Below are positions 1 through 64,000 of a stretch of 64,000 bases of DNA, piece after piece. Origin of the DNA: an uncultured Alphaproteobacteria bacterium (GTDB lineage Bacteria; Pseudomonadota; Alphaproteobacteria; SP197); the NCBI GenBank assembly GCA_943787175.1, contig CALSLK010000010.1, positions 62,001 to 126,000 of the forward strand, given 5' to 3'. The notes beneath the pieces were generated by a model. That model did not search any database. It was not told where the DNA came from and worked only from the letters and a program-made list of their open reading frames with translations. Positions within the stretch are counted from its first letter, which is position 1, and every line of letters begins with the position of its first letter. The translations under genes and the position numbers were made by a program.

Positions 1-59
1 CCATGGTCAAAGCCCCGTCTTGTCATGGTTGGTACTGTTTAGTCGTTAAAACGTTCCTA

Positions 60-1163
60 TCACAGCGGCACAGCCTGCGCTGCCTCCGCGTCCCAGGTAC
101 ACCACACCCGGCGACCCTCAGACAAATCGTCGGCATCCAGCCTGCCGCTGTCAACGCGGATAACCAGGTTTTCGTGCAGGCCGGCTATCCTGATCTGTGC
201 GGCCAACCCGGCCGGTGAATAGGCCAGGCGCTCGACATGGCCTTCCAGATGTTCTGTTGGGCCTGGCGGCTGGGTCAGGTGAATCTCCAAATGGTCGGGC
301 CGCAAGGCCAGGGCCCATTGGGCACCGGCCTCGGCGACTTCCGCAAACGCTTTGGATGACGGCTGGCCCGGGTAGGCGCGCAGAATGTCGCCGGGCACCA
401 GGTTGACCGGGCCGGTCAGGCGGGCCGTCAGTGCCGATCCCGGCGCACGATAAAGTGCATCAGGCCGGTCCAGGTCGATCAGCTGCCCCTCGTGCAGGAC
501 CGCCAGTTTGTCGGCCATGCCCATGGCCAGAGTGGAGTCGGTTGTCGCCATCATCATCGTCATTCCCACCTGTTGCTGCAGACTGCGCAGGTCACCAAGA
601 ACACGACCCGCATTGATCGGGTCGAGCTGGCTGAGCGCTTCGTCCAGGAGCAGCACCAGCGGCTGCACGGCCAGTGCACGGGCAAGTGCTGCCTGCTGGC
701 GTTCCGCTGAATTGAGGGCATGGGGGTAGACTTTTTCCAGCCCCTGCAGGCCCACGATTTCCAGCGACATGGCGACCCTGTGGTCCTGCTCGGGACGCGC
801 CAGTTTCCGTGACTTCAGGCCATAGGCGACGTTTTTGGCAACGGTCATGTGCGGGAACAGGGCATCCTGCTGGGTCAACAGGGTGAAGGGGCGCTTGTGG
901 GCCGACAGTTCGCCCAGGTCGTGGCCGTTGAAGACGATATGGCCACTTTCAAGGACGCCGAACCCTGCGATCAGACGCAACAGGCTGCTTTTGCCCGCAC
1001 GTGCCGAACCCAGCAGCACCAGGGTCTGGCCCGAATCGATGCGCAGATCGATGCCGGCCACCGGTGCCGCGGGGCTGTCCTGGCCCGTGACCCGCTGGAG
1101 TTCGAGGTTGTTTGCCGATGCCATGGCGGGATCGTGCGCATTTCGGCTGGCGTGTTCAAGCAT
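60..1163 (-). CDS. ABC transporter ATP-binding protein (PotA/ThiQ-like), degenerate motifs
   Basis: ATPase subunit of the importer type with a C-terminal TOBE-like region (ALRPDHLEIH near residue 270). From a start at 1163 it is about 367 residues; a later ATG at 1124 is also possible and neither has a clear ribosome binding site. Visible motifs: P-loop GSARAGKSS (52-60), Q-loop LLTQQ, Walker B LVLLLDE (169-175) and D-loop. Two normally invariant elements are changed. The LSGGQ signature reads LNSAE (150-154), and the switch histidine of VTHD is Thr208 (ATTD). Hydrolysis may therefore be weak or need a partner subunit. No permease or binding protein is visible; any partner lies left of the window. 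It is divergent from meaB, with starts 22 bp apart. ABC fold certain; substrate unknown. Confidence 0.85.
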   Translation of the reverse strand: MLEHASRNAHDPAMASANNLELQRVTGQDSPAAPVAGIDLRIDSGQTLVLLGSARAGKSSLLRLIAGFGVLESGHIVFNGHDLGELSAHKRPFTLLTQQDALFPHMTVAKNVAYGLKSRKLARPEQDHRVAMSLEIVGLQGLEKVYPHALNSAERQQAALARALAVQPLVLLLDEALSQLDPINAGRVLGDLRSLQQQVGMTMMMATTDSTLAMGMADKLAVLHEGQLIDLDRPDALYRAPGSALTARLTGPVNLVPGDILRAYPGQPSSKAFAEVAEAGAQWALALRPDHLEIHLTQPPGPTEHLEGHVERLAYSPAGLAAQIRIAGLHENLVIRVDSGRLDADDLSEGRRVWCTWDAEAAQAVPL

Positions 1164-1185
1164 GGGGCGTATTCTTCGCGTCATC

Positions 1186-2121
1186 ATGACAAATCTTTCG
1201 CCCAAGACATCAGCCGATTGGACGCATGCCCTGCAGCAAGGGGAACGTGCTGCCCTGGCGCGCGCCATCACGCTGGTCGAGAACGACGCGCCGGAAGCGC
1301 GCGAGGTTCTGCGCGCTGCTCGCTCTCTGACCGGCCATGCGCTGGTCGTGGGTATTACCGGCGCGCCTGGTGCGGGGAAGTCGACCCTGGTTGGTGCCTA
1401 TGTTTCGGAACTGCGGCGTCGTCACCTTAGTGTCGGGGTGCTGGCCGTAGACCCATCCAGTCCGCTCACCGGCGGGGCGCTTCTGGGTGACCGCATCCGC
1501 ATGCTGACCCATGCCGGTGATCCCGGGGTGTTCGTGCGCAGCCTGGCCTCACGCGGGCATCTGGGTGGCCTGGCGCGGTCCACCGGTGCTGTGGTCGATG
1601 TCATGGATGCAGCCGGACGGGACGTTGTGGTTGTTGAAACCGTCGGTGTCGGGCAGTCCGAAATTGAGGTGACCGATCTGGCCGATATCCGCGTGGTCGT
1701 CTGGGCGCCGGGTGCCGGTGATGACGTGCAGGCCGCCAAGGCAGGGATCCTCGAGATTGCCGATATTCTGGTCGTCAACAAGGCCGACTTGCCACCGGCC
1801 GCAGCGACCGAAGCAGCCCTGCGCAGCGCGGCCTCCTATGGTGCGGGCAGGACTCCGGTTGTCATGCGCACGATTGCGACCAATGGCAGCGGCGTGCCCG
1901 AACTGGCCGATCAGGTTGCGGAACGGGGACAGCAGATGTCTGGTTCCAGGGTCGCTGGTGCCGCCCGGCGACTGCAGCGCCAGCTTGTCGATGCCGCGGC
2001 CCTCCAGGCGCGGCAACAGGCACAGGAGCATCCTGGGCTCGCTGACCTTTGCGAGGCCGTGCGCCGTGGTGATCTCGACTTCGACGAAGCAGCATCACAG
2101 CTGATTTCGCCCAAGACGTAA
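1186..2121 (+). CDS. meaB: Methylmalonyl-CoA mutase-associated GTPase MeaB (ArgK family)
   Basis: 311-residue SIMIBI-class GTPase. In this family the protein guards methylmalonyl-CoA mutase, gating B12 cofactor loading and exchange of damaged cofactor. Visible: P-loop GITGAPGAGKST (56-67), the Mg/switch segment AVDPSSP, the GDRIRM motif, ETVGVGQSE and the guanine-specificity motif NKAD. The length matches the family (310-330). The frame is open back to 835, but the ATG at 1186 is chosen because upstream sequence codes for the opposite-strand ABC gene and conserved MeaB similarity begins just after it. The mutase genes are not in the window. Intact and confidently recognised. Confidence 0.93.
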   Translation: MTNLSPKTSADWTHALQQGERAALARAITLVENDAPEAREVLRAARSLTGHALVVGITGAPGAGKSTLVGAYVSELRRRHLSVGVLAVDPSSPLTGGALLGDRIRMLTHAGDPGVFVRSLASRGHLGGLARSTGAVVDVMDAAGRDVVVVETVGVGQSEIEVTDLADIRVVVWAPGAGDDVQAAKAGILEIADILVVNKADLPPAAATEAALRSAASYGAGRTPVVMRTIATNGSGVPELADQVAERGQQMSGSRVAGAARRLQRQLVDAAALQARQQAQEHPGLADLCEAVRRGDLDFDEAASQLISPKT

Positions 2122-2255
2122 GCTCCGATCACCAAACATCCACACCTGATTTCACCCGGCCGAAAATCTGTTCTAAGGTCACCACGCAACCACAGGGGTG
2201 GCGCGGTCGAAGGGCCGCTTGGGTTGTCAATTGGGGCTCAACCATCGGGATTTGC

Positions 2256-2831
2256 ATGTCAAACGTGCGCGCCAGGTTTGCCGGCAGGGCAATCTTTGCT
2301 CTGTTGTGCACAGGGCTGTTTCTGGACGTGGCGCCGGTCAGCGCCGATGACGCGCCCGGAACCTATGGCGAGGCGATGGCCTGGTATGGCAACGAGGCGC
2401 AGGCGGGCAATGCCGAAGCTCAGTTTCTGCTCGCCTATGCCCTGGAAACCGGTGCCGGTGCGACCTTGCGCCCGGACGAAGCCAGAGACTGGTACCAGGC
2501 TGCTGCGGAACAGGGGCATCTGCGCGCCCAGATACGTCTGGGATTGATGCTTGCCGAAGGGCGCGGTGGTCCCGCCGATGGCTTGCTGGCCCGGACCTGG
2601 TTGGACAAGGCGGCGAATGCCGGTGATGTCGATGCCATGTCCCTGCTGGGATTTCTGCTGGTCGCAGAGGAACCCGTCGACCTCAATGCCGCCTATCGGT
2701 GGTTCAGGCTGGCAAGCGAGCAGGGGGATGCTGCGGCGGCGGGAAATCTGGCAGCTCTTGTGGACATGATGACACCGACACAGCGCAATGCCGCAGAGGT
2801 GGCGCTGGATGCCTGGCTTACAAGCCATTGA
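2256..2831 (+). CDS. Sel1-repeat (TPR-like) exported protein
   Basis: 191 residues. The N-terminus has a basic segment, a hydrophobic stretch (about 12-28) and an Ala-rich cleavage-like site (VSADDA), so it is probably secreted to the periplasm. The rest is three to four Sel1-type helical repeats of about 36 residues, recognisable by A-x-x-W-Y/L-x-x-A-A-x-x-G-x-x-x-A-x-x-x-L-G patterns (for example near residues 75-100 and 110-135). Such repeats serve as protein-protein scaffolds. No enzymatic motif is seen. It stands alone between meaB and the HEAT-repeat gene on the same strand; spacing of 134 and 73 bp gives no clear operon. Partner unknown. Confidence 0.8.
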   Translation: MSNVRARFAGRAIFALLCTGLFLDVAPVSADDAPGTYGEAMAWYGNEAQAGNAEAQFLLAYALETGAGATLRPDEARDWYQAAAEQGHLRAQIRLGLMLAEGRGGPADGLLARTWLDKAANAGDVDAMSLLGFLLVAEEPVDLNAAYRWFRLASEQGDAAAAGNLAALVDMMTPTQRNAAEVALDAWLTSH

Positions 2832-2904
2832 AGCGTGTCTGTTCAGGCTTGTGATCGCTGTTGCGGTTTCGCGCAATCCTGATCCGCTCTAGTCTGCCTC
2901 CACC

Positions 2905-3789
2905 ATGGTTGCTTTGTTCCGCTTCCCCAAATTGATCGGCGCCGCACTGGCTGCAGGAGCGCTGATCACGCCGTCGCTTGCACAGTCTCAGGACCTGCCG
3001 CAGGCCGTCCTGATCGACGTCGAGCAGGTCTATGAGTATCGCAAGCCCTCACAGATTGGTTTCATCGAGCTTGAGGATTTCGAACTCCCGGTCCTTGAAT
3101 ACGTTGAGGACATGATGTTCGCGGCCAATATCGATCCGCTCTATCCCGGAGACGAAGCTGGCGAGGCAACGATCCGCATTACCGTGCGTGGCCGGGCCAA
3201 TGGCGGCATCTACATGGAACCGACCAAGGCCTACCTATACACCGGCGCCGACATCACGGGCGATATCGAGATCACAGGCCCCGGAGACACGCTGGTGACG
3301 GCGACGTTCGCGTCAACCATTCAGCGCCCTTTCCAGCTGACCATCAATCTGGGCTACGAAGATCCCTTCAACGCGCCATTCGGGACAGCGCTGGAACAGC
3401 CAGGCGGATTCATTGAAGAGTTAAGTTACGCACTCGCCATAGCCTGGGGTGCCCAGGCGATCATGCCTTCGCTGTTTGAGCATGAGCCGGCCATTCGGGC
3501 CGGCGCGGCGACCGCCCTGGGCGATATCGGTGATCCCATTGCCGTGCCTGATCTGCTGGACGCGCTATACGATGAGGATGCTCGCGTGCGTTGGGAATCG
3601 GCATGGTCTCTGGGACGCATCGGTGATCCCGTTGCCGTGCCGGAACTGATCGACGCACTGCGCGACGAATCGCCTGATGTACGCTGGTTTTCTTCCTGGT
3701 CGCTGCGTGCCCTCACGGGCGAGGATTTTGGCCTCGACCACGAGCTCTGGTCAGCCTGGCTGTCAGAACAGCCTGACGTGCAGGGCTAA
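2905..3789 (+). CDS. HEAT-repeat (PBS lyase-type) exported protein
   Basis: 294 residues with a signal peptide (hydrophobic 10-26, ending SLAQSQD). Residues about 27-165 form an acidic domain I do not recognise. The C-terminal part has tandem HEAT/PBS-lyase repeats: IRAGAATALGDIGDP, VRWESAWSLGRIGDP and VRWFSSWSLRALTGE, each followed by AVPDLLDAL or AVPELIDAL. These repeats are a binding scaffold; nothing points to bilin chemistry here. A hairpin terminator follows and the convergent AsmA gene ends 46 bp downstream. Function unknown. Confidence 0.8.
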   Translation: MVALFRFPKLIGAALAAGALITPSLAQSQDLPQAVLIDVEQVYEYRKPSQIGFIELEDFELPVLEYVEDMMFAANIDPLYPGDEAGEATIRITVRGRANGGIYMEPTKAYLYTGADITGDIEITGPGDTLVTATFASTIQRPFQLTINLGYEDPFNAPFGTALEQPGGFIEELSYALAIAWGAQAIMPSLFEHEPAIRAGAATALGDIGDPIAVPDLLDALYDEDARVRWESAWSLGRIGDPVAVPELIDALRDESPDVRWFSSWSLRALTGEDFGLDHELWSAWLSEQPDVQG

Positions 3790-3798
3790 GGTCAAGTT

Positions 3799-3833
3799 GG
3801 CGGCTCCTGAATGGGGAGCCGCCAGAAATTTTC
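3799..3833. terminator. Bidirectional intrinsic terminator between convergent genes
   Basis: A perfect 9-bp stem, GGCGGCTCC (3799-3807) and GGAGCCGCC (3815-3823), closes a 7-base loop. It is followed on the plus strand by AAATTTT. It lies between the stops of the HEAT-repeat gene (3789) and the AsmA gene (3835), so it can serve both strands. Confidence 0.8.
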
Positions 3834-3834
3834 C

Positions 3835-5880
3835 TCAGAACAGATCGCCCAGGCCACCACTATCGCCATCACCGGTGAGACCGTCGAGCAGGCCACCTGC
3901 GTCACCACCTTCGCCGGTGAGGCCGTCAAGCAGGCCGCCGGCGTCATCGCCACCCAGCATCTCCAGGGTTTCGCCAATGGCTTCCGGATTGGCCAGCGCG
4001 TTCTTGGCGATCGCTTCCAGATCAGGCGTTATTGCAGGTCCGGCCCAGGGGCCGCGCACGTTGATTGGAATGCCAAAGCCTCCGGTGTCGTCCGCACCCT
4101 GGCCTTCCAGTGAGGACGTGGCCTTGGGCGTGATGGTGTAGTCCAGCGTCTTGTCGGGCATGTTGACGTTGCCCTGGCCATCCATGCGGAACAGCGGTGC
4201 CGACATGAAGAGGTCGTTGTTGGCCAGCATGCCGTTCTGGATGTTGTAGGTGCCCGAGAGTTCAGCAAAATCCGTGGACTCGGATGGTGAAACGGCTTCG
4301 CCGATGGATTCAATCGAAAGGTCACGAACCACAGCTGCAATATTGATGCCCTTGAAGGCCCCATCGCGGAACGTGAAGGCGCCGTTGCCAAAGAGGTTCT
4401 CTACAAACTGACGCTGCGAGACACCGGTCGCCGTGACATCGATGTTGAGATCTGCCGTTCCCGAAAGTTTGTCGAAGCCGGCTGCGGCTGCAAGCAGGGG
4501 TTCTGCCTGGATACCGGTTGCCGAGAAGGTCTTGGCGATGGCGGGTTGCGAGCCGCTGCGATCAACCACGACATGAGCGGTTCCGTTGCCGCCATAAAGC
4601 GCCGCTTCCAGAAGGTCGACAGTTGCTGAGCCGTTGTTGACGACAATGTGGAGCCTGCTGCGGCCGATTTCGATTGCCTGAACCTTCAGGCCGGCAAGAT
4701 CAAAGGTAAGGTCAGCATTGGCGGCATCGAGACCGGAGAAATCGATCTCCTCGTCCGACCATCGCTGTGCCAGCGAATCCCCGCCATCAGACGTCTCACC
4801 GCCACCGTCGCTGCTGCCACCGGCGTCTCCGGTGCCTTCTTCAGGCTGAGGCAGGTAGGGATTGAGGTCGAGCATATCCGACTGCAGGTTCGCAGTAATG
4901 CTGGGTCGGTCACCGCCAAGATTGACGGCGATATCGCCCCGCGCCTTGAGTTCATCAATCGTCACTTCGGCACCGTTGAAGGCGATGTTGTCGCCGTTCA
5001 TGTCGAGCGTGCCGCTGACCTGGATTGTTTCAGGTGCAGGGCTTGCTGGATCAAGGGGCTGCTCCATCCAGAGTGCCAGGCCCGAAAGTGAAGGGATGGA
5101 GAGATCGACCTTGCCGGTCACCGCGCCAGCTTGGGCAACGCTGCCGTTGAAGCTGACATTGAGCGGTTCGCTTTCGATGATCACCGTGGCGTCAGACGAG
5201 CCGCCGTCCATCAGGGCCTTGGGTGAGGCCAGGCTGGTCGCCAGCTTGAGCGTCTTCTCCTTGAACGTGAACGAGCCTTCACCGTTGAACGGGCTGGCAA
5301 GGTCAGGCAGGGAGAGCACCATGTTGATGCCTGAAACAACGGTCGTCTCGCCGGACTTGCCGTCGACAAAGGTCACCTGGCCGTTCTCGATGCGCACGTC
5401 ACCCAGGGTAAGGTTCGCCAGACCGCTACCGCCGGAATCGGCTGTGCCTTCTGTTTGCGAACCGTCCGAAGCTGTGCCTTCTGCGCCTGGTTCCGGCGTG
5501 AACTGCCAGTTGCCGCTGCCGTCGGGTTGGCCTTCGAGATAGATCACGGGGTCGATCAGAACAAACTCATCGACCACCAGGTCACCGCTCAGCAGGGGCA
5601 TCAGCTGGACGTCCAGTGCCAGTTTGGAAAGCGACACCATATCGGTAACGGGGCTGCCGGGTTCGTTGGCAAAATGCACGTCGTTGGCTTCGATCCGGAC
5701 ATTGGGGAAGACCGAAAGGCTGACATCGCCGGCAATGGTCAACTGGCGACCTGTTGCCTGGCTGGCCTTGGTCTGTGCCTGCTCCTTGACCCAATCAACG
5801 GGAATGAAAAACGGCAGGGCCACGACCGCTCCAATAAGCAGAACGACGACAACTCCCAGTCCGATTAGCAACTTGCGCAT
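3835..5880 (-). CDS. AsmA family protein
   Basis: 681 residues from the ATG at 5880, chosen over a farther ATG because GGGGAG lies just upstream on the coding strand. One N-terminal membrane anchor (hydrophobic about 4-25) is followed by a long beta-rich periplasmic region typical of AsmA/YhdP-like proteins, which in other bacteria affect outer-membrane lipid transport and assembly. An Asp/Gly/Ser-rich linker lies near residues 325-350. The C-terminus carries an imperfect duplication of D-A-G-G-L-L-D-G-L-T-G-x-G. It is transcribed towards the shared terminator at 3799. Family assignment is firm; the role here is inferred. Confidence 0.87.
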   Translation of the reverse strand: MRKLLIGLGVVVVLLIGAVVALPFFIPVDWVKEQAQTKASQATGRQLTIAGDVSLSVFPNVRIEANDVHFANEPGSPVTDMVSLSKLALDVQLMPLLSGDLVVDEFVLIDPVIYLEGQPDGSGNWQFTPEPGAEGTASDGSQTEGTADSGGSGLANLTLGDVRIENGQVTFVDGKSGETTVVSGINMVLSLPDLASPFNGEGSFTFKEKTLKLATSLASPKALMDGGSSDATVIIESEPLNVSFNGSVAQAGAVTGKVDLSIPSLSGLALWMEQPLDPASPAPETIQVSGTLDMNGDNIAFNGAEVTIDELKARGDIAVNLGGDRPSITANLQSDMLDLNPYLPQPEEGTGDAGGSSDGGGETSDGGDSLAQRWSDEEIDFSGLDAANADLTFDLAGLKVQAIEIGRSRLHIVVNNGSATVDLLEAALYGGNGTAHVVVDRSGSQPAIAKTFSATGIQAEPLLAAAAGFDKLSGTADLNIDVTATGVSQRQFVENLFGNGAFTFRDGAFKGINIAAVVRDLSIESIGEAVSPSESTDFAELSGTYNIQNGMLANNDLFMSAPLFRMDGQGNVNMPDKTLDYTITPKATSSLEGQGADDTGGFGIPINVRGPWAGPAITPDLEAIAKNALANPEAIGETLEMLGGDDAGGLLDGLTGEGGDAGGLLDGLTGDGDSGGLGDLF

Positions 5881-6037
5881 GATGGCTCCCCATTCACCTG
5901 TGTCCATGTCGTATCAACATGAGACAGAAAGGTGGCGATTCAAAGACGGTAACGCCTCATTTGGGGCGTCGCGGACCATTATGCAAATTTCGTGACAGCG
6001 CAGAGAATGATGGTCGAGCAGGTGTTCGGGGCCGCAC

Positions 6038-6478
6038 TCAACGCGCAATCACTGCGTCGGTTGCGCTGGTAAGATCAAAATCTGAAAGCGGCAACAGGTT
6101 GGTCATGAACGTGAAGTCGTATGTTGCAGCGATGACGACGGTGCTTCCCGGAGAGTTATCTGGATCAAATGTCACGCTCACGTTCAGCAGGCTTGGGTCC
6201 AGACTGGTCGCATAAGCTTGGACCTGCGCTTCGATCTCGGACGTAGTCGCCGGCACAGCACTCTCGCTGCCGCGCACGATGGCATATCGGCCGCCTTCGT
6301 AAACAGCATGGCCAAGACTATTGTAGACGAAGAGCAGGCGGCCCAACTCCATGATGCCGTAAATGATCAGCAAAAAAACTGGAACGATGAGCGAAAATTC
6401 GATCGCGGTGACGCCCTCATCATTGCACCGGACCTGCCGCAACCGGCGAGAGATCAGAGCGCTGGACATGATCACCAT
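6038..6478 (-). CDS. TadE-like pseudopilin
   Basis: 146 residues. A short basic leader precedes the TadE signature G-V-T-A-I-E-F-S and a hydrophobic helix (about 25-47, FSLIVPVFLLIIYGIME), then an extracytoplasmic domain. TadE/F proteins are minor pseudopilins of the Flp/Tad type IV pilus and mature by prepilin peptidase cleavage before the Glu-containing helix. The start codon overlaps the stop of the upstream pseudopilin gene by one base (TAATG), so translation is probably coupled. Last gene of a three-gene tad operon. No tad secretion ATPase, peptidase or major pilin gene is in the window. Confidence 0.85.
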   Translation of the reverse strand: MVIMSSALISRRLRQVRCNDEGVTAIEFSLIVPVFLLIIYGIMELGRLLFVYNSLGHAVYEGGRYAIVRGSESAVPATTSEIEAQVQAYATSLDPSLLNVSVTFDPDNSPGSTVVIAATYDFTFMTNLLPLSDFDLTSATDAVIAR

Positions 6479-6957
6479 TACTCGATCCTCAGTATGGCTT
6501 CCGAACCTAGCTGGGTCGGGTCACTCACGATATGTCCGAAGATCGGTGTAAAATCGAGCCTCATATTGACCGTGACATAACGGCCCGGTTCAAATTCGTC
6601 AGCCGTGCAGGTGTCAGTGCATGCACTGGCACTTCCGTCGGGACAAAGACAGGCACGACTGATGTTGACGGTGACACCGGTATCGTCTGACAGCGCGGCC
6701 CGGGCGGCTGCTTCGATACCCGCATCATCATCAGCCTGGTCGACCCCCTGCAGGGCATACTGCGCCCCGGTCCGGGCGGCATTTTCCAGTTCGTTGTTCG
6801 CGAAAACCATCATTCCGTAGTCCACCATGCCCATCAGGGCGACCAGGAGGATGGGCAGGATGAGAGCGAACTCAACAACCGACGAGCCCTTCTGGTCGCG
6901 TGGGAAATTGCGGAGTGTTCGCAAGGTTGGAGTCGTGTGATTCATGGCTCTGATCAT
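6478..6957 (-). CDS. TadE/TadF-like pseudopilin
   Basis: 159 residues. The leader ends in the TadE motif G-S-S-V-V-E-F-A, followed by a hydrophobic helix (LILPILLVALMGMVDYG). The C-terminal domain has a cysteine-rich loop (CLCPDG, then CTDTC), which suggests disulfides outside the cytoplasm. It begins 6 bp after the TadG-like gene and overlaps the next pseudopilin by one base, so the three genes form a tight operon. Second minor pseudopilin of the Tad system; the TadE versus TadF label cannot be decided from sequence alone. Confidence 0.84.
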   Translation of the reverse strand: MIRAMNHTTPTLRTLRNFPRDQKGSSVVEFALILPILLVALMGMVDYGMMVFANNELENAARTGAQYALQGVDQADDDAGIEAAARAALSDDTGVTVNISRACLCPDGSASACTDTCTADEFEPGRYVTVNMRLDFTPIFGHIVSDPTQLGSEAILRIE

Positions 6958-6963
6958 CCTGAT

Positions 6964-8274
6964 TTAGCCAGCCAGCCGGACCATGGTGGTCTTGGGCAGT
7001 TCGACGCCAGTTCTGTCACATTCGATTTGCAGATCGGAGTTGCCGGAAAATTCAACCACCGAGCCAACAAGAACGGTGCAACCGCCCGCATTTGCTCCAC
7101 CCGAAAAGTCGATTTTCTGGGACGGGAAATAAAGAGCGCCAGTCAGATTGAGGCTGGTGCCTCCATTGATTTTGTTGGTCGTACTCGACCCAGACCCTGT
7201 CGGTGCATCTGGATCCTGGAAAAACAGCATGCCAGCGTAATCGCCTGAATCGGGTGCCGTCAGGTCGATGTCTCCTCCGGTGATGTCCGTCTGGCCGAAA
7301 TCTGCGCCGTCATTCGTGAAAAAGAAGAACGTGTCGGTGCCGGTCACCGTACCGCCCGTAATCTTGAGGTCCGCACCTTTCAGAATGTAATCGCCGGGCG
7401 AGAATGTCGCTGTGCCGCCGGTAATGCGAATGTCACCGCAGTAAACGCCTGGAAAGAGAATTGTGTTGTCGCCATTCTGGACCCTGGTGTTTGAATTGTG
7501 GTCGCAGCCTCCCACAGCAGGTTCAGCAAGGCTGGCATAGGGGTCGCGGGCGGGAAGTGAGTTTTCCTTGTTGGGCTCGTCGGTCACCAGGTTTCCACTG
7601 CCTGAAACAGCGATACCGCCCACGGTCGAAGCATTGCTGGCAGCAACATCCGCGCTGCCGAAAACCTCAAAGGCGTCGTCGGCAGTCGAGTTGCTGGCGA
7701 TGCCGCAATCAAGTGCCACATCGGCTGTGCCGCCGATGGACACACCGCCACTCGCCGAGGGGTGTAGCCCCAGAATGCAGAAGTCGTCACCGCCGTCGAG
7801 AATGGCGACGGCCACCACGCTAATGTTAACGCCACCATCCATGAACAGATCGGTGAACAAGAGCGTCAGGTTGCGCGTCATGATGGCCTGGACGGCTTCA
7901 TTGTTGCCGCTGAAATCTCCGGTTGTTGGTGGACTGTTGATGGTGATTGTGTCGTTCTTGGACCCGTCATAGCCATTGTCGGCAGCTGCGCTTCCGCCGG
8001 TCTGGGTCACGATGGCGTTGGGATAGCCACGGGCAACCTCATAGGCTGCAGCAACCGCCGCGCTGTCGGCTGCAGTTTGAAGATCTCGTTTGGCGTGAAA
8101 CCACAGTCCGGCTTCAACGCCCATGCCGATGAAGCCAACCACGACGGGAAGCGACAGCGCCGTCATGATTGCGATCGCGCCGTTCGTCTCGTTGTGAAAT
8201 TTCCGTAGCCTGCAAAGAAATCCCGACGGTCTTTCCGCGGCTTGGCCGCCGGGAATGTGTCGTTGATTCTTCAT
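6964..8274 (-). CDS. TadG-like Flp pilus assembly protein
   Basis: 436 residues from the ATG at 8274 (MKNQRHIPGG). A basic N-terminus precedes a membrane helix (about 36-60, with A-I-M-T-A-L-S-L-P-V-V-V-G). The usual TadG segment follows, with W-F-H-A-K-R-D-L-Q-T-A-A-D-S-A-A. The remainder is a long Gly/Ser/Thr/Asp-rich, probably beta-rich extracytoplasmic domain. First gene of the operon with the two TadE-like genes. Only about 63 bases separate its start from the IS at 8338, so its native promoter may have been displaced. The IS transposase is transcribed towards it and could drive it by read-through. Confidence 0.83.
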   Translation of the reverse strand: MKNQRHIPGGQAAERPSGFLCRLRKFHNETNGAIAIMTALSLPVVVGFIGMGVEAGLWFHAKRDLQTAADSAAVAAAYEVARGYPNAIVTQTGGSAAADNGYDGSKNDTITINSPPTTGDFSGNNEAVQAIMTRNLTLLFTDLFMDGGVNISVVAVAILDGGDDFCILGLHPSASGGVSIGGTADVALDCGIASNSTADDAFEVFGSADVAASNASTVGGIAVSGSGNLVTDEPNKENSLPARDPYASLAEPAVGGCDHNSNTRVQNGDNTILFPGVYCGDIRITGGTATFSPGDYILKGADLKITGGTVTGTDTFFFFTNDGADFGQTDITGGDIDLTAPDSGDYAGMLFFQDPDAPTGSGSSTTNKINGGTSLNLTGALYFPSQKIDFSGGANAGGCTVLVGSVVEFSGNSDLQIECDRTGVELPKTTMVRLAG

Positions 8275-8398
8275 TTGGGTCAGTCCCTGTGTATAGTCAG
8301 CACTCGCCCCACCTGTTAGATAGTTTCGGGTGCCACTGAGGTGGTCCCACATTGTTGGACAGTTTGGCAGCGAAGTTAAGGTGTATTCCGTTTCCTGA

Positions 8399-9331
8399 TC
8401 ATGCCGCCAAGAACCTGTTTATCACATCTTGCTGCTGCTGTTGTTGAGCCTGTGGAGATGTGGTCAAGGCGATAGCCTTGTCCATCATATCCATGGGCCG
8501 CCCGTTTCCGAAGGCCTCGGCGGGCGTTTGGCCGTCGTGGACCGAATGTGGCCTCTCAGTATTGTAAAAATTGACCCAATCGCCGATGACCTGTTCGGCC
8601 TTGAACCCATCCGTCAGCTCGTGCAGATAGACCGCCTCGTATTTGAGAGAGCGCCACAGCCGCTCGATGAAGATGTTGTCCATGCAGCGGCCCCGGCCAT
8701 CCATGGAGATCGTAACCTCTGCCGCCTTGAGCAAACCGGTGAAGTCAAAGCTGGTGAACTGGCTGCCCTGGTCGGTGTTGAAGATCTCCGGTTTTCCATA
8801 TCGGGCTAGCGCCTCGTTTAACGCCTCAAGGCAGAACCAGACATCCATGGTGTTCGACAATCGCCAGGCGAGTACATGACGCGTGGCCCAGTCCATGATC
8901 GCAACCAGGTACAAAAAGCCGCGCTGAACGGGGATATACGTGATGTCGGCACACCAGACTTGATTGGGCCGGTCGATGACCATTCCCTTGAGAAGATAGG
9001 GATAAATCCGGTGCGCCGGATGGGGTGTACTGGTCTTTGGCGCTTGATAGATCGCCTCCAGCCCCATGAGGTGCATCAGACGACGGACCCGGTGACGCCC
9101 CACGCAAATGCCCTCGCGCCGCAACTGGCGCACCATCTGACGGGAACCGTAAAACGGATACTTCAGAAACAGCTCGTCGATGCGACGCATCAACGCCAGG
9201 TTCTCCACGCTTTCGCCCTTCGACCTGTAATAGAACGACGAACGGCTGATCGCCAGAACTTGGCACTGTTGGCTCAAACTCAGGTCGGGGTGATCGCGTC
9301 TGATCATCGCCTTGCGATTCCCCCGGCTCAT
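8399..9331 (-). CDS. IS3-family transposase OrfB (DDE integrase domain)
   Basis: 310 residues. An N-terminal HTH-like region (YPFYGSRQMVRQLRREG) is followed by an rve integrase core with the catalytic triad in ADITY, NTDQGSQF and FIERLWRSLKYE. A Gln-rich run (AQQQQQQ) lies near the C-terminus. Its ATG overlaps the TGA of orfA (ATGA at 9328-9331). A -1 shift at the heptamer in orfA would enter this frame and yield the OrfAB transposase that cuts and joins ends in this family. Confidence 0.93.
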   Translation of the reverse strand: MSRGNRKAMIRRDHPDLSLSQQCQVLAISRSSFYYRSKGESVENLALMRRIDELFLKYPFYGSRQMVRQLRREGICVGRHRVRRLMHLMGLEAIYQAPKTSTPHPAHRIYPYLLKGMVIDRPNQVWCADITYIPVQRGFLYLVAIMDWATRHVLAWRLSNTMDVWFCLEALNEALARYGKPEIFNTDQGSQFTSFDFTGLLKAAEVTISMDGRGRCMDNIFIERLWRSLKYEAVYLHELTDGFKAEQVIGDWVNFYNTERPHSVHDGQTPAEAFGNGRPMDMMDKAIALTTSPQAQQQQQQDVINRFLAA

Positions 9332-9624
9332 CGTTTGAGCCCTTTGGCCAAAAAATCCCGCTCCACCGTCAACTGACCGATCTTGGCATGGAGATCGTGG
9401 ACCTCATCATCGTGCTCCAGCCGACCTTTGTCGGCGCCATTCGAAAACACCGCACCCAAACCGTCCATCGCCTGGCGCTTCCATGTGCTCACCTGGTTCG
9501 GGTGCACCTTGTGCCTGGTCGCTATCTCCTGGATCGTCTTATCGCCACGCAGCGCATCAAGCGCAACTCGAGCCTTGAAATCTGCTGTAAACCGTCGTCG
9601 GGGCGTCATTTCGTATTCCTCCAT
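9328..9624 (-). CDS. IS3-family transposase OrfA (HTH)
   Basis: 98 residues. Helix-turn-helix DNA-binding protein with the family opening R-R-F-T-A-D-F-K-A-R-V-A-L and the HPNQVSTWKRQA recognition segment. A leucine-zipper-like C-terminus (LHAKIGQLTVERDFLAKGL) serves multimerisation in this family. It binds the terminal repeats and is the N-terminal part of the OrfAB fusion made by frameshifting. Confidence 0.92.
   Translation of the reverse strand: MEEYEMTPRRRFTADFKARVALDALRGDKTIQEIATRHKVHPNQVSTWKRQAMDGLGAVFSNGADKGRLEHDDEVHDLHAKIGQLTVERDFLAKGLKR
9349..9355 (-). other. Programmed -1 frameshift heptamer in IS orfA
   Basis: On the coding strand the orfA codons GAT TTT TTG contain the slippery heptamer T TTT TTG. 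After a -1 slip the frame reads GGC CAA AGG GCT CAA ACG ATG and runs straight into orfB. This matches the known recoding mechanism of IS3-family elements; slippage itself is inferred. Confidence 0.75.
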
Positions 9625-9780
9625 TAAATGGCGGAATACACCTTAATCAACTGTCCGATTTTCTGGGACCACCTCACTTTGTCTTGCATGCGCAACTGAC
9701 CTTCGGGCTGGGTAAGCGATCACCCTCGCAGATCGGTTGGCTAGGCATCCCTGTTCAATTCACCGGGATGCTCGGCATAC

Positions 9781-11412
9781 ATGATGGACCCGGAGCTTCG
9801 ATGTTTCGCGGTTGCGGTGCCGAATATGGGCAAACACAAAGCACACAACCTGTCTCTTAAGCGCCTGCTGCTGCCAACTGTGCTTGTCCTGTTGGTTGCG
9901 TGCCTGGCGCTGGCTGTCGTATTTTTTCAGGCCGTGCGTCAGCTTGACAGTACTTCGCGGCAAGCATCCGCAAAGGCGATTGAGGCCATTGTGGACCATG
10001 AAACGGCGCGCCTGTCCGTTCTGGCCTATGACTATTCCTGGTGGGATCAGGCTGTGATTTCGCTTGTTTCGAACCCTGACCCGGAATGGGCTCAGGACAA
10101 CATCGGAAGTTATCTGGCTGAAACCTTCGATCTCACCGTCAGCTTCGTTATCGGCCCGGAAGAGACGACGATGTTTGCATTTCTTGATGGCCAACCTTCC
10201 GACCTCGACGCCTACAGCGTGATTGGCCCGGCTGTTACGCTCTTGGCTACAAAGGCCCGTGCCGCACCCACAGATGAGCCTGCACCCGTTTCGGCCTTCG
10301 TAGCGTCTGGTGAGGAACTGCTCTTGATTTCGGCCAGCGCGATCACTTCTGAACAGGTGATGGAGGCTGATGACGACACCATGCCGCGTGGTGTTTTGAT
10401 GTTGGGCATGCTGTTTCCCAATGAACACATTGAGCATTTTGCCGAAATTGCTGGCGCCGCAGATATTTCCTTGCAGCCGGTCGCGCCTTCCAGTGACCGG
10501 CTGGCAATTCCGTTGATCGGGTTGGATGGTGAGGCTCTGGCTTATCTGACATGGACTGTCGAAGCACCAGGAGCAGCGCTTCTGGACAACACTATTGTTC
10601 CGATCGTCGTCGCTCTGCTGGCTGCCTTGGTTCTCATACTCATTGCGTTCCGCAACGCGGCTGCAGTCCTTGGACATGAAGGCCGCATGCATAAACTCCT
10701 ACAGGCGGAGCAGGAGTTTGCAGAACTGCAAAGTCGCTTCATCGCCATGTCATCCCACAAACTGCGCACGCCACTTTCGGTCATCCAGGCGGCTGCGGAA
10801 CTGATCTCCGGCTACAGGGACCGTATGTCCAGTCAGGACGTTACACGTGAGGCTGATGCAATCATCCGATCCGTCGGTGAACTTGATGCCATGATTGAGG
10901 CGACAACCAAGCTCGAACGAAATCACCTTGATACGGATACTGTGCCGTCGCGGAACATTTGCATTGAGGAGCTGGTCGCAGATATCTGGAATCAAAGAGA
11001 AGATTCACCGGCTTTGGAAATGACTGGTAGTGCTTGGGTTCATGGCGATGAGCGCCACTTGCGAACAGTACTGACCAGTATCCTCGAAAATGCGTCGAAA
11101 TTCGGGGTCGGCGAAAGGCCGGTAGAGGTATTGATCAAGTCGGACGGTGAGGTTGTCATGGTTCGCGTGAAAGATCATGGCATTGGAATTGCATCTCTGG
11201 ATCTGGAACGGCTCGGCATTCCGTTCGTCCGTGGTTCCAACGCAGAAGCATTCCCGGGGAATGGAATTGGACTTGCCGTGGCCAAACATATCTTGAACTG
11301 GATGGGGGGCTCTTTGCATATCGAGAGCGAACTCCATGAAGGAACGACCGTGACTGTCAGATTGCCTGTTGGGAATGAAGCACCGATGACTGGCGGCGAG
11401 GAGCAGCAATGA
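9781..11412 (+). CDS. CHASE4-domain sensor histidine kinase
   Basis: 543 residues as given; an ATG at 9826 (MGKHKAHN) would remove 15 residues. Membrane helix 1 (about 27-47) leads to a periplasmic CHASE4 sensor with its typical DYSWWDQAV segment. Helix 2 (about 275-297) is followed by HisKA and HATPase_c domains (N-box ENASKF, G1 KDHGIGI, G2 GNGIGLAVA). The phospho-acceptor is His326 in SSHKLRTPL. The residue after it, almost always Glu or Asp, is Lys (codon AAA at 10759). The gene overlaps the next regulator by 4 bp (ATGA), so they form a cognate pair. An IS ends about 105 bp upstream and may have altered its promoter. Confidence 0.88.
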   Translation: MMDPELRCFAVAVPNMGKHKAHNLSLKRLLLPTVLVLLVACLALAVVFFQAVRQLDSTSRQASAKAIEAIVDHETARLSVLAYDYSWWDQAVISLVSNPDPEWAQDNIGSYLAETFDLTVSFVIGPEETTMFAFLDGQPSDLDAYSVIGPAVTLLATKARAAPTDEPAPVSAFVASGEELLLISASAITSEQVMEADDDTMPRGVLMLGMLFPNEHIEHFAEIAGAADISLQPVAPSSDRLAIPLIGLDGEALAYLTWTVEAPGAALLDNTIVPIVVALLAALVLILIAFRNAAAVLGHEGRMHKLLQAEQEFAELQSRFIAMSSHKLRTPLSVIQAAAELISGYRDRMSSQDVTREADAIIRSVGELDAMIEATTKLERNHLDTDTVPSRNICIEELVADIWNQREDSPALEMTGSAWVHGDERHLRTVLTSILENASKFGVGERPVEVLIKSDGEVVMVRVKDHGIGIASLDLERLGIPFVRGSNAEAFPGNGIGLAVAKHILNWMGGSLHIESELHEGTTVTVRLPVGNEAPMTGGEEQQ

Positions 11413-12155
11413 TGGATCCCGCAACGAGAACTGTGCTGGTGGTCGAGGACGAAGGAGAAATCCGAGATCGAGTCATGCGTATTCTTGATTTTGAGGGTTA
11501 CGCTAAGTTGGGCGCAGAATCGATCCGCGACGGGCTTCGCATATGTCAGGAGGAAGAACCTGACGTGGTGATCAGTGATATCCTCATGCCGCACGGCGAC
11601 GGGCTTGACCTGATCAGCGTGCTCCGAGCGCGCAAGAAGTCCCGATTGACACCGGTGATCATGCTGACTGCATTGACCCAGCGTGAATGGCAACGACGTT
11701 TTATGGAGTTGGGCGCCGACGACTACATCACCAAGCCGTTTTCCGCCGACGAAATTGTTGGGGCGGTTCAAAGCCAGTGCAGAAAGCTGGATTGGCAGGT
11801 TGCAGCTGCAGTACCTGAACCCAGTCAGGTTGTGGCATACAAGTTTGAAGGTCGCCTGTTCGATCCCGTCCGACGCACGGTTCAACTGTCGTCGGGCGAG
11901 GAGGAAACCCTGACGGTTACCGAAGCGCGGTTGCTTCTGGCGCTCTTGACCAATGCGCAACGGAGTCTCAGCAGGGATGCCATCTTCGAGCACATGGGCC
12001 GCCAATACTCGCCGCTGGACCGAACCGTGGATGTTCTTGTTGGGCGTCTGCGCCGCAAGATCGGTGATGATGAGAAATCTCCCCGTTTGGTGGTGACCAT
12101 CAGAAGCGTTGGATACATGCTCGATGCTGAGGTTCTGCGCGTGATGCTCAATTAG
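11409..12155 (+). CDS. OmpR/PhoB-family response regulator
   Basis: 248 residues: receiver domain (1-125) with acidic pocket E13-D14, phospho-acceptor Asp57 (VISDILMP), conserved Thr in MLTALT and Lys in ITKPF, then a winged-helix DNA-binding domain (LTVTEARLLLALL ... VDVLVGRLRRKIGDD ... RSVGYMLDAE). Translationally coupled to the CHASE4 kinase (ATGA overlap), so it is probably its direct partner. Strikingly similar to the next regulator, including the shared segment WQRRFMELGADD, which indicates a local duplication. Target genes unknown. Confidence 0.92.
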   Translation: MMDPATRTVLVVEDEGEIRDRVMRILDFEGYAKLGAESIRDGLRICQEEEPDVVISDILMPHGDGLDLISVLRARKKSRLTPVIMLTALTQREWQRRFMELGADDYITKPFSADEIVGAVQSQCRKLDWQVAAAVPEPSQVVAYKFEGRLFDPVRRTVQLSSGEEETLTVTEARLLLALLTNAQRSLSRDAIFEHMGRQYSPLDRTVDVLVGRLRRKIGDDEKSPRLVVTIRSVGYMLDAEVLRVMLN

Positions 12156-12358
12156 GCACGACAGATGACTCCCTGGACTTGTCCGGCGTCCAGATGATGG
12201 GCGCACAGGAACAACTGCCGATCGCAGTGCTCCGCTGACTTTGCGAACCAATTGGATCAACGGGAGTTCTGTTGCATGGTTGCAGCCGGGAAGAACAGGC
12301 ATGCCGTTGTCTGGGAACAAATAGATTATTGTTTGTGTGCAAAGGGAAGCTGACCGGG

Positions 12359-13087
12359 ATGTCGACAGTGCGACGAATTCTGGTGGTCGAGGATGAAGAA
12401 TCCGTCCGCCAACGTATGGCGCGTATTCTGCAGTTCGAAGGCTATGAGGTCGACGCGGCACAGGATGTCGGCGAGGCAATACGCCATCTCGAGCAGCTGC
12501 CGCCAGATGTGATTTTATGCGACATCATGATGCCCAAGGGCGATGGCGTGGATCTGGTCAGTCTGGTGCGCTCGCGGGCCCTGACGCGTTTGATTCCCAT
12601 TGTCATGGTGACGGCGCTGACCGAACGTCGATGGCAGCGCAGGTTCATGGAGCTGGGTGCGGACGATTTCCTCACCAAACCCTTCCGAGCCGAGGAACTT
12701 ATCGCCGCGGTCGAAACCCAATGCGCAAAGCTCTCCTGGCATGAGCAGGCCATGGAGAATGCCTCGCCTGCACGGACACGCAGGTTTGCCGGCCGGAGCT
12801 TTGAACCGGTTCAGCGTGCTCTGAAGGTGGCGGGCCAGGAAGATGCGACACTGACCACCAAGGAAGCCCAGCTGCTGACCATTCTACTGGATCATTCCGG
12901 AGAGAATCTCTCTCGCGAGAGCATCATGGTGGCCATGGGGCGTGAATATGATCCCTTGGATCGCGGCATCGATATCCTGATCGGGAGGCTGCGCAAGCTG
13001 ATTGGTGATGACACCCGCAACCCCAGTGTCGTTTGCACTGTGCGCGGACAAGGTTACCGACTGAATGCGGAAGTCAGAATGGAATAG
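12359..13087 (+). CDS. OmpR/PhoB-family response regulator (paralogue of the preceding gene)
   Basis: 242 residues from the ATG at 12359. The frame is open to 12272 but the receiver domain begins immediately after 12359. Receiver with E11-D12, phospho-acceptor Asp55 (LCDIMMP), MVTALT and LTKPF; winged helix with LTTKEAQLLTILL and IDILIGRLRKLIGDD. It follows the first regulator after a 203-bp gap with its own leader, so it may be expressed separately. No second kinase is adjacent, so both regulators may share the CHASE4 kinase or this one answers a distant kinase. A GC-rich hairpin follows. Confidence 0.92.
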   Translation: MSTVRRILVVEDEESVRQRMARILQFEGYEVDAAQDVGEAIRHLEQLPPDVILCDIMMPKGDGVDLVSLVRSRALTRLIPIVMVTALTERRWQRRFMELGADDFLTKPFRAEELIAAVETQCAKLSWHEQAMENASPARTRRFAGRSFEPVQRALKVAGQEDATLTTKEAQLLTILLDHSGENLSRESIMVAMGREYDPLDRGIDILIGRLRKLIGDDTRNPSVVCTVRGQGYRLNAEVRME

Positions 13088-13097
13088 CGGATAAACA

Positions 13098-13134
13098 AAG
13101 CCCCGACCGGCGTTGAGGCGCCCGGGCGGGGCTT
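13098..13134 (+). terminator. Probable intrinsic terminator after the regulator gene
   Basis: AAGCCCCG (13098-13105) pairs with CGGGGCTT (13127-13134) around a GC-rich loop, 11 bases after the regulator stop. No clear T-run follows, so termination strength is uncertain. Confidence 0.55.
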
Positions 13135-13322
13135 GAGGAAGGACCAGGAGGATGCGCTCGTTCTGGATCCGGATTTCTTTGTTCCCAATACATGTGGTGA
13201 CGGTGCCGGCCGGAGACAGTGACAGGAGTCACAGGTCTGTTCATTGGTGCCTGTGGTTGAACCTCTGGTGTTCGGTGCGTTGGGTATGACAAGGTTCCGA
13301 CCCATCCCAGCAGGAGTTCTCC

Positions 13323-14831
13323 ATGTCCCGTGTTGCCCTTGGTGCCAGTGCCTTAGGAATTGCCGATGTCGCCGTTGTTGCGCGTGGCAAGGCGCAAGCT
13401 GAACTGGCGCCGCAAGCGCGCGAGGCCATGCAGCGTTCACGTGACGTGGTCGAACGCTTTACGGCTGAGGACCGGCCGGTCTATGGCCTGACCCGCGGCC
13501 TTGGCGGCCGGGTCGTCCATGAAATCAGCCAGGCCGAACGTGAGGATTACAGCCGGGTCACGGTTCTGGCCCGTGCCTGTGGTGCGGGTGATCCGCTTCC
13601 GGTCGATGCCGTGCGGGCTGCCATGTTCGCGCGTGCCAGCAGCATGGCCCAGGGTGGTGCAGGTGTGCGCCCGCTCATTGTCGATACCTTTTGCGCCATG
13701 CTGGATGCAGGTGTGCATCCCTATATTCCCTCCATCGGCTCGGTTGGCGCGTCTGATCTTGCCTTGTGCGCCAACATGGCCTTGCCCCTGATGGGTGAGG
13801 GGCGGGCGCATTATCAGGGTGCGTGGATAGATGGTGCGCAAGCCATGAAGAAGGCGGGGATTGAAATCGCCGCGCCGCAGGAAAAGGAAGGCCTGGCGCT
13901 CTGTTCAGCCAACTCCATTTCCGTTGGCGTGGGTGCCCTGGCGCTTGCCGATGTTACCGAACTGCTGGAATTGATGGACGGCATCGCTGTGCTGACCTTC
14001 GAAGCCTTTCGTGCCAATCCCAGTCCCATCGATCCGCGCGTCGTGATGGCGCGCGGCGCACCGGGTCAGGCACGCGCGGCACAGAGCCTGCGTGAGAAAC
14101 TCGCCGGTACGGCGCTCTTCGAACCTGGCCAGGCGCGCCGTGTTCAGGATCCCATCAGCCTGCGTTGTGCCAGCCACGTGCATGGCAGCTTGCGCGCGAC
14201 CATCGACTTCTGCAGGCCAAATGTTGAGGTCGAGTTGAACGGAGCGGGTGACAATCCGGTCGTTCTGGCCGATCACGACGAAATCCTCTCCAACGGGAAC
14301 TTCCATACGCCGGCCATGGCGATTGCCTTTGACGCTCTGGTTCTGGCGATCAGCCAGGTGGGAGAAATGGCCGCCCAACGTGTCGGGCGTTTGATGCAGA
14401 ACCAGTACACCGACCTTCCCAACGGGCTCACCAGTCATGGTCACACCCAGATCGGATTTGGTATTCTCAACATGACGTCGGAAACCCTGGTGAAGGAAAT
14501 CCGCATTCTGGGCATGCCTGCCAGCCTGCATGATGGTTCGGCCTATAACGTCGAAGACCATGCGCCGATGACCCCGCTTGCCGTGCGCAAGGCCGCATCT
14601 TCTATCGATCTGCTACGCCAGGTCGCGGCCTGCGAGCTTATCGCCGCCGCCCAGGCCTTTGATCTGCGTGCGCCGGCAAAGAGTGCTCCAATTGCGCGTG
14701 CCTTGCGCGATGCCGTGCGTGAGACGGTCGCCCCGCTTGATGGCGATCGCAGTATGACCCATGAACTTGTAGCGGTTGCAGATCGCGTTCGCGCGGGCGA
14801 CTTTCTGGCTTGTCTCGACGCAAGGGACTGA
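13323..14831 (+). CDS. HAL/PAL-family aromatic amino acid lyase-like protein, noncanonical MIO triad
   Basis: 502 residues, usual length for the family. In known members an Ala-Ser-Gly triad cyclises to the MIO electrophile that removes ammonia from His, Phe or Tyr. Here the conserved block reads GSVGASDLAL, so the triad is Ala143-Ser144-Asp145; relative to GSVGASGDL one glycine is missing. Other landmarks are present: Tyr54 (YGLTRGLGG), NPVV, NFH (326-328) and NVEDH. The usual YSLRC tyrosine is Ile278 (PISLRC) and PQVHG is SHVHG. AGGAG precedes the ATG. An oxygenase gene follows 35 bp later, probably in one operon. Fold certain; substrate and MIO formation uncertain. Confidence 0.85.
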   Translation: MSRVALGASALGIADVAVVARGKAQAELAPQAREAMQRSRDVVERFTAEDRPVYGLTRGLGGRVVHEISQAEREDYSRVTVLARACGAGDPLPVDAVRAAMFARASSMAQGGAGVRPLIVDTFCAMLDAGVHPYIPSIGSVGASDLALCANMALPLMGEGRAHYQGAWIDGAQAMKKAGIEIAAPQEKEGLALCSANSISVGVGALALADVTELLELMDGIAVLTFEAFRANPSPIDPRVVMARGAPGQARAAQSLREKLAGTALFEPGQARRVQDPISLRCASHVHGSLRATIDFCRPNVEVELNGAGDNPVVLADHDEILSNGNFHTPAMAIAFDALVLAISQVGEMAAQRVGRLMQNQYTDLPNGLTSHGHTQIGFGILNMTSETLVKEIRILGMPASLHDGSAYNVEDHAPMTPLAVRKAASSIDLLRQVAACELIAAAQAFDLRAPAKSAPIARALRDAVRETVAPLDGDRSMTHELVAVADRVRAGDFLACLDARD

Positions 14832-14866
14832 AGGTCTAGACTGAGACTTCTGCAGAGGAGATCCCG

Positions 14867-15847
14867 ATGACGGTGACGGCTGGCGAGATTCCCGTTCTTG
14901 ATCTGGGCCCGTGGCTGGCGGGAGAAAACGGCGCGCTTGATCGTCTGGCTGCCGATCTGCGCCGTGCCTGCATCGACGTCGGATTCTACTTTATCGCCAA
15001 CCACGGCGTTGATCAGGATCTGGTCGACCGCACGTTCGATCAGACCGCAGCCCTGCATGCCCTGCCTGAGGATGTGAAGACCGCCTACCGGATCAACAAA
15101 CACAACATCGGCTTCATGGCCTCGAAAGCCAGCATGCAGCGTTCTTCGGCCGTGCATGACGCGACCAAACCCAATCTGGTGGCGTCCTATTTCATGAAGC
15201 GTGATCGAGCACCAGATGATCCCGCTGTCGTGGAAAACCTGCCATTGCGCGGCATGAACCAGTGGCCCGCTGAACTGCCGGAATTCCGGCCCGTCATGCT
15301 CGCCTACATGAACGCCATGGAAACCCTGGGAAAGCGGATGTTGCCGGTTTATGCGCGGTCTCTGGACCTTCCGGTGGACTATTTCGCATCGTCGTTTCGC
15401 GAGCCCAGCATCACGTTGCGCATCTCGCACTATCCGACCCAGGACAGCTTCGATGGAGAGGAGTTTGGAACCGGGCCCCACACCGATGCCGGGTTCATGA
15501 CCATGCTGGCTCAGGCAGAAGTGCGCGGCCTAGAAATCCTTACACGCGACGGAGAATGGAAATCAGCACCGGTTCTGCCCGGCGCCTTTCTGGTCAATAT
15601 CGGCCAGATGCTGACGCGCTGGACCAACGATGTCTTTCCATCAACACCACATCGCGTGGTCAACCTTGCGGGACGGGAACGATTCTCGATTCCATTTTTC
15701 TTTGATCCTGATTTCGAGGCTGTGGTGTCGTGCCTGCCGACCTGCTCAGATGCCGACAACCCACCCAGGCACGCGCCGATCCGTTATCTCGATCACATCC
15801 TTGCGTTCACCAACAAGAATTTTGATCACCGTGGCAAGGCGGCCTGA
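14867..15847 (+). CDS. Isopenicillin N synthase-like 2OG-Fe(II) oxygenase
   Basis: 326 residues. N-terminal DIOX_N-type region (IPVLDLGPWL; CIDVGFYFIANHGV) and C-terminal 2OG-FeII_Oxy core. Iron ligands are His205 and Asp207 (GPHTDAG) and His262 (STPHRVVN); the 2-oxoglutarate-binding R-x-S is Arg272/Ser274. Members hydroxylate, desaturate or form ethylene-type products; the substrate cannot be read here. GAGGAGA lies just before the ATG. Same strand and close behind the lyase, so the two may act in sequence on one amino-acid-derived compound. The 3' end overlaps the convergent GNAT gene by 22 bp. Confidence 0.9.
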   Translation: MTVTAGEIPVLDLGPWLAGENGALDRLAADLRRACIDVGFYFIANHGVDQDLVDRTFDQTAALHALPEDVKTAYRINKHNIGFMASKASMQRSSAVHDATKPNLVASYFMKRDRAPDDPAVVENLPLRGMNQWPAELPEFRPVMLAYMNAMETLGKRMLPVYARSLDLPVDYFASSFREPSITLRISHYPTQDSFDGEEFGTGPHTDAGFMTMLAQAEVRGLEILTRDGEWKSAPVLPGAFLVNIGQMLTRWTNDVFPSTPHRVVNLAGRERFSIPFFFDPDFEAVVSCLPTCSDADNPPRHAPIRYLDHILAFTNKNFDHRGKAA

Positions 15848-16410
15848 CTGGTGATCTCGGCTCGCTTCTGCCGCCATGCATCGCGACCGACGACATAGAC
15901 GACCTGGCGGCCCTGATAGGCGGTGATATCACGCTCATGAATCATGCCAAGCCGGTCCATCAGATGCCGCGAGGCATGGTTGTCGGGGCTCGTCACGGCC
16001 GAGATTTTTGCGCTCCCCAGTTGGTCGAAGGTGTGATCGAACAGCGCCGCTGTTGCTTCAAGCGCAATGCCCTTGCCCGTATTGCCAGAAGCCATGGCCC
16101 ATCCGGCTTCGATCTCTTTGGCGACGTCGATCTCCTCATCTATGTCGATCACGAATCCGGTGTAACCCAGAAGAAGGCCGGCTGGTGTCGCGCGGTCCAA
16201 AATCGCCCACATGCCGCCACCATATCGATCGAAGGCCCACAAGGACCTCTCCAGGTAGAATGAGGCAAGTGTTGCTGGATCGTTGGAGCGGCCGGGGATA
16301 TCCATCAGGTCCCACATGTGATCGTGGTCTGCGAAGATTGCGGTCAGCGCCGCGAGATCGCCATGTTCCAGTGGTCTCAATAGCAGCCGTTCTGATTGAA
16401 GGATCGTCAT
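15826..16410 (-). CDS. GNAT family N-acetyltransferase (RimJ/RimL-like)
   Basis: 194 residues from the ATG at 16410 (MTILQSERLLLRPLEHGD). The opening S-E-R-L-L-L-R-P-L is typical of the RimJ/RimL subgroup, which acetylates protein N-termini or small molecules with acetyl-CoA. Motif A is degenerate (SGNTGKGIALEAT in place of the usual Q/RxxGxA); the C-terminal NHASRHLMDRLGM motif is clear. Convergent with the oxygenase gene, overlapping 22 bp, and divergent from the alpha/beta hydrolase gene whose ATG lies 43 bp away. Substrate unknown. Confidence 0.88.
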   Translation of the reverse strand: MTILQSERLLLRPLEHGDLAALTAIFADHDHMWDLMDIPGRSNDPATLASFYLERSLWAFDRYGGGMWAILDRATPAGLLLGYTGFVIDIDEEIDVAKEIEAGWAMASGNTGKGIALEATAALFDHTFDQLGSAKISAVTSPDNHASRHLMDRLGMIHERDITAYQGRQVVYVVGRDAWRQKRAEITSQAALPR

Positions 16411-16452
16411 GCACACACCCATTCTGACTGTGACAATCTGGAGCGCACTGCC

Positions 16453-17580
16453 ATGAAGCGCAATCTGGCGCGCGCATTTCTGGGTGTGTTGATTGTTGTG
16501 TTGTTGCTGGCGGCAACAGCCGGCGTACTTTGGCATCGTTATGGTGAAGCAGTCACCACACTGCATGCCCTGCTGGAAGCGCCTGCGGGGATTGTGCCCG
16601 AAGGTGTCGAACGCCTCGATCTCACGATGATCGACGGTGACACCACACGCAAAGCCTATATCTATGATCCTGTTGCCGGTGCACGCGCGGTTCTTCTTCT
16701 GGTGCCCGGCCTAACGCCTGCCGGGCGCGAAGATGCACGGGTCACGGCCGTCGCCGGTGCTTTGGCGCAGGCGGGATTCAGAACCGTGGTGCCGGACCTG
16801 CCCGGTGCAAAACGCCTGCGTGCCGACGCCGATGATGCCGGCGTCATCGCCCTGTTGTTCAGCCGGTTTGCTCTGGATGCACAACGCGAAGATCTGCCTT
16901 TGGTGGTTGTGGCAATTTCCTATGGTCAGGGCCCGGCGCTGGTCGCGTTGGCCGAACCGGCACGGGCTGTCTTGCTGGATCGGTATGTCGGCCTGGGCGG
17001 TTACTTCGACGCAACCTCTGTTCTGGCGTTTGCAACAACAGGGGTTGCCGGGTCGGGGGCTGATGCAAGGTTGGGTATGCCCGACCCGCGTGCGCGCTGG
17101 ATCGTGCTCAAGGCCAATGCCGATCTTGCCACCCTGGCGTCAGATCGTGTCGCGCTGGACCGGCTTGCTGACCAGGGTCTTTGGGGACAATCGCCTTCCA
17201 TGGCTGACATCGCGGTAACGATGGCGGGCCTGCAGCCCGATGCACAGGCGCTTTTGACCTTTGTTGCCAACGTCCAGCCCGAACGGGTCGATACCCTGCT
17301 TGAGGCGCTGGAGCCGGACCTGCGTGCATCCGTGGAGGGCCTGTCGCCCTCCCGCCATGACCTCACGGCACTGGAAGGCAAACTCCTGCTGGTTCATGGC
17401 GATATCGACCCCATCGTTCCTGTCGAGGAGACTTTCGCCCTGGCTGAGGCGGTATCGGGTACGACGGTCAGGATCGTGCCGGGCTTTTCTCATATCGAGC
17501 CGGAATCGACCGGAATTGCCGGCCAGATCGCCATGATCCGTGCTGTCAGGGAACTTCTCGATACCCGCGCCTTGCCCTGA
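16453..17580 (+). CDS. Membrane-anchored alpha/beta hydrolase
   Basis: 375 residues from the ATG at 16453 (MKRNLARAF). An N-terminal hydrophobic anchor (8-27) is followed by an alpha/beta hydrolase domain. Candidate triad: Ser in AISYGQG, where the usual G-x-S-x-G starts with Ala; Asp in HGDIDPIVPVE; and His in GFSHIEPES. Oxyanion-side segment LLLVPGLTPAG. Substrate unknown; an esterase or peptidase acting outside the cytoplasm is plausible. A hairpin with five T residues follows. Confidence 0.82.
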   Translation: MKRNLARAFLGVLIVVLLLAATAGVLWHRYGEAVTTLHALLEAPAGIVPEGVERLDLTMIDGDTTRKAYIYDPVAGARAVLLLVPGLTPAGREDARVTAVAGALAQAGFRTVVPDLPGAKRLRADADDAGVIALLFSRFALDAQREDLPLVVVAISYGQGPALVALAEPARAVLLDRYVGLGGYFDATSVLAFATTGVAGSGADARLGMPDPRARWIVLKANADLATLASDRVALDRLADQGLWGQSPSMADIAVTMAGLQPDAQALLTFVANVQPERVDTLLEALEPDLRASVEGLSPSRHDLTALEGKLLLVHGDIDPIVPVEETFALAEAVSGTTVRIVPGFSHIEPESTGIAGQIAMIRAVRELLDTRALP

Positions 17581-17587
17581 ACCCGGT

Positions 17588-17614
17588 GCCGTGTAACGAA
17601 ACGGCTCGGTTTTT
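17588..17614 (+). terminator. Intrinsic terminator after the hydrolase gene
   Basis: A short stem GCCGT (17588-17592) and ACGGC (17601-17605) is followed by TCGG and a run of five T (17610-17614). It lies 7 bases past the hydrolase stop and 15 bases before the HAD gene. Confidence 0.55.
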
Positions 17615-17629
17615 CAGCGCGGTTGTTCC

Positions 17630-18517
17630 ATGCCCAAGACAACACCTTCCATGCCCCCCCTGATTGAGGGCCTTTCCGCCATTGCGGACAATTATGACGG
17701 CCTGCTGGTTGATCTGTGGGGTTGTCTTCACAACGGCATGGAGGCTTATCGCGATGCGGTGGATGCGCTGCAGCGGTTCCGTGCGCGTGGCGGTCGGGTA
17801 ACGCTGTTGTCGAACGCGCCGCGCCGGGAAGATGCCGTGGCTTCCCAGATTGCCGGTTTTGGTGTGCCCGAAGATGCCTGGGATGCGATCATGACGGCGG
17901 GGATCGCTGTCCGGCTGGAAATGGAAGAGCGCGGTGATCCCTGGTTCGCGGACCTGGGGCGGAACTTTTACCATATCGGCACAGACAAGGACGCCGGCCT
18001 CCTGGATGGTCTGGGCTATGAGCGCACCGGCATGGATGACGCCGACTTTGTCCTGTGCTGCGGTATTCGTCATGGTGAGGAAGTGCTCGAAGATGTTGTT
18101 CCTGAACTCAATGCCGCCTTGGCACGCAACCTGCCGCTGGTTTCCGCCAACCCCGACCGTTTCGTTTTGCGCGGGCCAAAGCGCCAGATCTGTGCCGGGA
18201 GTATGGCGCTTGCCTATCGCGAGATGGGCGGTGACGTGCGTCAGGAAGGCAAACCGTTCCCGGCTGTCTACCGGCGCTGTCAGTCCCTGATGGCCGGCAT
18301 CGATCCCAGCCGCATTCTGGCGATCGGTGACGGCATCGAAACCGATATCGTCGGTGGTCGTGATAACGGTATCGACACGCTCTGGATCACCGGCGGCCTG
18401 CCGGCCAGCTTCTGGGATGTTCCGCCACACGAAGCCCCTCCGCAGGAGCGCGTGCTCGCGGCATGTCGTGAGCACGATGTGACACCCTCTGCTATTCTGC
18501 CACTGCTCCGCTGGTAA
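17630..18517 (+). CDS. HAD-superfamily class IIA hydrolase (TIGR01459/NagD-like)
   Basis: 295 residues. Class IIA HAD phosphatase: motif I is LLVDLWGCLHNG, where the nucleophile Asp is kept and the second Asp of DxD is Trp, as in the TIGR01459 group. Motif II is LLSNAPRR, the Lys is in GKPFPAVY and motif III is IGDGIETDIVGGRDNG. A cap domain lies between motifs II and III. Family members act on small phosphorylated metabolites. It lies 18 bp before the molybdopterin oxidoreductase gene on the same strand, so co-transcription is likely, although no functional link is evident. Confidence 0.87.
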   Translation: MPKTTPSMPPLIEGLSAIADNYDGLLVDLWGCLHNGMEAYRDAVDALQRFRARGGRVTLLSNAPRREDAVASQIAGFGVPEDAWDAIMTAGIAVRLEMEERGDPWFADLGRNFYHIGTDKDAGLLDGLGYERTGMDDADFVLCCGIRHGEEVLEDVVPELNAALARNLPLVSANPDRFVLRGPKRQICAGSMALAYREMGGDVRQEGKPFPAVYRRCQSLMAGIDPSRILAIGDGIETDIVGGRDNGIDTLWITGGLPASFWDVPPHEAPPQERVLAACREHDVTPSAILPLLRW

Positions 18518-18535
18518 CCCGGAAAGACGCACGCC

Positions 18536-20629
18536 ATGGATGACGCCGCAACAAACCCGACCTTTGGCTACAGTGTCTGTCCACACGATTGCCCATCGAC
18601 CTGCGCTCTGGAGGTCGAGGTTCTGGGTCCCGACCGGATCGGGCGGGTGCGTGGCGCCAAAGACAACTCCTACACCGCTGGCGTGATCTGCGCCAAGGTC
18701 GCGCGTTATGCCGAGCGTATCCACCATCCCGACCGCCTGACCCAGCCCCTGCGCCGCACCGGCCCCAAGGGCTCAGGCCAGTTTGCGCCGATCTCCTGGG
18801 ATGAAGCGCTCGATGAGGTTGCCGCGCGTTTTCAGGAGGCCGAAGACCGCTTCGGGCCTGAGACCGTATGGCCTTATTACTACGCGGGCACGATGGGTTT
18901 CGTGATGCGCGACGGCATCAACCGTCTGCGCCACGTCAAAGGCTACAGCGGCCAACACAGCACGATCTGCACGACGCTGGCATGGACCGGTTTCATGGCT
19001 GGAACCGGAGCGTTGATGGGCCCGGACCCGCGCGAGATGGCAAAGTCCGATTGCGTCGTGATCTGGGGCACCAACCCGGTCAACACGCAGGTCAACGTCA
19101 TGACCCACGCCATCCGCGCCCGCAAGGAACGCGGTGCGAAGATTGTGGTGATTGATACCTACCGCACCGGCACGGCCGAACAGGCTGACCTGTTCCTGTG
19201 TGTGCGTCCGGGCACCGATGCGGCGCTGGCTTGCGGCGTCATGCATGTGCTGTTTCGTGACGGCTTTGCCGACCACGAATGGATGGCCGTCAACACAGAC
19301 GATCCCCAAGCGCTGGAACATCACCTCAAGGACAAGACGCCAGCCTGGGCTGAATCTGTTTGTGGTGTTCCTGCTGACGAGATCGAGGCGTTCGCGCATC
19401 TGATTGGTGAAACGCCGCGCACCTATCTGCGCCTGGGTTACGGCTTCTGCCGCGGCCGCAACGGCGCGATGTCGATGCATGCCGCGTCCTGTATCTCGTC
19501 TGTCACCGGTTCCTGGCGTCACGAGGGCGGCGGATCGTTTCACAACAACGGTGCAATCTACCATTGGGATCGCACGGTGCTCGAAGGCCTCGACAAACGA
19601 GACCCAAACGTAAGGGTTCTCGACCAGTCACGCATCGGCCCGGTTCTGACCGGTGACAAACACGATCTGGGTGAGGGGCCCCCGGTCACTGCCCTGCTGA
19701 TCCAGAACACCAACCCCATGATGATCGCGCCTGATCTGGGCCTGGTGCACAAGGGCTTTCAACGCAACGACCTGTTTGTCTGCGTCCATGAGCAGTTCAT
19801 GACCGAGACCGCGCAGATGGCCGATATCGTGCTGCCCGCGACCATGTTCCTGGAACATGACGATCTCTATCAGGGCGGTGGACATCAGCACATCCTATGG
19901 GGCCCCAAACTGGTCGATGCCCCCGATGGATGCCGCAGCAACCATGAGGTCATCTGTGAACTGGCCAGGCGTCTGGGTATCGCAGACCAGCACGAGGGTT
20001 TTGCCATGAGCCCAACGGAACTTTGCGATCAGGTGATGCAGGCATCCGGCTGGGGCGATCTTGAAAATCTGATCGAAAAGCACTGGATGGATGTGCAGCC
20101 TGATTTTGAGGCGTCACATTTCATCGACGGATTTGGTCATGCTGACGGGCGCTTCCACTTCCGGGCGGACTGGTCGAGCAGCGCAAACCGCTTTGGTCCC
20201 GAAGGCATGCCCGACGCCATGCCCGGCCTGCCCGACTTCTGGGATGTGATCGACCGCAGCGATGCCGAACGGCCTTACCGCCTGGTGACGGCACCTGCGC
20301 GCAATTATCTGAACTCGAGCTTCACGGAAACACCGACTTCGCAGAAACGCGAAGGGCGCCCGACGGTGCAGATTCACAGTGAAGACGCTGCTGGCGCCGG
20401 CATCGAGGACGGAGCCAAGGTGCGTATTGGCAATGAGAAAGGCAGTGTGCTGCTGCATGCCCAAATTACGCAGGGCCAGCGGCGCGGGACCGTGATTGTC
20501 GAGAGTGTCTGGCCCAACGCTGCATTCGAAGAAGGGATCGGCATCAACCTGCTGGTTTCTGCCGATCCCGGTGCTCCGATTGGCGGAGGCCTGTTTCACG
20601 ACACGGCGGTCTGGCTCAAGTCCACCTGA
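18536..20629 (+). CDS. Molybdopterin-dependent oxidoreductase (DMSO reductase family)
   Basis: 697 residues. N-terminal Molybdop_Fe4S4 motif with Cys15, Cys19, Cys23 and Cys52 (CPHDCPSTC ... GVICAK), then the molybdopterin-binding domain (SWDEALDEVA; VIWGTNPVNT; IVVIDTYRTGTA) and a C-terminal Molydop_binding domain (RNYLNSSFTETPTSQ). No twin-arginine signal, so it is probably cytoplasmic. The size and the motif NTNPMMIAPD fit the assimilatory or formate-dehydrogenase-like branch; the substrate cannot be assigned. No electron-transfer subunit or cofactor-chaperone gene is adjacent. Intact. Confidence 0.9.
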   Translation: MDDAATNPTFGYSVCPHDCPSTCALEVEVLGPDRIGRVRGAKDNSYTAGVICAKVARYAERIHHPDRLTQPLRRTGPKGSGQFAPISWDEALDEVAARFQEAEDRFGPETVWPYYYAGTMGFVMRDGINRLRHVKGYSGQHSTICTTLAWTGFMAGTGALMGPDPREMAKSDCVVIWGTNPVNTQVNVMTHAIRARKERGAKIVVIDTYRTGTAEQADLFLCVRPGTDAALACGVMHVLFRDGFADHEWMAVNTDDPQALEHHLKDKTPAWAESVCGVPADEIEAFAHLIGETPRTYLRLGYGFCRGRNGAMSMHAASCISSVTGSWRHEGGGSFHNNGAIYHWDRTVLEGLDKRDPNVRVLDQSRIGPVLTGDKHDLGEGPPVTALLIQNTNPMMIAPDLGLVHKGFQRNDLFVCVHEQFMTETAQMADIVLPATMFLEHDDLYQGGGHQHILWGPKLVDAPDGCRSNHEVICELARRLGIADQHEGFAMSPTELCDQVMQASGWGDLENLIEKHWMDVQPDFEASHFIDGFGHADGRFHFRADWSSSANRFGPEGMPDAMPGLPDFWDVIDRSDAERPYRLVTAPARNYLNSSFTETPTSQKREGRPTVQIHSEDAAGAGIEDGAKVRIGNEKGSVLLHAQITQGQRRGTVIVESVWPNAAFEEGIGINLLVSADPGAPIGGGLFHDTAVWLKST

Positions 20630-20663
20630 GGACCGCCCGATTCCGGCCCGCCCGACGTGAAGA

Positions 20664-20831
20664 TCAGTCGTTCGACTTCGTGGCGATGATCCAGATCGCG
20701 TGGACCAGGCCTGGAATGTAGAAGAAGATGGTCAGCAAAATGTTGAGCCAGAAATGCATGCCGAAACCCACAGTCAGGAAGACGCCGAGCGGCGGCAGCA
20801 GGATGGCAAGGATGATGCGGAGAACGTTCAT
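20664..20831 (-). CDS. Pmp3/YqaE-family small membrane protein
   Basis: 55 residues, two hydrophobic helices. It begins M-N-V-L-R-I-I-L-A-I and contains the family signature L-L-P-P-L-G-V-F, the middle F-W-L-N-I-L-L-T and the end I-P-G-L-V-H-A-I-W. Members modulate membrane potential or salt tolerance in yeast and plants; bacterial roles are poorly known. It is convergent with the molybdopterin gene, 34 bp from its stop. The start ATG is at 20829-20831 and the stop TGA at 20664. Confidence 0.93.
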   Translation of the reverse strand: MNVLRIILAILLPPLGVFLTVGFGMHFWLNILLTIFFYIPGLVHAIWIIATKSND

Positions 20832-20856
20832 GTTGGGATACCTTCGTTAGAGAATT

Positions 20857-21486
20857 TCAGCGCCAGGCAAATACTGGCTGTTCCAGATGGGATACGCGCG
20901 TTGCTTTACCTGCCAGCGCGACCTCGCGAAACTGATAAATCACCGCTGCTGTGGGTGCATGGATCTTGGTTCCGGCAATCGGCATGCGAATGACGGGCCG
21001 GTCGCTTTCGGGAATCGAGACAAATTCGGGCGAACCCGGCGCAAACAGTACGGGGAAGCCAATGCGGTGGATCGAAGCAACCTCGTCGGGTTTGCGGTCA
21101 AATCGACGGTCTTGCCCGGCCCAGACCACCACGGGCGTGATGAGGTAGCCCGACCGCGTGGGGTAGTCGTCCAGACATCCCAGAATCGCTTCGGGCGGCA
21201 GCGTCAGATTGACCTCTTCCTCCAACTCGCGAAGGGCGGCCACCTCTGGCGTCTCACCGGGATCCAGGCGTCCGCCGGGCAGGGCCCATTGCCCGGCATG
21301 GCGGTTCATGCGCGGCGCACGTTTGGTCAGGATAAACGCGCCCTGGCCGTTGCCGTCGTCGATCACGGTCATGGTGACGGCCGCGCGTTTCAGGCCCTCG
21401 TGGCTGTGTTCCAGACGTTCGAACCCGGCCAGGCGGGCCGATATGGCGTCACGCAGCGCCGTGTTGATGGGAAATGTGTCGGACAT
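20857..21486 (-). CDS. NUDIX hydrolase (CoA pyrophosphatase-like)
   Basis: 209 residues with a full Nudix box, GGRLDPGE ... AALRELEEEV (about 70-92), giving the metal-binding REXXEE. The preceding segment T-K-R-A-P-R-M-N-R-H-A-G-Q-W resembles the NudL/CoA-diphosphatase branch (usual RS...H.G.v.FPGG), so hydrolysis of a CoA- or nucleotide-type diphosphate is likely but not proven. It lies 25 bp upstream of the Pmp3 gene on the same strand and is divergent from the aldo-keto reductase gene. Confidence 0.87.
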   Translation of the reverse strand: MSDTFPINTALRDAISARLAGFERLEHSHEGLKRAAVTMTVIDDGNGQGAFILTKRAPRMNRHAGQWALPGGRLDPGETPEVAALRELEEEVNLTLPPEAILGCLDDYPTRSGYLITPVVVWAGQDRRFDRKPDEVASIHRIGFPVLFAPGSPEFVSIPESDRPVIRMPIAGTKIHAPTAAVIYQFREVALAGKATRVSHLEQPVFAWR

Positions 21487-21570
21487 GCACTGTGACTAAC
21501 GCCAACACCCCATGGCGGCAACTCCCATCAATGCGTTAGGATCGGGGAATTTCTCCAAAGGGATCACATC

Positions 21571-22515
21571 ATGGAATACCGTACCTTCGGCAATTCGGGC
21601 CTTCACGTTTCGCTCGCCGGCATGGGCTGCAACACACTGGGATGGTGGGTTGGCGAGGCTCAGGGCAAGAAGGTCGTGCATGCTGCGCTTGATGCCGGGG
21701 TCGCGCTGTTCGATACCGCCGACATGTATGACGACGGCACGTCGGAGAAGATTCTGGGCAAGGCGCTGGGCTCCAATCGCAAAGATGTCGTCGTGGTTAC
21801 GAAGTTCGGCATGACCATGGACAGCGACCAGCGCGATATTCCGCGCGGTTCGCGCGACTACATCATCCGCTCCTGCGAAAAGAGCCTGCGGCGCCTGAAG
21901 ACCGACTACATCGACCTCTATCTTCACCATGCGCCGGACCCGCGCACGCCGGTGGAGGAAACACTGGACGCTCTCGACCGCCTGGTCGATCAGGGCAAGA
22001 TTCGATACGCGGGTTGTTCGAACTATGCGGGATGGCAGATTGCCGACGCCTCCTGGCTGGCGCGTGAGCGCAGCGTGGCACCGTTTGTTGCCGCCCAGAA
22101 CGAATGGAACCTGTTTTCACGAGGCATCGAGAAGGAAGTCGTGCCTGCCGCCGAGCGGTTCGGCCTGGGCATCATGCCGTATTTCCCGCTCGCCATGGGT
22201 CTGCTTTCAGGCAAGTACGCACGCGGTAAACGCCCGTCGAAATCCACCCGCCTTGGCAGTGGTGAAGAGCGTCACAACGGTATGCTCTCGAACGCCAATT
22301 TCGACCGCATGGACCGCCTTGATGCCTTTGCGTCTGAACGTGGCTTCAGTTTGCTGGAACTCGCGATCGGCTGGCTCGCCAGTCATGACGTCGTTTCCAC
22401 GGTCATCTGTGGCGCGACCAAGGCGACCCAGGTCAAGGCCAATGCAAAGGCCGTCACGGCCTGGCGCATGACGTCTGACGAGATGACCCAGATCGACGCC
22501 ATCATGGAAACCTGA
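21571..22515 (+). CDS. Aldo/keto reductase
   Basis: 314-residue NAD(P)H-dependent reductase of the Kv-beta/YghZ-like group. The catalytic tetrad is visible as Asp and Tyr in DTADMYDDG, Lys in VTKFGM and His in YLHHAPDP. The C-terminal cofactor region includes CGATKATQVKANAKA. Reduces aldehydes or ketones; substrate unknown. AAAGGGATCACATC precedes the ATG. The next gene starts 5 bp after its stop, so the two are co-transcribed. Confidence 0.92.
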   Translation: MEYRTFGNSGLHVSLAGMGCNTLGWWVGEAQGKKVVHAALDAGVALFDTADMYDDGTSEKILGKALGSNRKDVVVVTKFGMTMDSDQRDIPRGSRDYIIRSCEKSLRRLKTDYIDLYLHHAPDPRTPVEETLDALDRLVDQGKIRYAGCSNYAGWQIADASWLARERSVAPFVAAQNEWNLFSRGIEKEVVPAAERFGLGIMPYFPLAMGLLSGKYARGKRPSKSTRLGSGEERHNGMLSNANFDRMDRLDAFASERGFSLLELAIGWLASHDVVSTVICGATKATQVKANAKAVTAWRMTSDEMTQIDAIMET

Positions 22516-22520
22516 CCGCG

Positions 22521-23171
22521 ATGCAGTCTTCCTATCTTGTGCTGGATGATTTCTTCGACCGCCCCGACAAGGCGCGCGAGACAGCACTCTCCATGGATTA
22601 TCCCCCTGCGCCCGATACGGTCTATTACCAGGGCCGCAACTCGCGCCAATCCATGGCATGGCCCGGGCACGAGAAGATGTTCTCCAACATCCTGGGCCAG
22701 CAGCTGGTGCCACTGGGACAGTCACACGGTTGCGCACGCATCACGCTGGGGGGTGATGAACGTCCCTCCGGTCGCGTGCATGTCGATCCCGGCGCAGCCT
22801 GGGCGGGGATCATCGGGCTCAGCCACGACGAGCACTGGCAGGGTGGCACCGATTTTTTCCGCCATCGCGCGACAGGCTCTGACCGCGCACCGGTCAATGA
22901 CCAGGAAGCCAAGGACATGTACGGCAAGGCGACGCCGCGCGAGGCGCTGATCGACATTCTCGATCCGGCCAAGGGCGAGAACATGGAGGCATGGGAGCTT
23001 TCGTTTACCCTGCCGCTGAAGTTCAATCGCTGCATCCTGTTCCGCCCCTGGTTCTGGCACAGCAGCGGTGATGGGTTCGGCACCACGCTGGAAGACGGCA
23101 GACTTGTCCTGTTGCTGTTCTTCAAGCCCGGGCCCGACGCCATCAACGCCGTCACCGTGCCGCAGCTATGA
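22521..23171 (+). CDS. DUF6445-like protein, putative 2OG-Fe(II) oxygenase fold
   Basis: 216 residues. The pattern fits DUF6445-like proteins of alphaproteobacteria with a cupin/prolyl-4-hydroxylase-type core: His87 and Asp89 (VHVDPGAAWAG), the GGTDFFRH strand, Arg170 (KFNRCILF) and His180 (RPWFWHSS), matching an H-x-D...H iron triad. The family name comes from memory of motifs; the iron-site reading is inference. It starts 5 bp after the aldo-keto reductase, hinting at a shared redox pathway. A 70-residue basic-acidic gene follows after 7 bp. Confidence 0.7.
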   Translation: MQSSYLVLDDFFDRPDKARETALSMDYPPAPDTVYYQGRNSRQSMAWPGHEKMFSNILGQQLVPLGQSHGCARITLGGDERPSGRVHVDPGAAWAGIIGLSHDEHWQGGTDFFRHRATGSDRAPVNDQEAKDMYGKATPREALIDILDPAKGENMEAWELSFTLPLKFNRCILFRPWFWHSSGDGFGTTLEDGRLVLLLFFKPGPDAINAVTVPQL

Positions 23172-23178
23172 GGTCGTC

Positions 23179-23391
23179 ATGATCCTGCGCAGCCTTTTTA
23201 TGTCCGCCGCCCGCCGGGTCGCAAGCGACCCCAAGATGCGCGCAAAGGCCAAGCAGGTTTTTGACGAAAACGCGCGCCCGATCCTGGAACAGAAGGCCCG
23301 GGAGGCCAAACAGATGGCATCCGATCGCGAACCCGGCGAACACCCCGCCCGCTTCGCCGGCCGTGCCTTCAAGAAGCTGCTTGATGGCTGA
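23179..23391 (+). CDS. Small conserved-looking charged protein
   Basis: 70 residues (MILRSLFMSAARRVASDP...). A short hydrophobic start is followed by a highly charged, probably helical body (KMRAKAKQVFDENARPILEQK) and a basic end (FAGRAFKKLLDG). I do not recognise a named family; similar short charged proteins are common in alphaproteobacteria. It lies 7 bp after the DUF6445-like gene, in the same operon, and is followed by an intergenic palindrome. Confidence 0.6.
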   Translation: MILRSLFMSAARRVASDPKMRAKAKQVFDENARPILEQKAREAKQMASDREPGEHPARFAGRAFKKLLDG

Positions 23392-23428
23392 CGGGTTCAC
23401 AGCCTTGCTGTGCAGCCTTATGACCTTC

Positions 23429-23476
23429 ATGTCATCCCGGCCAAGAAAGCAATGCCTGCGCGAGCCGGGATAACAT
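23429..23476. repeat. Intergenic palindromic repeat, GTCATCCCGG family, copy 1
   Basis: ATGTCATCCCGGC (23429-23441) is matched by the inverted GCCGGGATAACAT (23464-23476), with one mismatch. It can fold as a hairpin in the gap between the small charged gene and the MFS gene. The same core recurs at 24739-24840 and 28949-29054. Confidence 0.75.
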
Positions 23477-23496
23477 TGGTGGGGTGATTCCGAACC

Positions 23497-24730
23497 ATGA
23501 CAACGCTCCAACCGCCTGCTGATTCCTCCTGGCGCACGCCGTTGATGGTGATTGCAGCAGGCTGCGGCATTGCCATGATCGGCTTTGGTGTGCGTTCGAC
23601 TTTTGGTCTGTTCCTGGAACCCATGACCGAAGCCAGGGCGTGGAGCCGCGAAACCTTTTCCATTGCGCTCGCCATCCAGAACCTGCTCTGGGGCATCGGG
23701 GTGCCGATCGCGGGCATGATCGCCGACCGGTTCGGGCCGTCCCGCGTCATTGTTCTGGGCGCGTTGCTGTATGCGGCGGGCACCTGGTCGATGTCGGTAG
23801 TCGAAAGCGGGCCTGCGTTCTACATGGTCGGCGGCGTTCTGGTTGGACTGGGCGTCGCCTTCACCGCCTTTTCCCTGGCTCTGGCCGCCATGGCGCGAGT
23901 CGTGCCGCGCGGGAAACGCTCGTTCATCCTGGGGCTCGGTACGGCGGCGGGGTCGCTGGGCCAGTTTGTCTTTTCACCCAACGCACAGGCCGCAATCGAC
24001 TTCTTCGGTTGGCAGGGCGCGTTGCTCGCTCTGGCAACATCGGCTCTGGTCATCGTCCCTCTGGCATTCATTCTGCCGCGCACCACATCGGGCGTCGACG
24101 AGGCCGTGAGTGACCAGAGCATGATGGAAGCCCTGCGCGAGGCGCGGGGGCACAGCGGCTACATCCTGCTGACCATGGGATTCTTCGTCTGCGGTTTCCA
24201 GATTGCCTTCATCACCGTGCATTTCCCGGCCTATGTCACCGATCTGGGCCTCTCGCCCAGTGTCGCGGCCTGGTCCATCGCCCTGGTTGGTGGTTGCAAC
24301 ATCATCGGTTGCCTCCTGTCGGGCATGGCGGGCCAGCGCTGGAGCAAACGGTGCGGTCTGGCGGTCATCTATTTCGCGCGCAGCATCATCATCGTAGCGC
24401 TTGCTGTTTGCGCTCCAAAGACGGACATCACGGTCTATGCCTTTGCCGCCGCCATGGGCTTTCTCTGGCTCGCCACCGTGCCGCTGACCTCGGCCATCGT
24501 CGCGCAGGTCTTCGGCACCCGCTACATGGCGACACTCTTCGGCATCGTGTTTTTCAGCCACCAGGCCGGCAGCTTCATCGGCATCTGGCTGGGCGGCTGG
24601 CTCTACGACACCACCGGATCCTATGACTTCGTCTGGTGGATCAGCGCGGGTCCTGGGCGTTGCCGCGGCTCTGGTGCATCTCCCGATCAACGAGAAACCG
24701 CTCGCCCGGCTGCAGATGCAGACGAACTGA
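23497..24730 (+). CDS. MFS transporter (OFA/monocarboxylate-like), one frameshift near the 3' end
   Basis: About 410 residues, 12 hydrophobic segments. The MFS loop 2-3 signature reads GMIADRFGPSRV, and the start is ATG 23497. The frame breaks at the GGG near 24648-24650. With one G removed the sequence continues V-L-G-V-A-A-A-L-V-H-L-P and stops at TGA 24728-24730, a normal MFS end; the uncorrected frame runs on as low-quality sequence to 24927. The length is 1 modulo 3, as expected for one extra base. Substrate unknown. A palindromic repeat separates it from a convergent MFS gene. Confidence 0.82.
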
Positions 24731-24738
24731 CCCATACG

Positions 24739-24840
24739 GGTCATCCCGGAAACTGCGCAGCAGTGATCCAGGATCTCAAGAGGTCGGCGTTTGCCTGTCG
24801 AGGCCCCGGATCACCGCTTCGCGCTGTCCGGGGTGACACC
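24739..24840. repeat. Intergenic palindromic repeat, GTCATCCCGG family, copy 2
   Basis: GGTCATCCCGGA (24739-24750) is inverted, with changes, at TCCGGGGTGACACC (24827-24840). Inside is a second perfect hairpin, CCCCGGA (24804-24810) with TCCGGGG (24827-24833). It fills the gap between two convergent MFS genes, so it could also end transcripts from both sides. Confidence 0.7.
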
Positions 24841-24859
24841 GGGTTTTTGATTGAGACCG

Positions 24860-26070
24860 TCACATGCTCTTTGGCAGATGCCGCGCGTACCAGGCGTAGA
24901 CGAACATGGCCAAGCCTGTGGCCATGAAGACGGCATCGAGCTCGAAGAAGATCAGGATCACGCGTGTAGACCGTGGGAACGACCAGCCCGACCATGTCGC
25001 GGAACGTGCCATAGACCATCGACATCTCGGTGCGCTCCCGGCTTCGGACGGCGCGCAGGAACGGTGTGTTGCCCGCTGCCTCCAGGCTGGTCAGCGACAC
25101 CGCCGAGAGCAGCACCAGGCCCATCACGATCCAGGGGTCGCCGAAGGTGATGCCGGCCAGAAGGATGATCGCTGCCGGTGATGACCAGGCCGCCGATCAT
25201 GTGGCGGCGCATGCCGATGCGCGCCATCAACCTGCCCCAGAGCGGCGCCGCCAGCTGGATGCCGCTGCAGAAGGACAGGGCCAGCCCGCCGGCGGGAAGG
25301 TCGATCCCCCAGACCTTGACCTCCATGCCGTTTCGTTCGGCATAGACCGGCAGGTAGAGGTAGATCATCCACCACCAGTTCTCGCGCCCGAAGATCAGGA
25401 AAGGTAGGCCAGCCGCAGACCGCGGCTGCCTGAGAAACCGCGGCACATAGGTCAGGGGATTGGTCACTGGGTCTTTGGGCGCGGCCTTCAGAATCGGCGT
25501 CTCGTCGATGCGCACGAAGACCAGGTAGGCAATCAATGCCAGGGCAACGAAGGCCGAGGTCAGGAACGGCACAGCCAGCCCCATGTTCTGGTAGAGCCAG
25601 AGTCCCAGCGTCGGACCGATGGCCCAGGGCACCGACGCCATCAGCACACGGATCGGCTCGGACCGGCCCATGTCGCGCTTGCGGATATAGGCCATGATGA
25701 AAAGCGACAGGCCAACAGCTAGGCAATTGGCGGCAAACACGCGCAGGAACAGGCCCCCAAATACTGTCGTGAAGGTGCTGATCGCCATGATCAGGGGTGC
25801 AATGGCGACCAGCAGCGCACCCAGCTGATAGGTCCTGACGGGTTTAAGCCTGTGCACGACAAAGGGAATGGCAAAGGCCGATGCGATCGACACCACGCCG
25901 ACAATCACGAACATGAAGGTCATTCTGAGATCGCTGCCGCCCAGAAGATCATAGGCGACCACCGGGATGACCGGCGCAACGATGGAACGCGCAAGGCTCT
26001 CCAGCGCCCAGAAGCTGGCGAACATCCACGGCCCGGGACGGGTCAGTTCGGCGACGAAACGAAGACGCAT
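24860..26070 (-). pseudogene. MFS transporter, frame-disrupted (two +1 breaks)
   Basis: Reconstructed length about 402 residues from ATG 26070 (MRLRFVAELTRPGPW) to TGA at 24860. Twelve-helix MFS of the same subfamily as the gene at 32855: both share the G-R-x-E-P-x-R-V-L segment and end W-Y-A-R-x-x-P. One extra base near 25171 shifts the frame (then I-I-L-L-A-G-I-T-F-G-D) and another near 24962 shifts it again (then I-L-I-F-F-E-L-D). The length is 2 modulo 3, agreeing with two insertions. Conserved sequence on both sides suggests a recent lesion or sequence error. Substrate unknown. Confidence 0.8.
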
Positions 26071-26203
26071 CAGCGCCCCTTCAGACAAACGTGACCCGAA
26101 TGCCGGGACCGAATCCCTCATATCACGGTCTTGGGTTGTCGCATCTCCCTGATTTCGGTCAGGATGGGGTAGAGATTTGAATCCGCTTCGCGGACCTGCA
26201 CCG

Positions 26204-26268
26204 GCCCGCTCCCCCATCCGACCGCCCATTCAGGATACTGCCGTGGGTGGCCGGGTAGGGGAGCGGGC
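26204..26268. repeat. Large imperfect palindrome between the MFS and pepN promoters
   Basis: A perfect 11-bp outer stem GCCCGCTCCCC (26204-26214) / GGGGAGCGGGC (26258-26268) continues inwards as about 15 further mostly paired positions around a loop near 26230-26242. It lies in the 230-bp gap between two divergent genes, not after a gene, so it is more likely an operator, transcript leader structure or mobile palindrome than a terminator. Confidence 0.65.
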
Positions 26269-26300
26269 TGGCGCAGGCATGAAACAAAAAAAGGACCATC

Positions 26301-28939
26301 ATGCGCACAGACGAACCACGGGTGATTCATCTTTCCGATTACACGGCACCGGATTATCGGGTCGAAACACTCGCGCTGCATTTCACGCTGGAGCCCGAAT
26401 CAACCAGGGTACGGGCCGAACTGGCGTTGGTGGCCGACCATGACCATCGTGCCGGTGCGCGTCCGCTGCATCTGGATGGTGACGCACTGCCTCTGGAAGC
26501 CGTTGCCATCGACGGGCAGGCTCTGGCAGCCGATGCCTATACCCATGATGAGTCCGGCCTGGTGATTCACAGGCCTCCCGAACGTTTCACCCTGACGACA
26601 GAAACCATCATTGCGCCGGCCAGCAACACCGCGCTGGAAGGGCTCTACATGTCTTCGGGCAAGTACTGCACCCAGTGCGAGGCGGAAGGATTCCGGCGCA
26701 TCACCTTCTATCCCGACCGCCCGGATGTCCTGGCCGTGTGGACCGTCACCATCGATGCCGACAGGGCGAGCTGTCCGATTCTGCTCTCCAACGGCAATCT
26801 GGTCGAGGAAACCGATCTGGGCGAAGGCCGTCATCGCGCGGTCTGGCACGACCCGTTCCCCAAGCCTTCCTATCTCTTTGCGCTCGTCGCAGGTGATCTG
26901 GGCCGCCTTGAGGATACCTTCACCACCATGTCGGGGCGCACGGTCGATCTCAAGATCTGGAGCGAACACGGCAACCAGGAGAAATGCACCTATGCCATGG
27001 ATACGCTCAAACGCTCCATGACCTGGGACGAGGAACGCTACGGCCTGGAATACGACCTCGACATCTTCAACATCGTTGCGGTCGGTGACTTCAACATGGG
27101 GGCAATGGAGAACAAAAGCCTCAACGTCTTTAATTCCAAGCTGGTGCTGGCGAGCCCCGAGACGGCGACGGACGGGGATTATGAAGCGATCGAGGGCGTC
27201 ATCGCCCATGAATACTTCCACAACTGGACCGGCAACCGCGTGACCTGCCGCGACTGGTTCCAGCTTTCCCTCAAAGAGGGCCTCACGGTCTATCGCGACC
27301 AGGAATTCAGCGCCGATATGAGAAGCCATGCGGTCAAGCGCATCGACGATGTGCGCCGCCTGCGCGGTGCCCAGTTCCCCGAGGATGCCAGCCCCATGGC
27401 CCATCCGATCCGGCCCGCCAGCTTCATCGAGATCAACAACTTCTACACCCCCACGGTCTATGAAAAGGGTGCCGAGGTGATCCGCATGATGGAACGCCTG
27501 CTGGGACGTGACGGCTTCCGCAAAGGCATGGATCTCTATTTCGAGCGCCATGACGGTCAGGCTGTCACCTGCGATGATTTTGTCGCGGCCATGGCGGATG
27601 CCAACGACGCCGATCTCGATCATTTCAAGCTCTGGTACAGCCAGGCCGGTACGCCGAAGGTTTCGACCAACGGCAGCTATGACGCCGATGCACGGATCTA
27701 CGAACTCACCCTGGAGCAGGAGACAGACCCGACACCAGGCCAGCCGGACAAGAAGCCGCTCCATATTCCCTTCGAGATCGGCCTGATCGGTCCCAACGGC
27801 GGAGAGATGGAAACCACGGTGGAGGGGGTTGCGGATTCCAGCCATCTCATCGATCTCACAAAAGCGCGCCAGACCGTCCGGTTCGAGAATGTCGGAGCAG
27901 CACCCGTGCCCTCGCTCAACCGTGCGTTCACTGCACCGGTGCGTCTGTCGAGCGATCTCAGCGATGCCGACAGTGCTTTCCTCATGGCCCATGACACCGA
28001 CCCCTTCGCGCGTTGGGAAGCAGGCCAGCAGTTTGGCACCAGGGTCCTGCTCGCGATGATCGAGGAGGTGCAGAAGACCGGCACCTGCACGGCTGATCCC
28101 GCTTATGTCGAAGCCATGGGCACGACGCTTGCCGATAGCTCTCTCGACAACGCCTTCAAGGCGCTGGCGCTCTCCATTCCCGGGGAATCCTATCTGGCCG
28201 ACCAGATGGAAACCGTCGATGTCGATGCCATCCACACCGCGCGCGAAGTCATGCGCGGGACCATCGCACGCCAGTTCCGCGATGCCTGGCTGACGGCATA
28301 TCACGGCAATCAGTCATCGGGTCCCTACAGCCCGGCGGCGGAACAGGCGGGCCAGCGTGCGCTGAAGAACGCCGCGCTTTCCTACCTCTCTGCGACAGGT
28401 GAAGACGCCGACATCGACCTGGTCGTCACGCAGTACCGTCAGGCCGACAACATGACCGACCGTCTGACGGCGCTGATCCTTCTGGGGACGCTCGAAACGT
28501 CGGAGCGGCAGGCAGCGCTGGATGACTTCTACCAGCGCTTCAAGGGCGATGATCTCGTGGTCAACAAGTGGCTTGGTGCCCAGGCCATGTCGCCCTTGCC
28601 CGATACGCTTGATCGGGTAAAGGCGCTGCAAACGCATGAGAGTTTCACCATCAGGAATCCCAACAAGGTTTATGCCCTGATCGCAGGGTTCACCATGGGC
28701 AATCCGGTCGGCTTTCATCAAAAGAGTGGCGCGGGTTACCGCTTCCTCGCCGATGTGCTGATCGAACTCGACGGCCTCAACCCGCAGGTCGCGGGTCGCC
28801 TGGTGGATGCCCTGGGCCGCTGGCGCCGCCACGACCCCGAGCGTCAGGCGCTCATGAAGGCCGAGCTTGCGAACGCATCCGTTCCCGCGACGGCCTCTCG
28901 CCCGACCTCACCGAGAAGATCGGCAAGTCGCTGGATTGA
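26301..28939 (+). CDS. pepN: Aminopeptidase N (M1 family), C-terminal frame break
   Basis: About 879 residues; AAAGGACCATC precedes the ATG. Zinc metallopeptidase that removes N-terminal residues from peptides. The exopeptidase motif GAMEN is present in NMGAMENKSL, the zinc site is HEYFHNWTGNRVTCRDWFQ followed by LKEGLTVYRDQEF (HExxH-x18-E), and the catalytic Tyr is in YEKGAEVIRM. Domains 2-4 of E. coli-type PepN follow. Near 28870 the frame changes by -1 (or +2); the shifted frame gives E-R-I-R-S-R-D-G-L-S and stops at 28939, the expected PepN end. The uncorrected frame runs to 28994. Otherwise intact. Confidence 0.92.
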
Positions 28940-28948
28940 GGAGATCGG

Positions 28949-29054
28949 TGTCATCCCGGCCTTGAGCCGGGATCTCGTCATGACGCGTTTCTGAAGCAAC
29001 GTGCGGACCGTGATCCCGGCGCGCGTTCGCGTTGCTCACTTGGCCGGGATGACA
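28949..29054. repeat. Intergenic palindromic repeat, GTCATCCCGG family, copy 3
   Basis: A perfect 13-bp inverted pair, TGTCATCCCGGCC (28949-28961) and GGCCGGGATGACA (29042-29054), brackets about 80 bases. A shorter hairpin ATCCCGGCC ttga GCCGGGAT lies at its left end. It separates pepN from the hydrolase gene. Confidence 0.75.
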
Positions 29055-29092
29055 CATTGTTTGGGTTGGCTCTGACCGCGAAAGGACAAACC

Positions 29093-29905
29093 ATGGCGCA
29101 TTTCCGTACCTCCGGCGCGAATCTGTACTACGAGCAGACCGGTTCCGGACCCGATATTGTCTGGCTGCCCGGTGGTGATCAGCGCGGCGAGGAAATGCGC
29201 TGGCAGGTCGGTGGCTTTCCCGACTTCCGCAACACCACCATGGACCCGCGCGGCGTCGGCGAAACCGAACACCTTGAAGGTCCGCCATGGTCGATCCTGG
29301 ATATGGCGCGTGATGCCGCCGAGCTGATCGAAGCGCAATGCGAAACCCCGGTCATTGTCGCCGGCCTTTCCATGGGTTCGCTTATCGTCCAGGAACTTGC
29401 CATCAACTGGCCGCATCTGGTTCGTCTGGCAATTCCCATGGGTACGTTTGCCGTCTCGGAAGGGTTTTCGCGCGAATGGATGGAAGCCGAAATCCGCTAT
29501 CGGCGGAATCACGGTGACCTGCCGCCTGATTTTGCCACGACCCATTACGCTGCCTTCATGTATCCGCCCGAAGTGCTGGATGACCCAGAGAAATGGGCTG
29601 AACTGCGTGTTGTCACCGAAGCAGCCTACAAACACCGCGACGGCAAGATGCTCGATGCCCAATGGCAGGCTTGCTGCGATTTCGACACGACGGACCGTTT
29701 GCCCGATTGCAAGGTCCCCATGCACGTCATCGGCTTTGGTCTCGACATGCAGGCCCCGCCCTATCTGGGCAAGAAGACCGCCGCACTGGCCGGAAATGGC
29801 CACTATCACCGGCTGGAGGGCCTGAGCCACCTCTCGCTTTGCGGCCACAAACATGATGTGGTGAATGCCAAGATCCGGGAGATCATCGAAGGTTTGGATC
29901 GCTGA
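29093..29905 (+). CDS. Alpha/beta hydrolase
   Basis: 270 residues from ATG 29093 (MAHFRTSGANLYYEQ), preceded by AAAGGACAAACC. Compact cytoplasmic alpha/beta hydrolase resembling 3-oxoadipate enol-lactonase/haloperoxidase-type proteins. Nucleophile in AGLSMGS; the oxyanion region W-L-P-G-G-D-Q-R-G replaces the usual HG. The acid is probably in the VIGFGLDMQAPP loop and the His in LEGLSHLSL. An oxygenase gene begins 10 bp after the stop, so the two are co-transcribed and may act on the same substrate. Confidence 0.85.
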   Translation: MAHFRTSGANLYYEQTGSGPDIVWLPGGDQRGEEMRWQVGGFPDFRNTTMDPRGVGETEHLEGPPWSILDMARDAAELIEAQCETPVIVAGLSMGSLIVQELAINWPHLVRLAIPMGTFAVSEGFSREWMEAEIRYRRNHGDLPPDFATTHYAAFMYPPEVLDDPEKWAELRVVTEAAYKHRDGKMLDAQWQACCDFDTTDRLPDCKVPMHVIGFGLDMQAPPYLGKKTAALAGNGHYHRLEGLSHLSLCGHKHDVVNAKIREIIEGLDR

Positions 29906-29915
29906 AGGTAGTGCC

Positions 29916-30704
29916 ATGATTGAAGACATCATCGACCTCGACCGCTACCCCATTGCTGACTTGGCCAGTCCGGCGGCGCAGGCTCTTGTTGCGCGTGGCC
30001 GTGCGCAGTTGGCTGATGACGGATGTTTTCTGTTGGAGAGCTTCATTCGCCCCGAGGCCGCCGAGCGCATGGCACAGGATGCTTGTGATCTGGTGACCGA
30101 TGGGCATCCACAAACCCGGCTGCGAGACCGGGAGGAGGGCCGCCGATCCGGTTGTTTTGCCTGGCATCGTGACACCCGCGTGTCGATGCGCTGTGTCGGT
30201 GGCGATCGCATGGCCAGTGAATCCCCGCTCCAGCAGGTTTACCAATGGGATCCTCTGACCCGTTTCATCGGTGCGGTCCTGGAACGCGATCCGTTTTATC
30301 GCAGCGCCGATCCCATGGTCGGGAACATGCTGGGCGCTCATCGCATTGGTGATGAACTCGACTGGCATTACGACCCCAACGACGGCGTGGTCACACTTAT
30401 GGTGCAGCGTTCTGTGTCTGGCGGGCGTTTCGCGTTTGCGCCGATGAACCGCCCTGATGATCCCAACGAGGAAGTTCAGCGCGAGGCGATCGACGCTGTC
30501 ATGTCCGGGCAATGGACCGGTGTTCGCGAGGTCGATCAGATGCCCGGCACCCTCACACTCTTCAACGGCAACCGCTCGCTCCACCGCGTCACGCCGGTCG
30601 AAGCCGGGCCTGAGCGCATCATGCTCCTGCTCTCCTATGACAGCCGACCCGACCAAATCTTCCGCGACGATATTCGAAACGATTTCTTTGGCAGGGCTTC
30701 CTGA
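29916..30704 (+). CDS. HalD/BesD-like 2OG-Fe(II) oxygenase, hydroxylase-type triad
   Basis: 262 residues from ATG 29916. It resembles the HalD/BesD family, whose known members halogenate or hydroxylate free amino acids. Iron ligands: His151 and Asp153 (DWHYDPND), His223 (SLHRVTPV); a 2-oxoglutarate arginine follows (PERIMLLL). Halogenases of this family have Gly in place of the Asp to leave room for chloride; Asp153 here predicts hydroxylation. Family recognition rests on motif spacing (GGRFAFAP; GTLTLFNG; HRVTPVEAG). Likely co-transcribed with the hydrolase upstream, and convergent with the acyl-CoA synthetase gene. Confidence 0.75.
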   Translation: MIEDIIDLDRYPIADLASPAAQALVARGRAQLADDGCFLLESFIRPEAAERMAQDACDLVTDGHPQTRLRDREEGRRSGCFAWHRDTRVSMRCVGGDRMASESPLQQVYQWDPLTRFIGAVLERDPFYRSADPMVGNMLGAHRIGDELDWHYDPNDGVVTLMVQRSVSGGRFAFAPMNRPDDPNEEVQREAIDAVMSGQWTGVREVDQMPGTLTLFNGNRSLHRVTPVEAGPERIMLLLSYDSRPDQIFRDDIRNDFFGRAS

Positions 30705-30739
30705 TCAGGTCGGCAAACCGGTTGGGTGTCAGCGACGGA

Positions 30740-32836
30740 TCAGGAACCGTCCACTCTGGCGCGTGCATCAACGGCCACGGTGCCTTTGCCAGTGCGACGC
30801 AGGAACAAGGGGTTGATGTCGAGTTCCTGCAGGTTCGACCCGGCATCCATGGCAAGCCATGACAGGCGTGCGGCGGCATCAGCCAGCGCGTTGATGTCCA
30901 GGGCAGGACGACCTCTGACACCTTCCAGCACGGGCCAGAGTTTCAAGCTTTGCAGGCGTTCTTTCACGCGGTCAGGATGCACGGGGCAGGGCAGCAGGAT
31001 GACGTCGTCGAGCACTTCGGCTAGGACACCGCCCAGACCGACCAGCACCATGGGGCCGAACTGCGCGTCGTTCTGAATGCCCAATATGGCCTCGGCCTCA
31101 CCGGACGCCATTTCGGAAACCACGCAACCTGCAAGCCGGTCACCCAGCCGTGTTGCCATATCCTGCCAGGCCAGGGTCAGGTCATCGGCGCTGTTGATAC
31201 CCAGTGCAACGGCGCCTTCCTCGGATTTGTGAATGATGTCGGGGCCAAATCCCTTCAGGGCAATGGGCCAGCCTATCGACTCTGCTGCCGCAAGGGCCGC
31301 GTCGGGGCTCGCCGCCGCGTGCTCCCGCGTTACGGGAATGCCGTAACGCGCCAGCACGGCCTTGACCGTGTGTTCGTCCAGCCAGCCATCACCATGGCCC
31401 GCAAAGGGTGCATCTGTCGGCAGATCATCAGGGCGCACGGCAGCCGGGCCGGCTTTTGTGGGTGCCAACCAGGTCTTGAAAACACGCAGTGCTTCGTCGG
31501 TTGTCTCGTAGTTCAGAATCTCGAGCTCGGTCATGACCTCGCGCCCACCGTCCGACGATGAGCCCGGCGTGAAGACCACCAGGGTGGGCTTGCCGGTAGC
31601 CTTGCCGGCTTCGGCCAGACTGCGGGCGGACTGGGTCATCTGTGGCCCTGTCGTGATCATGATCAGGTTGGCAGCGACATCGGGATCGGCGGCAGCGATG
31701 GTCAGCCCGCCGTCATCAACATCGATGAAGCTGCGATCTTTCATGGCGCCCAGATCAAGCGGATTGCCGAGCTGTTCGGGCACATAAACCTCTTCCAGAC
31801 TGGCTCGGGTTTCAGGCGAAAACTGCGCCAGTCGCAGGCCGACGTCATCGAACCGATCGGTGGTGATGGCTGCTGCTCCGCCGGAACCGGTGATGACACA
31901 GATGCCGTCGCCATTGGGCTGCCCGTAGCGCGAGATCATCTCGGCTGCCTGCATCATACCGTTGACGTCATCGACCGGCACCACACCTGCCTCGCGGCAC
32001 ATCGCTTCGAGAACGCGCCACGATCCTGCCAGGCTTGCGGTATGGCTCATGGTGACCCGTGCGCCTTCTTCGGAGCGGCCGGATTTCACCATCAACACCG
32101 GCTTGCCGGCATCGCGGCATTGTCTGGCTGCGGCAACGAACCGGTCCGGGTTCTTGAAGCCTTCGACATAAAGTGTGACCACCTTGGTGGCTTCGTCCTG
32201 CGCCATCCATTCCAGGAAGTCGGCAAGTTCCAGATCAGCCTGGTTGCCGATGCTGATCGCGCTGGAAAACCGCGCGCCATCGCCTACACCACGGTTGTAG
32301 ACCGTCGCCATCAGTGCGCCCGACTGGCTGATGAAGCCGATACCACCGGGCTCGTGGGCTGAATCCTGCATCGAGGGCGAGGAATTCATGATCAGTCCGG
32401 CATGGGTATTAATCAGGCCCAGGCCGTTGGGTCCCACAAGGCGCATGCCCTGGCTGCGCGCAACCTCGATCATGCGTTGCTCCAGTGCGGCCCCCTCCGC
32501 GCCTGTCTCCGTGAACCCTGCCGAGATGACGACACAGCAGGCAACGCCACTGGCCGCGCAATCTTCGATGTGGTCCATGACAAAGGCGCGCGGAACGGCA
32601 ATCACGGCCATGTCGACGGGAACATCCGCTTCGGACACGCGTGGCACACAGGGCAGGTCAAACAGCGTCTCGCGTTTGGGATTGACCGGAATGATGCGGC
32701 CTGGAAAGCCCAGGCTCAGCGTGTTGTAGAAGATACGCCCACCAAACTTGCGCTGATCCTCGGAGGCACCAATGAATGCGATGGTGCCGGGGTTCATGAT
32801 CTGGGCAACGGATTGGCGCGGCGCTGGGTTCGTCAC
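30740..32836 (-). CDS. Acetate/acyl-CoA ligase (ADP-forming), fused subunits
   Basis: 698 residues. N-terminal CoA-binding domain (TIAFIGASEDQRKFGGR), succinyl-CoA-ligase-like domains with the phospho-His region V-T-M-S-H-T-A-S-L-A-G and the GPNGLGLIN and ISQSGALM motifs. The C-terminal ATP-grasp domain starts near 485 (YGIPVTREHAAASPDAALA) with KSEEGAVALG and ELDINPLFL. It interconverts acyl-CoA plus ADP/Pi and acid plus ATP; acid not predictable. It lies 18 bp downstream of an MFS transporter gene on the same strand, so an uptake-plus-activation operon for an organic acid is plausible. Intact. Confidence 0.9.
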   Translation of the reverse strand: MTNPAPRQSVAQIMNPGTIAFIGASEDQRKFGGRIFYNTLSLGFPGRIIPVNPKRETLFDLPCVPRVSEADVPVDMAVIAVPRAFVMDHIEDCAASGVACCVVISAGFTETGAEGAALEQRMIEVARSQGMRLVGPNGLGLINTHAGLIMNSSPSMQDSAHEPGGIGFISQSGALMATVYNRGVGDGARFSSAISIGNQADLELADFLEWMAQDEATKVVTLYVEGFKNPDRFVAAARQCRDAGKPVLMVKSGRSEEGARVTMSHTASLAGSWRVLEAMCREAGVVPVDDVNGMMQAAEMISRYGQPNGDGICVITGSGGAAAITTDRFDDVGLRLAQFSPETRASLEEVYVPEQLGNPLDLGAMKDRSFIDVDDGGLTIAAADPDVAANLIMITTGPQMTQSARSLAEAGKATGKPTLVVFTPGSSSDGGREVMTELEILNYETTDEALRVFKTWLAPTKAGPAAVRPDDLPTDAPFAGHGDGWLDEHTVKAVLARYGIPVTREHAAASPDAALAAAESIGWPIALKGFGPDIIHKSEEGAVALGINSADDLTLAWQDMATRLGDRLAGCVVSEMASGEAEAILGIQNDAQFGPMVLVGLGGVLAEVLDDVILLPCPVHPDRVKERLQSLKLWPVLEGVRGRPALDINALADAAARLSWLAMDAGSNLQELDINPLFLRRTGKGTVAVDARARVDGS

Positions 32837-32854
32837 GGTGTGCCTCGGGCGTTG

Positions 32855-34045
32855 TCAGTACTGGCGAGGAACGTAGCGCGCGTACCAGGCCATGACGAGC
32901 ATTCCCAACCCGCCGGCAACAAAGACTGCTGGCAGGGCAAAGGTCGTCAGCAACAGGGAGAAGATGCCCGGCGGGCCGATCTGGGAGGTGTCGCGGAACG
33001 TCGCGAACACGCTTGTCATCTCCGCGCGCTCATAGGGATGCACGGCACGCAGGAAGAGCATGTTGCCGGCGCCGTCGATCATGCTGGTGGCAAAGGCCGC
33101 AATCAGGAACATCGACACGCCCAGCCATGGCGAGCCGGCGACCAAAGCAACCAGCAGGCTGCCCAGGCCGGATGCGATGTAGCCAACGATGAGTAGTTTG
33201 CGGATGCCCCAGCGGCGGCCGATCCAGGCCCAGAACGGACACAGCATGACGGCGAAGGACCCGGCCGACACCACAAGGCCCGCAACGGTGTCGCCCAGTC
33301 CGGCCTCGACGCAGTAGATCGGGCCATAGACAAAAAACATCGCCCACCAGCTCGAGCGACCCACTGCCAGGAGCCAGGCCAGGCGCAGACGCGGTTGGAC
33401 GAAAAAATGGGGAAAGAAACGCAAGGGATTTGGCGGCGATGACTTCGCGGCCTGGATCGCCTTGCTGTCGGAAAAGCGCAGGTAGAGGAACACCGCATAA
33501 ACCGTGCAGGCCAGCACCGCCATGGCGATGAAGGGTGCGGGACGGCCCAGAAGTTCGGCCATCCAGATGCCGCCGATGGGCCCGATGATGAAGCCCGATC
33601 CCATGAACAGGACACGCACGGGCTCGAACCGGCCGAACTCCTGGCGCGGGATATGGTCCATCATGTAAAGGTTGAACGAGATATCGAAGGCGATGAAGCC
33701 GACCAGAAAACAGGTCAGGCCCGCCGCAAAGACAACCCCGTTTCCCAGCGAAAGCAGAACGGCGGCAAGGCATAACAGGGCGGTGCCCAGGGCCACGACC
33801 CGCCGTCGGCGGATCAGATGGACCAGTAGTGGCATCGAAAGACTGCCCGCCAGTCCGACGAACGATGCTGCGAAGTAAAGGATACTGACCTGCTGGGCTG
33901 ACCCCATGATCTCCAGTGCCGTCAATGGCAGGATGGTCAGCGGCAGACCGCGCGCCAGACCCTGTAGACCGTAGAGCACAGCAAACGGCATGGCATTGGG
34001 AAGATCGGCGACGCCAAGCCAGACCTGAAGATGAAGCCCCCGCAA
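32855..34045 (-). CDS. MFS transporter
   Basis: 396 residues with 12 predicted helices. Loop 2-3 is LLVHLIRRRRVVALG. It shares the G-R-F-E-P-V-R-V-L-F segment and the ending M-A-W-Y-A-R-Y-V-P-R with the disrupted MFS gene at 24860-26070, so the two are paralogues. Directly upstream of the acyl-CoA ligase (18-bp gap), suggesting transport of the ligase substrate, probably a carboxylate. Intact. Confidence 0.87.
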   Translation of the reverse strand: MRGLHLQVWLGVADLPNAMPFAVLYGLQGLARGLPLTILPLTALEIMGSAQQVSILYFAASFVGLAGSLSMPLLVHLIRRRRVVALGTALLCLAAVLLSLGNGVVFAAGLTCFLVGFIAFDISFNLYMMDHIPRQEFGRFEPVRVLFMGSGFIIGPIGGIWMAELLGRPAPFIAMAVLACTVYAVFLYLRFSDSKAIQAAKSSPPNPLRFFPHFFVQPRLRLAWLLAVGRSSWWAMFFVYGPIYCVEAGLGDTVAGLVVSAGSFAVMLCPFWAWIGRRWGIRKLLIVGYIASGLGSLLVALVAGSPWLGVSMFLIAAFATSMIDGAGNMLFLRAVHPYERAEMTSVFATFRDTSQIGPPGIFSLLLTTFALPAVFVAGGLGMLVMAWYARYVPRQY

Positions 34046-34135
34046 AGGACACGCTCCTCGCGCTTTCTAGAGGATGTCATGGGACTCCTGATCGCGCCGA
34101 TGTGCAAGACAATTGCCGCACATGGCAGCGTTGCG

Positions 34136-35959
34136 TCAGGCTGGTGTGGGTGCCGGTGCGGCTTCGGGCTCGTCCGAGCCCTGCTGCTGACGGCGCCACA
34201 TTCCGGCGTAAACACCGTCGCGCTTGAGAAGATCGTTATGGCGGCCCCGCTCCACGATCTCTCCGGCTTCCAGCACCAGAATCTCGTCGGCATCGACCAC
34301 GGTGGAAAGGCGGTGGGCGACGACCAGGGTGGTGCGACCCGTGGCGATATCGTTCAGGTTGGACTGGATCGCGCGTTCCGTGTGGGTGTCGAGCGCGCTG
34401 GTTGCTTCATCGAAGATCAGGATCCTGGGGTTTTTCAGGATCGTGCGGGCAATTGCGACGCGCTGTTTCTCGCCGCCGGACAGTTTCAGGCCGCGCTCAC
34501 CCACCATCGTGTCGTAACCGTCGGGCAGACCACTGACAAAATCATGGATGCGGGCCAGCCTGGCGGCTTCCTCGACCTCTTCCTGGGTCGCGCCAGGGCG
34601 GCCATAGGCGATGTTGTAAGCAACCGTGTCGTTGAAGAGAACGGTGTCCTGGGGGACGATCCCGATTGCCGCCCGCAGGGATTGCTGCGTGACCTTGCGC
34701 AGGTCCTGGCCGTCGATGGTGATGGCTCCGTCAGCGACATCATAGAACCGGAAGAGCAGGCGCGAGAGTGTCGACTTGCCGGCGCCCGAAGGTCCGACCA
34801 CTGCGATTTTCTTGCCGGCAGGTACCATGAAGTCGACATTCTTGAGGATCGGCCGGCGTGCGTCATAGGCAAAGTTGACACCCTCAAACCGAATCGAGCT
34901 GCCGTTTGCTTCCAGGGCCACGGCATCTGGCGCATCGACAATCTCCGGGTCGACAGCCAGTAGAACGAACATCGCTTCGATATCGATCAGCGCCTGCTTG
35001 ATCTCGCGATAAACAAAGCCGAACAGGTTGAGCGGCTGATAAAGCTGCATGAGATAGGTGTTGGCCAGCACGAAGTCGCCCACCGTCATGGTGCCTTCGA
35101 CAATGCCTGCCGCCGACAGAAGCATGACCAGGGTCAGGCCAACAGAGATGATCGCGGCCTGACCGAAGTTGAGCGCGGCCAGCGACACGTTGCTCTTGAC
35201 CGCGGCTTCCTCATAGTTCGCCAGACGCTCGTCGTAACGCTGCGCTTCATGTTCCTCGTTGCCGAAGTATTTCACCGTCTCGTAATTCAGCAGGCTGTCG
35301 ATGGCGCGCGTGTTGGCGCTGGTATCGGCTTCGTTCATGGTCCGCCGGAAGCGGATGCGCCACTCCGTCACCAACATGGTGTAGGCGATGTAGACCACCA
35401 CCGTGGCCAGCGTGATGCCGGCGATGGCGAAATCCAGCATGTACCAGAGGATGCCGAAGACCAGCACCAGTTCGATGGTCGTGGGGACCAGGTTGAACAG
35501 ACTGATGCGGAACAGAAGTTCGATGGCGCGCGTACCACGTTCGATCACGCGCGAAAGGCCGCCGGTCTGGCGCTCCAGATGAAAGCGCAGGGACAGACGA
35601 TGCAGGTGGCGGAAGACCTCCAGGATGATCCGCCGGATGGCGCGCTGGCCCACCCGGGCAAAGATCGCATCACGCGCCTCGCTGAACCCCAGCGAGGCAA
35701 TACGCGCCAGTCCATAAGCCAGGATCACGCCCACGGGAATGATGAGCAGCAGGCCCTCTTCGGCAGACACCAGAGCGTCGACGGCATCCTTGTAGAAGAT
35801 CGGCACCATCACGATGGCGACCTTGGAAAGCACCAGGAACACCATCGCCACGACTACCCGCGCACGCAGGTTCCATTCCCCTACCGGCCACAGATAGGGC
35901 AGCAGGTTCTTCAACGTGGCAAAGCCGCTTTGCTTTGGGTCGGGTGAAACCGAAGCCAT
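34136..35959 (-). CDS. Atm1/HMT1-type ABC half-transporter
   Basis: 607 residues. The N-terminal transmembrane domain (to about 330) has the Atm1-type segments IDSLLNYETVKYFGNE and QPLNLFGFVYREIKQ. The nucleotide-binding domain has Walker A GPSGAGKST, a Q-loop in GIVPQDTVLF, the signature LSGGEKQR, Walker B ILIFDEATSALD and switch His in VVAHRLST. Unlike the first ABC gene in the window, every catalytic motif is canonical. Alphaproteobacterial relatives export glutathione-linked metals and support iron-sulfur or metal homeostasis. Acts as a homodimer in the inner membrane. It is divergent from the aminotransferase gene. Confidence 0.93.
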   Translation of the reverse strand: MASVSPDPKQSGFATLKNLLPYLWPVGEWNLRARVVVAMVFLVLSKVAIVMVPIFYKDAVDALVSAEEGLLLIIPVGVILAYGLARIASLGFSEARDAIFARVGQRAIRRIILEVFRHLHRLSLRFHLERQTGGLSRVIERGTRAIELLFRISLFNLVPTTIELVLVFGILWYMLDFAIAGITLATVVVYIAYTMLVTEWRIRFRRTMNEADTSANTRAIDSLLNYETVKYFGNEEHEAQRYDERLANYEEAAVKSNVSLAALNFGQAAIISVGLTLVMLLSAAGIVEGTMTVGDFVLANTYLMQLYQPLNLFGFVYREIKQALIDIEAMFVLLAVDPEIVDAPDAVALEANGSSIRFEGVNFAYDARRPILKNVDFMVPAGKKIAVVGPSGAGKSTLSRLLFRFYDVADGAITIDGQDLRKVTQQSLRAAIGIVPQDTVLFNDTVAYNIAYGRPGATQEEVEEAARLARIHDFVSGLPDGYDTMVGERGLKLSGGEKQRVAIARTILKNPRILIFDEATSALDTHTERAIQSNLNDIATGRTTLVVAHRLSTVVDADEILVLEAGEIVERGRHNDLLKRDGVYAGMWRRQQQGSDEPEAAPAPTPA

Positions 35960-36073
35960 GGGGTGGATTGTATTCCTGACTGGGGTGGCGGCGGCGTGCC
36001 GCCCATGACATATGGTGCGGCCAACACGGATTCCAAAGGCATTGCTTTCGTTTCAACGCGGAGGAGAGCGTTC

Positions 36074-37251
36074 ATGATTGATGTCACAAGAGCAAGGGCA
36101 GAAACGCCCGGTATCGAACATCAGGCGTTTTTCTACAACTCCGGCGCGGGCCTCATGCCCAGGCCCGTGCTCGACGCCCTGCACGAGCACCTCGATCTTG
36201 AAGCCAGGATCGGCGGTTATGCCGCAGAGGAAGCTGCCGCGCCCAAGCTGCAGGCGACCTACGAGTGCCATCGCGCGCATGCTGAACTGCTCGACCGACG
36301 AGGTTGCCGTGGTGGAAAACGCCACCGTTGCGTGGTGCCAGGCGTTTTATGGCCTGGCCCAGGACATGCAGCCCGGCGACAACGTCGTCACGGTGGTGGC
36401 CGAATACGCCTCGAACTTCATCGCCCTGCTCCAGACCGTCAAGCGGCGCGGTATCGAGATTGTCGTGGCCCCCAACGATGCCAGCGGCCAGGTCGATGTC
36501 GCGGCCCTGGAGGCCCTGATCGATGACCGCACCAAACTGATCGCCGTGACCCACGTCCCCACCTCCGGCGGCCTCGTGACCCCCGCCGCCGAAGTCGGAA
36601 AGGTCGCGCGCAGAGCACGGCGTGCCCTACCTGCTGGACGCCTGCCAGTCGGCCGGCCAGATGCCGCTGGACGTGCAGGAGCTGGGCTGCGATTTCCTCT
36701 CGGCCACCGGCCGCAAGTTTCTGCGCGGGCCGCGTGGCACCGGGTTCCTCTATGCCAGCAAGGCCATCATGGAACGCCACGAGCCGCCGGTTCTTGATCT
36801 CCATTCCGCCGAATGGGTCGCGCCGGACCGCTATGAGATGGCGGCAACGGCCCGGCGTTATGAGAACTGGGAGAATTACATCGCGGGCAAGGTCGGGCTT
36901 GGTGTCGCTGTCGACTACGCCCTGTCTTGGGGCCTGGAGAACATCCAGGAGCGCAACCGCCTGCTGGCCGATGACCTGCGTGAACGTCTGGGCATGATCC
37001 CGGGTGTTACGGTGCGCGATGCCGGCGTAGACCGCTGCGCTATCGTCAGCTTTAGCCATGACCGGTACAAGCCCGAGGAAGTCATGCAGCGGCTGGCCGA
37101 TCAGGGTATCGCCATCGGCAATTCGGCTCCGGGTTCCACCCGGCTTGATTTCGAAGCGCGCCGTCTGCCTGACCTGTGCCGCGCGTCGGTGCACTACCTC
37201 AACACGGAGGAGGAAGTGGCCCTGCTCGCCGCCGCGGTGGCGGGGCTTTAG
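36074..37251 (+). pseudogene. Class V aminotransferase (cysteine desulfurase-like), two +1 breaks
   Basis: Reconstructed length about 391 residues from ATG 36074 ([16 protein letters not shown]). PLP fold-type I enzyme of the SufS/isopenicillin-epimerase-like group: substrate loop [23 protein letters not shown], the PLP-binding [10 protein letters not shown], and the Schiff-base lysine in [16 protein letters not shown]. One extra base near 36266 and one near 36612 break the frame; length is 2 modulo 3, as expected. Conserved blocks lie in three frames and all key residues survive. Substrate unknown. Confidence 0.82.
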
Positions 37252-37259
37252 AGCCTGAT

Positions 37260-37287
37260 CGCCTCATGTTGCGTACAAGCTGAGGCG
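37260..37287. terminator. Hairpin between convergent genes, possible terminator
   Basis: Perfect 7-bp stem CGCCTCA (37260-37266) / TGAGGCG (37281-37287), 14-base loop, between the stops of the aminotransferase (37251) and the DMT exporter (37299). No T-run on either side, so it may be weak. Confidence 0.4.
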
Positions 37288-37298
37288 TGAGTCCTGCT

Positions 37299-38204
37299 CT
37301 AGCCCGGCGCCTGTGCTGGCTTCGAAGTCGGTGCGAGCAGCACTTCCGCGATGCCCCCGCACAGGATCAGGCCCGCACCGAGAATTTCGCGCCAGCCAAA
37401 CGGTTCGTTCGCCCAAAGCGCGGCGCTGACGGTTCCGAACACCAACTCGGTCAGGATCAGGATACCGAAGAGGCCAACACCAACGACGCGGGGCGCTCCC
37501 AAGATCACGACATTCGTGGGAATGAAAAAGCAGGCCGACAGAGCCAATAGCCATGGCAGCATGGCGAACAGATCGTCCAGGGCGGGCACAGGCCCCAGGT
37601 GCCCGGCAAGCAGGGGTAACTGCACGATACCGACGAGCCCGCCATAGAAGAAGAACGCAGACAGCATGGGCGTGATGCCTTCCGGCTGCACGGCATCGAT
37701 GCGGGCGGCGCCTGCGGCAAAGAACGCACCCCCTGCGAGTGCCAGCCAATCACCTGCGTTGTGCGGCAGGGGCAGGCCGGCTTCCTGACCCAGCACGATC
37801 CAGACGCCGGTAACGGCGGCGGAGAGACTGATGGCACGACTCCAGTGCGGGAGCGCTCGCGCCATGCCGATTTCCAGAAGCGTCGCCCAGAGCGGCGCGA
37901 GGTAGAAGAGAAGCAGCGCACGCATCACGTCGGTCAGCAAGAAGCTGTTGGCATAACACATGATGCCGCCACCCATGAGCAGACCGATCAGGGGCATGTT
38001 CAATCCGGTCGGCAGGCCGCGCATGGCACGCAAGAGGATCATCGGGGCCAGCAGAAGAACGCACAGGACGTACTGTGTGAGCGTGCCCCAGCCACCTGTC
38101 ATGCCGGCATCCTGAAGCATGCGCTGGGGCAACCAGTAAAGGCCCCAGGAGCCTGCGGCGATGGCAAGAGTGAAAGAAACTAGAGCGCGGCGACTGCGGG
38201 TCAT
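37299..38204 (-). CDS. EamA/DMT-family transporter
   Basis: 301 residues with ten hydrophobic helices in two EamA halves. The first begins L-A-I-A-A-G-S-W-G-L-Y-W-L-P, the second is around LALAGGAFFAAGA and ends GAGLILCGGIAEVLLAP. DMT proteins export amino acids or other metabolites, or take up nucleotides. It is divergent from the GlxA-type regulator gene (103-bp shared promoter region), which probably controls it; such regulator-exporter pairs often handle amino acids. Intact. Confidence 0.87.
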   Translation of the reverse strand: MTRSRRALVSFTLAIAAGSWGLYWLPQRMLQDAGMTGGWGTLTQYVLCVLLLAPMILLRAMRGLPTGLNMPLIGLLMGGGIMCYANSFLLTDVMRALLLFYLAPLWATLLEIGMARALPHWSRAISLSAAVTGVWIVLGQEAGLPLPHNAGDWLALAGGAFFAAGAARIDAVQPEGITPMLSAFFFYGGLVGIVQLPLLAGHLGPVPALDDLFAMLPWLLALSACFFIPTNVVILGAPRVVGVGLFGILILTELVFGTVSAALWANEPFGWREILGAGLILCGGIAEVLLAPTSKPAQAPG

Positions 38205-38307
38205 GAACCTGATTCTCCGATCGATATGACCCGAAGCTAGGCATCATTTGCACTAACAGGTAGATCGATTTTTGCATCTTTCAGTCGTTTTGTGCCATAA
38301 GCGCGGC

Positions 38308-39363
38308 ATGACGAACGATGAGACCTTCGCACCTGGGGACGTTCTGCTTGTTGCCGTGCCGGAAACGTCAGGTTCGACGCTCTACGGCATGGTCGACATG
38401 CTGTCGGCCACGTCATGGCTTTGGCGCAATCTCGTCGGCTCGGCACCATGTCCGTCCCCGCTCAGGCCCAGGATTGTGGCGCCAGAGGGTGTACCTTTCC
38501 TGTGCAGCAACGGCGTGCCCGTCAGCCCGGAACTGGCCGTGGAGGATGATCCCGAAGCACCCATCGTGATTGTTCCCGAGCTGTTTCTCGAGCCTGAAAG
38601 CACCCTGGAAGGGCGCTACGCCGCGTTGCTCGACTGGCTTCGTCGTCGTCATGCCACGGGCAGCATGCTCTATTCGTCCTGCTCGGGGTCCATTCTGCTT
38701 GCGGCTGCAGGACTGCTGGATGGATGCCCGGCCACCTCGCACTGGAGCGACGAGACGCGCTATCGAAAGGCCTACGACAGGGTCGAATTTGACCGTGGGC
38801 CGGCCCTTGTCGCGGCGAGTTCCACAATTGTCACGGCAGCCGGGACCTCATCCTGGCAGGATCTCATGCTTCACATCATCGCTCGCCACTGCGGGCCACG
38901 TGAGGCGCTGCAAATCGCCCGCATCTTTCTGCTGCGCTGGCATACCGAAGGCCAGCTTCCTTATGTCGGTTTGCATCGCCGCGAGCGCCATGCCGACCAT
39001 GCGGTGCGGGACGTGGAAGACTGGCTTGAACGGCATTTCGCCGAACCCCAGCCGGTCGCAGGCGTGGTGGCGCGTAGTGCGCTGGCTGAACGAACGCTCA
39101 AGCGCCGTTTCAAACGGGCCACCGGCCATACGCTCATCGACTATGTCCAGAACCTGCGGATAGAAGAAGCCAAGCGGTTGCTGAGCGAGATGGGGTATTC
39201 ATCCGAAAAAGTGTCTGCCGTTGTCGGATATGAAAACAGTGCGTTCTTTCGCCGTTTGTTCAAGCGCTTAACAGGTGTGACGCCGGGCCATTACCGCACG
39301 ATGTTTGAGCCCATTGCCAACGCAGGAAACCCGCCGGTTCAGCGCTTTTCTGTGAAACCATAG
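38308..39363 (+). CDS. GlxA-family transcriptional regulator (DJ-1/PfpI plus AraC HTH)
   Basis: 351 residues from ATG 38308. N-terminal DJ-1/PfpI-like sensor domain (LLVAVPETSGSTLYGMVDML; elbow cysteine in YSSCSGSILLAAAGLL), then a C-terminal AraC DNA-binding domain with two HTHs (VVARSALAERTLKRRFKRA and VSAVVGYENSAFFRRLFKR). Members sense small nitrogenous metabolites and activate catabolic genes. Divergent from the DMT exporter. Its last 25 bases overlap the convergent hydantoinase B gene, so either neighbour could be a target. Confidence 0.92.
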   Translation: MTNDETFAPGDVLLVAVPETSGSTLYGMVDMLSATSWLWRNLVGSAPCPSPLRPRIVAPEGVPFLCSNGVPVSPELAVEDDPEAPIVIVPELFLEPESTLEGRYAALLDWLRRRHATGSMLYSSCSGSILLAAAGLLDGCPATSHWSDETRYRKAYDRVEFDRGPALVAASSTIVTAAGTSSWQDLMLHIIARHCGPREALQIARIFLLRWHTEGQLPYVGLHRRERHADHAVRDVEDWLERHFAEPQPVAGVVARSALAERTLKRRFKRATGHTLIDYVQNLRIEEAKRLLSEMGYSSEKVSAVVGYENSAFFRRLFKRLTGVTPGHYRTMFEPIANAGNPPVQRFSVKP

Positions 39364-41002
39364 TCGCGTGTTGCGGCATCTTTGCTGACCAGACCGCTGC
39401 GCAGATCATCAGTGATCGCTTTCTCACTGCGTTGCTCTGCCAACCCGTAACCGCCGCCGCCCGGCGTTTCGACCCACAGGCGGTCGTCGGGGGGAATGTC
39501 CTGCTCGCCTTTGCCGTTCATGGGCTTGCCGGAAGACAGACGCAGGATGCCGCGTGCCCCGTCCTTTCCCCCGGCCCGCCCACGTGCCGGATAGGTGATG
39601 CGGTCCAGTGCGGCGGCAAGCTGGAACGGCGCTTCCTCGCTTGAACCGATCTCGATGACCTGGCCGTTGCCGCCGCGGTACTTGCCCGCGCCACCGGAAT
39701 CGGGGCGCAGTTCGCGCCGCCACACGATCAGCGGCGTGGTTGATTCCGTCATCTCCACCTGGCTTCCCATGACACCGGAGGGATAGGCCGTGGCATCCAG
39801 GCCGTCTGCGGTGGGCCGTCCGCCGGTGCCGCCGTTGTGGACCAGCTCCATGGCGAACTGGCTCTGGTTGCTGGCATGGTGATGGCCGAAACCACCGCGC
39901 AGGGATAGGTCCCACAACACGGATGTGCCTTCTGCGGGCACGGTGCCATCGCGCGCCTGGTGCAGACAGCCGAATGCCGCTTCCGGCAGCAACTGGCCCA
40001 CGACATGACGCATGACCACCGGTGCCGGTTTCAGCGCATTCATGATCGAGCCTTCTGGTGCCGTCACGATGAAGGGTTCCAGCGCACCGGCATTGTTGGG
40101 AATGTCGGGCGCGATGATGCATTTCAGGGCAAACACCGTGTAGGCCTGGGCATAGGTCAACGGGCAGTTGATGCCGAACCGGGAACGGCCTGAGCTCCCG
40201 GCGAAGTCGATTTGGAGACTGTCATCGCCGATGGTCATGGTCGCGGCGATCTTGATCTCGAAGTCATAACCGTCGGTCATCATCTCCGAGGACCAAGTGC
40301 CCCGGGGCCAGGCACGGATGCGCTCAAGGGTTGCCTCGCGCGATGTATCGATGATGTGCTGGGCCAGACCGTCGAGGCTCTCCATGGCAAACTCACGCAT
40401 CATGCCGGCCAGGCGCTCCTCGCCCACTTCACAGCAGGCAATCAGAGCATAGAGGTCGCCCTCGTTCTGCACGGGAACGCGGCTGTTGGCGTGCAGCAGC
40501 TTCATCATGGTGTCGTTGATGACGCCGGCATCGACCAGCTTGATCGGCGGGATATAAAGGCCTTCCTCGTGCACATCGGCGGCATCGGGCCCGAAACTGC
40601 GCCCGCCGATATCGGCCAGGTGCGAGGTGCAGGAGTTCAGGCCGATCAGCCTGCCGTCCAGGAAGCATGGCTTCACCAGTACGAAGTCGTTGAGATGGCC
40701 TGAACCCAGCCACGGGATCGTTGGTAAGATAGATATCGCCCTCGACCATGGTTTCGGGCGGGAAGATGCCGACGAAGTGTTTGCACCGCCGCTGCCATGG
40801 TGTTGATGTGGCCTGGCGTGCCGGTCACCGCCTGGGCCATCATGCGGCCCTGAAGATCGAAGATGCCGGCCGAGATGTCGCCTGACTCGCGCACGATCGG
40901 ACTGAACGCCGCGCGCATCAGGGTCTGGCCCTGTTCCTCGACCACTGCGATCAGGCGGTTCCACATGATCTGCAGGTTGATGCGTTCAAGAGCCTCGTTC
41001 AT
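39339..41002 (-). pseudogene. Hydantoinase B/5-oxoprolinase subunit, two +1 breaks
   Basis: Reconstructed length about 553 residues from ATG 41002 (MNEALERINLQIMWNRL), normal for HyuB. Conserved blocks: SPIVRESGDISAGIFD, EGDIYLTNDPW, GHLNDF, DIGGRSFG, EGLYIPPIKL, GINCPLTYA, VVMRHVVGQLLPEA, GGFGHHHASNQ and the terminal TPGGGGYG. Extra bases near 40783 and 40713 shift the frame; length is 2 modulo 3. It overlaps the HyuA-like gene by 4 bp (ATGA). HyuA/HyuB proteins perform ATP-dependent ring opening of hydantoins, 5-oxoproline, or ketone/acetophenone carboxylation; which applies here is unknown. Confidence 0.85.
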
Positions 41003-43085
41003 GGGTTTGCCTCCTGACGACGTTCAAGCACGATATGACCGAACCGGTCGATGCGTCCGTCATAACCGCCGGTCACGACCGTGGTGGTCTGGCCTTCAAA
41101 CAGGACGCAGGGCCCAGCGAAGGTCGCGCCAGGCCGAAGGCTCTTGCGGTCATAGGCTGCGGCTTCGGCGGATTTTCCGGCCGCAGGGTCGACCAGAAGA
41201 CGTCGGCTTGCGGGTTCGGCCTCGTGCGGGTCTTCGTCGGACTGATCGGTCGCAAGGGCAGGGGACTGGGCAGAGACGATGACCTTCCAGCCCAGGATCT
41301 CGATATCCATGCCGGGAACCGCGCGGCGGAACAGACGCGCGTACTCTGCGTTATAGCTCGCGGCCAGGCGTTCGTTTTCTCCGGCCTGGAGATCGCCGTC
41401 GCCGACGGCGACCTCGATCTCGTGGCCCTGGCCAAGATAACGCATGAAACAGGTGCGCTTCTCTGTCAGCTCGGCATCGGGTGCCCCCTGGCGCACGATA
41501 TCGCGTGCCTCCCGTCCCAGGCCCGCGAAGACGTCGTTGACGGCGTCCAGATCGAAGTCCGAAACCGTCATGTAGCGGCTTCGGATCACCTCATAGGCAA
41601 TCGGCGCGCGCAGGAACCCGACCGCCGAACCCACGCCGGGGTCATGGGGAATGACGACCCGCGGAATTGCCAGCTTCTCGGCCATGCGACAGGCGTGCAG
41701 TGGGCCCGCGCCACCGAAGGCGATCATGGTGCGGTGGCGCAGGTCCTTGCCCCGCTCCACGGCATGGACCCTGGCGGCATTGGCCATGTTTTCATCGACG
41801 ACTTCGGAAATGCCCAGGGCGCCATCCAGCGGCTCCAGCCCCAGCGGTGTTGCCACGTGTTCACCGATGGCATTGTGCGAGGCTTGGACATTCAGCGTCA
41901 TGCGGCCATCGGCAAATCCGTCGGGATCCAGTCTTCCCAGCGCCAGGTCCGCATCGGTCACGGCGGCATCGGTGCCCCCATGGCCGTAACAGGCCGGGCC
42001 GGGTTCAGAGCCTGTGCTGTCGGGGCCCACGGTGATGCGGTTCAAGGTATCGAGCCGCGCGATGGAACCGCCGCCGGCACCAATCTCGATCATCTCGATC
42101 ACGGGAATGCGTACCGGCAGGCCGCTGCCCTTCATGAAGCGTGCCGCACGGGCAATCTCGAAGGTGCGGGCGGTCTGTGGCGTGGCGTCGTCGATCAGGC
42201 AGATCTTGGCCGTCGTGCCGCCCATGTCATAGGACAACACCTCGGCCTCGCCGCGCTCGGCGGCAACGGTGGCGGCCAGGATCGCACCGCCGCTGGGCCC
42301 GCTTTCCACCAGGCGGATGGGATAGCGGATGGCCGTTTCCAGCGCGCAGACACCGCCGCCCGAGGTCATCATCAGCATCGGACTGGTGATGCCGAAGGCT
42401 TTGAGTTCGCCGTCCAGCGCCGTCAGGTAGCGCGCCATCAGCGGCTGCACATAGGCGTTGCAGGACGCCGTTGTCAGGCGCTCGTACTCGCGCATCTCCG
42501 GGCAGACTTCGCTCGACAGCGTGATCTGCAGGTCCGGCAGTTCGGCCCGCAGCAGGTCGCGCCACGCGCTGCTCGTGCGCCGGGTTGGCATAGGCGTGGA
42601 GCAGGCCGATGGCGACCGCCTCGACGCCTTCCTCCCGCATGGCCGCAGACGATGGCGGGTACGCCGGATTCATCGAGCGGGATCAGCACCTGGCCGCGCA
42701 CATCCATGCGCTCGACAACGGGATAGGTCAGGTGGCGCGGGAACCAGGGGCTCCGGCTTCTCCAGGAACACATCGTACTGGTCGAAGCGATTCTCATAGG
42801 CCAGGCGCAGCGTGTCGCGGAACCCGTCGGTGCAGATCAGGGCGGTCACCGCGCCCTTGCGCTCGATCAGGGCGTTGGTCGCCAGGGTCGTGCCATGGAT
42901 CACACCGGTGATCTCTTCGGGCTTCACGCCGGCACTCTCCAGCGCCAGAGCGGACCCCGTTCATCACCCCCTGTTCGGGGGCCTGCGGCGTGGTCGGAAC
43001 CTTGGACGTGGCAAGGCTGCCGTCGTCGCGATTCAAGCGCGACATCCGTGAAGGTGCCGCCGATATCTGCTGCCAGTCGCGCCAT
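40999..43085 (-). pseudogene. Hydantoinase A/oxoprolinase subunit, five +1 breaks
   Basis: Reconstructed length about 693 residues from ATG 43085 (MARLAADIGGTFTDVAL), the normal HyuA length. Nucleotide-binding blocks DIGGTFTD, VIHGTTLATNAL, GPSGGA and SYDMGGTTAKICL, then IEIGAGGGSIA and the C-terminal FAGPCVLFEGQTTTVV. Five single extra bases fall near 43038, 42951, 42745, 42655-42685 and 42579; the total length, 2 modulo 3, fits five. From 42575 down to 40999 the frame is clean. It pairs with the B subunit through an ATGA overlap. Every break leaves the conserved protein sequence in place, so real decay is unlikely. Confidence 0.85.
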
Positions 43086-43232
43086 GGCGATTCCTGCCCC
43101 ATATTCGGGGCGAACCCTGTCAGCGAACGGCACGGCTGCCAATCGGAATCGCACGTGCCGGCGGTCCAACAGGTGGCAATTATTTCGTCGGGGTCTGTTG
43201 CGCGCGATTTTGCAGAAGCCGCGCCGGTCACG

Positions 43233-43492
43233 TCAGTCGCCGGCGCCCGATACCATCCGGCCATCGACCGGTGCGGGGGCGTGCCGGTTGCGCTTGGTAC
43301 GACCATGCGCTCGTGCAATTCCGTGATCGCCGGCGCTGCCGGTCTTCACACAGGCGAAGGGCAGAATGGCCATGGATCAGGCAGGCGAATGCCTGCGCCG
43401 ATCATGCGGAATCCGAACGAGGAGGCGACACCCATATGTTCCAGATAGGTCTCGTCGACCGACTGGGGGTGGCGGGTAAAGTGGTCGAACAT
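43233..43492 (-). pseudogene. DUF6356-like small membrane-associated protein, frame-disrupted
   Basis: About 85 residues when corrected, from ATG 43492 (MFDHFTRHPQSVDETYLEHM). The opening F-D-H-F-T-R-H-P-x-S-V-x-E-T-Y-x-E-H-M and the continuation R-M-I-G-A-G, then A-C-L-I-H-G, T-G-S-A-A and E-L-H-E-R-M-V fit DUF6356, short alphaproteobacterial proteins with one or two hydrophobic stretches and no known function. These blocks lie in different frames; length is 2 modulo 3. It is upstream of the HyuA-like gene on the same strand and divergent from the Lrp-type regulator. Confidence 0.65.
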
Positions 43493-43671
43493 GAAAACTC
43501 CCGGCGGCGTGAACGGTCTGCCCTGAAACGGGCTCCCTTTGCTGGAACCTCATTGTCCCAACCTCTAGAAGTCCAGCGGGCACCGGAATCTGTTTGCTTT
43601 CTTGCGCACTTATCCCGCTATCAGGCAGCATCAGTTTCTATGTCTATGAAGCTTTATTCCGTGGGATGTTC

Positions 43672-44140
43672 ATGCTCGATGACGTCAGACAAGAGCCATC
43701 CTTGGCCTTCTCCAGAAGCTGACGCCACGCTGGTCGCTGGCCGCGATCGCCGGAGGAGGTGCATCTCTCCACCACCCCCTGCTGGCGGCGCATCCAGAGG
43801 CTGGAGCGCGACGGTTACATCGCCGCGCGTGTCGCCCTGCTCGATCCCGACAAGGCGAACGTTCCCATCACCGTCTTTGTCTCGGTCCGCACGGACGAGC
43901 ACAACGAGGCCTGGCTCGAGACCTTTGCGCGCGAGGTCGCCGATGTGCCCGAGGTGGTCGAGATCTACCGCATGGCCGGCGAGATCGATTACCTCATGAA
44001 GGTCGTGGTCCCCGACATCCAGGCCTATGACCGCGTCTACAAGACGCTCATCGCCAAGACCCGCTTCTTCGATGTCAGTTCCATGTTCGCCATGGAGCGC
44101 ATCAAACACACCACCGCCCTGCCGCTCTACCTATCTCTAG
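43672..44140 (+). pseudogene. Lrp/AsnC-family transcriptional regulator, frame-disrupted
   Basis: About 154 residues when corrected. ATG 43672 gives MLDDV, then in other frames D-K-S-I-L-G-L-L-Q, W-S-L-A-A-I-A, and V-H-L-S-T-T-P-C-W-R-R-I-Q-R-L: the Lrp helix-turn-helix. The C-terminal ligand-binding (RAM) domain is in one clean frame: AEVPEVVEIYRM-like VADVPEVVEIYRMAGEIDY. Extra bases lie near 43687, 43697, 43752 and before the stop (about 44133); length is 1 modulo 3, fitting four. The stop TAG shares a CTAG with the convergent ArsC-like gene. Members respond to amino acids. Confidence 0.8.
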
Positions 44141-44491
44141 GAGCCCGAGAGTTCGGCCTTCTGGGCATCCTTGAAGCCGACCATCGCGGCCGCGCGCCCA
44201 GATCAACAGACCGGCCGCTTCATGATGGCTGGCTGCGCCATGATCAGAGTGCATGCGCCTTTGCTGTTGTCCAGATCGGCCTTGTCGGCAGTCCGACAGC
44301 GCCCGCCAGGTCGTGCCGCGCGTGTTGACCAGAACCTCATGCCCCAGTTCTTCCAGCCACGCTGCCAGGGCATCGCCATCCAGGCCATCGGCCCGGACAT
44401 CGTGAAACCGGTGCTCCAGCCCTTCGCCCTTCATCCAGGCCAGCGCCTTCTTGCAGGTGTCACAGTTCTTCAGGCCATAGACGACAATCAT
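44137..44491 (-). pseudogene. ArsC/Spx-family (YffB-like) reductase, frame-disrupted
   Basis: About 117 residues when corrected, from ATG 44491. The thioredoxin-like start MIVVYGLKNCDTCKKALAW carries the C-x-x-C-K motif of the YffB/ArsC branch. Later blocks R-G-T-T-W-R-A-L, D-K-A-D-L-D-N, M-K-R-P-V and M-V-G-F-K-D complete the family profile but alternate between frames. Arsenate reduction is not implied; many YffB-like proteins have unknown substrates. Its stop TAG (44139-44137) sits in the same CTAG as the Lrp-type gene stop. Confidence 0.8.
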
Positions 44492-44518
44492 GCGATTCCT
44501 CCCGTTTCAGGGTGAAGA

Positions 44519-45242
44519 CTACTGATGACCTGAAGGCTGCGTCACGCTGAAAGCATCATCGCAATCAGGAACATGCAGGGTCAGGCAGGGAACCCAGCCC
44601 TCCGGCACGGCGATGCGGGGATCATGGGTGCTTCCGTCGATCAGGTCCGGTAGCAGATGGGTGTGGGGTCCCTCAGGCGTCTCCGTCCGGGCAATTGGCT
44701 GGGTCACGATGATCTCGGCCAGGCTGGTACGGAACAGGCGTGGTGGGCTGGCCTCGACCAGAGCCATCAGGGCCGGGTGATGGGTGCCGACCAGCGCGTC
44801 ACCCAGGGCGCTGCGTAATGTCGTGATGAGGCCGGGATCCCTCACCATCACCATAGGCTCCAACGAAGACGCGCCTGCGCCGATGTCAAACAGCACTGCG
44901 CCATCGCGTTCGCCCGACCTCGCGCAATACCGCTGAAGACGCCAACGGCGCTTTTGCACCTGGCAGACAGAACAGCACGCCGCGCACCCGGTGACCATGT
45001 CGCCGGCTTTCCAGGTCATAGGGAACCGGCATGACGCCGTCGCGCAGATGGATCGTCATGGCGCCGCCTTCGCAGGATGCGGTCATGTCACGGCGCGTGT
45101 CGCTCCAGCTGACGCCGCTCCCGGGTGGTGCGTGAAACTCCGCCACGACGCCGGGCACGCCGACACTCCACGAGACGCCGTCCCGATCTCTCCAGAAGGT
45201 CAGCGTTGCAGCAAAGGCGGACTCGTCAAGAAAGGGGTTCAT
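44519..45242 (-). pseudogene. Hypothetical protein, one +1 break
   Basis: About 240 residues when corrected, from ATG 45242 (MNPFLDESAFAATLTFW) to TAG 44519. One extra base near 44914 splits it; length is 1 modulo 3. No signal peptide or membrane helix. The N-terminal half looks beta-rich (GVSWSVGVPGVVAEF), and the C-terminal half contains R-T-E-T-P-E-G-P-H-T-H-L-L-P. I do not recognise the family and see no catalytic motif beyond that His/Glu-rich stretch. It is 27 bp upstream of the ArsC-like gene and divergent from the TauD gene. Confidence 0.6.
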
Positions 45243-45289
45243 CGCTAAAGTTGGCAACGAAACGAGACGACTTCGCAAGGGAATGCACC

Positions 45290-46372
45290 ATGGCCGATGT
45301 TTATCTCCAGCCGGTCGAGCATGAATCGGCCTGGACCTGCCGACTGAAGCTGGGCTCGATCGATGCCGATGACCCTGCAATGGGAGCCGCGCCACATCGA
45401 CGCGCTCGAAGATGCCTATGCCGCCATCGAGAAGCAGGGCCTGACCCTCGACGAGGTCGAAGCACGAGCATTTCAAGGTCCCGGCCATCGCCGGTGAACT
45501 GCGTGAGATCTTACGAAGAGGTCATGTGGGGACGCGGCATCGTGCTGGTGAACCGTCTGCCGGTCGAGGAATGGTCCCAGAAGAAGTCGGAGATCATCTA
45601 TTGGGGCATCGGCACCCATCTGGGCAAGGGCCAGTCGCAGTCGGTCATCGGCGACCGTCTGGGGCATGTCGTCAACATCGGCGGCAAGGATCACAACGAA
45701 CGCGCCTACCGCAACTCCCTGCCGCTCACGCTCCACACCGACGCCTGCGACATCCTCTGCATGCTCTCCATCCGCAAGGGCGATTCCGGTGGTGAGTCGC
45801 AATACGCCAGCGCGCTTGCGGTCCACAACATCATGCTCGAGGAGCGCCCCGACCTGCTGGAGCCGCTCTATCGCGGCTTCCGCTATCACCGCTTTGGCGA
45901 GGAGGGCCCGGATGAAGCCTCCGGTCACCGATCATCATGTGCCGGTCCTGTCCGAGAAGCAGGGTTACGTCTCCTGCCGTTACGTCGCGGGCTACATCTA
46001 CATGGCCTATGACGAGCTCAAGGAGCCGCTCAGCCAGCATCAGATGGAAGCGCATCTGGCCTACTTCGACGACGTCGCCCAGCGGCCTGAGGTGAAGACT
46101 CCAGTTCATGATGGAGCCGGGCCACCTGCTGCTCTGCAACAACCACACCACCCTCCATTCGCGCACCGGGTTCGAGGACACTCCCGGACCCTGAGACCGG
46201 GCGCATGCTGCTCCGCCTCTGGCTCACCGCCCACGAAGGCGAGCGCCGCCCGATCAATCCCGACATCGAGATGTACCGCCAGGTCGGCATTCCCAAACGT
46301 GACGACCGCGTCGACACCCGTTATCGCGGCGACGCCACCAGGGCGCTGGAATCAGGCGTCCTGAAGTACTGA
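45290..46372 (+). pseudogene. TauD/TfdA-family dioxygenase, frame-disrupted
   Basis: About 355-360 residues when corrected, from ATG 45290 (MADVYLQPVEHESAWT), AAGGG upstream, to TGA 46370-46372. Central block in one frame: VMWGRGIVLVNRLPVEEW, then GTHLGKGQSQS, the iron motif H-T-D in LTLHTDACD, and GGESQYASA. The distal His is probably in CNNHTTLHSRTGF, followed by RLWLTAHEGERRP. Breaks cluster near 45374-45520, 45912, 46100 and 46190. 2-oxoglutarate-dependent Fe(II) oxygenase; substrate unknown. Long TauD-like proteins of this type differ from the shorter one at 51922. Confidence 0.78.
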
Positions 46373-46418
46373 AATCGGGGGCTGTGATTGCTGCCAAACT
46401 CTGATCTATAGTTCAGTC

Positions 46419-48002
46419 ATGCTTAGCTCGTCAGTGGTTCTTCCTCATCGCGTCGATCACCCTTGATTGGGATCGCGCTCCTCTCGTTGCTTTGGCAGAA
46501 CGCCCTGTGGTCGTTCGCCGTGGTCGGCCCGCTTGTCGTGCTGGGCCTGCTCGATGCAACCCATTCCAGGCACAACGTGCTGCGCAACTATCCCGTTGTG
46601 GGGCATCTGCGTTACTTTGCGGAGTTCATTCGCCCGAACATTCAGCAGTACTTCATCAACACCAACCGGTCGGGCCGGCCCTATCCGCGCGAGATTCGCG
46701 ATCTGGTCGATGCCCGTGCGCGCGGTGCCGAGGCGCTGCTGCCGTTCGGCACGCAACACGATGTTCTCTCGACCGGTGATGAGTTTTCTTATCACTCCCT
46801 GCATGTGAAACATGTGCCTGAGGAAGACGGTCGCGTGCTGGTCGGTGGCCCCGATTGCAAGCAGCCTTATCTTGCCTCACGTCTCAACATCTCGGCCATG
46901 AGCTTCGGGGCGTTGTCGTCCAATGCGGTCATCGCGCTGAACACCGGCGCGCGGATGGCCGGCTGTTTTCATGATACCGGGGAGGGCGGCCTCGCCGACT
47001 ACCATCTGCAGGGCGGCGGTGACGTCAGCTGGCAGATCGGCACCGGCTATTTCGGCGCACGCACCGAAGACGGCAAGTTTGATCGCGAACTCTTCAAGAA
47101 AAAGTCGCGGCTCGACAACGTCAAGATGATCGCGATCAAGCTCTCGCAAGGCGCCAAGCCCTCTCATGGCGGCGTTCTGCCATCAGCCAAGATCACACCG
47201 GAGATCAGCAGGATCCGCGGCGTGCCCATGGGCAAAGACTGCCTGTCACCACCCACCCACAGTGCGTTTTCCACACCCCGCGAACTGCTGGAATGCTGTG
47301 AAGCTGTTGCGGGAGCTTTCCGACGGCAAGCCCATCGGCTTCAAGCTATGCATCGGCAACAGGTCGGAGTTTCTGGGCATCGTGTAAGCGATGGTCGACA
47401 CCGGCATCAAGCCCGATTTCATTCAGGTCGATGGTTCCGAGGGCGGTACCGGTGCCGCCCCCATGGAGTTCACCAACCGGCTGGGCATGCCGATCAACGA
47501 GGCCATTGCCTTTGTCCACGATGCCCTGGTTGGTGCCGGTGTGCGCGACGACATCCGCCTGATCGCCAGCGGCAAGGTCGCGACCGGTTACGACATGGTG
47601 ACCAAGATCGCGCTGGGTGCCGATATGTGCAGTGCCGCGCGCGCCTTCATGTTTACGGTCGGCTGTATCCAGGCGCTTCATTGCCATACCAACAAATGCC
47701 CCACCGGCATCGCGACGCAAAACCCGATTCTGGCGCGGGCCGTTGTCGTGGCCGACAAGGCGCCCCCCGTTGCCAACTATCATGGCGAAACCATCCGGGT
47801 GTTGCGTGAGCTGGTCGGTGCCATGGGTCTGGAACGTATCGGTGATCTCGACCGCAGCCACATTCTGCGTCGCATGGATGACACCTCGGCAGACCGTTAC
47901 GACGAAATCTATCCCCCGCTCAAACCGGGCGATCTCGGTGTTGATACCGCGCCGGAACGCCTGGCCAGGGACTGGGCGCTGGCCGACGCGGATCGATTCT
48001 GA
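46419..48002 (+). pseudogene. FMN-binding glutamate synthase family protein, frame-disrupted
   Basis: About 526 residues when corrected. ATG 46419 leads to a hydrophobic N-terminus (SSVVFLIASITLIGIALL) after two extra bases near 46447-46465. The GltB-type FMN/central domain follows: NISAMSFGALSS, GARMAGCFHDTGEGG, KLSQGAKPSHGG, DGSEGGTGAAP, LIASGKVATG and the iron-sulfur-type CHTNKCPTGIATQ. Another extra base lies near 47303. A TAA at 47385-47387 interrupts F-L-G-I-V / A-M-V-D where Lys is expected (GTGTAAGCG versus GTGAAGGCG). Membrane-associated relatives of glutamate synthase; exact reaction unknown. A class II amidotransferase gene follows after 60 bp, which may supply ammonia. Confidence 0.82.
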
Positions 48003-48062
48003 CGACAGCGCCCCACACATCGGTGACTTCCAGTTGCTCCTCACAAAGACCAAGGTGACGTG

Positions 48063-48882
48063 ATGTGTGAACTCCTCGGAAAATCCAGTAGCCAGCCCGC
48101 GACCATCAATCTGTCGCTCAGTGAATTTGCCCAGCATGGCGGACGCACGGGCCCTCACAAGGATGGCTGGGGCATTGCCTATTATGATGGTGCCGACATC
48201 CGTCTGGTAAAGGACACACGTGGTGCATCCGAAAGCCCCTGGGTTGATTTTGTGGAAGAACAGGGCTTGTCGGCCAAGACCGTGATCGGCCACATTCGTA
48301 ATGCGACCACAGGCCATGTCGCGATTGCCAACACACATCCTTTTGCACGTGAACTGGGCGGGCGCATGCACGTCTTTGCCCATAATGGCGTCGTCAATGG
48401 CGTGCTGGGTGGCGGATTGTCGCTGGGTCGCTTCCATCCCATTGGCGAAACCGATTCCGAACACGCGTTCTGTGCCATGCTGAAGGAACTGGAAGACCTG
48501 TGGTCCCGTGCCGATGGGGTGCCATCGCTGGATGCGCGTCTGGATATTCTGGAAGTCCTTTGCCGTCAAAGTCTCCGCAGTTTCGGCCCCGCCAACTTCC
48601 TCTATGCCGATGGCGAAACCCTCTTTCGCCCACAGCCATGAGCGCCACCAGGACGACGGCACCCGCCGCCCGCCGGGCCTCCACATGCTGCGCCGGACCT
48701 GCGCCACCGACACGGACGGTATCGATGGCGGCGGGCTGCGCGTTCACAAGGTGGAGCAGGGCCAGTCCGTGATCGTTCTGGCCTCGGTCCCGCTCACGCG
48801 GGACGAAGCCTGGACGCCGCTTGCTCCTGGAACGCTGCTGGCCATGGAATCGGGCGCAATTGTCGCCACGCGCGGGCAGTGA
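48063..48882 (+). CDS. Class II glutamine amidotransferase (YafJ-like), one +1 break
   Basis: About 272 residues when corrected. ATG 48063 places the N-terminal nucleophile at Cys2 (MCELLGKS) after Met removal. Ntn-hydrolase blocks: GPHKDGWGIAYYD, VIGHIRNATTGH, NTHPFARELGGRMHVFAHNG and GETDSEHAFC. One extra base near 48627 shifts the frame within L-F-A-H-S-H-E-R; the end is V-P-L-T-R-D-E-A-W-T-P-L, stop 48880-48882. Length is 1 modulo 3. It hydrolyses glutamine to feed ammonia to a partner; the adjacent glutamate-synthase-like gene is a candidate, by inference. Confidence 0.85.
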
Positions 48883-49126
48883 ATTTCAGGCTAAGCTTGA
48901 ATCCGGCAAACCGGGCGTGAGGGATTTGGGATGGATGATCGACCGCTGAAGGTGCGGGTGCCGCGGGTCTGCGCTGCTGGCCGATCCGACGCTCAACAAG
49001 AGCACGGCGTTCAGTTTTGAGGAACGCGATGCCTTCGGGCTGCACGGTCTTGACCTGCTCCCCTAAAACTGGTCCATGCTGAGTGAGAGAGTCCGGTTAA
49101 TCTGAACTCCAAAGGAGGAGGAAGGT

Positions 49127-49405
49127 ATGAGCCGGAAGAGATATACGCCTGAACAGATCATTGGCTTTTTGCGGGAGGCTGAGGTGCGCCTGTCGCAGGG
49201 CGAGAAGATCGGTGTGATCTGTCGTGGTCTTGGGGTGTCGGAGCAGAGCTATTACCGCTGGCGTCGCGAGTATGGCGGCCTGAAGGTCGACCAGGCCAAG
49301 CGCCTGAAGGACCTGGAGAAGGAGAACGCGCGGTTGCGTCGTGCGGTCTCGGACCTGACGCTCGACAAGCTGATCCTCAAGGAGGTCGCTGAGGGAAACT
49401 TCTAA
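49127..49405 (+). CDS. IS407-group transposase OrfA
   Basis: 92 residues. HTH protein typical of the IS407/IS51 branch: R-Y-T-P-E-Q-I-I-G-F-L-R-E-A-E, then C-R-x-L-G-V-S-E-Q-S-Y-Y-R-W and a leucine-zipper-like C-terminus ending in [12 protein letters not shown] strong AAGGAGGAGGAAGG ribosome binding site precedes the ATG. The N-terminal part of the OrfAB transposase is made by frameshifting at GGGAAAC. Confidence 0.93.
   Translation: MSRKRYTPEQIIGFLREAEVRLSQGEKIGVICRGLGVSEQSYYRWRREYGGLKVDQAKRLKDLEKENARLRRAVSDLTLDKLILKEVAEGNF
49393..49399 (+). other. Programmed -1 frameshift heptamer of the IS407-group element
   Basis: The orfA codons GAG GGA AAC contain G GGA AAC, a classic X XXY YYZ heptamer, two codons before the orfA stop. 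A -1 slip gives CTT CTA AGC CCC TCA and enters the orfB frame (L-L-S-P-S-R-R-R), as in this group. Confidence 0.8.
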
Positions 49406-50301
49406 GCCCCTCACGCCGCCGTGCTGCGGTTGATCATGTGCAGGTCCGGCTCGACGTGTCGCAGCGTCGTGCGTGCCGTGTGATCGGCCAGCATCGTTCG
49501 AGCCAACGCCTGCGTCTGATTGAACGTGACGACGAGGTGGCCCTGACGGCTGCCATCGTTGCACTGGCATCCGAGTATGGCCGCTACGGCTATCGGAGGA
49601 TCGCGGCTCTGCTGCGATCACGGGGCTGGAACGTGAACGTCAAACGTGTCTGGCGGACCTGGCGGCGTGAGGGGCTGAAGGTACCAACAAAGCAGCCAAA
49701 GCGCAGGCGGCTGTGGCTCAATGACGGATCGTGCATCCGTTTGCGTCCGAGCCGGCGCAATCATGTCTGGGCCTACGACTTCGTGCAGGACCGCACCCAT
49801 GACGGTCGGACGTTCCGGATGCTGACGGTGATCGATGAGTTCACACGTGAGTGCCTGGCGATCACCGTGGCCAGAAGGCTGCGGCATGACGACGTTCTGC
49901 AGGTTCTGGCCGATCTGTTCACCCACCATGGGCCGCCCGATCACATCCGTTCGGACAATGGCAGCGAGTTCACAGCCACTGCCGTGCGCAAATGGCTGCC
50001 GCGGGTTGGCGTAAAGACCCTGTTCATCGAACCGGGAAGCCCCTGGGAGAATGGCTACAACGAGAGCTTCAATGGCAAGCTGCGTGACGAGTTACTCAAC
50101 GGCGAGATCTTCACCACGCTGCACGAAGCCCAGGTGCTGATCGAACGCTGGCGTCAGCACTACAACACCGTCAGGCCACACAGCTCGCTGGGCTACAAAC
50201 CACCCGCTCCAGAAGCCATCTTGCCGCGCCCTGCAGGTCTGCCCTACGCTACGCTCCGGTCAGCCCAGCAGGGCGACCACAACCGCCGGACTCTAACATA
50301 G
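49402..50301 (+). CDS. IS407-group transposase OrfB (DDE integrase)
   Basis: The domain begins in the overlap with orfA ([10 protein letters not shown] near 49402) and has an independent GTG at 49438 giving 287 residues. HTH-like [15 protein letters not shown], then the rve core with the triad in [16 protein letters not shown] and [14 protein letters not shown], and the terminal HSSLGYKPP. It is probably made mainly as the OrfAB fusion. Intact. Confidence 0.93.
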
Positions 50302-50346
50302 AAGGTGGACCACCTCTGTGGGGCAGGCCAGTCTGTTGCTGCCTGA

Positions 50347-50787
<441 letters not shown>

Positions 50788-51921
50788 TGATGTCGGGACC
50801 AACGACCCCGACCGGATCGAGGACCCGATCTATCTGGGCTGGCGCAACGAGCGCATCACCGGCCAGGACTATGACGACTTCGTCGAGGCCTTTCGTTCAG
50901 GCCGTCCAGAAGAAGTTCCCGAACGTTCTGCTGCAATGGGAAGACTTCGCCCAGCATCACGCTGCGCCCCTGCTGGAGCGCTACCGCGATCGCCTCTGCA
51001 CCTTCAACGATGACATCCAGGGCACGGCTGCGGTCGTGCTGGCGACCCTCCTGGCCGCGGCGCGGGTTTCGCACACGCGCCTGGTGGATCAGCAGGTCGT
51101 CGTCTTTGGTGCCGGCTCTGCCGGTTGCGGCATTGCCGAGCAGATCGTCCGGGGCATGGTCCATGACGGGCTGAGCGAGGAGGACGCGCGCGGCCGGGTT
51201 CACATGATCGACCGCGTCGGATTGCTCCATGACGGCCTGACCGGCCTGCTGCCGATCCAGAATCGCCTGCTGCAATCCTCGTGACAAGGTGATGCCCTGG
51301 TCTTCGGACGGCGAGACCGTCAGCCTTCTCGACGCCGTGACCAACCTCAAGCCCACCGTCCTGATCGGGGTCAGCGGCCAGCCACGCCGGTTCACCGAAG
51401 AGGTTGTGCGCGCCATGGCAGCGGGGACCGAACGCCCGATCATCTTCCCGCTCTCCAACCCCACCAGCCGGGTCGAGGCCGTGCCCGCCGATCTGATCGA
51501 CTGGACCGATGGGCGTGCGCTGGTCGCGACCGGCAGCCCCTTTGATCCCGTTGAACGCAAGGGCACGCACAGTCACAAGATCGCCCAGTCCAACAACGCC
51601 TACATCTTCCCCGGCCTGGGGCTGGGCGTTCTGGCCAGCCAGGCGCCGTCGCGTCAGCGACGCCATGTTCATGGCCGCTGCCGAGGAACTCGCCGCATGT
51701 GCGCCCGCCATCAGTGACCAGGCCGACCGCCTGCTGCCGCCGGTTTCCGAACTGCCGAAGCCGTCAGCCGGCGTATCGCGGTTGCCGTCGGTCGTGCGGC
51801 CATCAGCGAAGGCCTGGCGCCCGAACGCAGCGATGACGAACTCGCCGCACGGGTTGAAGAGACCTTCTGGGAGCCGCGTTACCGGCCCTACGAACGGGCT
51901 GACTAGCCCGCAGCAGGCAGG

Positions 51922-52758
51922 TCAGACCGGACGGTCTCCCGCGGCTGTGGTCCGGTGCATCAGGCGCGTATCGGTATCGTCATAATCGTGCACGGCGTTA
52001 TGCATGACTGCCCGATTATCCCACATCACCACGTCGCCTGCCTGCCAGCGGTGGCGGTAGATGTTGTGGTGCTGGGTTGACCAGTCTGCAATCCAGGCCA
52101 GGAGTGGTGCGCTCTCATCGCGCGTCATATCCTCGAAGCTGATCGTGAAGCTGGCATTGACGAAGAGCGCTTTCCTGCCGCTTTCAGGATGCGTCCGGAC
52201 AACCGGATGGACCGCTGGTGGCGGACATACGGCGATTGGAAGAGCATCGGTGCCTGGTTCGTTGTTGCGCCGTACCAGGCTTTCAGCGCTGTGCAGGGCC
52301 CACATGCGCGCCAGCAACGTCTGCATGCCTTGCGACAAGGTGTCGTGGGCGCGCGCCATGTTGCAGAACATCGTGTCGCCCCGGTTCCAGGGCACTTCCA
52401 GGGCATGCAGAACAGAAAGTGCGGGCGGGCGCTCCGAACAGGTGATGTCGCTGTGCCATTCGTCGTTGCGTGCGCCGGGCCTGCCGGGCCGGTTTTCAAT
52501 CACCAGAACTTCGGGAAACCCTTCCACGCCGCGGCGCGATCCCAGGGGATGGGGTTCGACCGCGCCGAACCATGTGGTGAATGCAATCTGCTGCTCAGGC
52601 TCAAGCGCCTGATCAGGGAACACCAGGACATGATGCTCCAGGAAGGCTTTGCGTATCGCCTCCATGGTCGGCTCGTCGTGTTTTACGGAGAGATCCAGAC
52701 CTGTGACCTCGGCCGCCAATGCGCCGCTCAAAGGCTTGATGTCGAACGATGCAGGCAT
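51922..52758 (-). CDS. TauD/TfdA-family dioxygenase
   Basis: 278 residues, intact. Typical TauD start (LSGALAAEVTGLDLS). Iron ligands His102 and Asp104 (EWHSDITC) and His253 (AVMHNAVHDY); the 2-oxoglutarate arginine is Arg269 (LMHRTTAAG). Members oxidise taurine, alkylsulfates, 2,4-D or similar acids, usually releasing a leaving group; the substrate cannot be predicted. It is convergent with the malic enzyme gene (16 bp) and divergent from the YkgJ-type gene, sharing an 87-bp promoter region. Confidence 0.92.
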   Translation of the reverse strand: MPASFDIKPLSGALAAEVTGLDLSVKHDEPTMEAIRKAFLEHHVLVFPDQALEPEQQIAFTTWFGAVEPHPLGSRRGVEGFPEVLVIENRPGRPGARNDEWHSDITCSERPPALSVLHALEVPWNRGDTMFCNMARAHDTLSQGMQTLLARMWALHSAESLVRRNNEPGTDALPIAVCPPPAVHPVVRTHPESGRKALFVNASFTISFEDMTRDESAPLLAWIADWSTQHHNIYRHRWQAGDVVMWDNRAVMHNAVHDYDDTDTRLMHRTTAAGDRPV

Positions 52759-52845
52759 GGTCGTCCCCTCGATCTCATTGCCGCCATGTTACACCGTTCG
52801 GGCTGCACGGTGCAGTGCACCCTGTGGAACGTATAAGCTGCCATT

Positions 52846-53665
52846 ATGAATCGGGAAGAACGCAGACGTGGCCTGGCTGAAGCAGTGCGCGCCTATCGTG
52901 CACGCGGCCTGCCGCCGTCGTTCGACTTCCTTGCGATGTTCGCCCACACACGCATGCTGATGCAGTTGTTGGGCAAGTCACCTGACAAAGCCCGACTGTT
53001 GAAGGTGACACAGGCCTACCAGGCCGGATTTGAACACTCCCTGCAATCGCATCCATCGCCCACGCCGGTCGCGTGTCAGGCGGCCTGCTCCTTGTGCTGT
53101 CACAACTGGATTTCGGTCACAATTCCCGAAGCACTGTTGATTGCCGAAGACTTGCGGGCTCGCTCCGGTGCGCTGTTACCGGAGAAGATTGCCGTGGCTG
53201 CCGGTGCAGGCATGAACCTTGATCGTGATCAGCGTCTGCAACGCAGGCTGGCCTGCCCTCTCCTGGTGGGCCAGTTGTGTTCCATCTATGCCGTGCGCCC
53301 GCTTGCCTGCCGGTCCTTCTTTTCCCTGTCGCTTGCGGCCTGTCAGGACGTCTTTGACGGCACCGATGAAGATGTGCCGACGCCGCGCGATGCCATGGTC
53401 CTGCGCGGCGTGCATGATCGATGCTTCTGGGCTGCGTTGCGGGCATCCGGCCTTGGGCATGAGGCTGTTGAGCTCAACCATGCGCTCCTTGATATCGCCC
53501 TGTCGCACGAGGACGCCTGTGCACGGCCTGGCTGGGAGGGCTCGATCCCTTTGCCTCGACCACACGCGACGTGCCCCATGATGCTGCAGGAGCTGCTGTT
53601 CCTCGATGTCCTGATTGCTGGGGCGCAGGGATCGCAGGCTGCCCGAAAACCCGTGGGTTACGTGA
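52846..53665 (+). CDS. YkgJ-family cysteine cluster protein, probable 3' frame break
   Basis: About 272 residues. Cysteine-rich metal-binding pattern of the YkgJ/CxxCxxCC group: CQAACSLCCHNW (near 85), CPLLVGQLCSIYAVRPLACR (about 146-165) and later single cysteines. Proteins of this family probably hold a metal or iron-sulfur centre; function is unknown. The raw frame stays open to 53793, through the start of the next gene. One extra base after L-I-A-G-A would end it at TGA 53663-53665, a sensible stop, and I use that end. ATG 52846 is clear. Confidence 0.75.
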
Positions 53666-53713
53666 GGGCCCGATCGGGGGTAGAGTCCGCGATCCAACCA
53701 CCCCGGTCTCCCC

Positions 53714-54964
53714 ATGCTCGCCAACGCTGCGCTCTCTCGATGACAGCCGCTATGCCTTGGTGGTGGTCGCCGCCTCGTTTCTTCTGCTGGTGATCGCCAA
53801 CGGCGCGTTGTTCCTGCTGATCGTGGCGATGAAGGATATTGCCGCGGCCTTTGACTGGCCGCGCAGCATTCCCTCCACGGCCTATTCCCTGCAGTTCATC
53901 GGTGGCGGCCTGGGCGGCATCGTCATGGGCTGGTGGCTCGACAAGGCCGGCATGGGCAAGCCCGCCATGCTGGGCGCGGTCACCATCGGTCTCGGCTCGG
54001 TCGCCGTCAGCTTCATCGAGAACGGCCTGGCAGCTCTTTGCCGTCTACGGCCTCATCATCGGCATGATCGGCAACGCGACGATGTTCTCGCCGCTGGTCG
54101 CCAACGTCACCCGCTGGTTCCGGCGCAACCGGGGCATGGCGGTCGGATCTGGTCACGAGCGGGCAGAGCATCGCCGGCTTCATGTGGCCGCCGATCTTCG
54201 AATACGGGCTGGGCACCATCGGGTGGCGCGAGACCTATCTGATCTATGGCGTGTTCTGCGTGACGTTCATGGTGCCGCTTGCCCTGCTGCTGCGCAGACG
54301 TCCGCCGGAACGGGTCGCGCGCTCGGGTCCTTCTGTTCCCGAAGAGGTCGAGGAAGACGCGCCCATCCTGCATATCCGGCCCAACACGCTGCTCGCCCTG
54401 CTCTGCGTTGCCATCGTGGGCTGTTGCATCGCCATGTCGCTGCCGCTGGCGCATCTGAAATCCCATGCCACCGATATCGGTATCGAGCCGATGCAGGCCG
54501 CCACCATGCTGTCGATCCTGCTGGGCGGTAGTTTTGTCGCGCGCGCCTTTGGTGCGGGCCTGCTGATGGCGCGCATTGGCAGCCTGAAGACCCTGTTCGT
54601 CTTCTCTTCCATTCAGGCAGCAACTCTGGGCTTCCTGCCCTTCATTGATGGCATCGCGGTCCTCTACGTCGTTGCCGCGGCCTTCGGGTTTGGCTACGGC
54701 GGCATCGGGCCGACCTATCCCGTCATCATCCGTGATTTTCTCTCGGAACAATGGGCAGGACGCTACACCGCCATCGTCATCATGTTCGGCACCTTCGGCA
54801 TGGCGATCGGTGGCTGGATGGGCGGATTTGGCTTCGATCTCACGGGTAACTACGATACCGCGTTCCTGTTGGGCGTTGGCTTCAACCTGATCAACCTCGG
54901 CATTGTTGCCTATCTCATCACGGCAACACGCAAACCCAATCTGATGGCGGTACCGGCTTCATGA
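53714..54964 (+). pseudogene. MFS transporter, three +1 breaks
   Basis: About 415 residues when corrected. ATG 53714 (MLANAALS), then D-D-S-R-Y-A-L-V-V-V-A-A-S-F and twelve hydrophobic segments. Features: WWLDKAGMGKPAMLG (loop 2-3), R-W-F-R-R-N-R-G-M-A-V-G, S-G-Q-S-I-A-G-F-M-W-P-P and a clean C-terminal half from 54182. Breaks near 53737, 54030 and 54151; length is 0 modulo 3, matching three. The C-rich layout resembles the monocarboxylate/OFA group. Its TGA overlaps the ATG of the peptidase gene (ATGA), so the pair is co-translated. Substrate unknown. Confidence 0.8.
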
Positions 54965-56470
54965 AACGTCTCTCGCTCTCTCTTGTCCTTCTGGCCCTGG
55001 CGGCAACGACGGCACGTTCTGATGTCGAGTTGCGGGAAACAGAGTGTTGGGTGCGCGCCAACATGGTGCAGAATGTCGACTGCTATCACGTCATCGTTCC
55101 GCTGGATCGCGCCAATCCTTCCGCCGGCTCGGCGCAACTTGCTGTGGCTGTGCTGCGTTCGTCTTCTCGCAATCCCGAACCTGATCCCGTGATCTATATG
55201 GAGGGCGGTCCCGGCGCGCCAACCTTCGCGTCCGACTACCCGGATTATGAGGACTACAGTGATTTCTGGTGGGAACGCACGTCGTCATTCCGCCGTTCCA
55301 GGGACTTCATCCTTTTCGACCAGCGTGGCATCGGCCTGTCGCGCCCCAGCCTGGATTGCCCGGAACTGCATGATCTCGATCGCAGCCTGCCGGAGATCCT
55401 GCACTACGATCATCCTCTGATCGAGCGCGAGACCAGTGAATTGGCTGCCTGCTACAATCGCCTTCGTGCTGAAGGTGTGCCGCTTGAGCAGTTCGACACA
55501 CGCAACAGTGCAGACGACGTCGCCGATATTGTCCGGGCTCTTGGGTATGAACAGGTCAATCTCTATGGCGTGTCCTATGGCACCCGGCTGGGCCTGGAGG
55601 TGATGCGCCGCCATCCTGATCTTGTGCGCTCGGCGGTTCTCGACGGCGTCTATCCCCCGACCATTGATGCCGAACTGGATTTTCCCCGTGCTGTCGCAGG
55701 CGCGTTTGCCAACCTGTTTGAGGATTGCGCCAGCGATGCCGGCCTGCCGGCGTGTCGCGCCCGATGCAGAGGCTACCTTTGGGCGCCTGATCTGCCGATC
55801 TCAATGCCGATCCGCGCGAGCTCGAGCTCTATGACCTCGATTACTTCGACCGGGGCACCTTTGTGCGTTTCAACGGAAATGCCGTGACGTCTTCCATGGT
55901 CGACTACCTCTATGACAGCTACTGGCTGACCTACATCCCCCTGATGATCGGGACGGCCGCCGATGGGGATCTCGACGCGCTTTCCTATTTCTACTGGCCG
56001 GCGAGCTGGGGCAGTGACGGCATGGATGAAGGTGTGTTCGTCAACGTCGAATGCCGCGAAGCACCAACCCTGGACACATCGGTGCCATGACGGCCGAGGC
56101 CGCCCGGTTCGGCATCTATGGCGAGGCCGTGCTTGGAATGGTCGCTGGTGCCCTACTGTGATGTCTGGCCCGTGCAGAGCATGATCCGCTGGATGCCGCT
56201 GGCCCGGTGGTCTCGGATGCGCCGACCCTGTCTGATGAGCGGCCGTTACGATCCCTGTAACTCCGGCCAGCTTTGCCGATGAGGCCGCCGAGACTCTTTC
56301 CGACAGCAAGCATCTGGTGTTCCGCTCCGGCGGGCACGGCGTCACGTTCTGGTTCGATTGCGCGGCCAAGCTGGCGGCCAAGTTCTTCGACGCGCCAAAT
56401 CCCGACTGCGGTTCCCTTTCCCCGCTGCCGCGACTACACCGACGCGGCGGACTTCGCGCTCAGGTTCTAG
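54961..56470 (+). pseudogene. Exported alpha/beta hydrolase (tripeptidyl aminopeptidase-like), frame-disrupted
   Basis: About 500 residues when corrected. Signal peptide (SLSLVLLALAATTARSD), then the S33-type layout: oxyanion MEGGPGAPT, FDQRGIGLSRPS, nucleophile elbow GVSYGTRLG, the acid in L-M-S-G-R-Y-D-P-V-T-P and His in SGGHGV. The first 800 bases are clean; several breaks follow between about 55755 and 56420. The stop TAG at 56468-56470 lies inside a CTAG also used by the convergent Nudix gene. A periplasmic peptidase or esterase is likely. Confidence 0.8.
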
Positions 56471-57059
56471 GGGGCTGCTCACAGAACAGTCCGTGACCGG
56501 GAAGCCCGCCTTTGTGGCGGTGACCATGGCGATGGCGCCGGCGTGGCCCATCACGCCGACCCGGCCCGCGCCCACGGCGTCCATAGCAGTTCATGCGATG
56601 GGGCATCAGCAACAGCTCGGCATCTTCAAGGTCGCCGGAATCGGGCTCGGCGATCTGCTCGGCTCCCTGACGCCATGAAGACGTGGCATCGTCCGCAGCC
56701 GTAGTTGCTGTTCATGACGTAGCTGCCCAGCGTGCGCCAGTTGGCGGCGCGGTATCCCGTCTCCTCCATCAGCTCGCGCTCTGCTGCGGTCCAGCGGGGT
56801 CTTCCCCGTCATCGATCATACCGCCGGGCAGGGCGAGCTCGATCCGGCGTGGACCATGGCGGTAGAGGTTGAGCACCAGTACGTTGCCGGTCTCTGTCGT
56901 GGCGTGAACAATGGCAAAGTCACGCATGTCGATGCGGAAATACGGCGCGACCTCTCGCCCGTGCGGAAGTTGGACTGTTTCGCCATGCAAGCGCAGCCAC
57001 GGCCGGCCATCGTGAAGAACTTCGCTGTTAATGACCGTCCAGGGTTTGGATTTTGCCAT
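56467..57059 (-). pseudogene. NUDIX hydrolase (ADP-ribose pyrophosphatase-like), frame-disrupted
   Basis: About 195 residues when corrected, from ATG 57059 (MAKSKPWTVINSEVL). The N-terminal half is clean: VLVLNLYRHGPRR, then ELALPGGMIDDGEDP. The Nudix helix continues in another frame (E-R-E-L-M-E-E-T-G-Y), followed by G-R-C-H-V-F-M-A and a C-terminal G-V-M-G-H-A-G-A-I. Breaks start near 56800 and repeat to 56590. One base separates its start from the M24 gene stop, so they form an operon. Its stop shares CTAG with the peptidase gene. Confidence 0.8.
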
Positions 57060-57060
57060 G

Positions 57061-58227
57061 TCAGTCGCAGACCTCCAGGTCGATGGCACCCGCACCGGCC
57101 AGCATTTCAACGCCATCATCGGTCATCAGCCAGGTGCCGCCCAGGATCGCGCCACTGCCTGAGCCGGGCGGTGTGACACAGGCGTGCAGGACAAAGGCCA
57201 TGCCGGGTTCAAGACGTTGATCGATGCCCCGGCTGATCTGCAGGGTCTCCAGCCAAATCGGGGGATAGGCGATGCCGATGCCGTAACCGAACCGCATCAT
57301 CGCGGCATCCGCCAAACCGGCCTCACGCAACGGCTCCAGCGACGCCTCTTCAACCTCGGCAACCGGAACACCGGGTTGGATCGCGGCAATGCCGGCATCC
57401 AGCGAAGCTCGGGTCGCGGCATAGAGGTCCTTCAGGTCGCCCGATACGTCGCCCGCTGCCATCGTTGCGATGGCAACCGCGTGGTAGCGCTGATCAACCC
57501 CGGCGAATTCTGCATGAACCAGCTCGCCTGCCTCGATCACACGGTCACGCGGTGTGCCGTGGCCTCCTTCCGTGCGCGGGCCCGACGAGAGTTCTGTGGG
57601 TACTGACCAGAAATCACCACCGGCCCTGCGCATGGCGTTCTCGATTTCACCGGCCAGTGCCATTTCGTTGATGCCGGGCTTGAGGGCCTGCCGCATGGCA
57701 TCAATGCCCAATTGTGCGGTTGCTGCTGCGCGGCGCATGCAGGCGATCTCGGCTGGCGACTTGATCCAGCGCAGATCGCCCAGCAGGGTCGACGCGTCCA
57801 TCAGCGTGGCGGGTGCCAGCGCGCGCTCGAGCAAGCGGCCCAGCTCAAAGGAGAGCGCATAGGACTGGGTCTCAATTGCCAGCGTTCCGCCCTCGGCGAC
57901 TTTTTCGGCCACGACCTGGGCAATCAGTGCGGCGGGGTCTTCCAGATGCAGATGATAGGTGCGGATATCCCGCAGCCAGGTTGTTTCCACGGCAAGCGGC
58001 AGATCGACATTGCGCACGATCAGCGTGGGTTCGTCATTGCCCGGGGTGAACACCATGGCCTGGGGGCTGTTGACGCCGACCCATGAATCATAACCGCCCA
58101 GGTAATAGAGATTTTCCGGTGCAACGCAGACACAGGCGTCGAACCCGGCTTCGCCCAGAGCGTGGCGTGCCCGCGTCAGCCGGGCCTGGTGTTCATCGGC
58201 AGAAAAGGCGGCAAATTGGGGATGCAT
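57061..58227 (-). CDS. M24-family (creatinase/ectoine-hydrolase-like) protein lacking metal ligands
   Basis: 388 residues from ATG 58227 (MHPQFAAFSADEHQ). N-terminal creatinase domain (YYLGGYDSWVGVNSP) and C-terminal pita-bread fold. The usual five metal ligands are absent: the Asp pair is replaced in HAEFAGVDQRYHAVAI, the ligand His by Tyr in FGYGIGIAYPP, and a ligand Glu by His in FVLHACV. Metal-free creatinase and ectoine hydrolase (DoeA) show similar GYxIGIxYPP and LxPGMxF blocks, so C-N bond hydrolysis of a small compound is more likely than Xaa-Pro peptidase activity. Operonic with the Nudix gene. Confidence 0.82.
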   Translation of the reverse strand: MHPQFAAFSADEHQARLTRARHALGEAGFDACVCVAPENLYYLGGYDSWVGVNSPQAMVFTPGNDEPTLIVRNVDLPLAVETTWLRDIRTYHLHLEDPAALIAQVVAEKVAEGGTLAIETQSYALSFELGRLLERALAPATLMDASTLLGDLRWIKSPAEIACMRRAAATAQLGIDAMRQALKPGINEMALAGEIENAMRRAGGDFWSVPTELSSGPRTEGGHGTPRDRVIEAGELVHAEFAGVDQRYHAVAIATMAAGDVSGDLKDLYAATRASLDAGIAAIQPGVPVAEVEEASLEPLREAGLADAAMMRFGYGIGIAYPPIWLETLQISRGIDQRLEPGMAFVLHACVTPPGSGSGAILGGTWLMTDDGVEMLAGAGAIDLEVCD

Positions 58228-58352
58228 GAAGGTCCTCACCTGTAACGCGTGTGATGCCTGAATGGTCGCGCCCCATTCCAGCGCCTGCGGGGTCGCGCGT
58301 CCACACCCGATTGTGCTGAACCGGTTGCGTGTGAAGGGCCATAGGGACACAC

Positions 58353-61300
58353 TTGGCGGTACCCAGTGGAATTGGCTTTGCCGTGCTTCTTGGACTAGCA
58401 GCCCTGATCTCGATTGGCGTGCTTAGTGCAGCATTTGTGCTGGCATTGCGCATTCGCGGCGTCCTGACCTGGGTTCTTGCTGGCCTCCTGGCTCTGATCG
58501 CTGTGCAATCCGTGGTGGTTGCGGCTCGTGGCAGTTTCAACAGGTCGATGCCCGTTTGGCTCGATTGGGTCGGGCAGGGTGAGATTGTCGTCGTGGTTTC
58601 CTCGGCCTTGTCACTGCTGGCCGTTGCCGTGCTGATCAAGACCCTGACGCGCCAGCAGGAAATCGAGCGGCAGCTGGCCGAACGCTCGGCAGTGCTTGCT
58701 GCGGCTCAGGACATCGCCGGCCTTGGTCATTACATCTACGACGATGATGTCGACGACATGGTCTACTGCTCAGAGACCTTTGCCGCCGTTTATGGCCGCA
58801 GTCGCGAAGAAGTGCAGAGGTCCGTCGCCGATACCCTGCATTTCATTCACCCTGATGACCGCGAAGCCACAGACGCGATCTTCGATGAGGCCACCAGGGA
58901 TCGCAGCGACTATGTCGTTGATTACCGCATTGTCAGACCCGACGGCGAGATCCGCTTTGTCCGTGAAGCCGGTGGTTATGTTGACGGTAGGAAAGGCAAG
59001 TCAGCGCGCTCCATCGGCACCATGCTCGACCTGACCGATTTGCGCAAAACAGAAGACGCCCTGCAGGGAAAACCGGGCGGCGCTGCATTTGGCCCAGACC
59101 CATGCCGGTTTTGGGCATTACATCGTCGATCCCGAGAAGGAGGAGATGCGGCATATCTCGCAAAGCCTCTTTGATATTCTGGGTGTCGAGGCCCGCGATG
59201 TAGACGGGCTAAGCATGGACTTCTTTATCCAGTTCATCGTCGAGGAAGATCAGGAGCGGACATGGGACATCTATAAGAGCGCCATGGATGCCCAGAGTCC
59301 CTTCACCATGGACTACCGCGTTCTGCGCCCATCCGGTGAGATCATCCACATCAGGGAAGTCGGCAGTTTCCAGGACGGCGGCAAGGGCCTCCAGGTGGGC
59401 GCCATGCTCGACATCACCGCGATCAAGCTGTCAGAGCGTGAACTTGAGGAAAGCGCCTGGTTCCTGGCAACCGCGCAACGCATCGCCGGTATGGGTGCCT
59501 ATATCTTCGATGATGCCAGCGAAAGCATGGTGTTTGTCTCGCCAGAGTTCGCCGAGATTCACGGTTTACCTGAAGCCGAGCTTCTTGGGCCGCTGCAGAA
59601 TTCGCTCAGTCATGTTGATCCAAGAGACCATGACCGCGTCCTGGCCCAGCACCGCGAGTCCATCAAGAGCAGTGCGCCCTATGATATGGAGTATCGCCTG
59701 ATAAGGCCGGACGGCGAGCGACGTATCGTTCGTGAGGTCGGCGACGTGGTTGTGGCGAACGAAGGCGGGGCGTCACGCACGATCGGCACCATCCTAGATC
59801 TCACCGAGATTCGAAGCGCGCAGGCGGACGCGGAACAACGTCAGACCATTCTGGCCTTTGCCCAGCGTGTTGGCGGAATTGGTCACATTGTTTATGACGC
59901 AGCCCAGAATCGCGCCGTAGAAGTCTCGGACATGACGCTGGAAATCACCGGATCGACTCGGGAAGATATGTTGATTTCCTGGCAGGATGACCTTGCCACG
60001 ATCCATCCCGATGATCGCAAGCGGGTTGCTGATGCCTATGAGATGGCCGATGCCGGTGAACCGATCAGCATTGAGTATCGCATTTTGCATCCCGATGGTG
60101 TGCGCTACATCCATGAGGTTTCCGATGACCTGCCGATACAGGACGCCGAGATCTCGCTTTCGACCATCCAGGACATCACCGCACAGAAGCTGACCGAAGA
60201 AGAACTGCGCAGAGCCCGCGACGAGGCAGAAGTGGCCAACGAAGCAAAGTCGCGTTTCCTGGCCACCATGAGCCACGAAATCCGCACGCCCATGAACGGC
60301 ATTCTGGGCATTTCGACCCTTCTGGCTGATTCCGGTCTGGACCGGCAGCAGATGCGGTACGTGAACAATCTGCGCCAGTCCGGCGAGGCGCTGCTGACCA
60401 TCATCAACGACATTCTCGACCTATCGAAGATCGAGGCCGGCAAGCTTGAACTCCAGACTTCGCCGTTTGAGATTGATGAAGTCGTTTCCGCAGTCACCGA
60501 CTTGCTCTATCCCGTTGCATCGGGCAAGGACCTGGTGCTGGGCGTCATCGTTGCTCCGGATGTGCCGCGCGATCTTTTGGGCGACCCCGGCAGGCTCCGC
60601 CAGATTCTCGTGAATCTGATTGGCAATGGCCTGAAGTTTACCGATGCTGGCGGTGTCATCGTGCAGGTCGATTTGGACAGCCGTGGTGAAAGCGACATTG
60701 TTCTGCGGTTCTCTGTCGCCGACACAGGGGTCGGCATTCCTGATGAAGCCCGCAACCGTCTGTTCCAGATGTTCAGTCAGGTCGATCCCTCGTCGGGGCG
60801 GTCGCGGGGTGGAACGGGTCTGGGTCTTGCCATCTGTCGGCGCCTGGTTGGCCTGATGCAGGGGAGCATCGGGTTCGATTCGAGCATGGGCGAAGGGTCT
60901 GTCTTTCACTTCACGGCACGGTTTGGCCGCAGCCAGCAGGATGCACCGGCTCCTGCTGCTGCGTTGAGCGGCAACGTTCTGGTGGTCGACGATACGGAAA
61001 TCGGCCGCAAGCTGATCGGCGGTCAGCTTGCCAATGCCGGTGCCCGGGCCATTTTCATCAAGCAGTCCGACCCGGTGCCAGAAACGCCCCCATGGTCTGG
61101 TGCCGTGGTCGGCCATCTCTCGGGTATTTCCGACCCGGCCGAGGAAGTCCGGCGGTTGCGCAAGATTCCAGACCTTGCCGAAACGCGCATGGTGGCCCTG
61201 GTGCCGGTTGGCTCAAGGGTCTCGTCGGATGATGGCGCCGATGCCTTTGTTCCGGTGCCCGTCCACCAGGTGGATCTCGTTGCTGCGCTGTCGGGGGATG

Positions 61301-61773
61301 ACCGTTCCCGTGAGGAGCGCCGCGACCTTCTCGACAATGGAGATCTGCGCGCTGCCAGGCCCGATGTCCGAATCCTGCTGGCCGAAGACAATCGGGTGAA
61401 TCAGATGGTAACGGTGAAAATCCTCGAACAGGCAGGGTACACGGTCGATGTCGCCAACAACGGTATCGAGGCACTCGAAGCCTTGAAGCGCTCGCGTTAC
61501 GATCTTGTGTTGATGGATTCCAGCATGCCGGAAATGGGCGGCGTGGAAACGACCCGGCGTATCCGCAACTTCCCCAACGACCTTGCCGAAATTCCTATCG
61601 TGGCGATGACTGCCGATGCGTTGCCTGGCGATCGCGAGCGTTACATGAACGCGGGCATGTCCGACTATCTGCCCAAACCCGTGCGCAAGAGCGAACTGCT
61701 GGCCATGGTAGCTTGCTGGGTCGATGGCGCAGCGTTATGCCGGCCGGACGGTCAGGACAGGGATGTGCAGTAA
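58353..61773 (+). CDS. Hybrid sensor histidine kinase with four PAS domains, one +1 break
   Basis: About 1139 residues when corrected; start is TTG 58353, preceded by AGGGAC. Three membrane helices (about 8-100), then four tandem PAS/PAC units, each opening with A-Q-x-x-A/G-G-x-G-x-x-x-x-D. HisKA follows (His in MSHEIRTPMNG), then HATPase (NGLKFT; ADTGVGIP; GGTGLGLAICRR), a degenerate receiver (VLVVDDTEI, no phospho-Asp) and a full receiver (AEDNRVNQ; Asp in LVLMDSSMPEMGG; Lys in YLPKPV). One extra base near 59068, between PAS1 and PAS2, splits the raw frame. It overlaps the convergent Hpt gene by 22 bp, making a complete phosphorelay likely. Confidence 0.88.
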
Positions 61774-62120
61774 CGCGCAAAGGCGTCCAGGGTCATAGCG
61801 CTGGTCGTTGCCAGTTCCGGAATCAATGCTCTGGTATTGTCCAGATTGCCCGCGCGCCCTGCCAACATCACGTCACGCGCACATTCGGCCAGAGCTGTCG
61901 CACCAAAAGAGCCAGCAGCGCCTGCAAGTTCATGGGCATTACGTTCCAGACATTCGATCTGGTTCTGGCAAGCGGGATCATCCAACCGCTCGACGATCAG
62001 CGCGATCTGTTCGGCGAACGTCTCACCAATCTCCTGAAACACCGTGTCGCCGACGGTTTCGCGGAGCTCTTGCAGCACCGAGAGGTCCAGCAGGTCATGG
62101 GTAGGCACCATGATTCTCAT
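61752..62120 (-). CDS. Hpt-domain phosphotransfer protein
   Basis: 122 residues (alternative ATG at 62111). Four-helix Hpt protein; the phospho-accepting His is in NAHELAGAAGSFGA, matching H-x-L-x-G-x-x-x-x-x-G of this family although the usual Lys is Ala. Its 3' end overlaps the hybrid kinase gene tail-to-tail by 22 bp, so it most likely takes phosphate from that kinase's receiver. The final response regulator is not adjacent; it may lie elsewhere, for example the pair at 11.4-13.1 kb. Confidence 0.87.
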   Translation of the reverse strand: MRIMVPTHDLLDLSVLQELRETVGDTVFQEIGETFAEQIALIVERLDDPACQNQIECLERNAHELAGAAGSFGATALAECARDVMLAGRAGNLDNTRALIPELATTSAMTLDAFARYCTSLS

Positions 62121-62334
62121 CCGACCATTTGACTGGATGCATCATACAAGGGCTGGCAGGTCCGACAACCGAACCAGCCGGGGCGATCCCGTCAGTCCTG
62201 AAAAGCGCTTTGGATGCTGGTGTGAATCCCAGATTAGGATCGCGTGCGTTCACATGAATGTCTGAATCCATACGGTGGTTCCAAGAAAACTTGATCCGAT
62301 CTAGTGTTCGCACGTCATTATTGGGAGAGCGCAT

Positions 62335-63975
62335 ATGGAACGCCAGGCAGCCAGGAAGAGCGACGCCGGAATGCGTTATGACGTGGTCATTGTCGGTGCA
62401 GGGTTCTCCGGCATGTACATGCTGCACAAGTGCCGCCAGCTTGGCCTCAGCGCGGTTGTGCTGGATGCGGCAGGTGATGTCGGTGGGACTTGGTACTGGA
62501 ACCGTTATCCCGGCGCCCGCTGTGACATCCACAGCATGGACTACTCCTATTCCTTCGATGAGGATCTTCAGCAGGAATGGGAATGGTCTGAACGCTATTC
62601 GCCCCAGGCTGAAATTCTCTCTTATGTCGAACATGTTGCCGAACGCTTCGACTTGCGCCGCGATATCCGGTTCGACAGCCGCGTTGTCTCTGCTTCCTTT
62701 GATGAAGACGCCAATCTCTGGCGTGTGGTGACTCAGGCAGGCGAGACTTGGAGCGGTACGTATTGCGTCATGGCGGTGGGTTGCCTTTCCCTGCCGCAAA
62801 CGCCCAATTTCGATGGCCTCGAAGATTTCAAGGGCCCCTGGTATCACACCGGTCTTTGGCCCCATGAGGGCGTCGACTTCACCGGGCTGGATGTCGCGGT
62901 TGTCGGTACCGGCTCATCGGGCATGCAGTCGATACCCCAGATCGCAAAGCAGGCCAGACATCTGACCGTTTTCCAACGCACGCCGAACTTTGCCGTGCCC
63001 GCCTGGAACCACAAGCTGGGTGAGGAAGAGGTCAGCGAGATCAAGGACAATTACGCCGCATTCCGGGACTATGCACGTTGGTCCGAGAGTGGTTACAACG
63101 GCGAAGAATCTCATGAATCAGGCCATGACGTCTCGCAGGAGCGGCGCATCGCTGAGTTTGAACGCCGCTGGGCAGTTGGCGGGTTCACGGTTCTTTCGAC
63201 CTTCTCGGATATTGGCAGCGACCTGGAGGTCAACAAGATGGCCGCCGAATTCGCTCATGAAAAGATCCGCCAGCGCGTGAAGGACCCTCAGGTGGCAGAT
63301 CTCCTGTGTCCGACAAACCATCCCTTCGGCACCAAGCGTCTTTGTGTCGATATCGACTACTATGAAACCTACAACCGGCCCAATGTCAGTCTGGAGAACC
63401 TCCGCGTCGCGCCAATCGAAGCCATCACACCAGATGGCCTCAGGACCACGGAAAAGGACTACAAGTTCGACGCCATCGTTTTCGCGATCGGCTTTGACGC
63501 TATGACCGGCCCTCTGCTCAACATTGATATCAAGGGCAAGGGCGGCCAGGCACTGCGGGAGAAGTGGGAGGAGGGACCTCAGAGCTATCTGGGGCTGAGC
63601 GTCGCTGGTTTCCCCAACCTGTTCACCGTGACCGGGCCGCAGAGCCCTTCGGTGATGACCAACATGATGTCGGCCATCGAACAGCACGTCGAATGGATCA
63701 GCGACTGCCTGGCCTACATGCAGGAACATGGCCATGACCGCATCGAAGCCGGTGAAAAGGCAGAGCAGGAATGGGTCATACACAACGGTGAAGTGGCAGA
63801 TACCACACTCTACCCCCAGGCCGATTCCTGGTATGTCGGCGCCAACATCGAAGGAAAACCCCGCGTCATCCTGCCCTATCTCGGCAGCTTTGGAGAATAT
63901 CGCAAGACCTGTGATGCCATCGCGGCTGAAGGATACCGTGGCTTTGAACTCGATAGCGCGGACAGGGCCGCCTGA
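62335..63975 (+). CDS. Type I Baeyer-Villiger / flavin-containing monooxygenase
   Basis: 546 residues. FAD Rossmann motif VIVGAGFSGM, the characteristic GGTWYWNRYPGARCD, the BVMO fingerprint F-x-G-x-x-x-H-x-x-x-W-P in FKGPWYHTGLWP, the NADPH Rossmann motif GTGSSGMQ and the ATG-type FAIGFDAMTG. Such enzymes insert oxygen next to a ketone to make esters or lactones (cyclohexanone or acetone monooxygenase type). GGGAGAG precedes the ATG. It is divergent from the Hpt gene across 214 bp. Intact; substrate unknown. Confidence 0.94.
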   Translation: MERQAARKSDAGMRYDVVIVGAGFSGMYMLHKCRQLGLSAVVLDAAGDVGGTWYWNRYPGARCDIHSMDYSYSFDEDLQQEWEWSERYSPQAEILSYVEHVAERFDLRRDIRFDSRVVSASFDEDANLWRVVTQAGETWSGTYCVMAVGCLSLPQTPNFDGLEDFKGPWYHTGLWPHEGVDFTGLDVAVVGTGSSGMQSIPQIAKQARHLTVFQRTPNFAVPAWNHKLGEEEVSEIKDNYAAFRDYARWSESGYNGEESHESGHDVSQERRIAEFERRWAVGGFTVLSTFSDIGSDLEVNKMAAEFAHEKIRQRVKDPQVADLLCPTNHPFGTKRLCVDIDYYETYNRPNVSLENLRVAPIEAITPDGLRTTEKDYKFDAIVFAIGFDAMTGPLLNIDIKGKGGQALREKWEEGPQSYLGLSVAGFPNLFTVTGPQSPSVMTNMMSAIEQHVEWISDCLAYMQEHGHDRIEAGEKAEQEWVIHNGEVADTTLYPQADSWYVGANIEGKPRVILPYLGSFGEYRKTCDAIAAEGYRGFELDSADRAA

Positions 63976-64000
63976 TCGCCATTTGGCGTCCAGAACCCGA

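Follow-up and report, generated by a model that had tools for sequence, protein, structure and literature searches.

The window analysed here (a stretch of 64,000 nucleotides from an uncultured alphaproteobacterium) carries, at 13323..14831 on the + strand, a gene whose 502-aa product matches the HAL/PAL family over its full length (PF00221, 458 bits) and is probably a MIO-independent C-N lyase of the ergothionase branch of this fold, likely expelling trimethylamine from a quaternary-ammonium amino acid. The protein is neither HutH nor a classical ergothionase. It belongs to a group, called here the ASD clade after the Ala-Ser-Asp of its loop, which is a new, uncharacterised variant within the ergothionase branch. 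The initial annotation overlooked ergothionase, through which a branch of the HAL fold that works without MIO was already on record.

The degenerate MIO loop (13737..13760, + strand), delimited by sequence, alignment and the secondary structure of a model, is encoded by GGC TCG GTT GGC GCG TCT GAT CTT and reads G139-S-V-G-A143-S144-D145-L146. Compared with GSVGASGDL, this GSVGASDL lacks one residue: the Gly that follows Ala-Ser is absent and Asp is found instead. The loop, its codons GCG TCT GAT and residues 143-145, together with Tyr54, Ile278, SHVHG, NFH and EDH, had been described in the initial annotation exactly as the sequence has them. Among the landmarks of the family, ISLRC stands for YSLRC and SHVHG for PQVHG, and both NFH and EDH are present. 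In the alignment, the presumed catalytic base of HAL, Tyr53, is matched by Tyr54 (13482..13484, +) and is kept in all rows covering the site, while Arg281 and Glu411 correspond to HAL Arg283 and Glu414. Three further positions are those of Arg84 (13572..13574, +), aligned with HAL His83; Ile278 (14154..14156, +), aligned with HAL Tyr280; and Met384 (14472..14474, +), aligned with the lysine in the TIQK motif of ergothionase. The protein falls under every NCBIfam equivalog cut-off (for hutH, TIGR01225, it reaches 403 vs 539 bits).

A sequencing error or frameshift as the cause of the short loop is ruled out by the orthologues and by the dN/dS ratio. The clean reading frame had been taken earlier as sufficient proof of this; the frame is indeed clean locally, but the window is frame-broken at ~36.6 kb, where a class-V aminotransferase is split in two frames (36078-37251), and at ~47.4 kb, where the same happens to a glutamate-synthase-domain protein (46463-48002). 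Hence, it is the conservation of the loop in orthologues, and not the clean frame, that decides the matter. Elsewhere in the window, the C-terminal part of an MFS transporter (24958-26229, -) seems to run on in another frame (24741-25127, -), and two ORFs resemble IS3-type transposases (8399-9331, -; 49438-50301, +). All the close orthologues fetched (11/11, 62-93% identity) have the short loop with Ser-Asp; one of them reads GSFGGSDL, so that in the ASD clade Ser-Asp is invariant and Ala is not. Within the GTDB family of the window, 14 of 16 genomes carry the lyase gene (10/10 in the genus), with GS-x-G-[AG]-SDL at all the loci whose loop is readable (in G412 the match starts downstream of the loop), bearing in mind that this sample overlaps with the 11 close orthologues, as some records belong to both. 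The absence of the Gly is thus conserved in a clade, as the initial annotation had proposed to check, and no close homologue with ASG was found. By comparison, 12 of the 13 paralogues fetched from the same family have the normal GSVGASGDL with QDPYS. The thirteenth (L142, on contig C269 of G407) has a deleted loop too, GSIGSSDL, and is adjoined by an ornithine-cyclodeaminase-like fragment. A relative on a Streptomyces chartreusis plasmid, with 45% identity, also has a short loop (GSIGASDL). Between the window lyase and its nearest orthologue, L034, dN/dS is 0.034/0.767 (~0.045): the gene is under purifying selection.

The short loop is the property of a clade that is wider than the ASD group and includes ergothionase. 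The one-residue-deleted variants sampled comprise ASD, AAD, AGD, ADD, EAD and QAD, and among the relatives with 38-45% identity, which include the Streptomyces protein, those from Rhizobiales, Paracoccus and Azospirillum have GSIGAADL, GSIGAGDL and GSIGADDL. A tree from which the columns of the loop and of Tyr280 were excluded (a quick search, in which ergothionase 6s7j sits on a long branch) has a branch with SH-aLRT 100 that separates all deleted-loop proteins and 6s7j from all ASG and ACG enzymes. The five rows nearest 6s7j are 2.6 to 3.6 changes per column away from it, and the window protein is not among them. A second MIO-less type, GSVGYLTH, falls on the same side as the ASG enzymes; at least two changes between the MIO and the MIO-site-altered states are required on this tree. 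The GSVGYLTH rows come from Agrobacterium (L059), a Klebsiella plasmid (L061), L019-L022 and L098-L101; they have Pro, Ala or Gly at HAL Phe329 and, where annotated, are labelled hutH or aromatic amino acid ammonia-lyase. An archaeal relative on a Haladaptatus plasmid (L064, 5980-7479) has GSSDDL at the MIO site and adjoins a glycine-betaine-type ABC transporter. In most sister groups of the ASD clade, the MIO serine is replaced by Ala, Gly or Asp, so there is no serine to dehydrate. Unlike most of these sisters, every member of the ASD clade keeps Ser at this site and, for that reason, some modification at Ser144 may occur.

Some of the active-site columns change together with the loop. The position of HAL Tyr280 is Tyr in 34/34 of the ASG rows sampled and Leu, Ile, Val or Phe in 59/59 MIO-site-altered rows (43 deleted-loop, 15 YLTH and one GSSDDL). 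Three GSVGACGDL (Ala-Cys-Gly) rows, L090, L091 and L095, combine Leu at HAL 280 with Arg at HAL 277. Tyr53, Arg283 and Glu414 (PpHAL numbering) are kept in essentially all rows. The HAL His83 position is Arg in 34 of the 43 deleted-loop rows, including the whole ASD clade, and His in 36 of 37 MIO-type rows. Furthermore, in the ASD clade HAL Asn195 becomes Ser or Ala, and Gln413 becomes Val. According to these alignment columns, then, the changes lie around the prosthetic group, while the base and the carboxylate-binding residues are kept. The TIQK lysine, which is reportedly one of the catalytic residues of ergothionase, is common to ergothionase and to the AAD, AGD, Streptomyces and L122 proteins; in the alphaproteobacterial ASD clade its position is taken by Met, Leu or His. 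Since Met384 replaces this common lysine, the ergothionase mechanism is not directly transferable to the window protein.

Ergothionase is among the closest of the known systems. A 2026 paper, which cites the structure paper, states that the enzyme lacks MIO (PMC13405746). It is the only characterised member of its branch and releases trimethylamine (PMC13405746). The loop of the Treponema denticola enzyme (PDB 6s7j/6s7q), located by alignment to a Paraburkholderia ergothionase-type protein with GSMGEADI, is SSIGE-GDIT, the same one-residue deletion as in the window lyase, and its LQDPLSFRC likewise replaces Tyr280. Both proteins share the fold, the side of the tree and the residues Tyr53, Arg283 and Glu414. 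They differ in that their identity is 28%, the loop of ergothionase has E-G-D instead of A-S-D, the TIQK Lys is Met384 in the lyase, ergothionase has His in place of Arg84, and the lyase is without thiourocanate-pathway neighbours. Compared with Pseudomonas putida HutH (1b8f/1gkm), the lyase has the same fold, length, Tyr53, Gln277, Arg283, Phe329 and Glu414, but it has neither Ala-Ser-Gly nor Tyr280, and His83 and Asn195 are changed to Arg and Ser. A standard HutH is ruled out by the loop, Tyr280, the equivalog cut-off and the gene context. The nearest large sister groups (38-41% identity) are proteins named 'hutH' in Rhizobium, Martelella, Paracoccus and Azospirillum (GSIGAADL/GAGDL/GADDL); they have the same deletion but, unlike the lyase, lack the MIO serine and keep the ergothionase lysine. 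Several of them adjoin betaine-type transporters and ornithine-cyclodeaminase-like genes.

The predicted model of the lyase (from a 13-sequence alignment; pLDDT 79.4, pTM 0.84) has the HAL fold. Its best Foldseek match is HAL 1gkj (E 6.3e-29), with ergothionase 6s7j just behind (E 1.1e-26), and the VIA Z against 6s7j_F is 36.0 over 468 residues; in the model, the fold alone does not tell HAL from ergothionase. A helix (144-153) is predicted to begin at Ser144, next to residues 140-143 with pLDDT < 50; the Tyr54 loop is also of low confidence.

Regarding the gene neighbourhood, a 2OG-Fe(II) oxygenase (DIOX_N/2OG-FeII_Oxy by Pfam; 14867..15847, +) starts 36 bp past the lyase stop. The closest solved chain to this oxygenase is the ethylene/succinate-forming enzyme 9ovh (E 4.7e-62). 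Both genes are likely co-transcribed, and the oxygenase probably acts in the pathway of the lyase. Directly upstream lies a response regulator (12362..13087, +), and related regulators precede the lyase in several orthologous loci (tblastn synteny); it possibly controls the lyase. Downstream, an alpha/beta hydrolase, a HAD hydrolase and a molybdopterin oxidoreductase form a conserved block (16450..20629, +; Pfam, synteny in L034-L039) that is possibly linked to the lyase. The oxygenase is the usual partner gene of the lyase in part of the clade: L034-L039 largely share the gene order of the window (lyase, oxygenase, hydrolase, HAD, molybdopterin oxidoreductase), with not every gene detected everywhere, and in L040-L044 the lyase is present without the oxygenase. 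The neighbours in these latter loci (ribosomal S9, isochorismatase, DUF1989, M20 peptidase) are not conserved and were discarded as a clue to the substrate.

No hut genes were seen around the window lyase, nor was any urocanate-hydratase-type gene or betaine transporter near it; within the window's own clade, no betaine transporter or methyltransferase adjoins the lyase. Other members of the deleted-loop group do have such neighbours: a glycine-betaine-type ABC transporter lies near the Streptomyces ASD lyase and near rhizobial AAD lyases, and a divergent MttB methyltransferase adjoins the lyase of a near sister (L122). By analogy, these neighbours point to quaternary-ammonium substrates across the group, with a transporter context that is weak because OpuAC-type transporters also carry histidine. 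The window's genome (G000) has 12 matches to the MttB (trimethylamine methyltransferase) family, none of which adjoins the lyase. A Paraburkholderia ergothionase-type locus (L060) includes a urocanate-hydratase-type gene. The Agrobacterium YLTH locus (L059) brings together a urocanate-hydratase-like gene, a molybdopterin S/N-oxide reductase and a betaine transporter, and looks like an ergothioneine-sulfonate pathway. On Sinorhizobium meliloti pSymA (L067), an ergothionase-type lyase with GSVGQADM (2884-4524) is found ~2.7 kb from an annotated dimethylsulfoniopropionate lyase gene.

Ornithine-cyclodeaminase-like genes, which sometimes directly adjoin the deleted-loop lyase, occur in 12/31 deleted-loop loci vs 0/8 flanked MIO loci, two sets that differ in flank length and kinship. 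The window's genome has its homologue (66% identity) on a different contig, among unrelated genes, and every genome of the family has one; on these grounds, this gene was rejected as a pathway clue. As to histidine degradation, related genomes carry a separate ASG HutH plus urocanase. In the window's genome (a 92% complete MAG) no intact canonical HutH was found, only fragments on contigs C16 and C26, and no urocanase; since 15/16 genomes of the GTDB family have urocanase, these absences may be a gap of the MAG and were given no weight. EgtD was not found in the window's own genome either, which implies only that no ergothioneine is made there by the EgtD route.

Because the protein is MIO-less, strongly selected and in possession of Tyr53, Arg283 and Glu414, the simplest explanation is a 1,2-elimination of trimethylamine or of a leaving group about as good. 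Deamination of His, Phe and Tyr needs MIO, given that ammonia leaves poorly and the acidity of the beta-proton is low; trimethylamine departs more readily than ammonia, and ergothionase does without MIO in releasing it. With a loop one residue shorter than that of Ala-Ser-Gly enzymes, no electrophilic prosthetic group would be formed, and we infer that MIO is absent from the folded protein. Arg281 would hold the substrate carboxylate, Tyr54 would remove the beta-proton, and a leaving group needing no activation would depart; the best candidate for it is the trimethylamine of a quaternary-ammonium (betaine) amino acid. A search of the literature on MIO-less or MIO-independent lyases returned only a mutant, the S153A RxPAL, which is without MIO and practically inactive (PMC3903478).

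The elimination of trimethylamine has to be weighed against four other explanations. It is unlikely that the protein is a true ergothionase, or a trimethylamine-lyase of ergothioneine sulfonate or hercynine, diverged in sequence. It does share with 6s7j the deletion and the side of the tree, and Arg58 in its Tyr loop (TRG) matches the NRG of ergothionase; nevertheless, the alphaproteobacterial ASD clade has Met, Leu or His instead of the TIQK lysine, the urocanate-hydratase-type gene of L060 has no counterpart nearby (nor is there a betaine transporter), and other rows are nearer to 6s7j. The presence of Met384 and the lack of thiourocanate-pathway genes nearby make ergothioneine itself less likely, and it is probably not the substrate. 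Arg84, found across the ASD clade at HAL His83, could speak instead for an anionic substrate whose side chain it would bind, and from which another good leaving group (a different amine, a sulfonium or an oxygen) would depart; pocket residues unlike those of ergothionase and a 2OG oxygenase as partner gene are in line with this. Such a leaving group is nonetheless quite improbable, since the neighbours of the relatives suggest quaternary amines, and the sole characterised member of the branch releases trimethylamine (PMC13405746).

The invariance of Ser144-Asp145 in the ASD clade could mean that Ala-Ser-Asp cyclises to a substituted MIO-like group, making the protein an ammonia-lyase of new specificity. 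This is very improbable: the loop lacks one residue and the protein lacks HAL-Tyr280, one orthologue has GGSD, and both known MIO enzymes and GFP-type chromophores have Gly at the cyclising position. The initial annotation had offered a non-MIO lyase, a different cyclisation and some other chemistry as options. The first of these is supported by the ergothionase clade, the sisters without Ser and the loss of Tyr280; the second is unnecessary and disfavoured, because sisters whose loop is equally short lack a serine that could be dehydrated. No report of ASD-type proteins known to make MIO was found in the literature. Finally, loss of the prosthetic group would also be expected of an inactive paralogue retained for a role in regulation or assembly, but the equivalents of Tyr53, Arg283, Glu414 and Gln277 are kept, dN/dS is low and a known active relative, ergothionase, has the same loop length, all of which leaves this option with hardly any probability. 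Returning to the MIO-independent lyase, we tentatively suggest, as a possibility of nearly even standing, that the proteins of the ASD clade are MIO-free lyases of uncultured alphaproteobacteria which have their own catalysis (neither MIO nor the ergothionase lysine), a novel natural betaine or other pre-activated amino acid as substrate, and a dedicated 2OG-Fe(II) oxygenase.

Several deleted-loop relatives are publicly annotated as hutH, and none of them should make MIO by the standard route; these labels are not to be trusted. A simple rule based on two sites, by which ASG and Tyr280 are either both kept or both lost, would set true HutH apart from the MIO-less branch. This branch is large and mostly unstudied; its members probably break down quaternary-ammonium compounds, possibly with release of trimethylamine. 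The branch also offers a natural comparison for understanding why MIO is needed for ammonia and not for better leaving groups. In any case, application of the two-site rule would correct many annotations and indicate new betaine-degrading pathways in environmental bacteria.

Follow-up and report, generated by a model that had tools for sequence, protein, structure and literature searches.

Ergothionase (ergothioneine trimethylamine-lyase), solved for Treponema denticola, has the aromatic-amino-acid-lyase fold. According to PMC13405746, citing Maurer et al. (2019), ergothionase lacks MIO and releases trimethylamine, and is thus active without the cofactor. Within the open-licence literature, and to the extent of the passages of PMC13405746 covered, no MIO-lacking member of the superfamily besides ergothionase was found described.

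The window, i.e., the whole 64-kb stretch of DNA analysed, encodes a protein of this superfamily (502 aa; 13323..14831, + strand) and, downstream of it, a 2OG-Fe(II) oxygenase resembling isopenicillin N synthase (IPNS; 326 aa; 14867..15847, + strand). The coordinates, the strand and the 35-bp spacing that the earlier note had given for both genes were exact. Compared with the nearest relative, 93% identical, the lyase had dN 0.034 and dS 0.77 (dN/dS 0.045), and the oxygenase, 91% identical to its nearest relative, had dN 0.049 and dS 0.64 (dN/dS 0.076). Both genes are thus under purifying selection, and are real beyond chance.

The lyase and its shortened loop

The lyase matched the Pfam profile Lyase_aromatic (PF00221) with 458 bits over its whole length (profile positions 1-466 of 466), and its orthologues were 60-93% identical. 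Fold comparison gave VIA Z of 27-39 to solved lyases among the matches listed, and by whole-domain profile and fold the protein belongs to the PF00221 superfamily. The AlphaFold model of the lyase had a pLDDT of 76.6 and was weak exactly at the active-site loops (residues 54-68, 141-143 and 403-414).

The lyase had been called abnormal in the earlier note, and the alignments agreed, as its MIO tripeptide was one residue short. Histidine ammonia-lyase (HAL) has GSVGASGDLAP and the window lyase GSVGASDLAL, one residue fewer; in this degenerate loop (residues 139-146, GSVGASDL; 13737..13760, + strand) the Gly of Ala-Ser-Gly was absent. The loop was shortened in 14/14 aligned rows (the window plus 13 orthologues), the Gly being absent from the window and from every intact orthologue, and was the same in the eight rows with a nearby oxygenase orthologue and in the six without.

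Residue numbers and roles are those of HAL, mapped onto the lyase through alignments to solved lyases. Tyr54, Gln275, Arg281, Asn311, Phe327 and Glu411 were kept in all rows of the window's clade (14/14), and the HAL His83 and Tyr280 positions were occupied by Arg and Ile, respectively (14/14 each). Arg58 was present in 14/14 rows of the clade and in ergothionase, and was replaced by Thr in 20/20 rows with an intact Ala-Ser-Gly (ASG rows). The HAL Tyr280 position was Tyr in 20/20 ASG rows and was never Tyr in the 28 short-loop rows of the tree set (Ile 16, Leu 10, Val 1, Phe 1).

The short loop extended beyond the window's clade to 14 further lyases of other genera, with the sequence GSIGA(A/G/S/D)-DL or similar. 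These relatives (36-48% identity overall, 48% in G085 and 45% in Streptomyces) came from Rhizobium, Martelella, Paracoccus, Azospirillum, Streptomyces, Phyllobacterium and several other alphaproteobacteria. Several were annotated as hutH; judged by the loop, the short-loop genes that carry this name in public records are not histidine ammonia-lyases in the usual way. The loop was one residue short in 28/28 short-loop rows of the tree set and in ergothionase (PDB 6s7j).

The maximum-likelihood tree comprised 55 rows (20 ASG, four Ala-Cys-Gly, two GSVGY, 28 short-loop, and ergothionase) and was unrooted. A 100/97 branch divided the tree into the 28 short-loop rows with ergothionase on one side and the remaining 26 on the other; the position of ergothionase itself is unsure because of its very long branch (2.66). 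The window's clade was joined, with 93/94 support, by the closely related short-loop lyases of L081/L140 and L046; an MttB methyltransferase was encoded at the L081/L140 locus, and an OpuAC binding protein and an ABC ATPase at the L046 locus. On these sequence comparisons, the window lyase is probably a member of a widespread, mostly uncharacterised group that contains ergothionase.

Other departures from the standard loop were present among the lyases collected. Ala-Cys-Gly replaced Ala-Ser-Gly in L087, L089, L091, L103 and L172, and the four of these that were aligned had RDxLSLRC for QDPYSLRC; in L143 and L144 an Ala-Cys-Gly lyase was located a few kb from a second, standard-loop lyase. A separate, second MIO-less lineage (L023, L032) had the loop GSVGY, with a single Tyr for ASGD, and fell outside the short-loop rows in the tree.

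The oxygenase and conservation of the pair

The oxygenase had both domains of IPNS-like 2OG-Fe(II) oxygenases (DIOX_N, PF14226; 2OG-FeII_Oxy, PF03171), the His-x-Asp...His motif and the downstream Arg. The triad by which the earlier note had recognised a canonical enzyme (His205, 15479-15481; Asp207, 15485-15487; His262, 15650-15652; + strand) was indeed invariant in 8/8 aligned rows, and so was Arg272. A good ribosome-binding sequence preceded the gene. The AlphaFold model of the oxygenase had a mean pLDDT of 46, and a plasmid search with the protein gave identities of up to 42% among the matches listed.

Upstream of the pair were a histidine kinase (CHASE4) and two response regulators (9781..13087, + strand; Pfam), with a related response regulator upstream of the lyase in 5/15 regions compared. 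Two frames resembling an IS3-type transposase pair lay between the Tad pilus genes and the kinase (8399-9624, - strand). Of the terminator that the earlier note had placed ahead of the pair, a strong GC-rich hairpin was confirmed upstream of the lyase (13098..13134, + strand; -27 kcal/mol for the 56-base fold containing it), but it had no T-run after it and the terminator scan called none at 13098-13134. Downstream, a GNAT acetyltransferase (PF13302; 15826..16566, - strand) was convergent with the oxygenase, and was followed by an alpha/beta-hydrolase-like protein (16396..17580, + strand; longest ORF, start uncertain), a TIGR01459 HAD-type hydrolase (17630..18517, + strand) and a molybdopterin oxidoreductase (18536..20629, + strand).

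The lyase was present in 14/16 genomes of the family, intact in 13 and broken in G011, where a stop stood in place of Tyr54 and the catalytic loop was missing. An orthologous oxygenase (72-100% identity) was present in 8/16, from three genera, and was beside the lyase in all of them (8/8); none was found away from a lyase among the 16 family genomes. The gap between the two genes was 32-49 bp in six genomes, under 60 bp in G012 (start uncertain) and 1,215 bp in G008. Six of the 14 carriers had the lyase without the oxygenase, five of them with an intact lyase (G001, G003, G006 and G007, from one tree branch, and G002) and one with the broken lyase. A 7.6-kb Kiloniellaceae contig (L044) also had an intact lyase and no oxygenase, and G013, which had no lyase, had a 53% oxygenase homologue.

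The earlier note had read the two genes as a two-gene pathway. Conservation of the pair upheld this in part (8/14 lyase carriers, in one bacterial family), but the two genes were not both kept wherever either occurred: the lyase was without the oxygenase in 6/14 carriers and in L044, which gives no support to a fixed pathway, and with five of the six lyases intact the pathway is not an obligatory one. To judge from one family and from losses of one partner, it is the oxygenase that seems to depend on the lyase, and not vice versa.

Alternatively, the adjacency of lyase and oxygenase may have been inherited with a block of the chromosome, the two serving no pathway in common; this reading is compatible with the chemistry proposed below for the lyase, and its chances are somewhat short of even. 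Gene order was shared beyond the pair, with the downstream hydrolase in the same order in 8/15 regions and the HAD protein and the molybdopterin enzyme in 8/15 and 7/15, respectively, so that adjacency alone is weak evidence for a common pathway. The lyase also persisted without the oxygenase in G002 and in the four sister genomes, and in 27 loci from the rest of the class, with about 1.5 kb covered on each side, homologous oxygenases (42-54% identity) had no adjoining lyase. Block ancestry is opposed by the orthologous oxygenases themselves, 8/8 of which were beside the lyase and 7/8 within 60 bp of it, across three genera.

Neighbourhoods of short-loop relatives and the putative leaving group

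Seventeen short-loop loci from outside the window's family were compared with 39 full-loop controls (38 from the class search, plus Acetoanaerobium L050). The loops were verified, and the loci spanned about 8-9 kb on each side of the lyase, less at contig ends. A PF04069-type betaine ABC binding protein was encoded in 7/17 short-loop loci (not independent, five being from Rhizobium) vs 1/39 controls (Fisher p = 5.5e-4), where the control count could miss remote members because six of these same positives had gone into the profile. By genus, the binding protein occurred in 5/11: Rhizobium (3/5 loci), Martelella, Phyllobacterium, Streptomyces and g222 (1/2 loci). It was absent near the lyase in the Paracoccus, Azospirillum, g91, g162, g109 and g75 loci, and was confirmed with Pfam in L045, L046 and L139.

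One strand of G366 (L139) carried a row of genes for the binding protein, the lyase, two permeases and the ATPase, and in G085 (L140) an MttB gene was divergent from the lyase at a distance of about 350 bp. The Rhizobium loci additionally encoded a CoA-transferase, an SDR and a MaoC dehydratase, which would fit an unsaturated acid activated to CoA. On pAMI4 of Paracoccus aminophilus (L047), a short-loop lyase annotated as hutH was followed by six genes for LLM-class flavin-dependent oxidoreductases, one of them named as NtaA/DmoA family. A neighbour of the lyase in L044 reached 281 bits with the NCBI model of ErtE (ergothioneine breakdown), under the cut-off of 520, and matched allantoate amidohydrolase better; it carries no weight here.

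In the window's own clade, a betaine binding protein was found near the lyase in 0/17 regions (some genomes counted twice, from two sources), and none was encoded within the 64-kb window. MttB was found in 1/17 regions only (L074, G011:C14), where roughly 6 kb separated the broken lyase from an intact MttB gene.

Trimethylamine N-oxide (TMAO) demethylase scored above the NCBI cut-off in 16/16 family genomes. In the class sample it was found in 29/367 genomes, five of them from the family, which leaves 24/362 among the others. It is a trait of the lineage, being present also in G013 and G015, both without the lyase; it shows a means of using trimethylamine, and no link to the lyase gene. Among the matches listed, MttB was matched 10-18 times per family genome and 12 times in the window's own genome. 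An ordinary MIO lyase, a putative HAL, was listed for nine family genomes; in at least six of them (G002:C10, G004:C211, G005:C14, G010:C95, G011:C5 and G014:C176) one or two MttB-family genes were found no more than about 2 kb away, an arrangement suggestive of a route in which histidine betaines are first demethylated and then deaminated. Urocanase had no match in the window's own genome and had one in 15/15 other family genomes, and a second full-length lyase had no match in the own genome either; as this genome is 91.8% complete, both results are suggestive only.

The short loop, the likeness to ergothionase, the betaine-linked neighbourhoods and the TMAO demethylase favour the elimination of a ready-made leaving group, and with a probability of about 0.5 the lyase would release trimethylamine from a betaine. 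Counting against this are the own clade's lack of a nearby betaine binding protein, its single MttB gene beside a broken lyase, the TMAO demethylase of lyase-free genomes, the better sequence scores of HALs, the fifth rank of ergothionase by structure and its long branch, and the dependence among the 17 short-loop loci. In the favoured reading, the lyase would be a catalytically active, MIO-free enzyme of elimination from the ergothionase-containing group, which has retained the fold's residues for acid-base catalysis and carboxylate binding. Having no electrophile to activate ammonia, such an enzyme would most likely act where the substrate brings a good leaving group of its own; this is probably trimethylamine at the alpha-carbon of a betaine. 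The products would be an acrylate-type acid and trimethylamine, which the host could use through TMAO demethylase. The 2OG-Fe(II) oxygenase would be an intact, non-essential companion that, where present, hydroxylates or trims the substrate or the product. Ergothioneine and histidine betaine are candidate substrates, suggested by the Arg58 that the window lyase has in common with ergothionase and opposed by the missing urocanase match in the own genome.

More tentatively, and with the odds rather against it, the short-loop lyases might form a broad, unnamed MIO-free family annotated as HAL, which splits trimethylamine or another pre-formed group from amino-acid betaines, in several genera with OpuC-type uptake, and which is here coupled to a dedicated 2OG oxygenase in a new aerobic route from betaine to trimethylamine. 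If they are betaine lyases, bacteria of soil, root nodules and the sea would have in these enzymes an overlooked source of trimethylamine, and, besides ergothionase, there would be natural variants to show what the lyase fold can achieve without its cofactor.

A MIO-free lyase that removes a different group, or takes substrates of a different class (sulfonium, thiol, phosphonate or hydroxy), is an unlikely reading. In one version, the oxygenase would hydroxylate a quaternary aminophosphonate and the lyase would release the amine, feeding phosphonoacetaldehyde hydrolase. The gene of that hydrolase (TIGR01422, 314 bits, cut-off 220) shared 4 bases with the start of the lyase gene in both L042 and L043, and the LLM-class flavin enzymes of the Paracoccus record are also consistent with a different substrate class. 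The hydrolase gene was only a remnant in the sisters L040 and L041, however, where the lyase was intact, and the own genome had no phosphonoacetaldehyde hydrolase match above the cut-off. The phosphonate (PhnX) link is therefore weak, as the gene decays while the lyase stays.

A catalytically dead pseudoenzyme would agree with the lost cofactor residue and with the G011 orthologue, broken by a stop and without the loop, but is very improbable given the low dN/dS of the lyase, the invariance of its remaining active-site residues and the activity of ergothionase without MIO, as given in PMC13405746.

Scarcely credible is an ordinary ammonia-lyase of the HAL/PAL/TAL type whose arylacrylate product the oxygenase then hydroxylates, as the earlier note had suggested: the whole-length PF00221 match, HAL as best NCBIfam models and the conserved adjacency would fit, but the MIO-forming Gly was absent throughout the clade, the hutH model scored 403.3 bits (TIGR01225, curated cut-off 539.15), His83 and Tyr280 were replaced in 14/14 rows of the clade, and neither urocanase nor a full-length second lyase was matched in the own genome.

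Comparison with solved oxygenases, HutH and ergothionase

The oxygenase resembled IPNS-type oxygenases in its two domains, HxD...H motif and Arg272, and its best solved match was 9ovh, labelled ethylene/succinate-forming enzyme (4.7e-62), followed by 6jyv. Isopenicillin N synthase itself was a distant match (1.3e-18), unlike what identity with that enzyme would call for.

The lyase shared with HutH (1b8f, 1gkm) the fold and most active-site residues, and its best sequence score among solved structures was to HALs (249 bits vs 221 bits for ergothionase). It differed from HutH in the incomplete Ala-Ser-Gly, in having neither His83 nor Tyr280 and in its score below the hutH cut-off.

By structure, ergothionase ranked fifth (Z 35.5 vs 38.8). 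The window lyase was unlike it in overall sequence (26% identity in the structural alignment), in having Arg instead of His at the HAL-83 position, and in a host genome without a urocanase match for a urocanate-type product. Both proteins had the aromatic-amino-acid-lyase fold, no MIO tripeptide and a loop one residue short, and SIGEGDI of ergothionase aligned without gaps to SIGASDL of the Streptomyces relative, i.e., the loops were of the same length. At the HAL-280 position ergothionase had Leu, and the window lyase was likewise without Tyr. Arg in the YGxxRG motif and Asn at the HAL-195 position were common to ergothionase and the window lyase.
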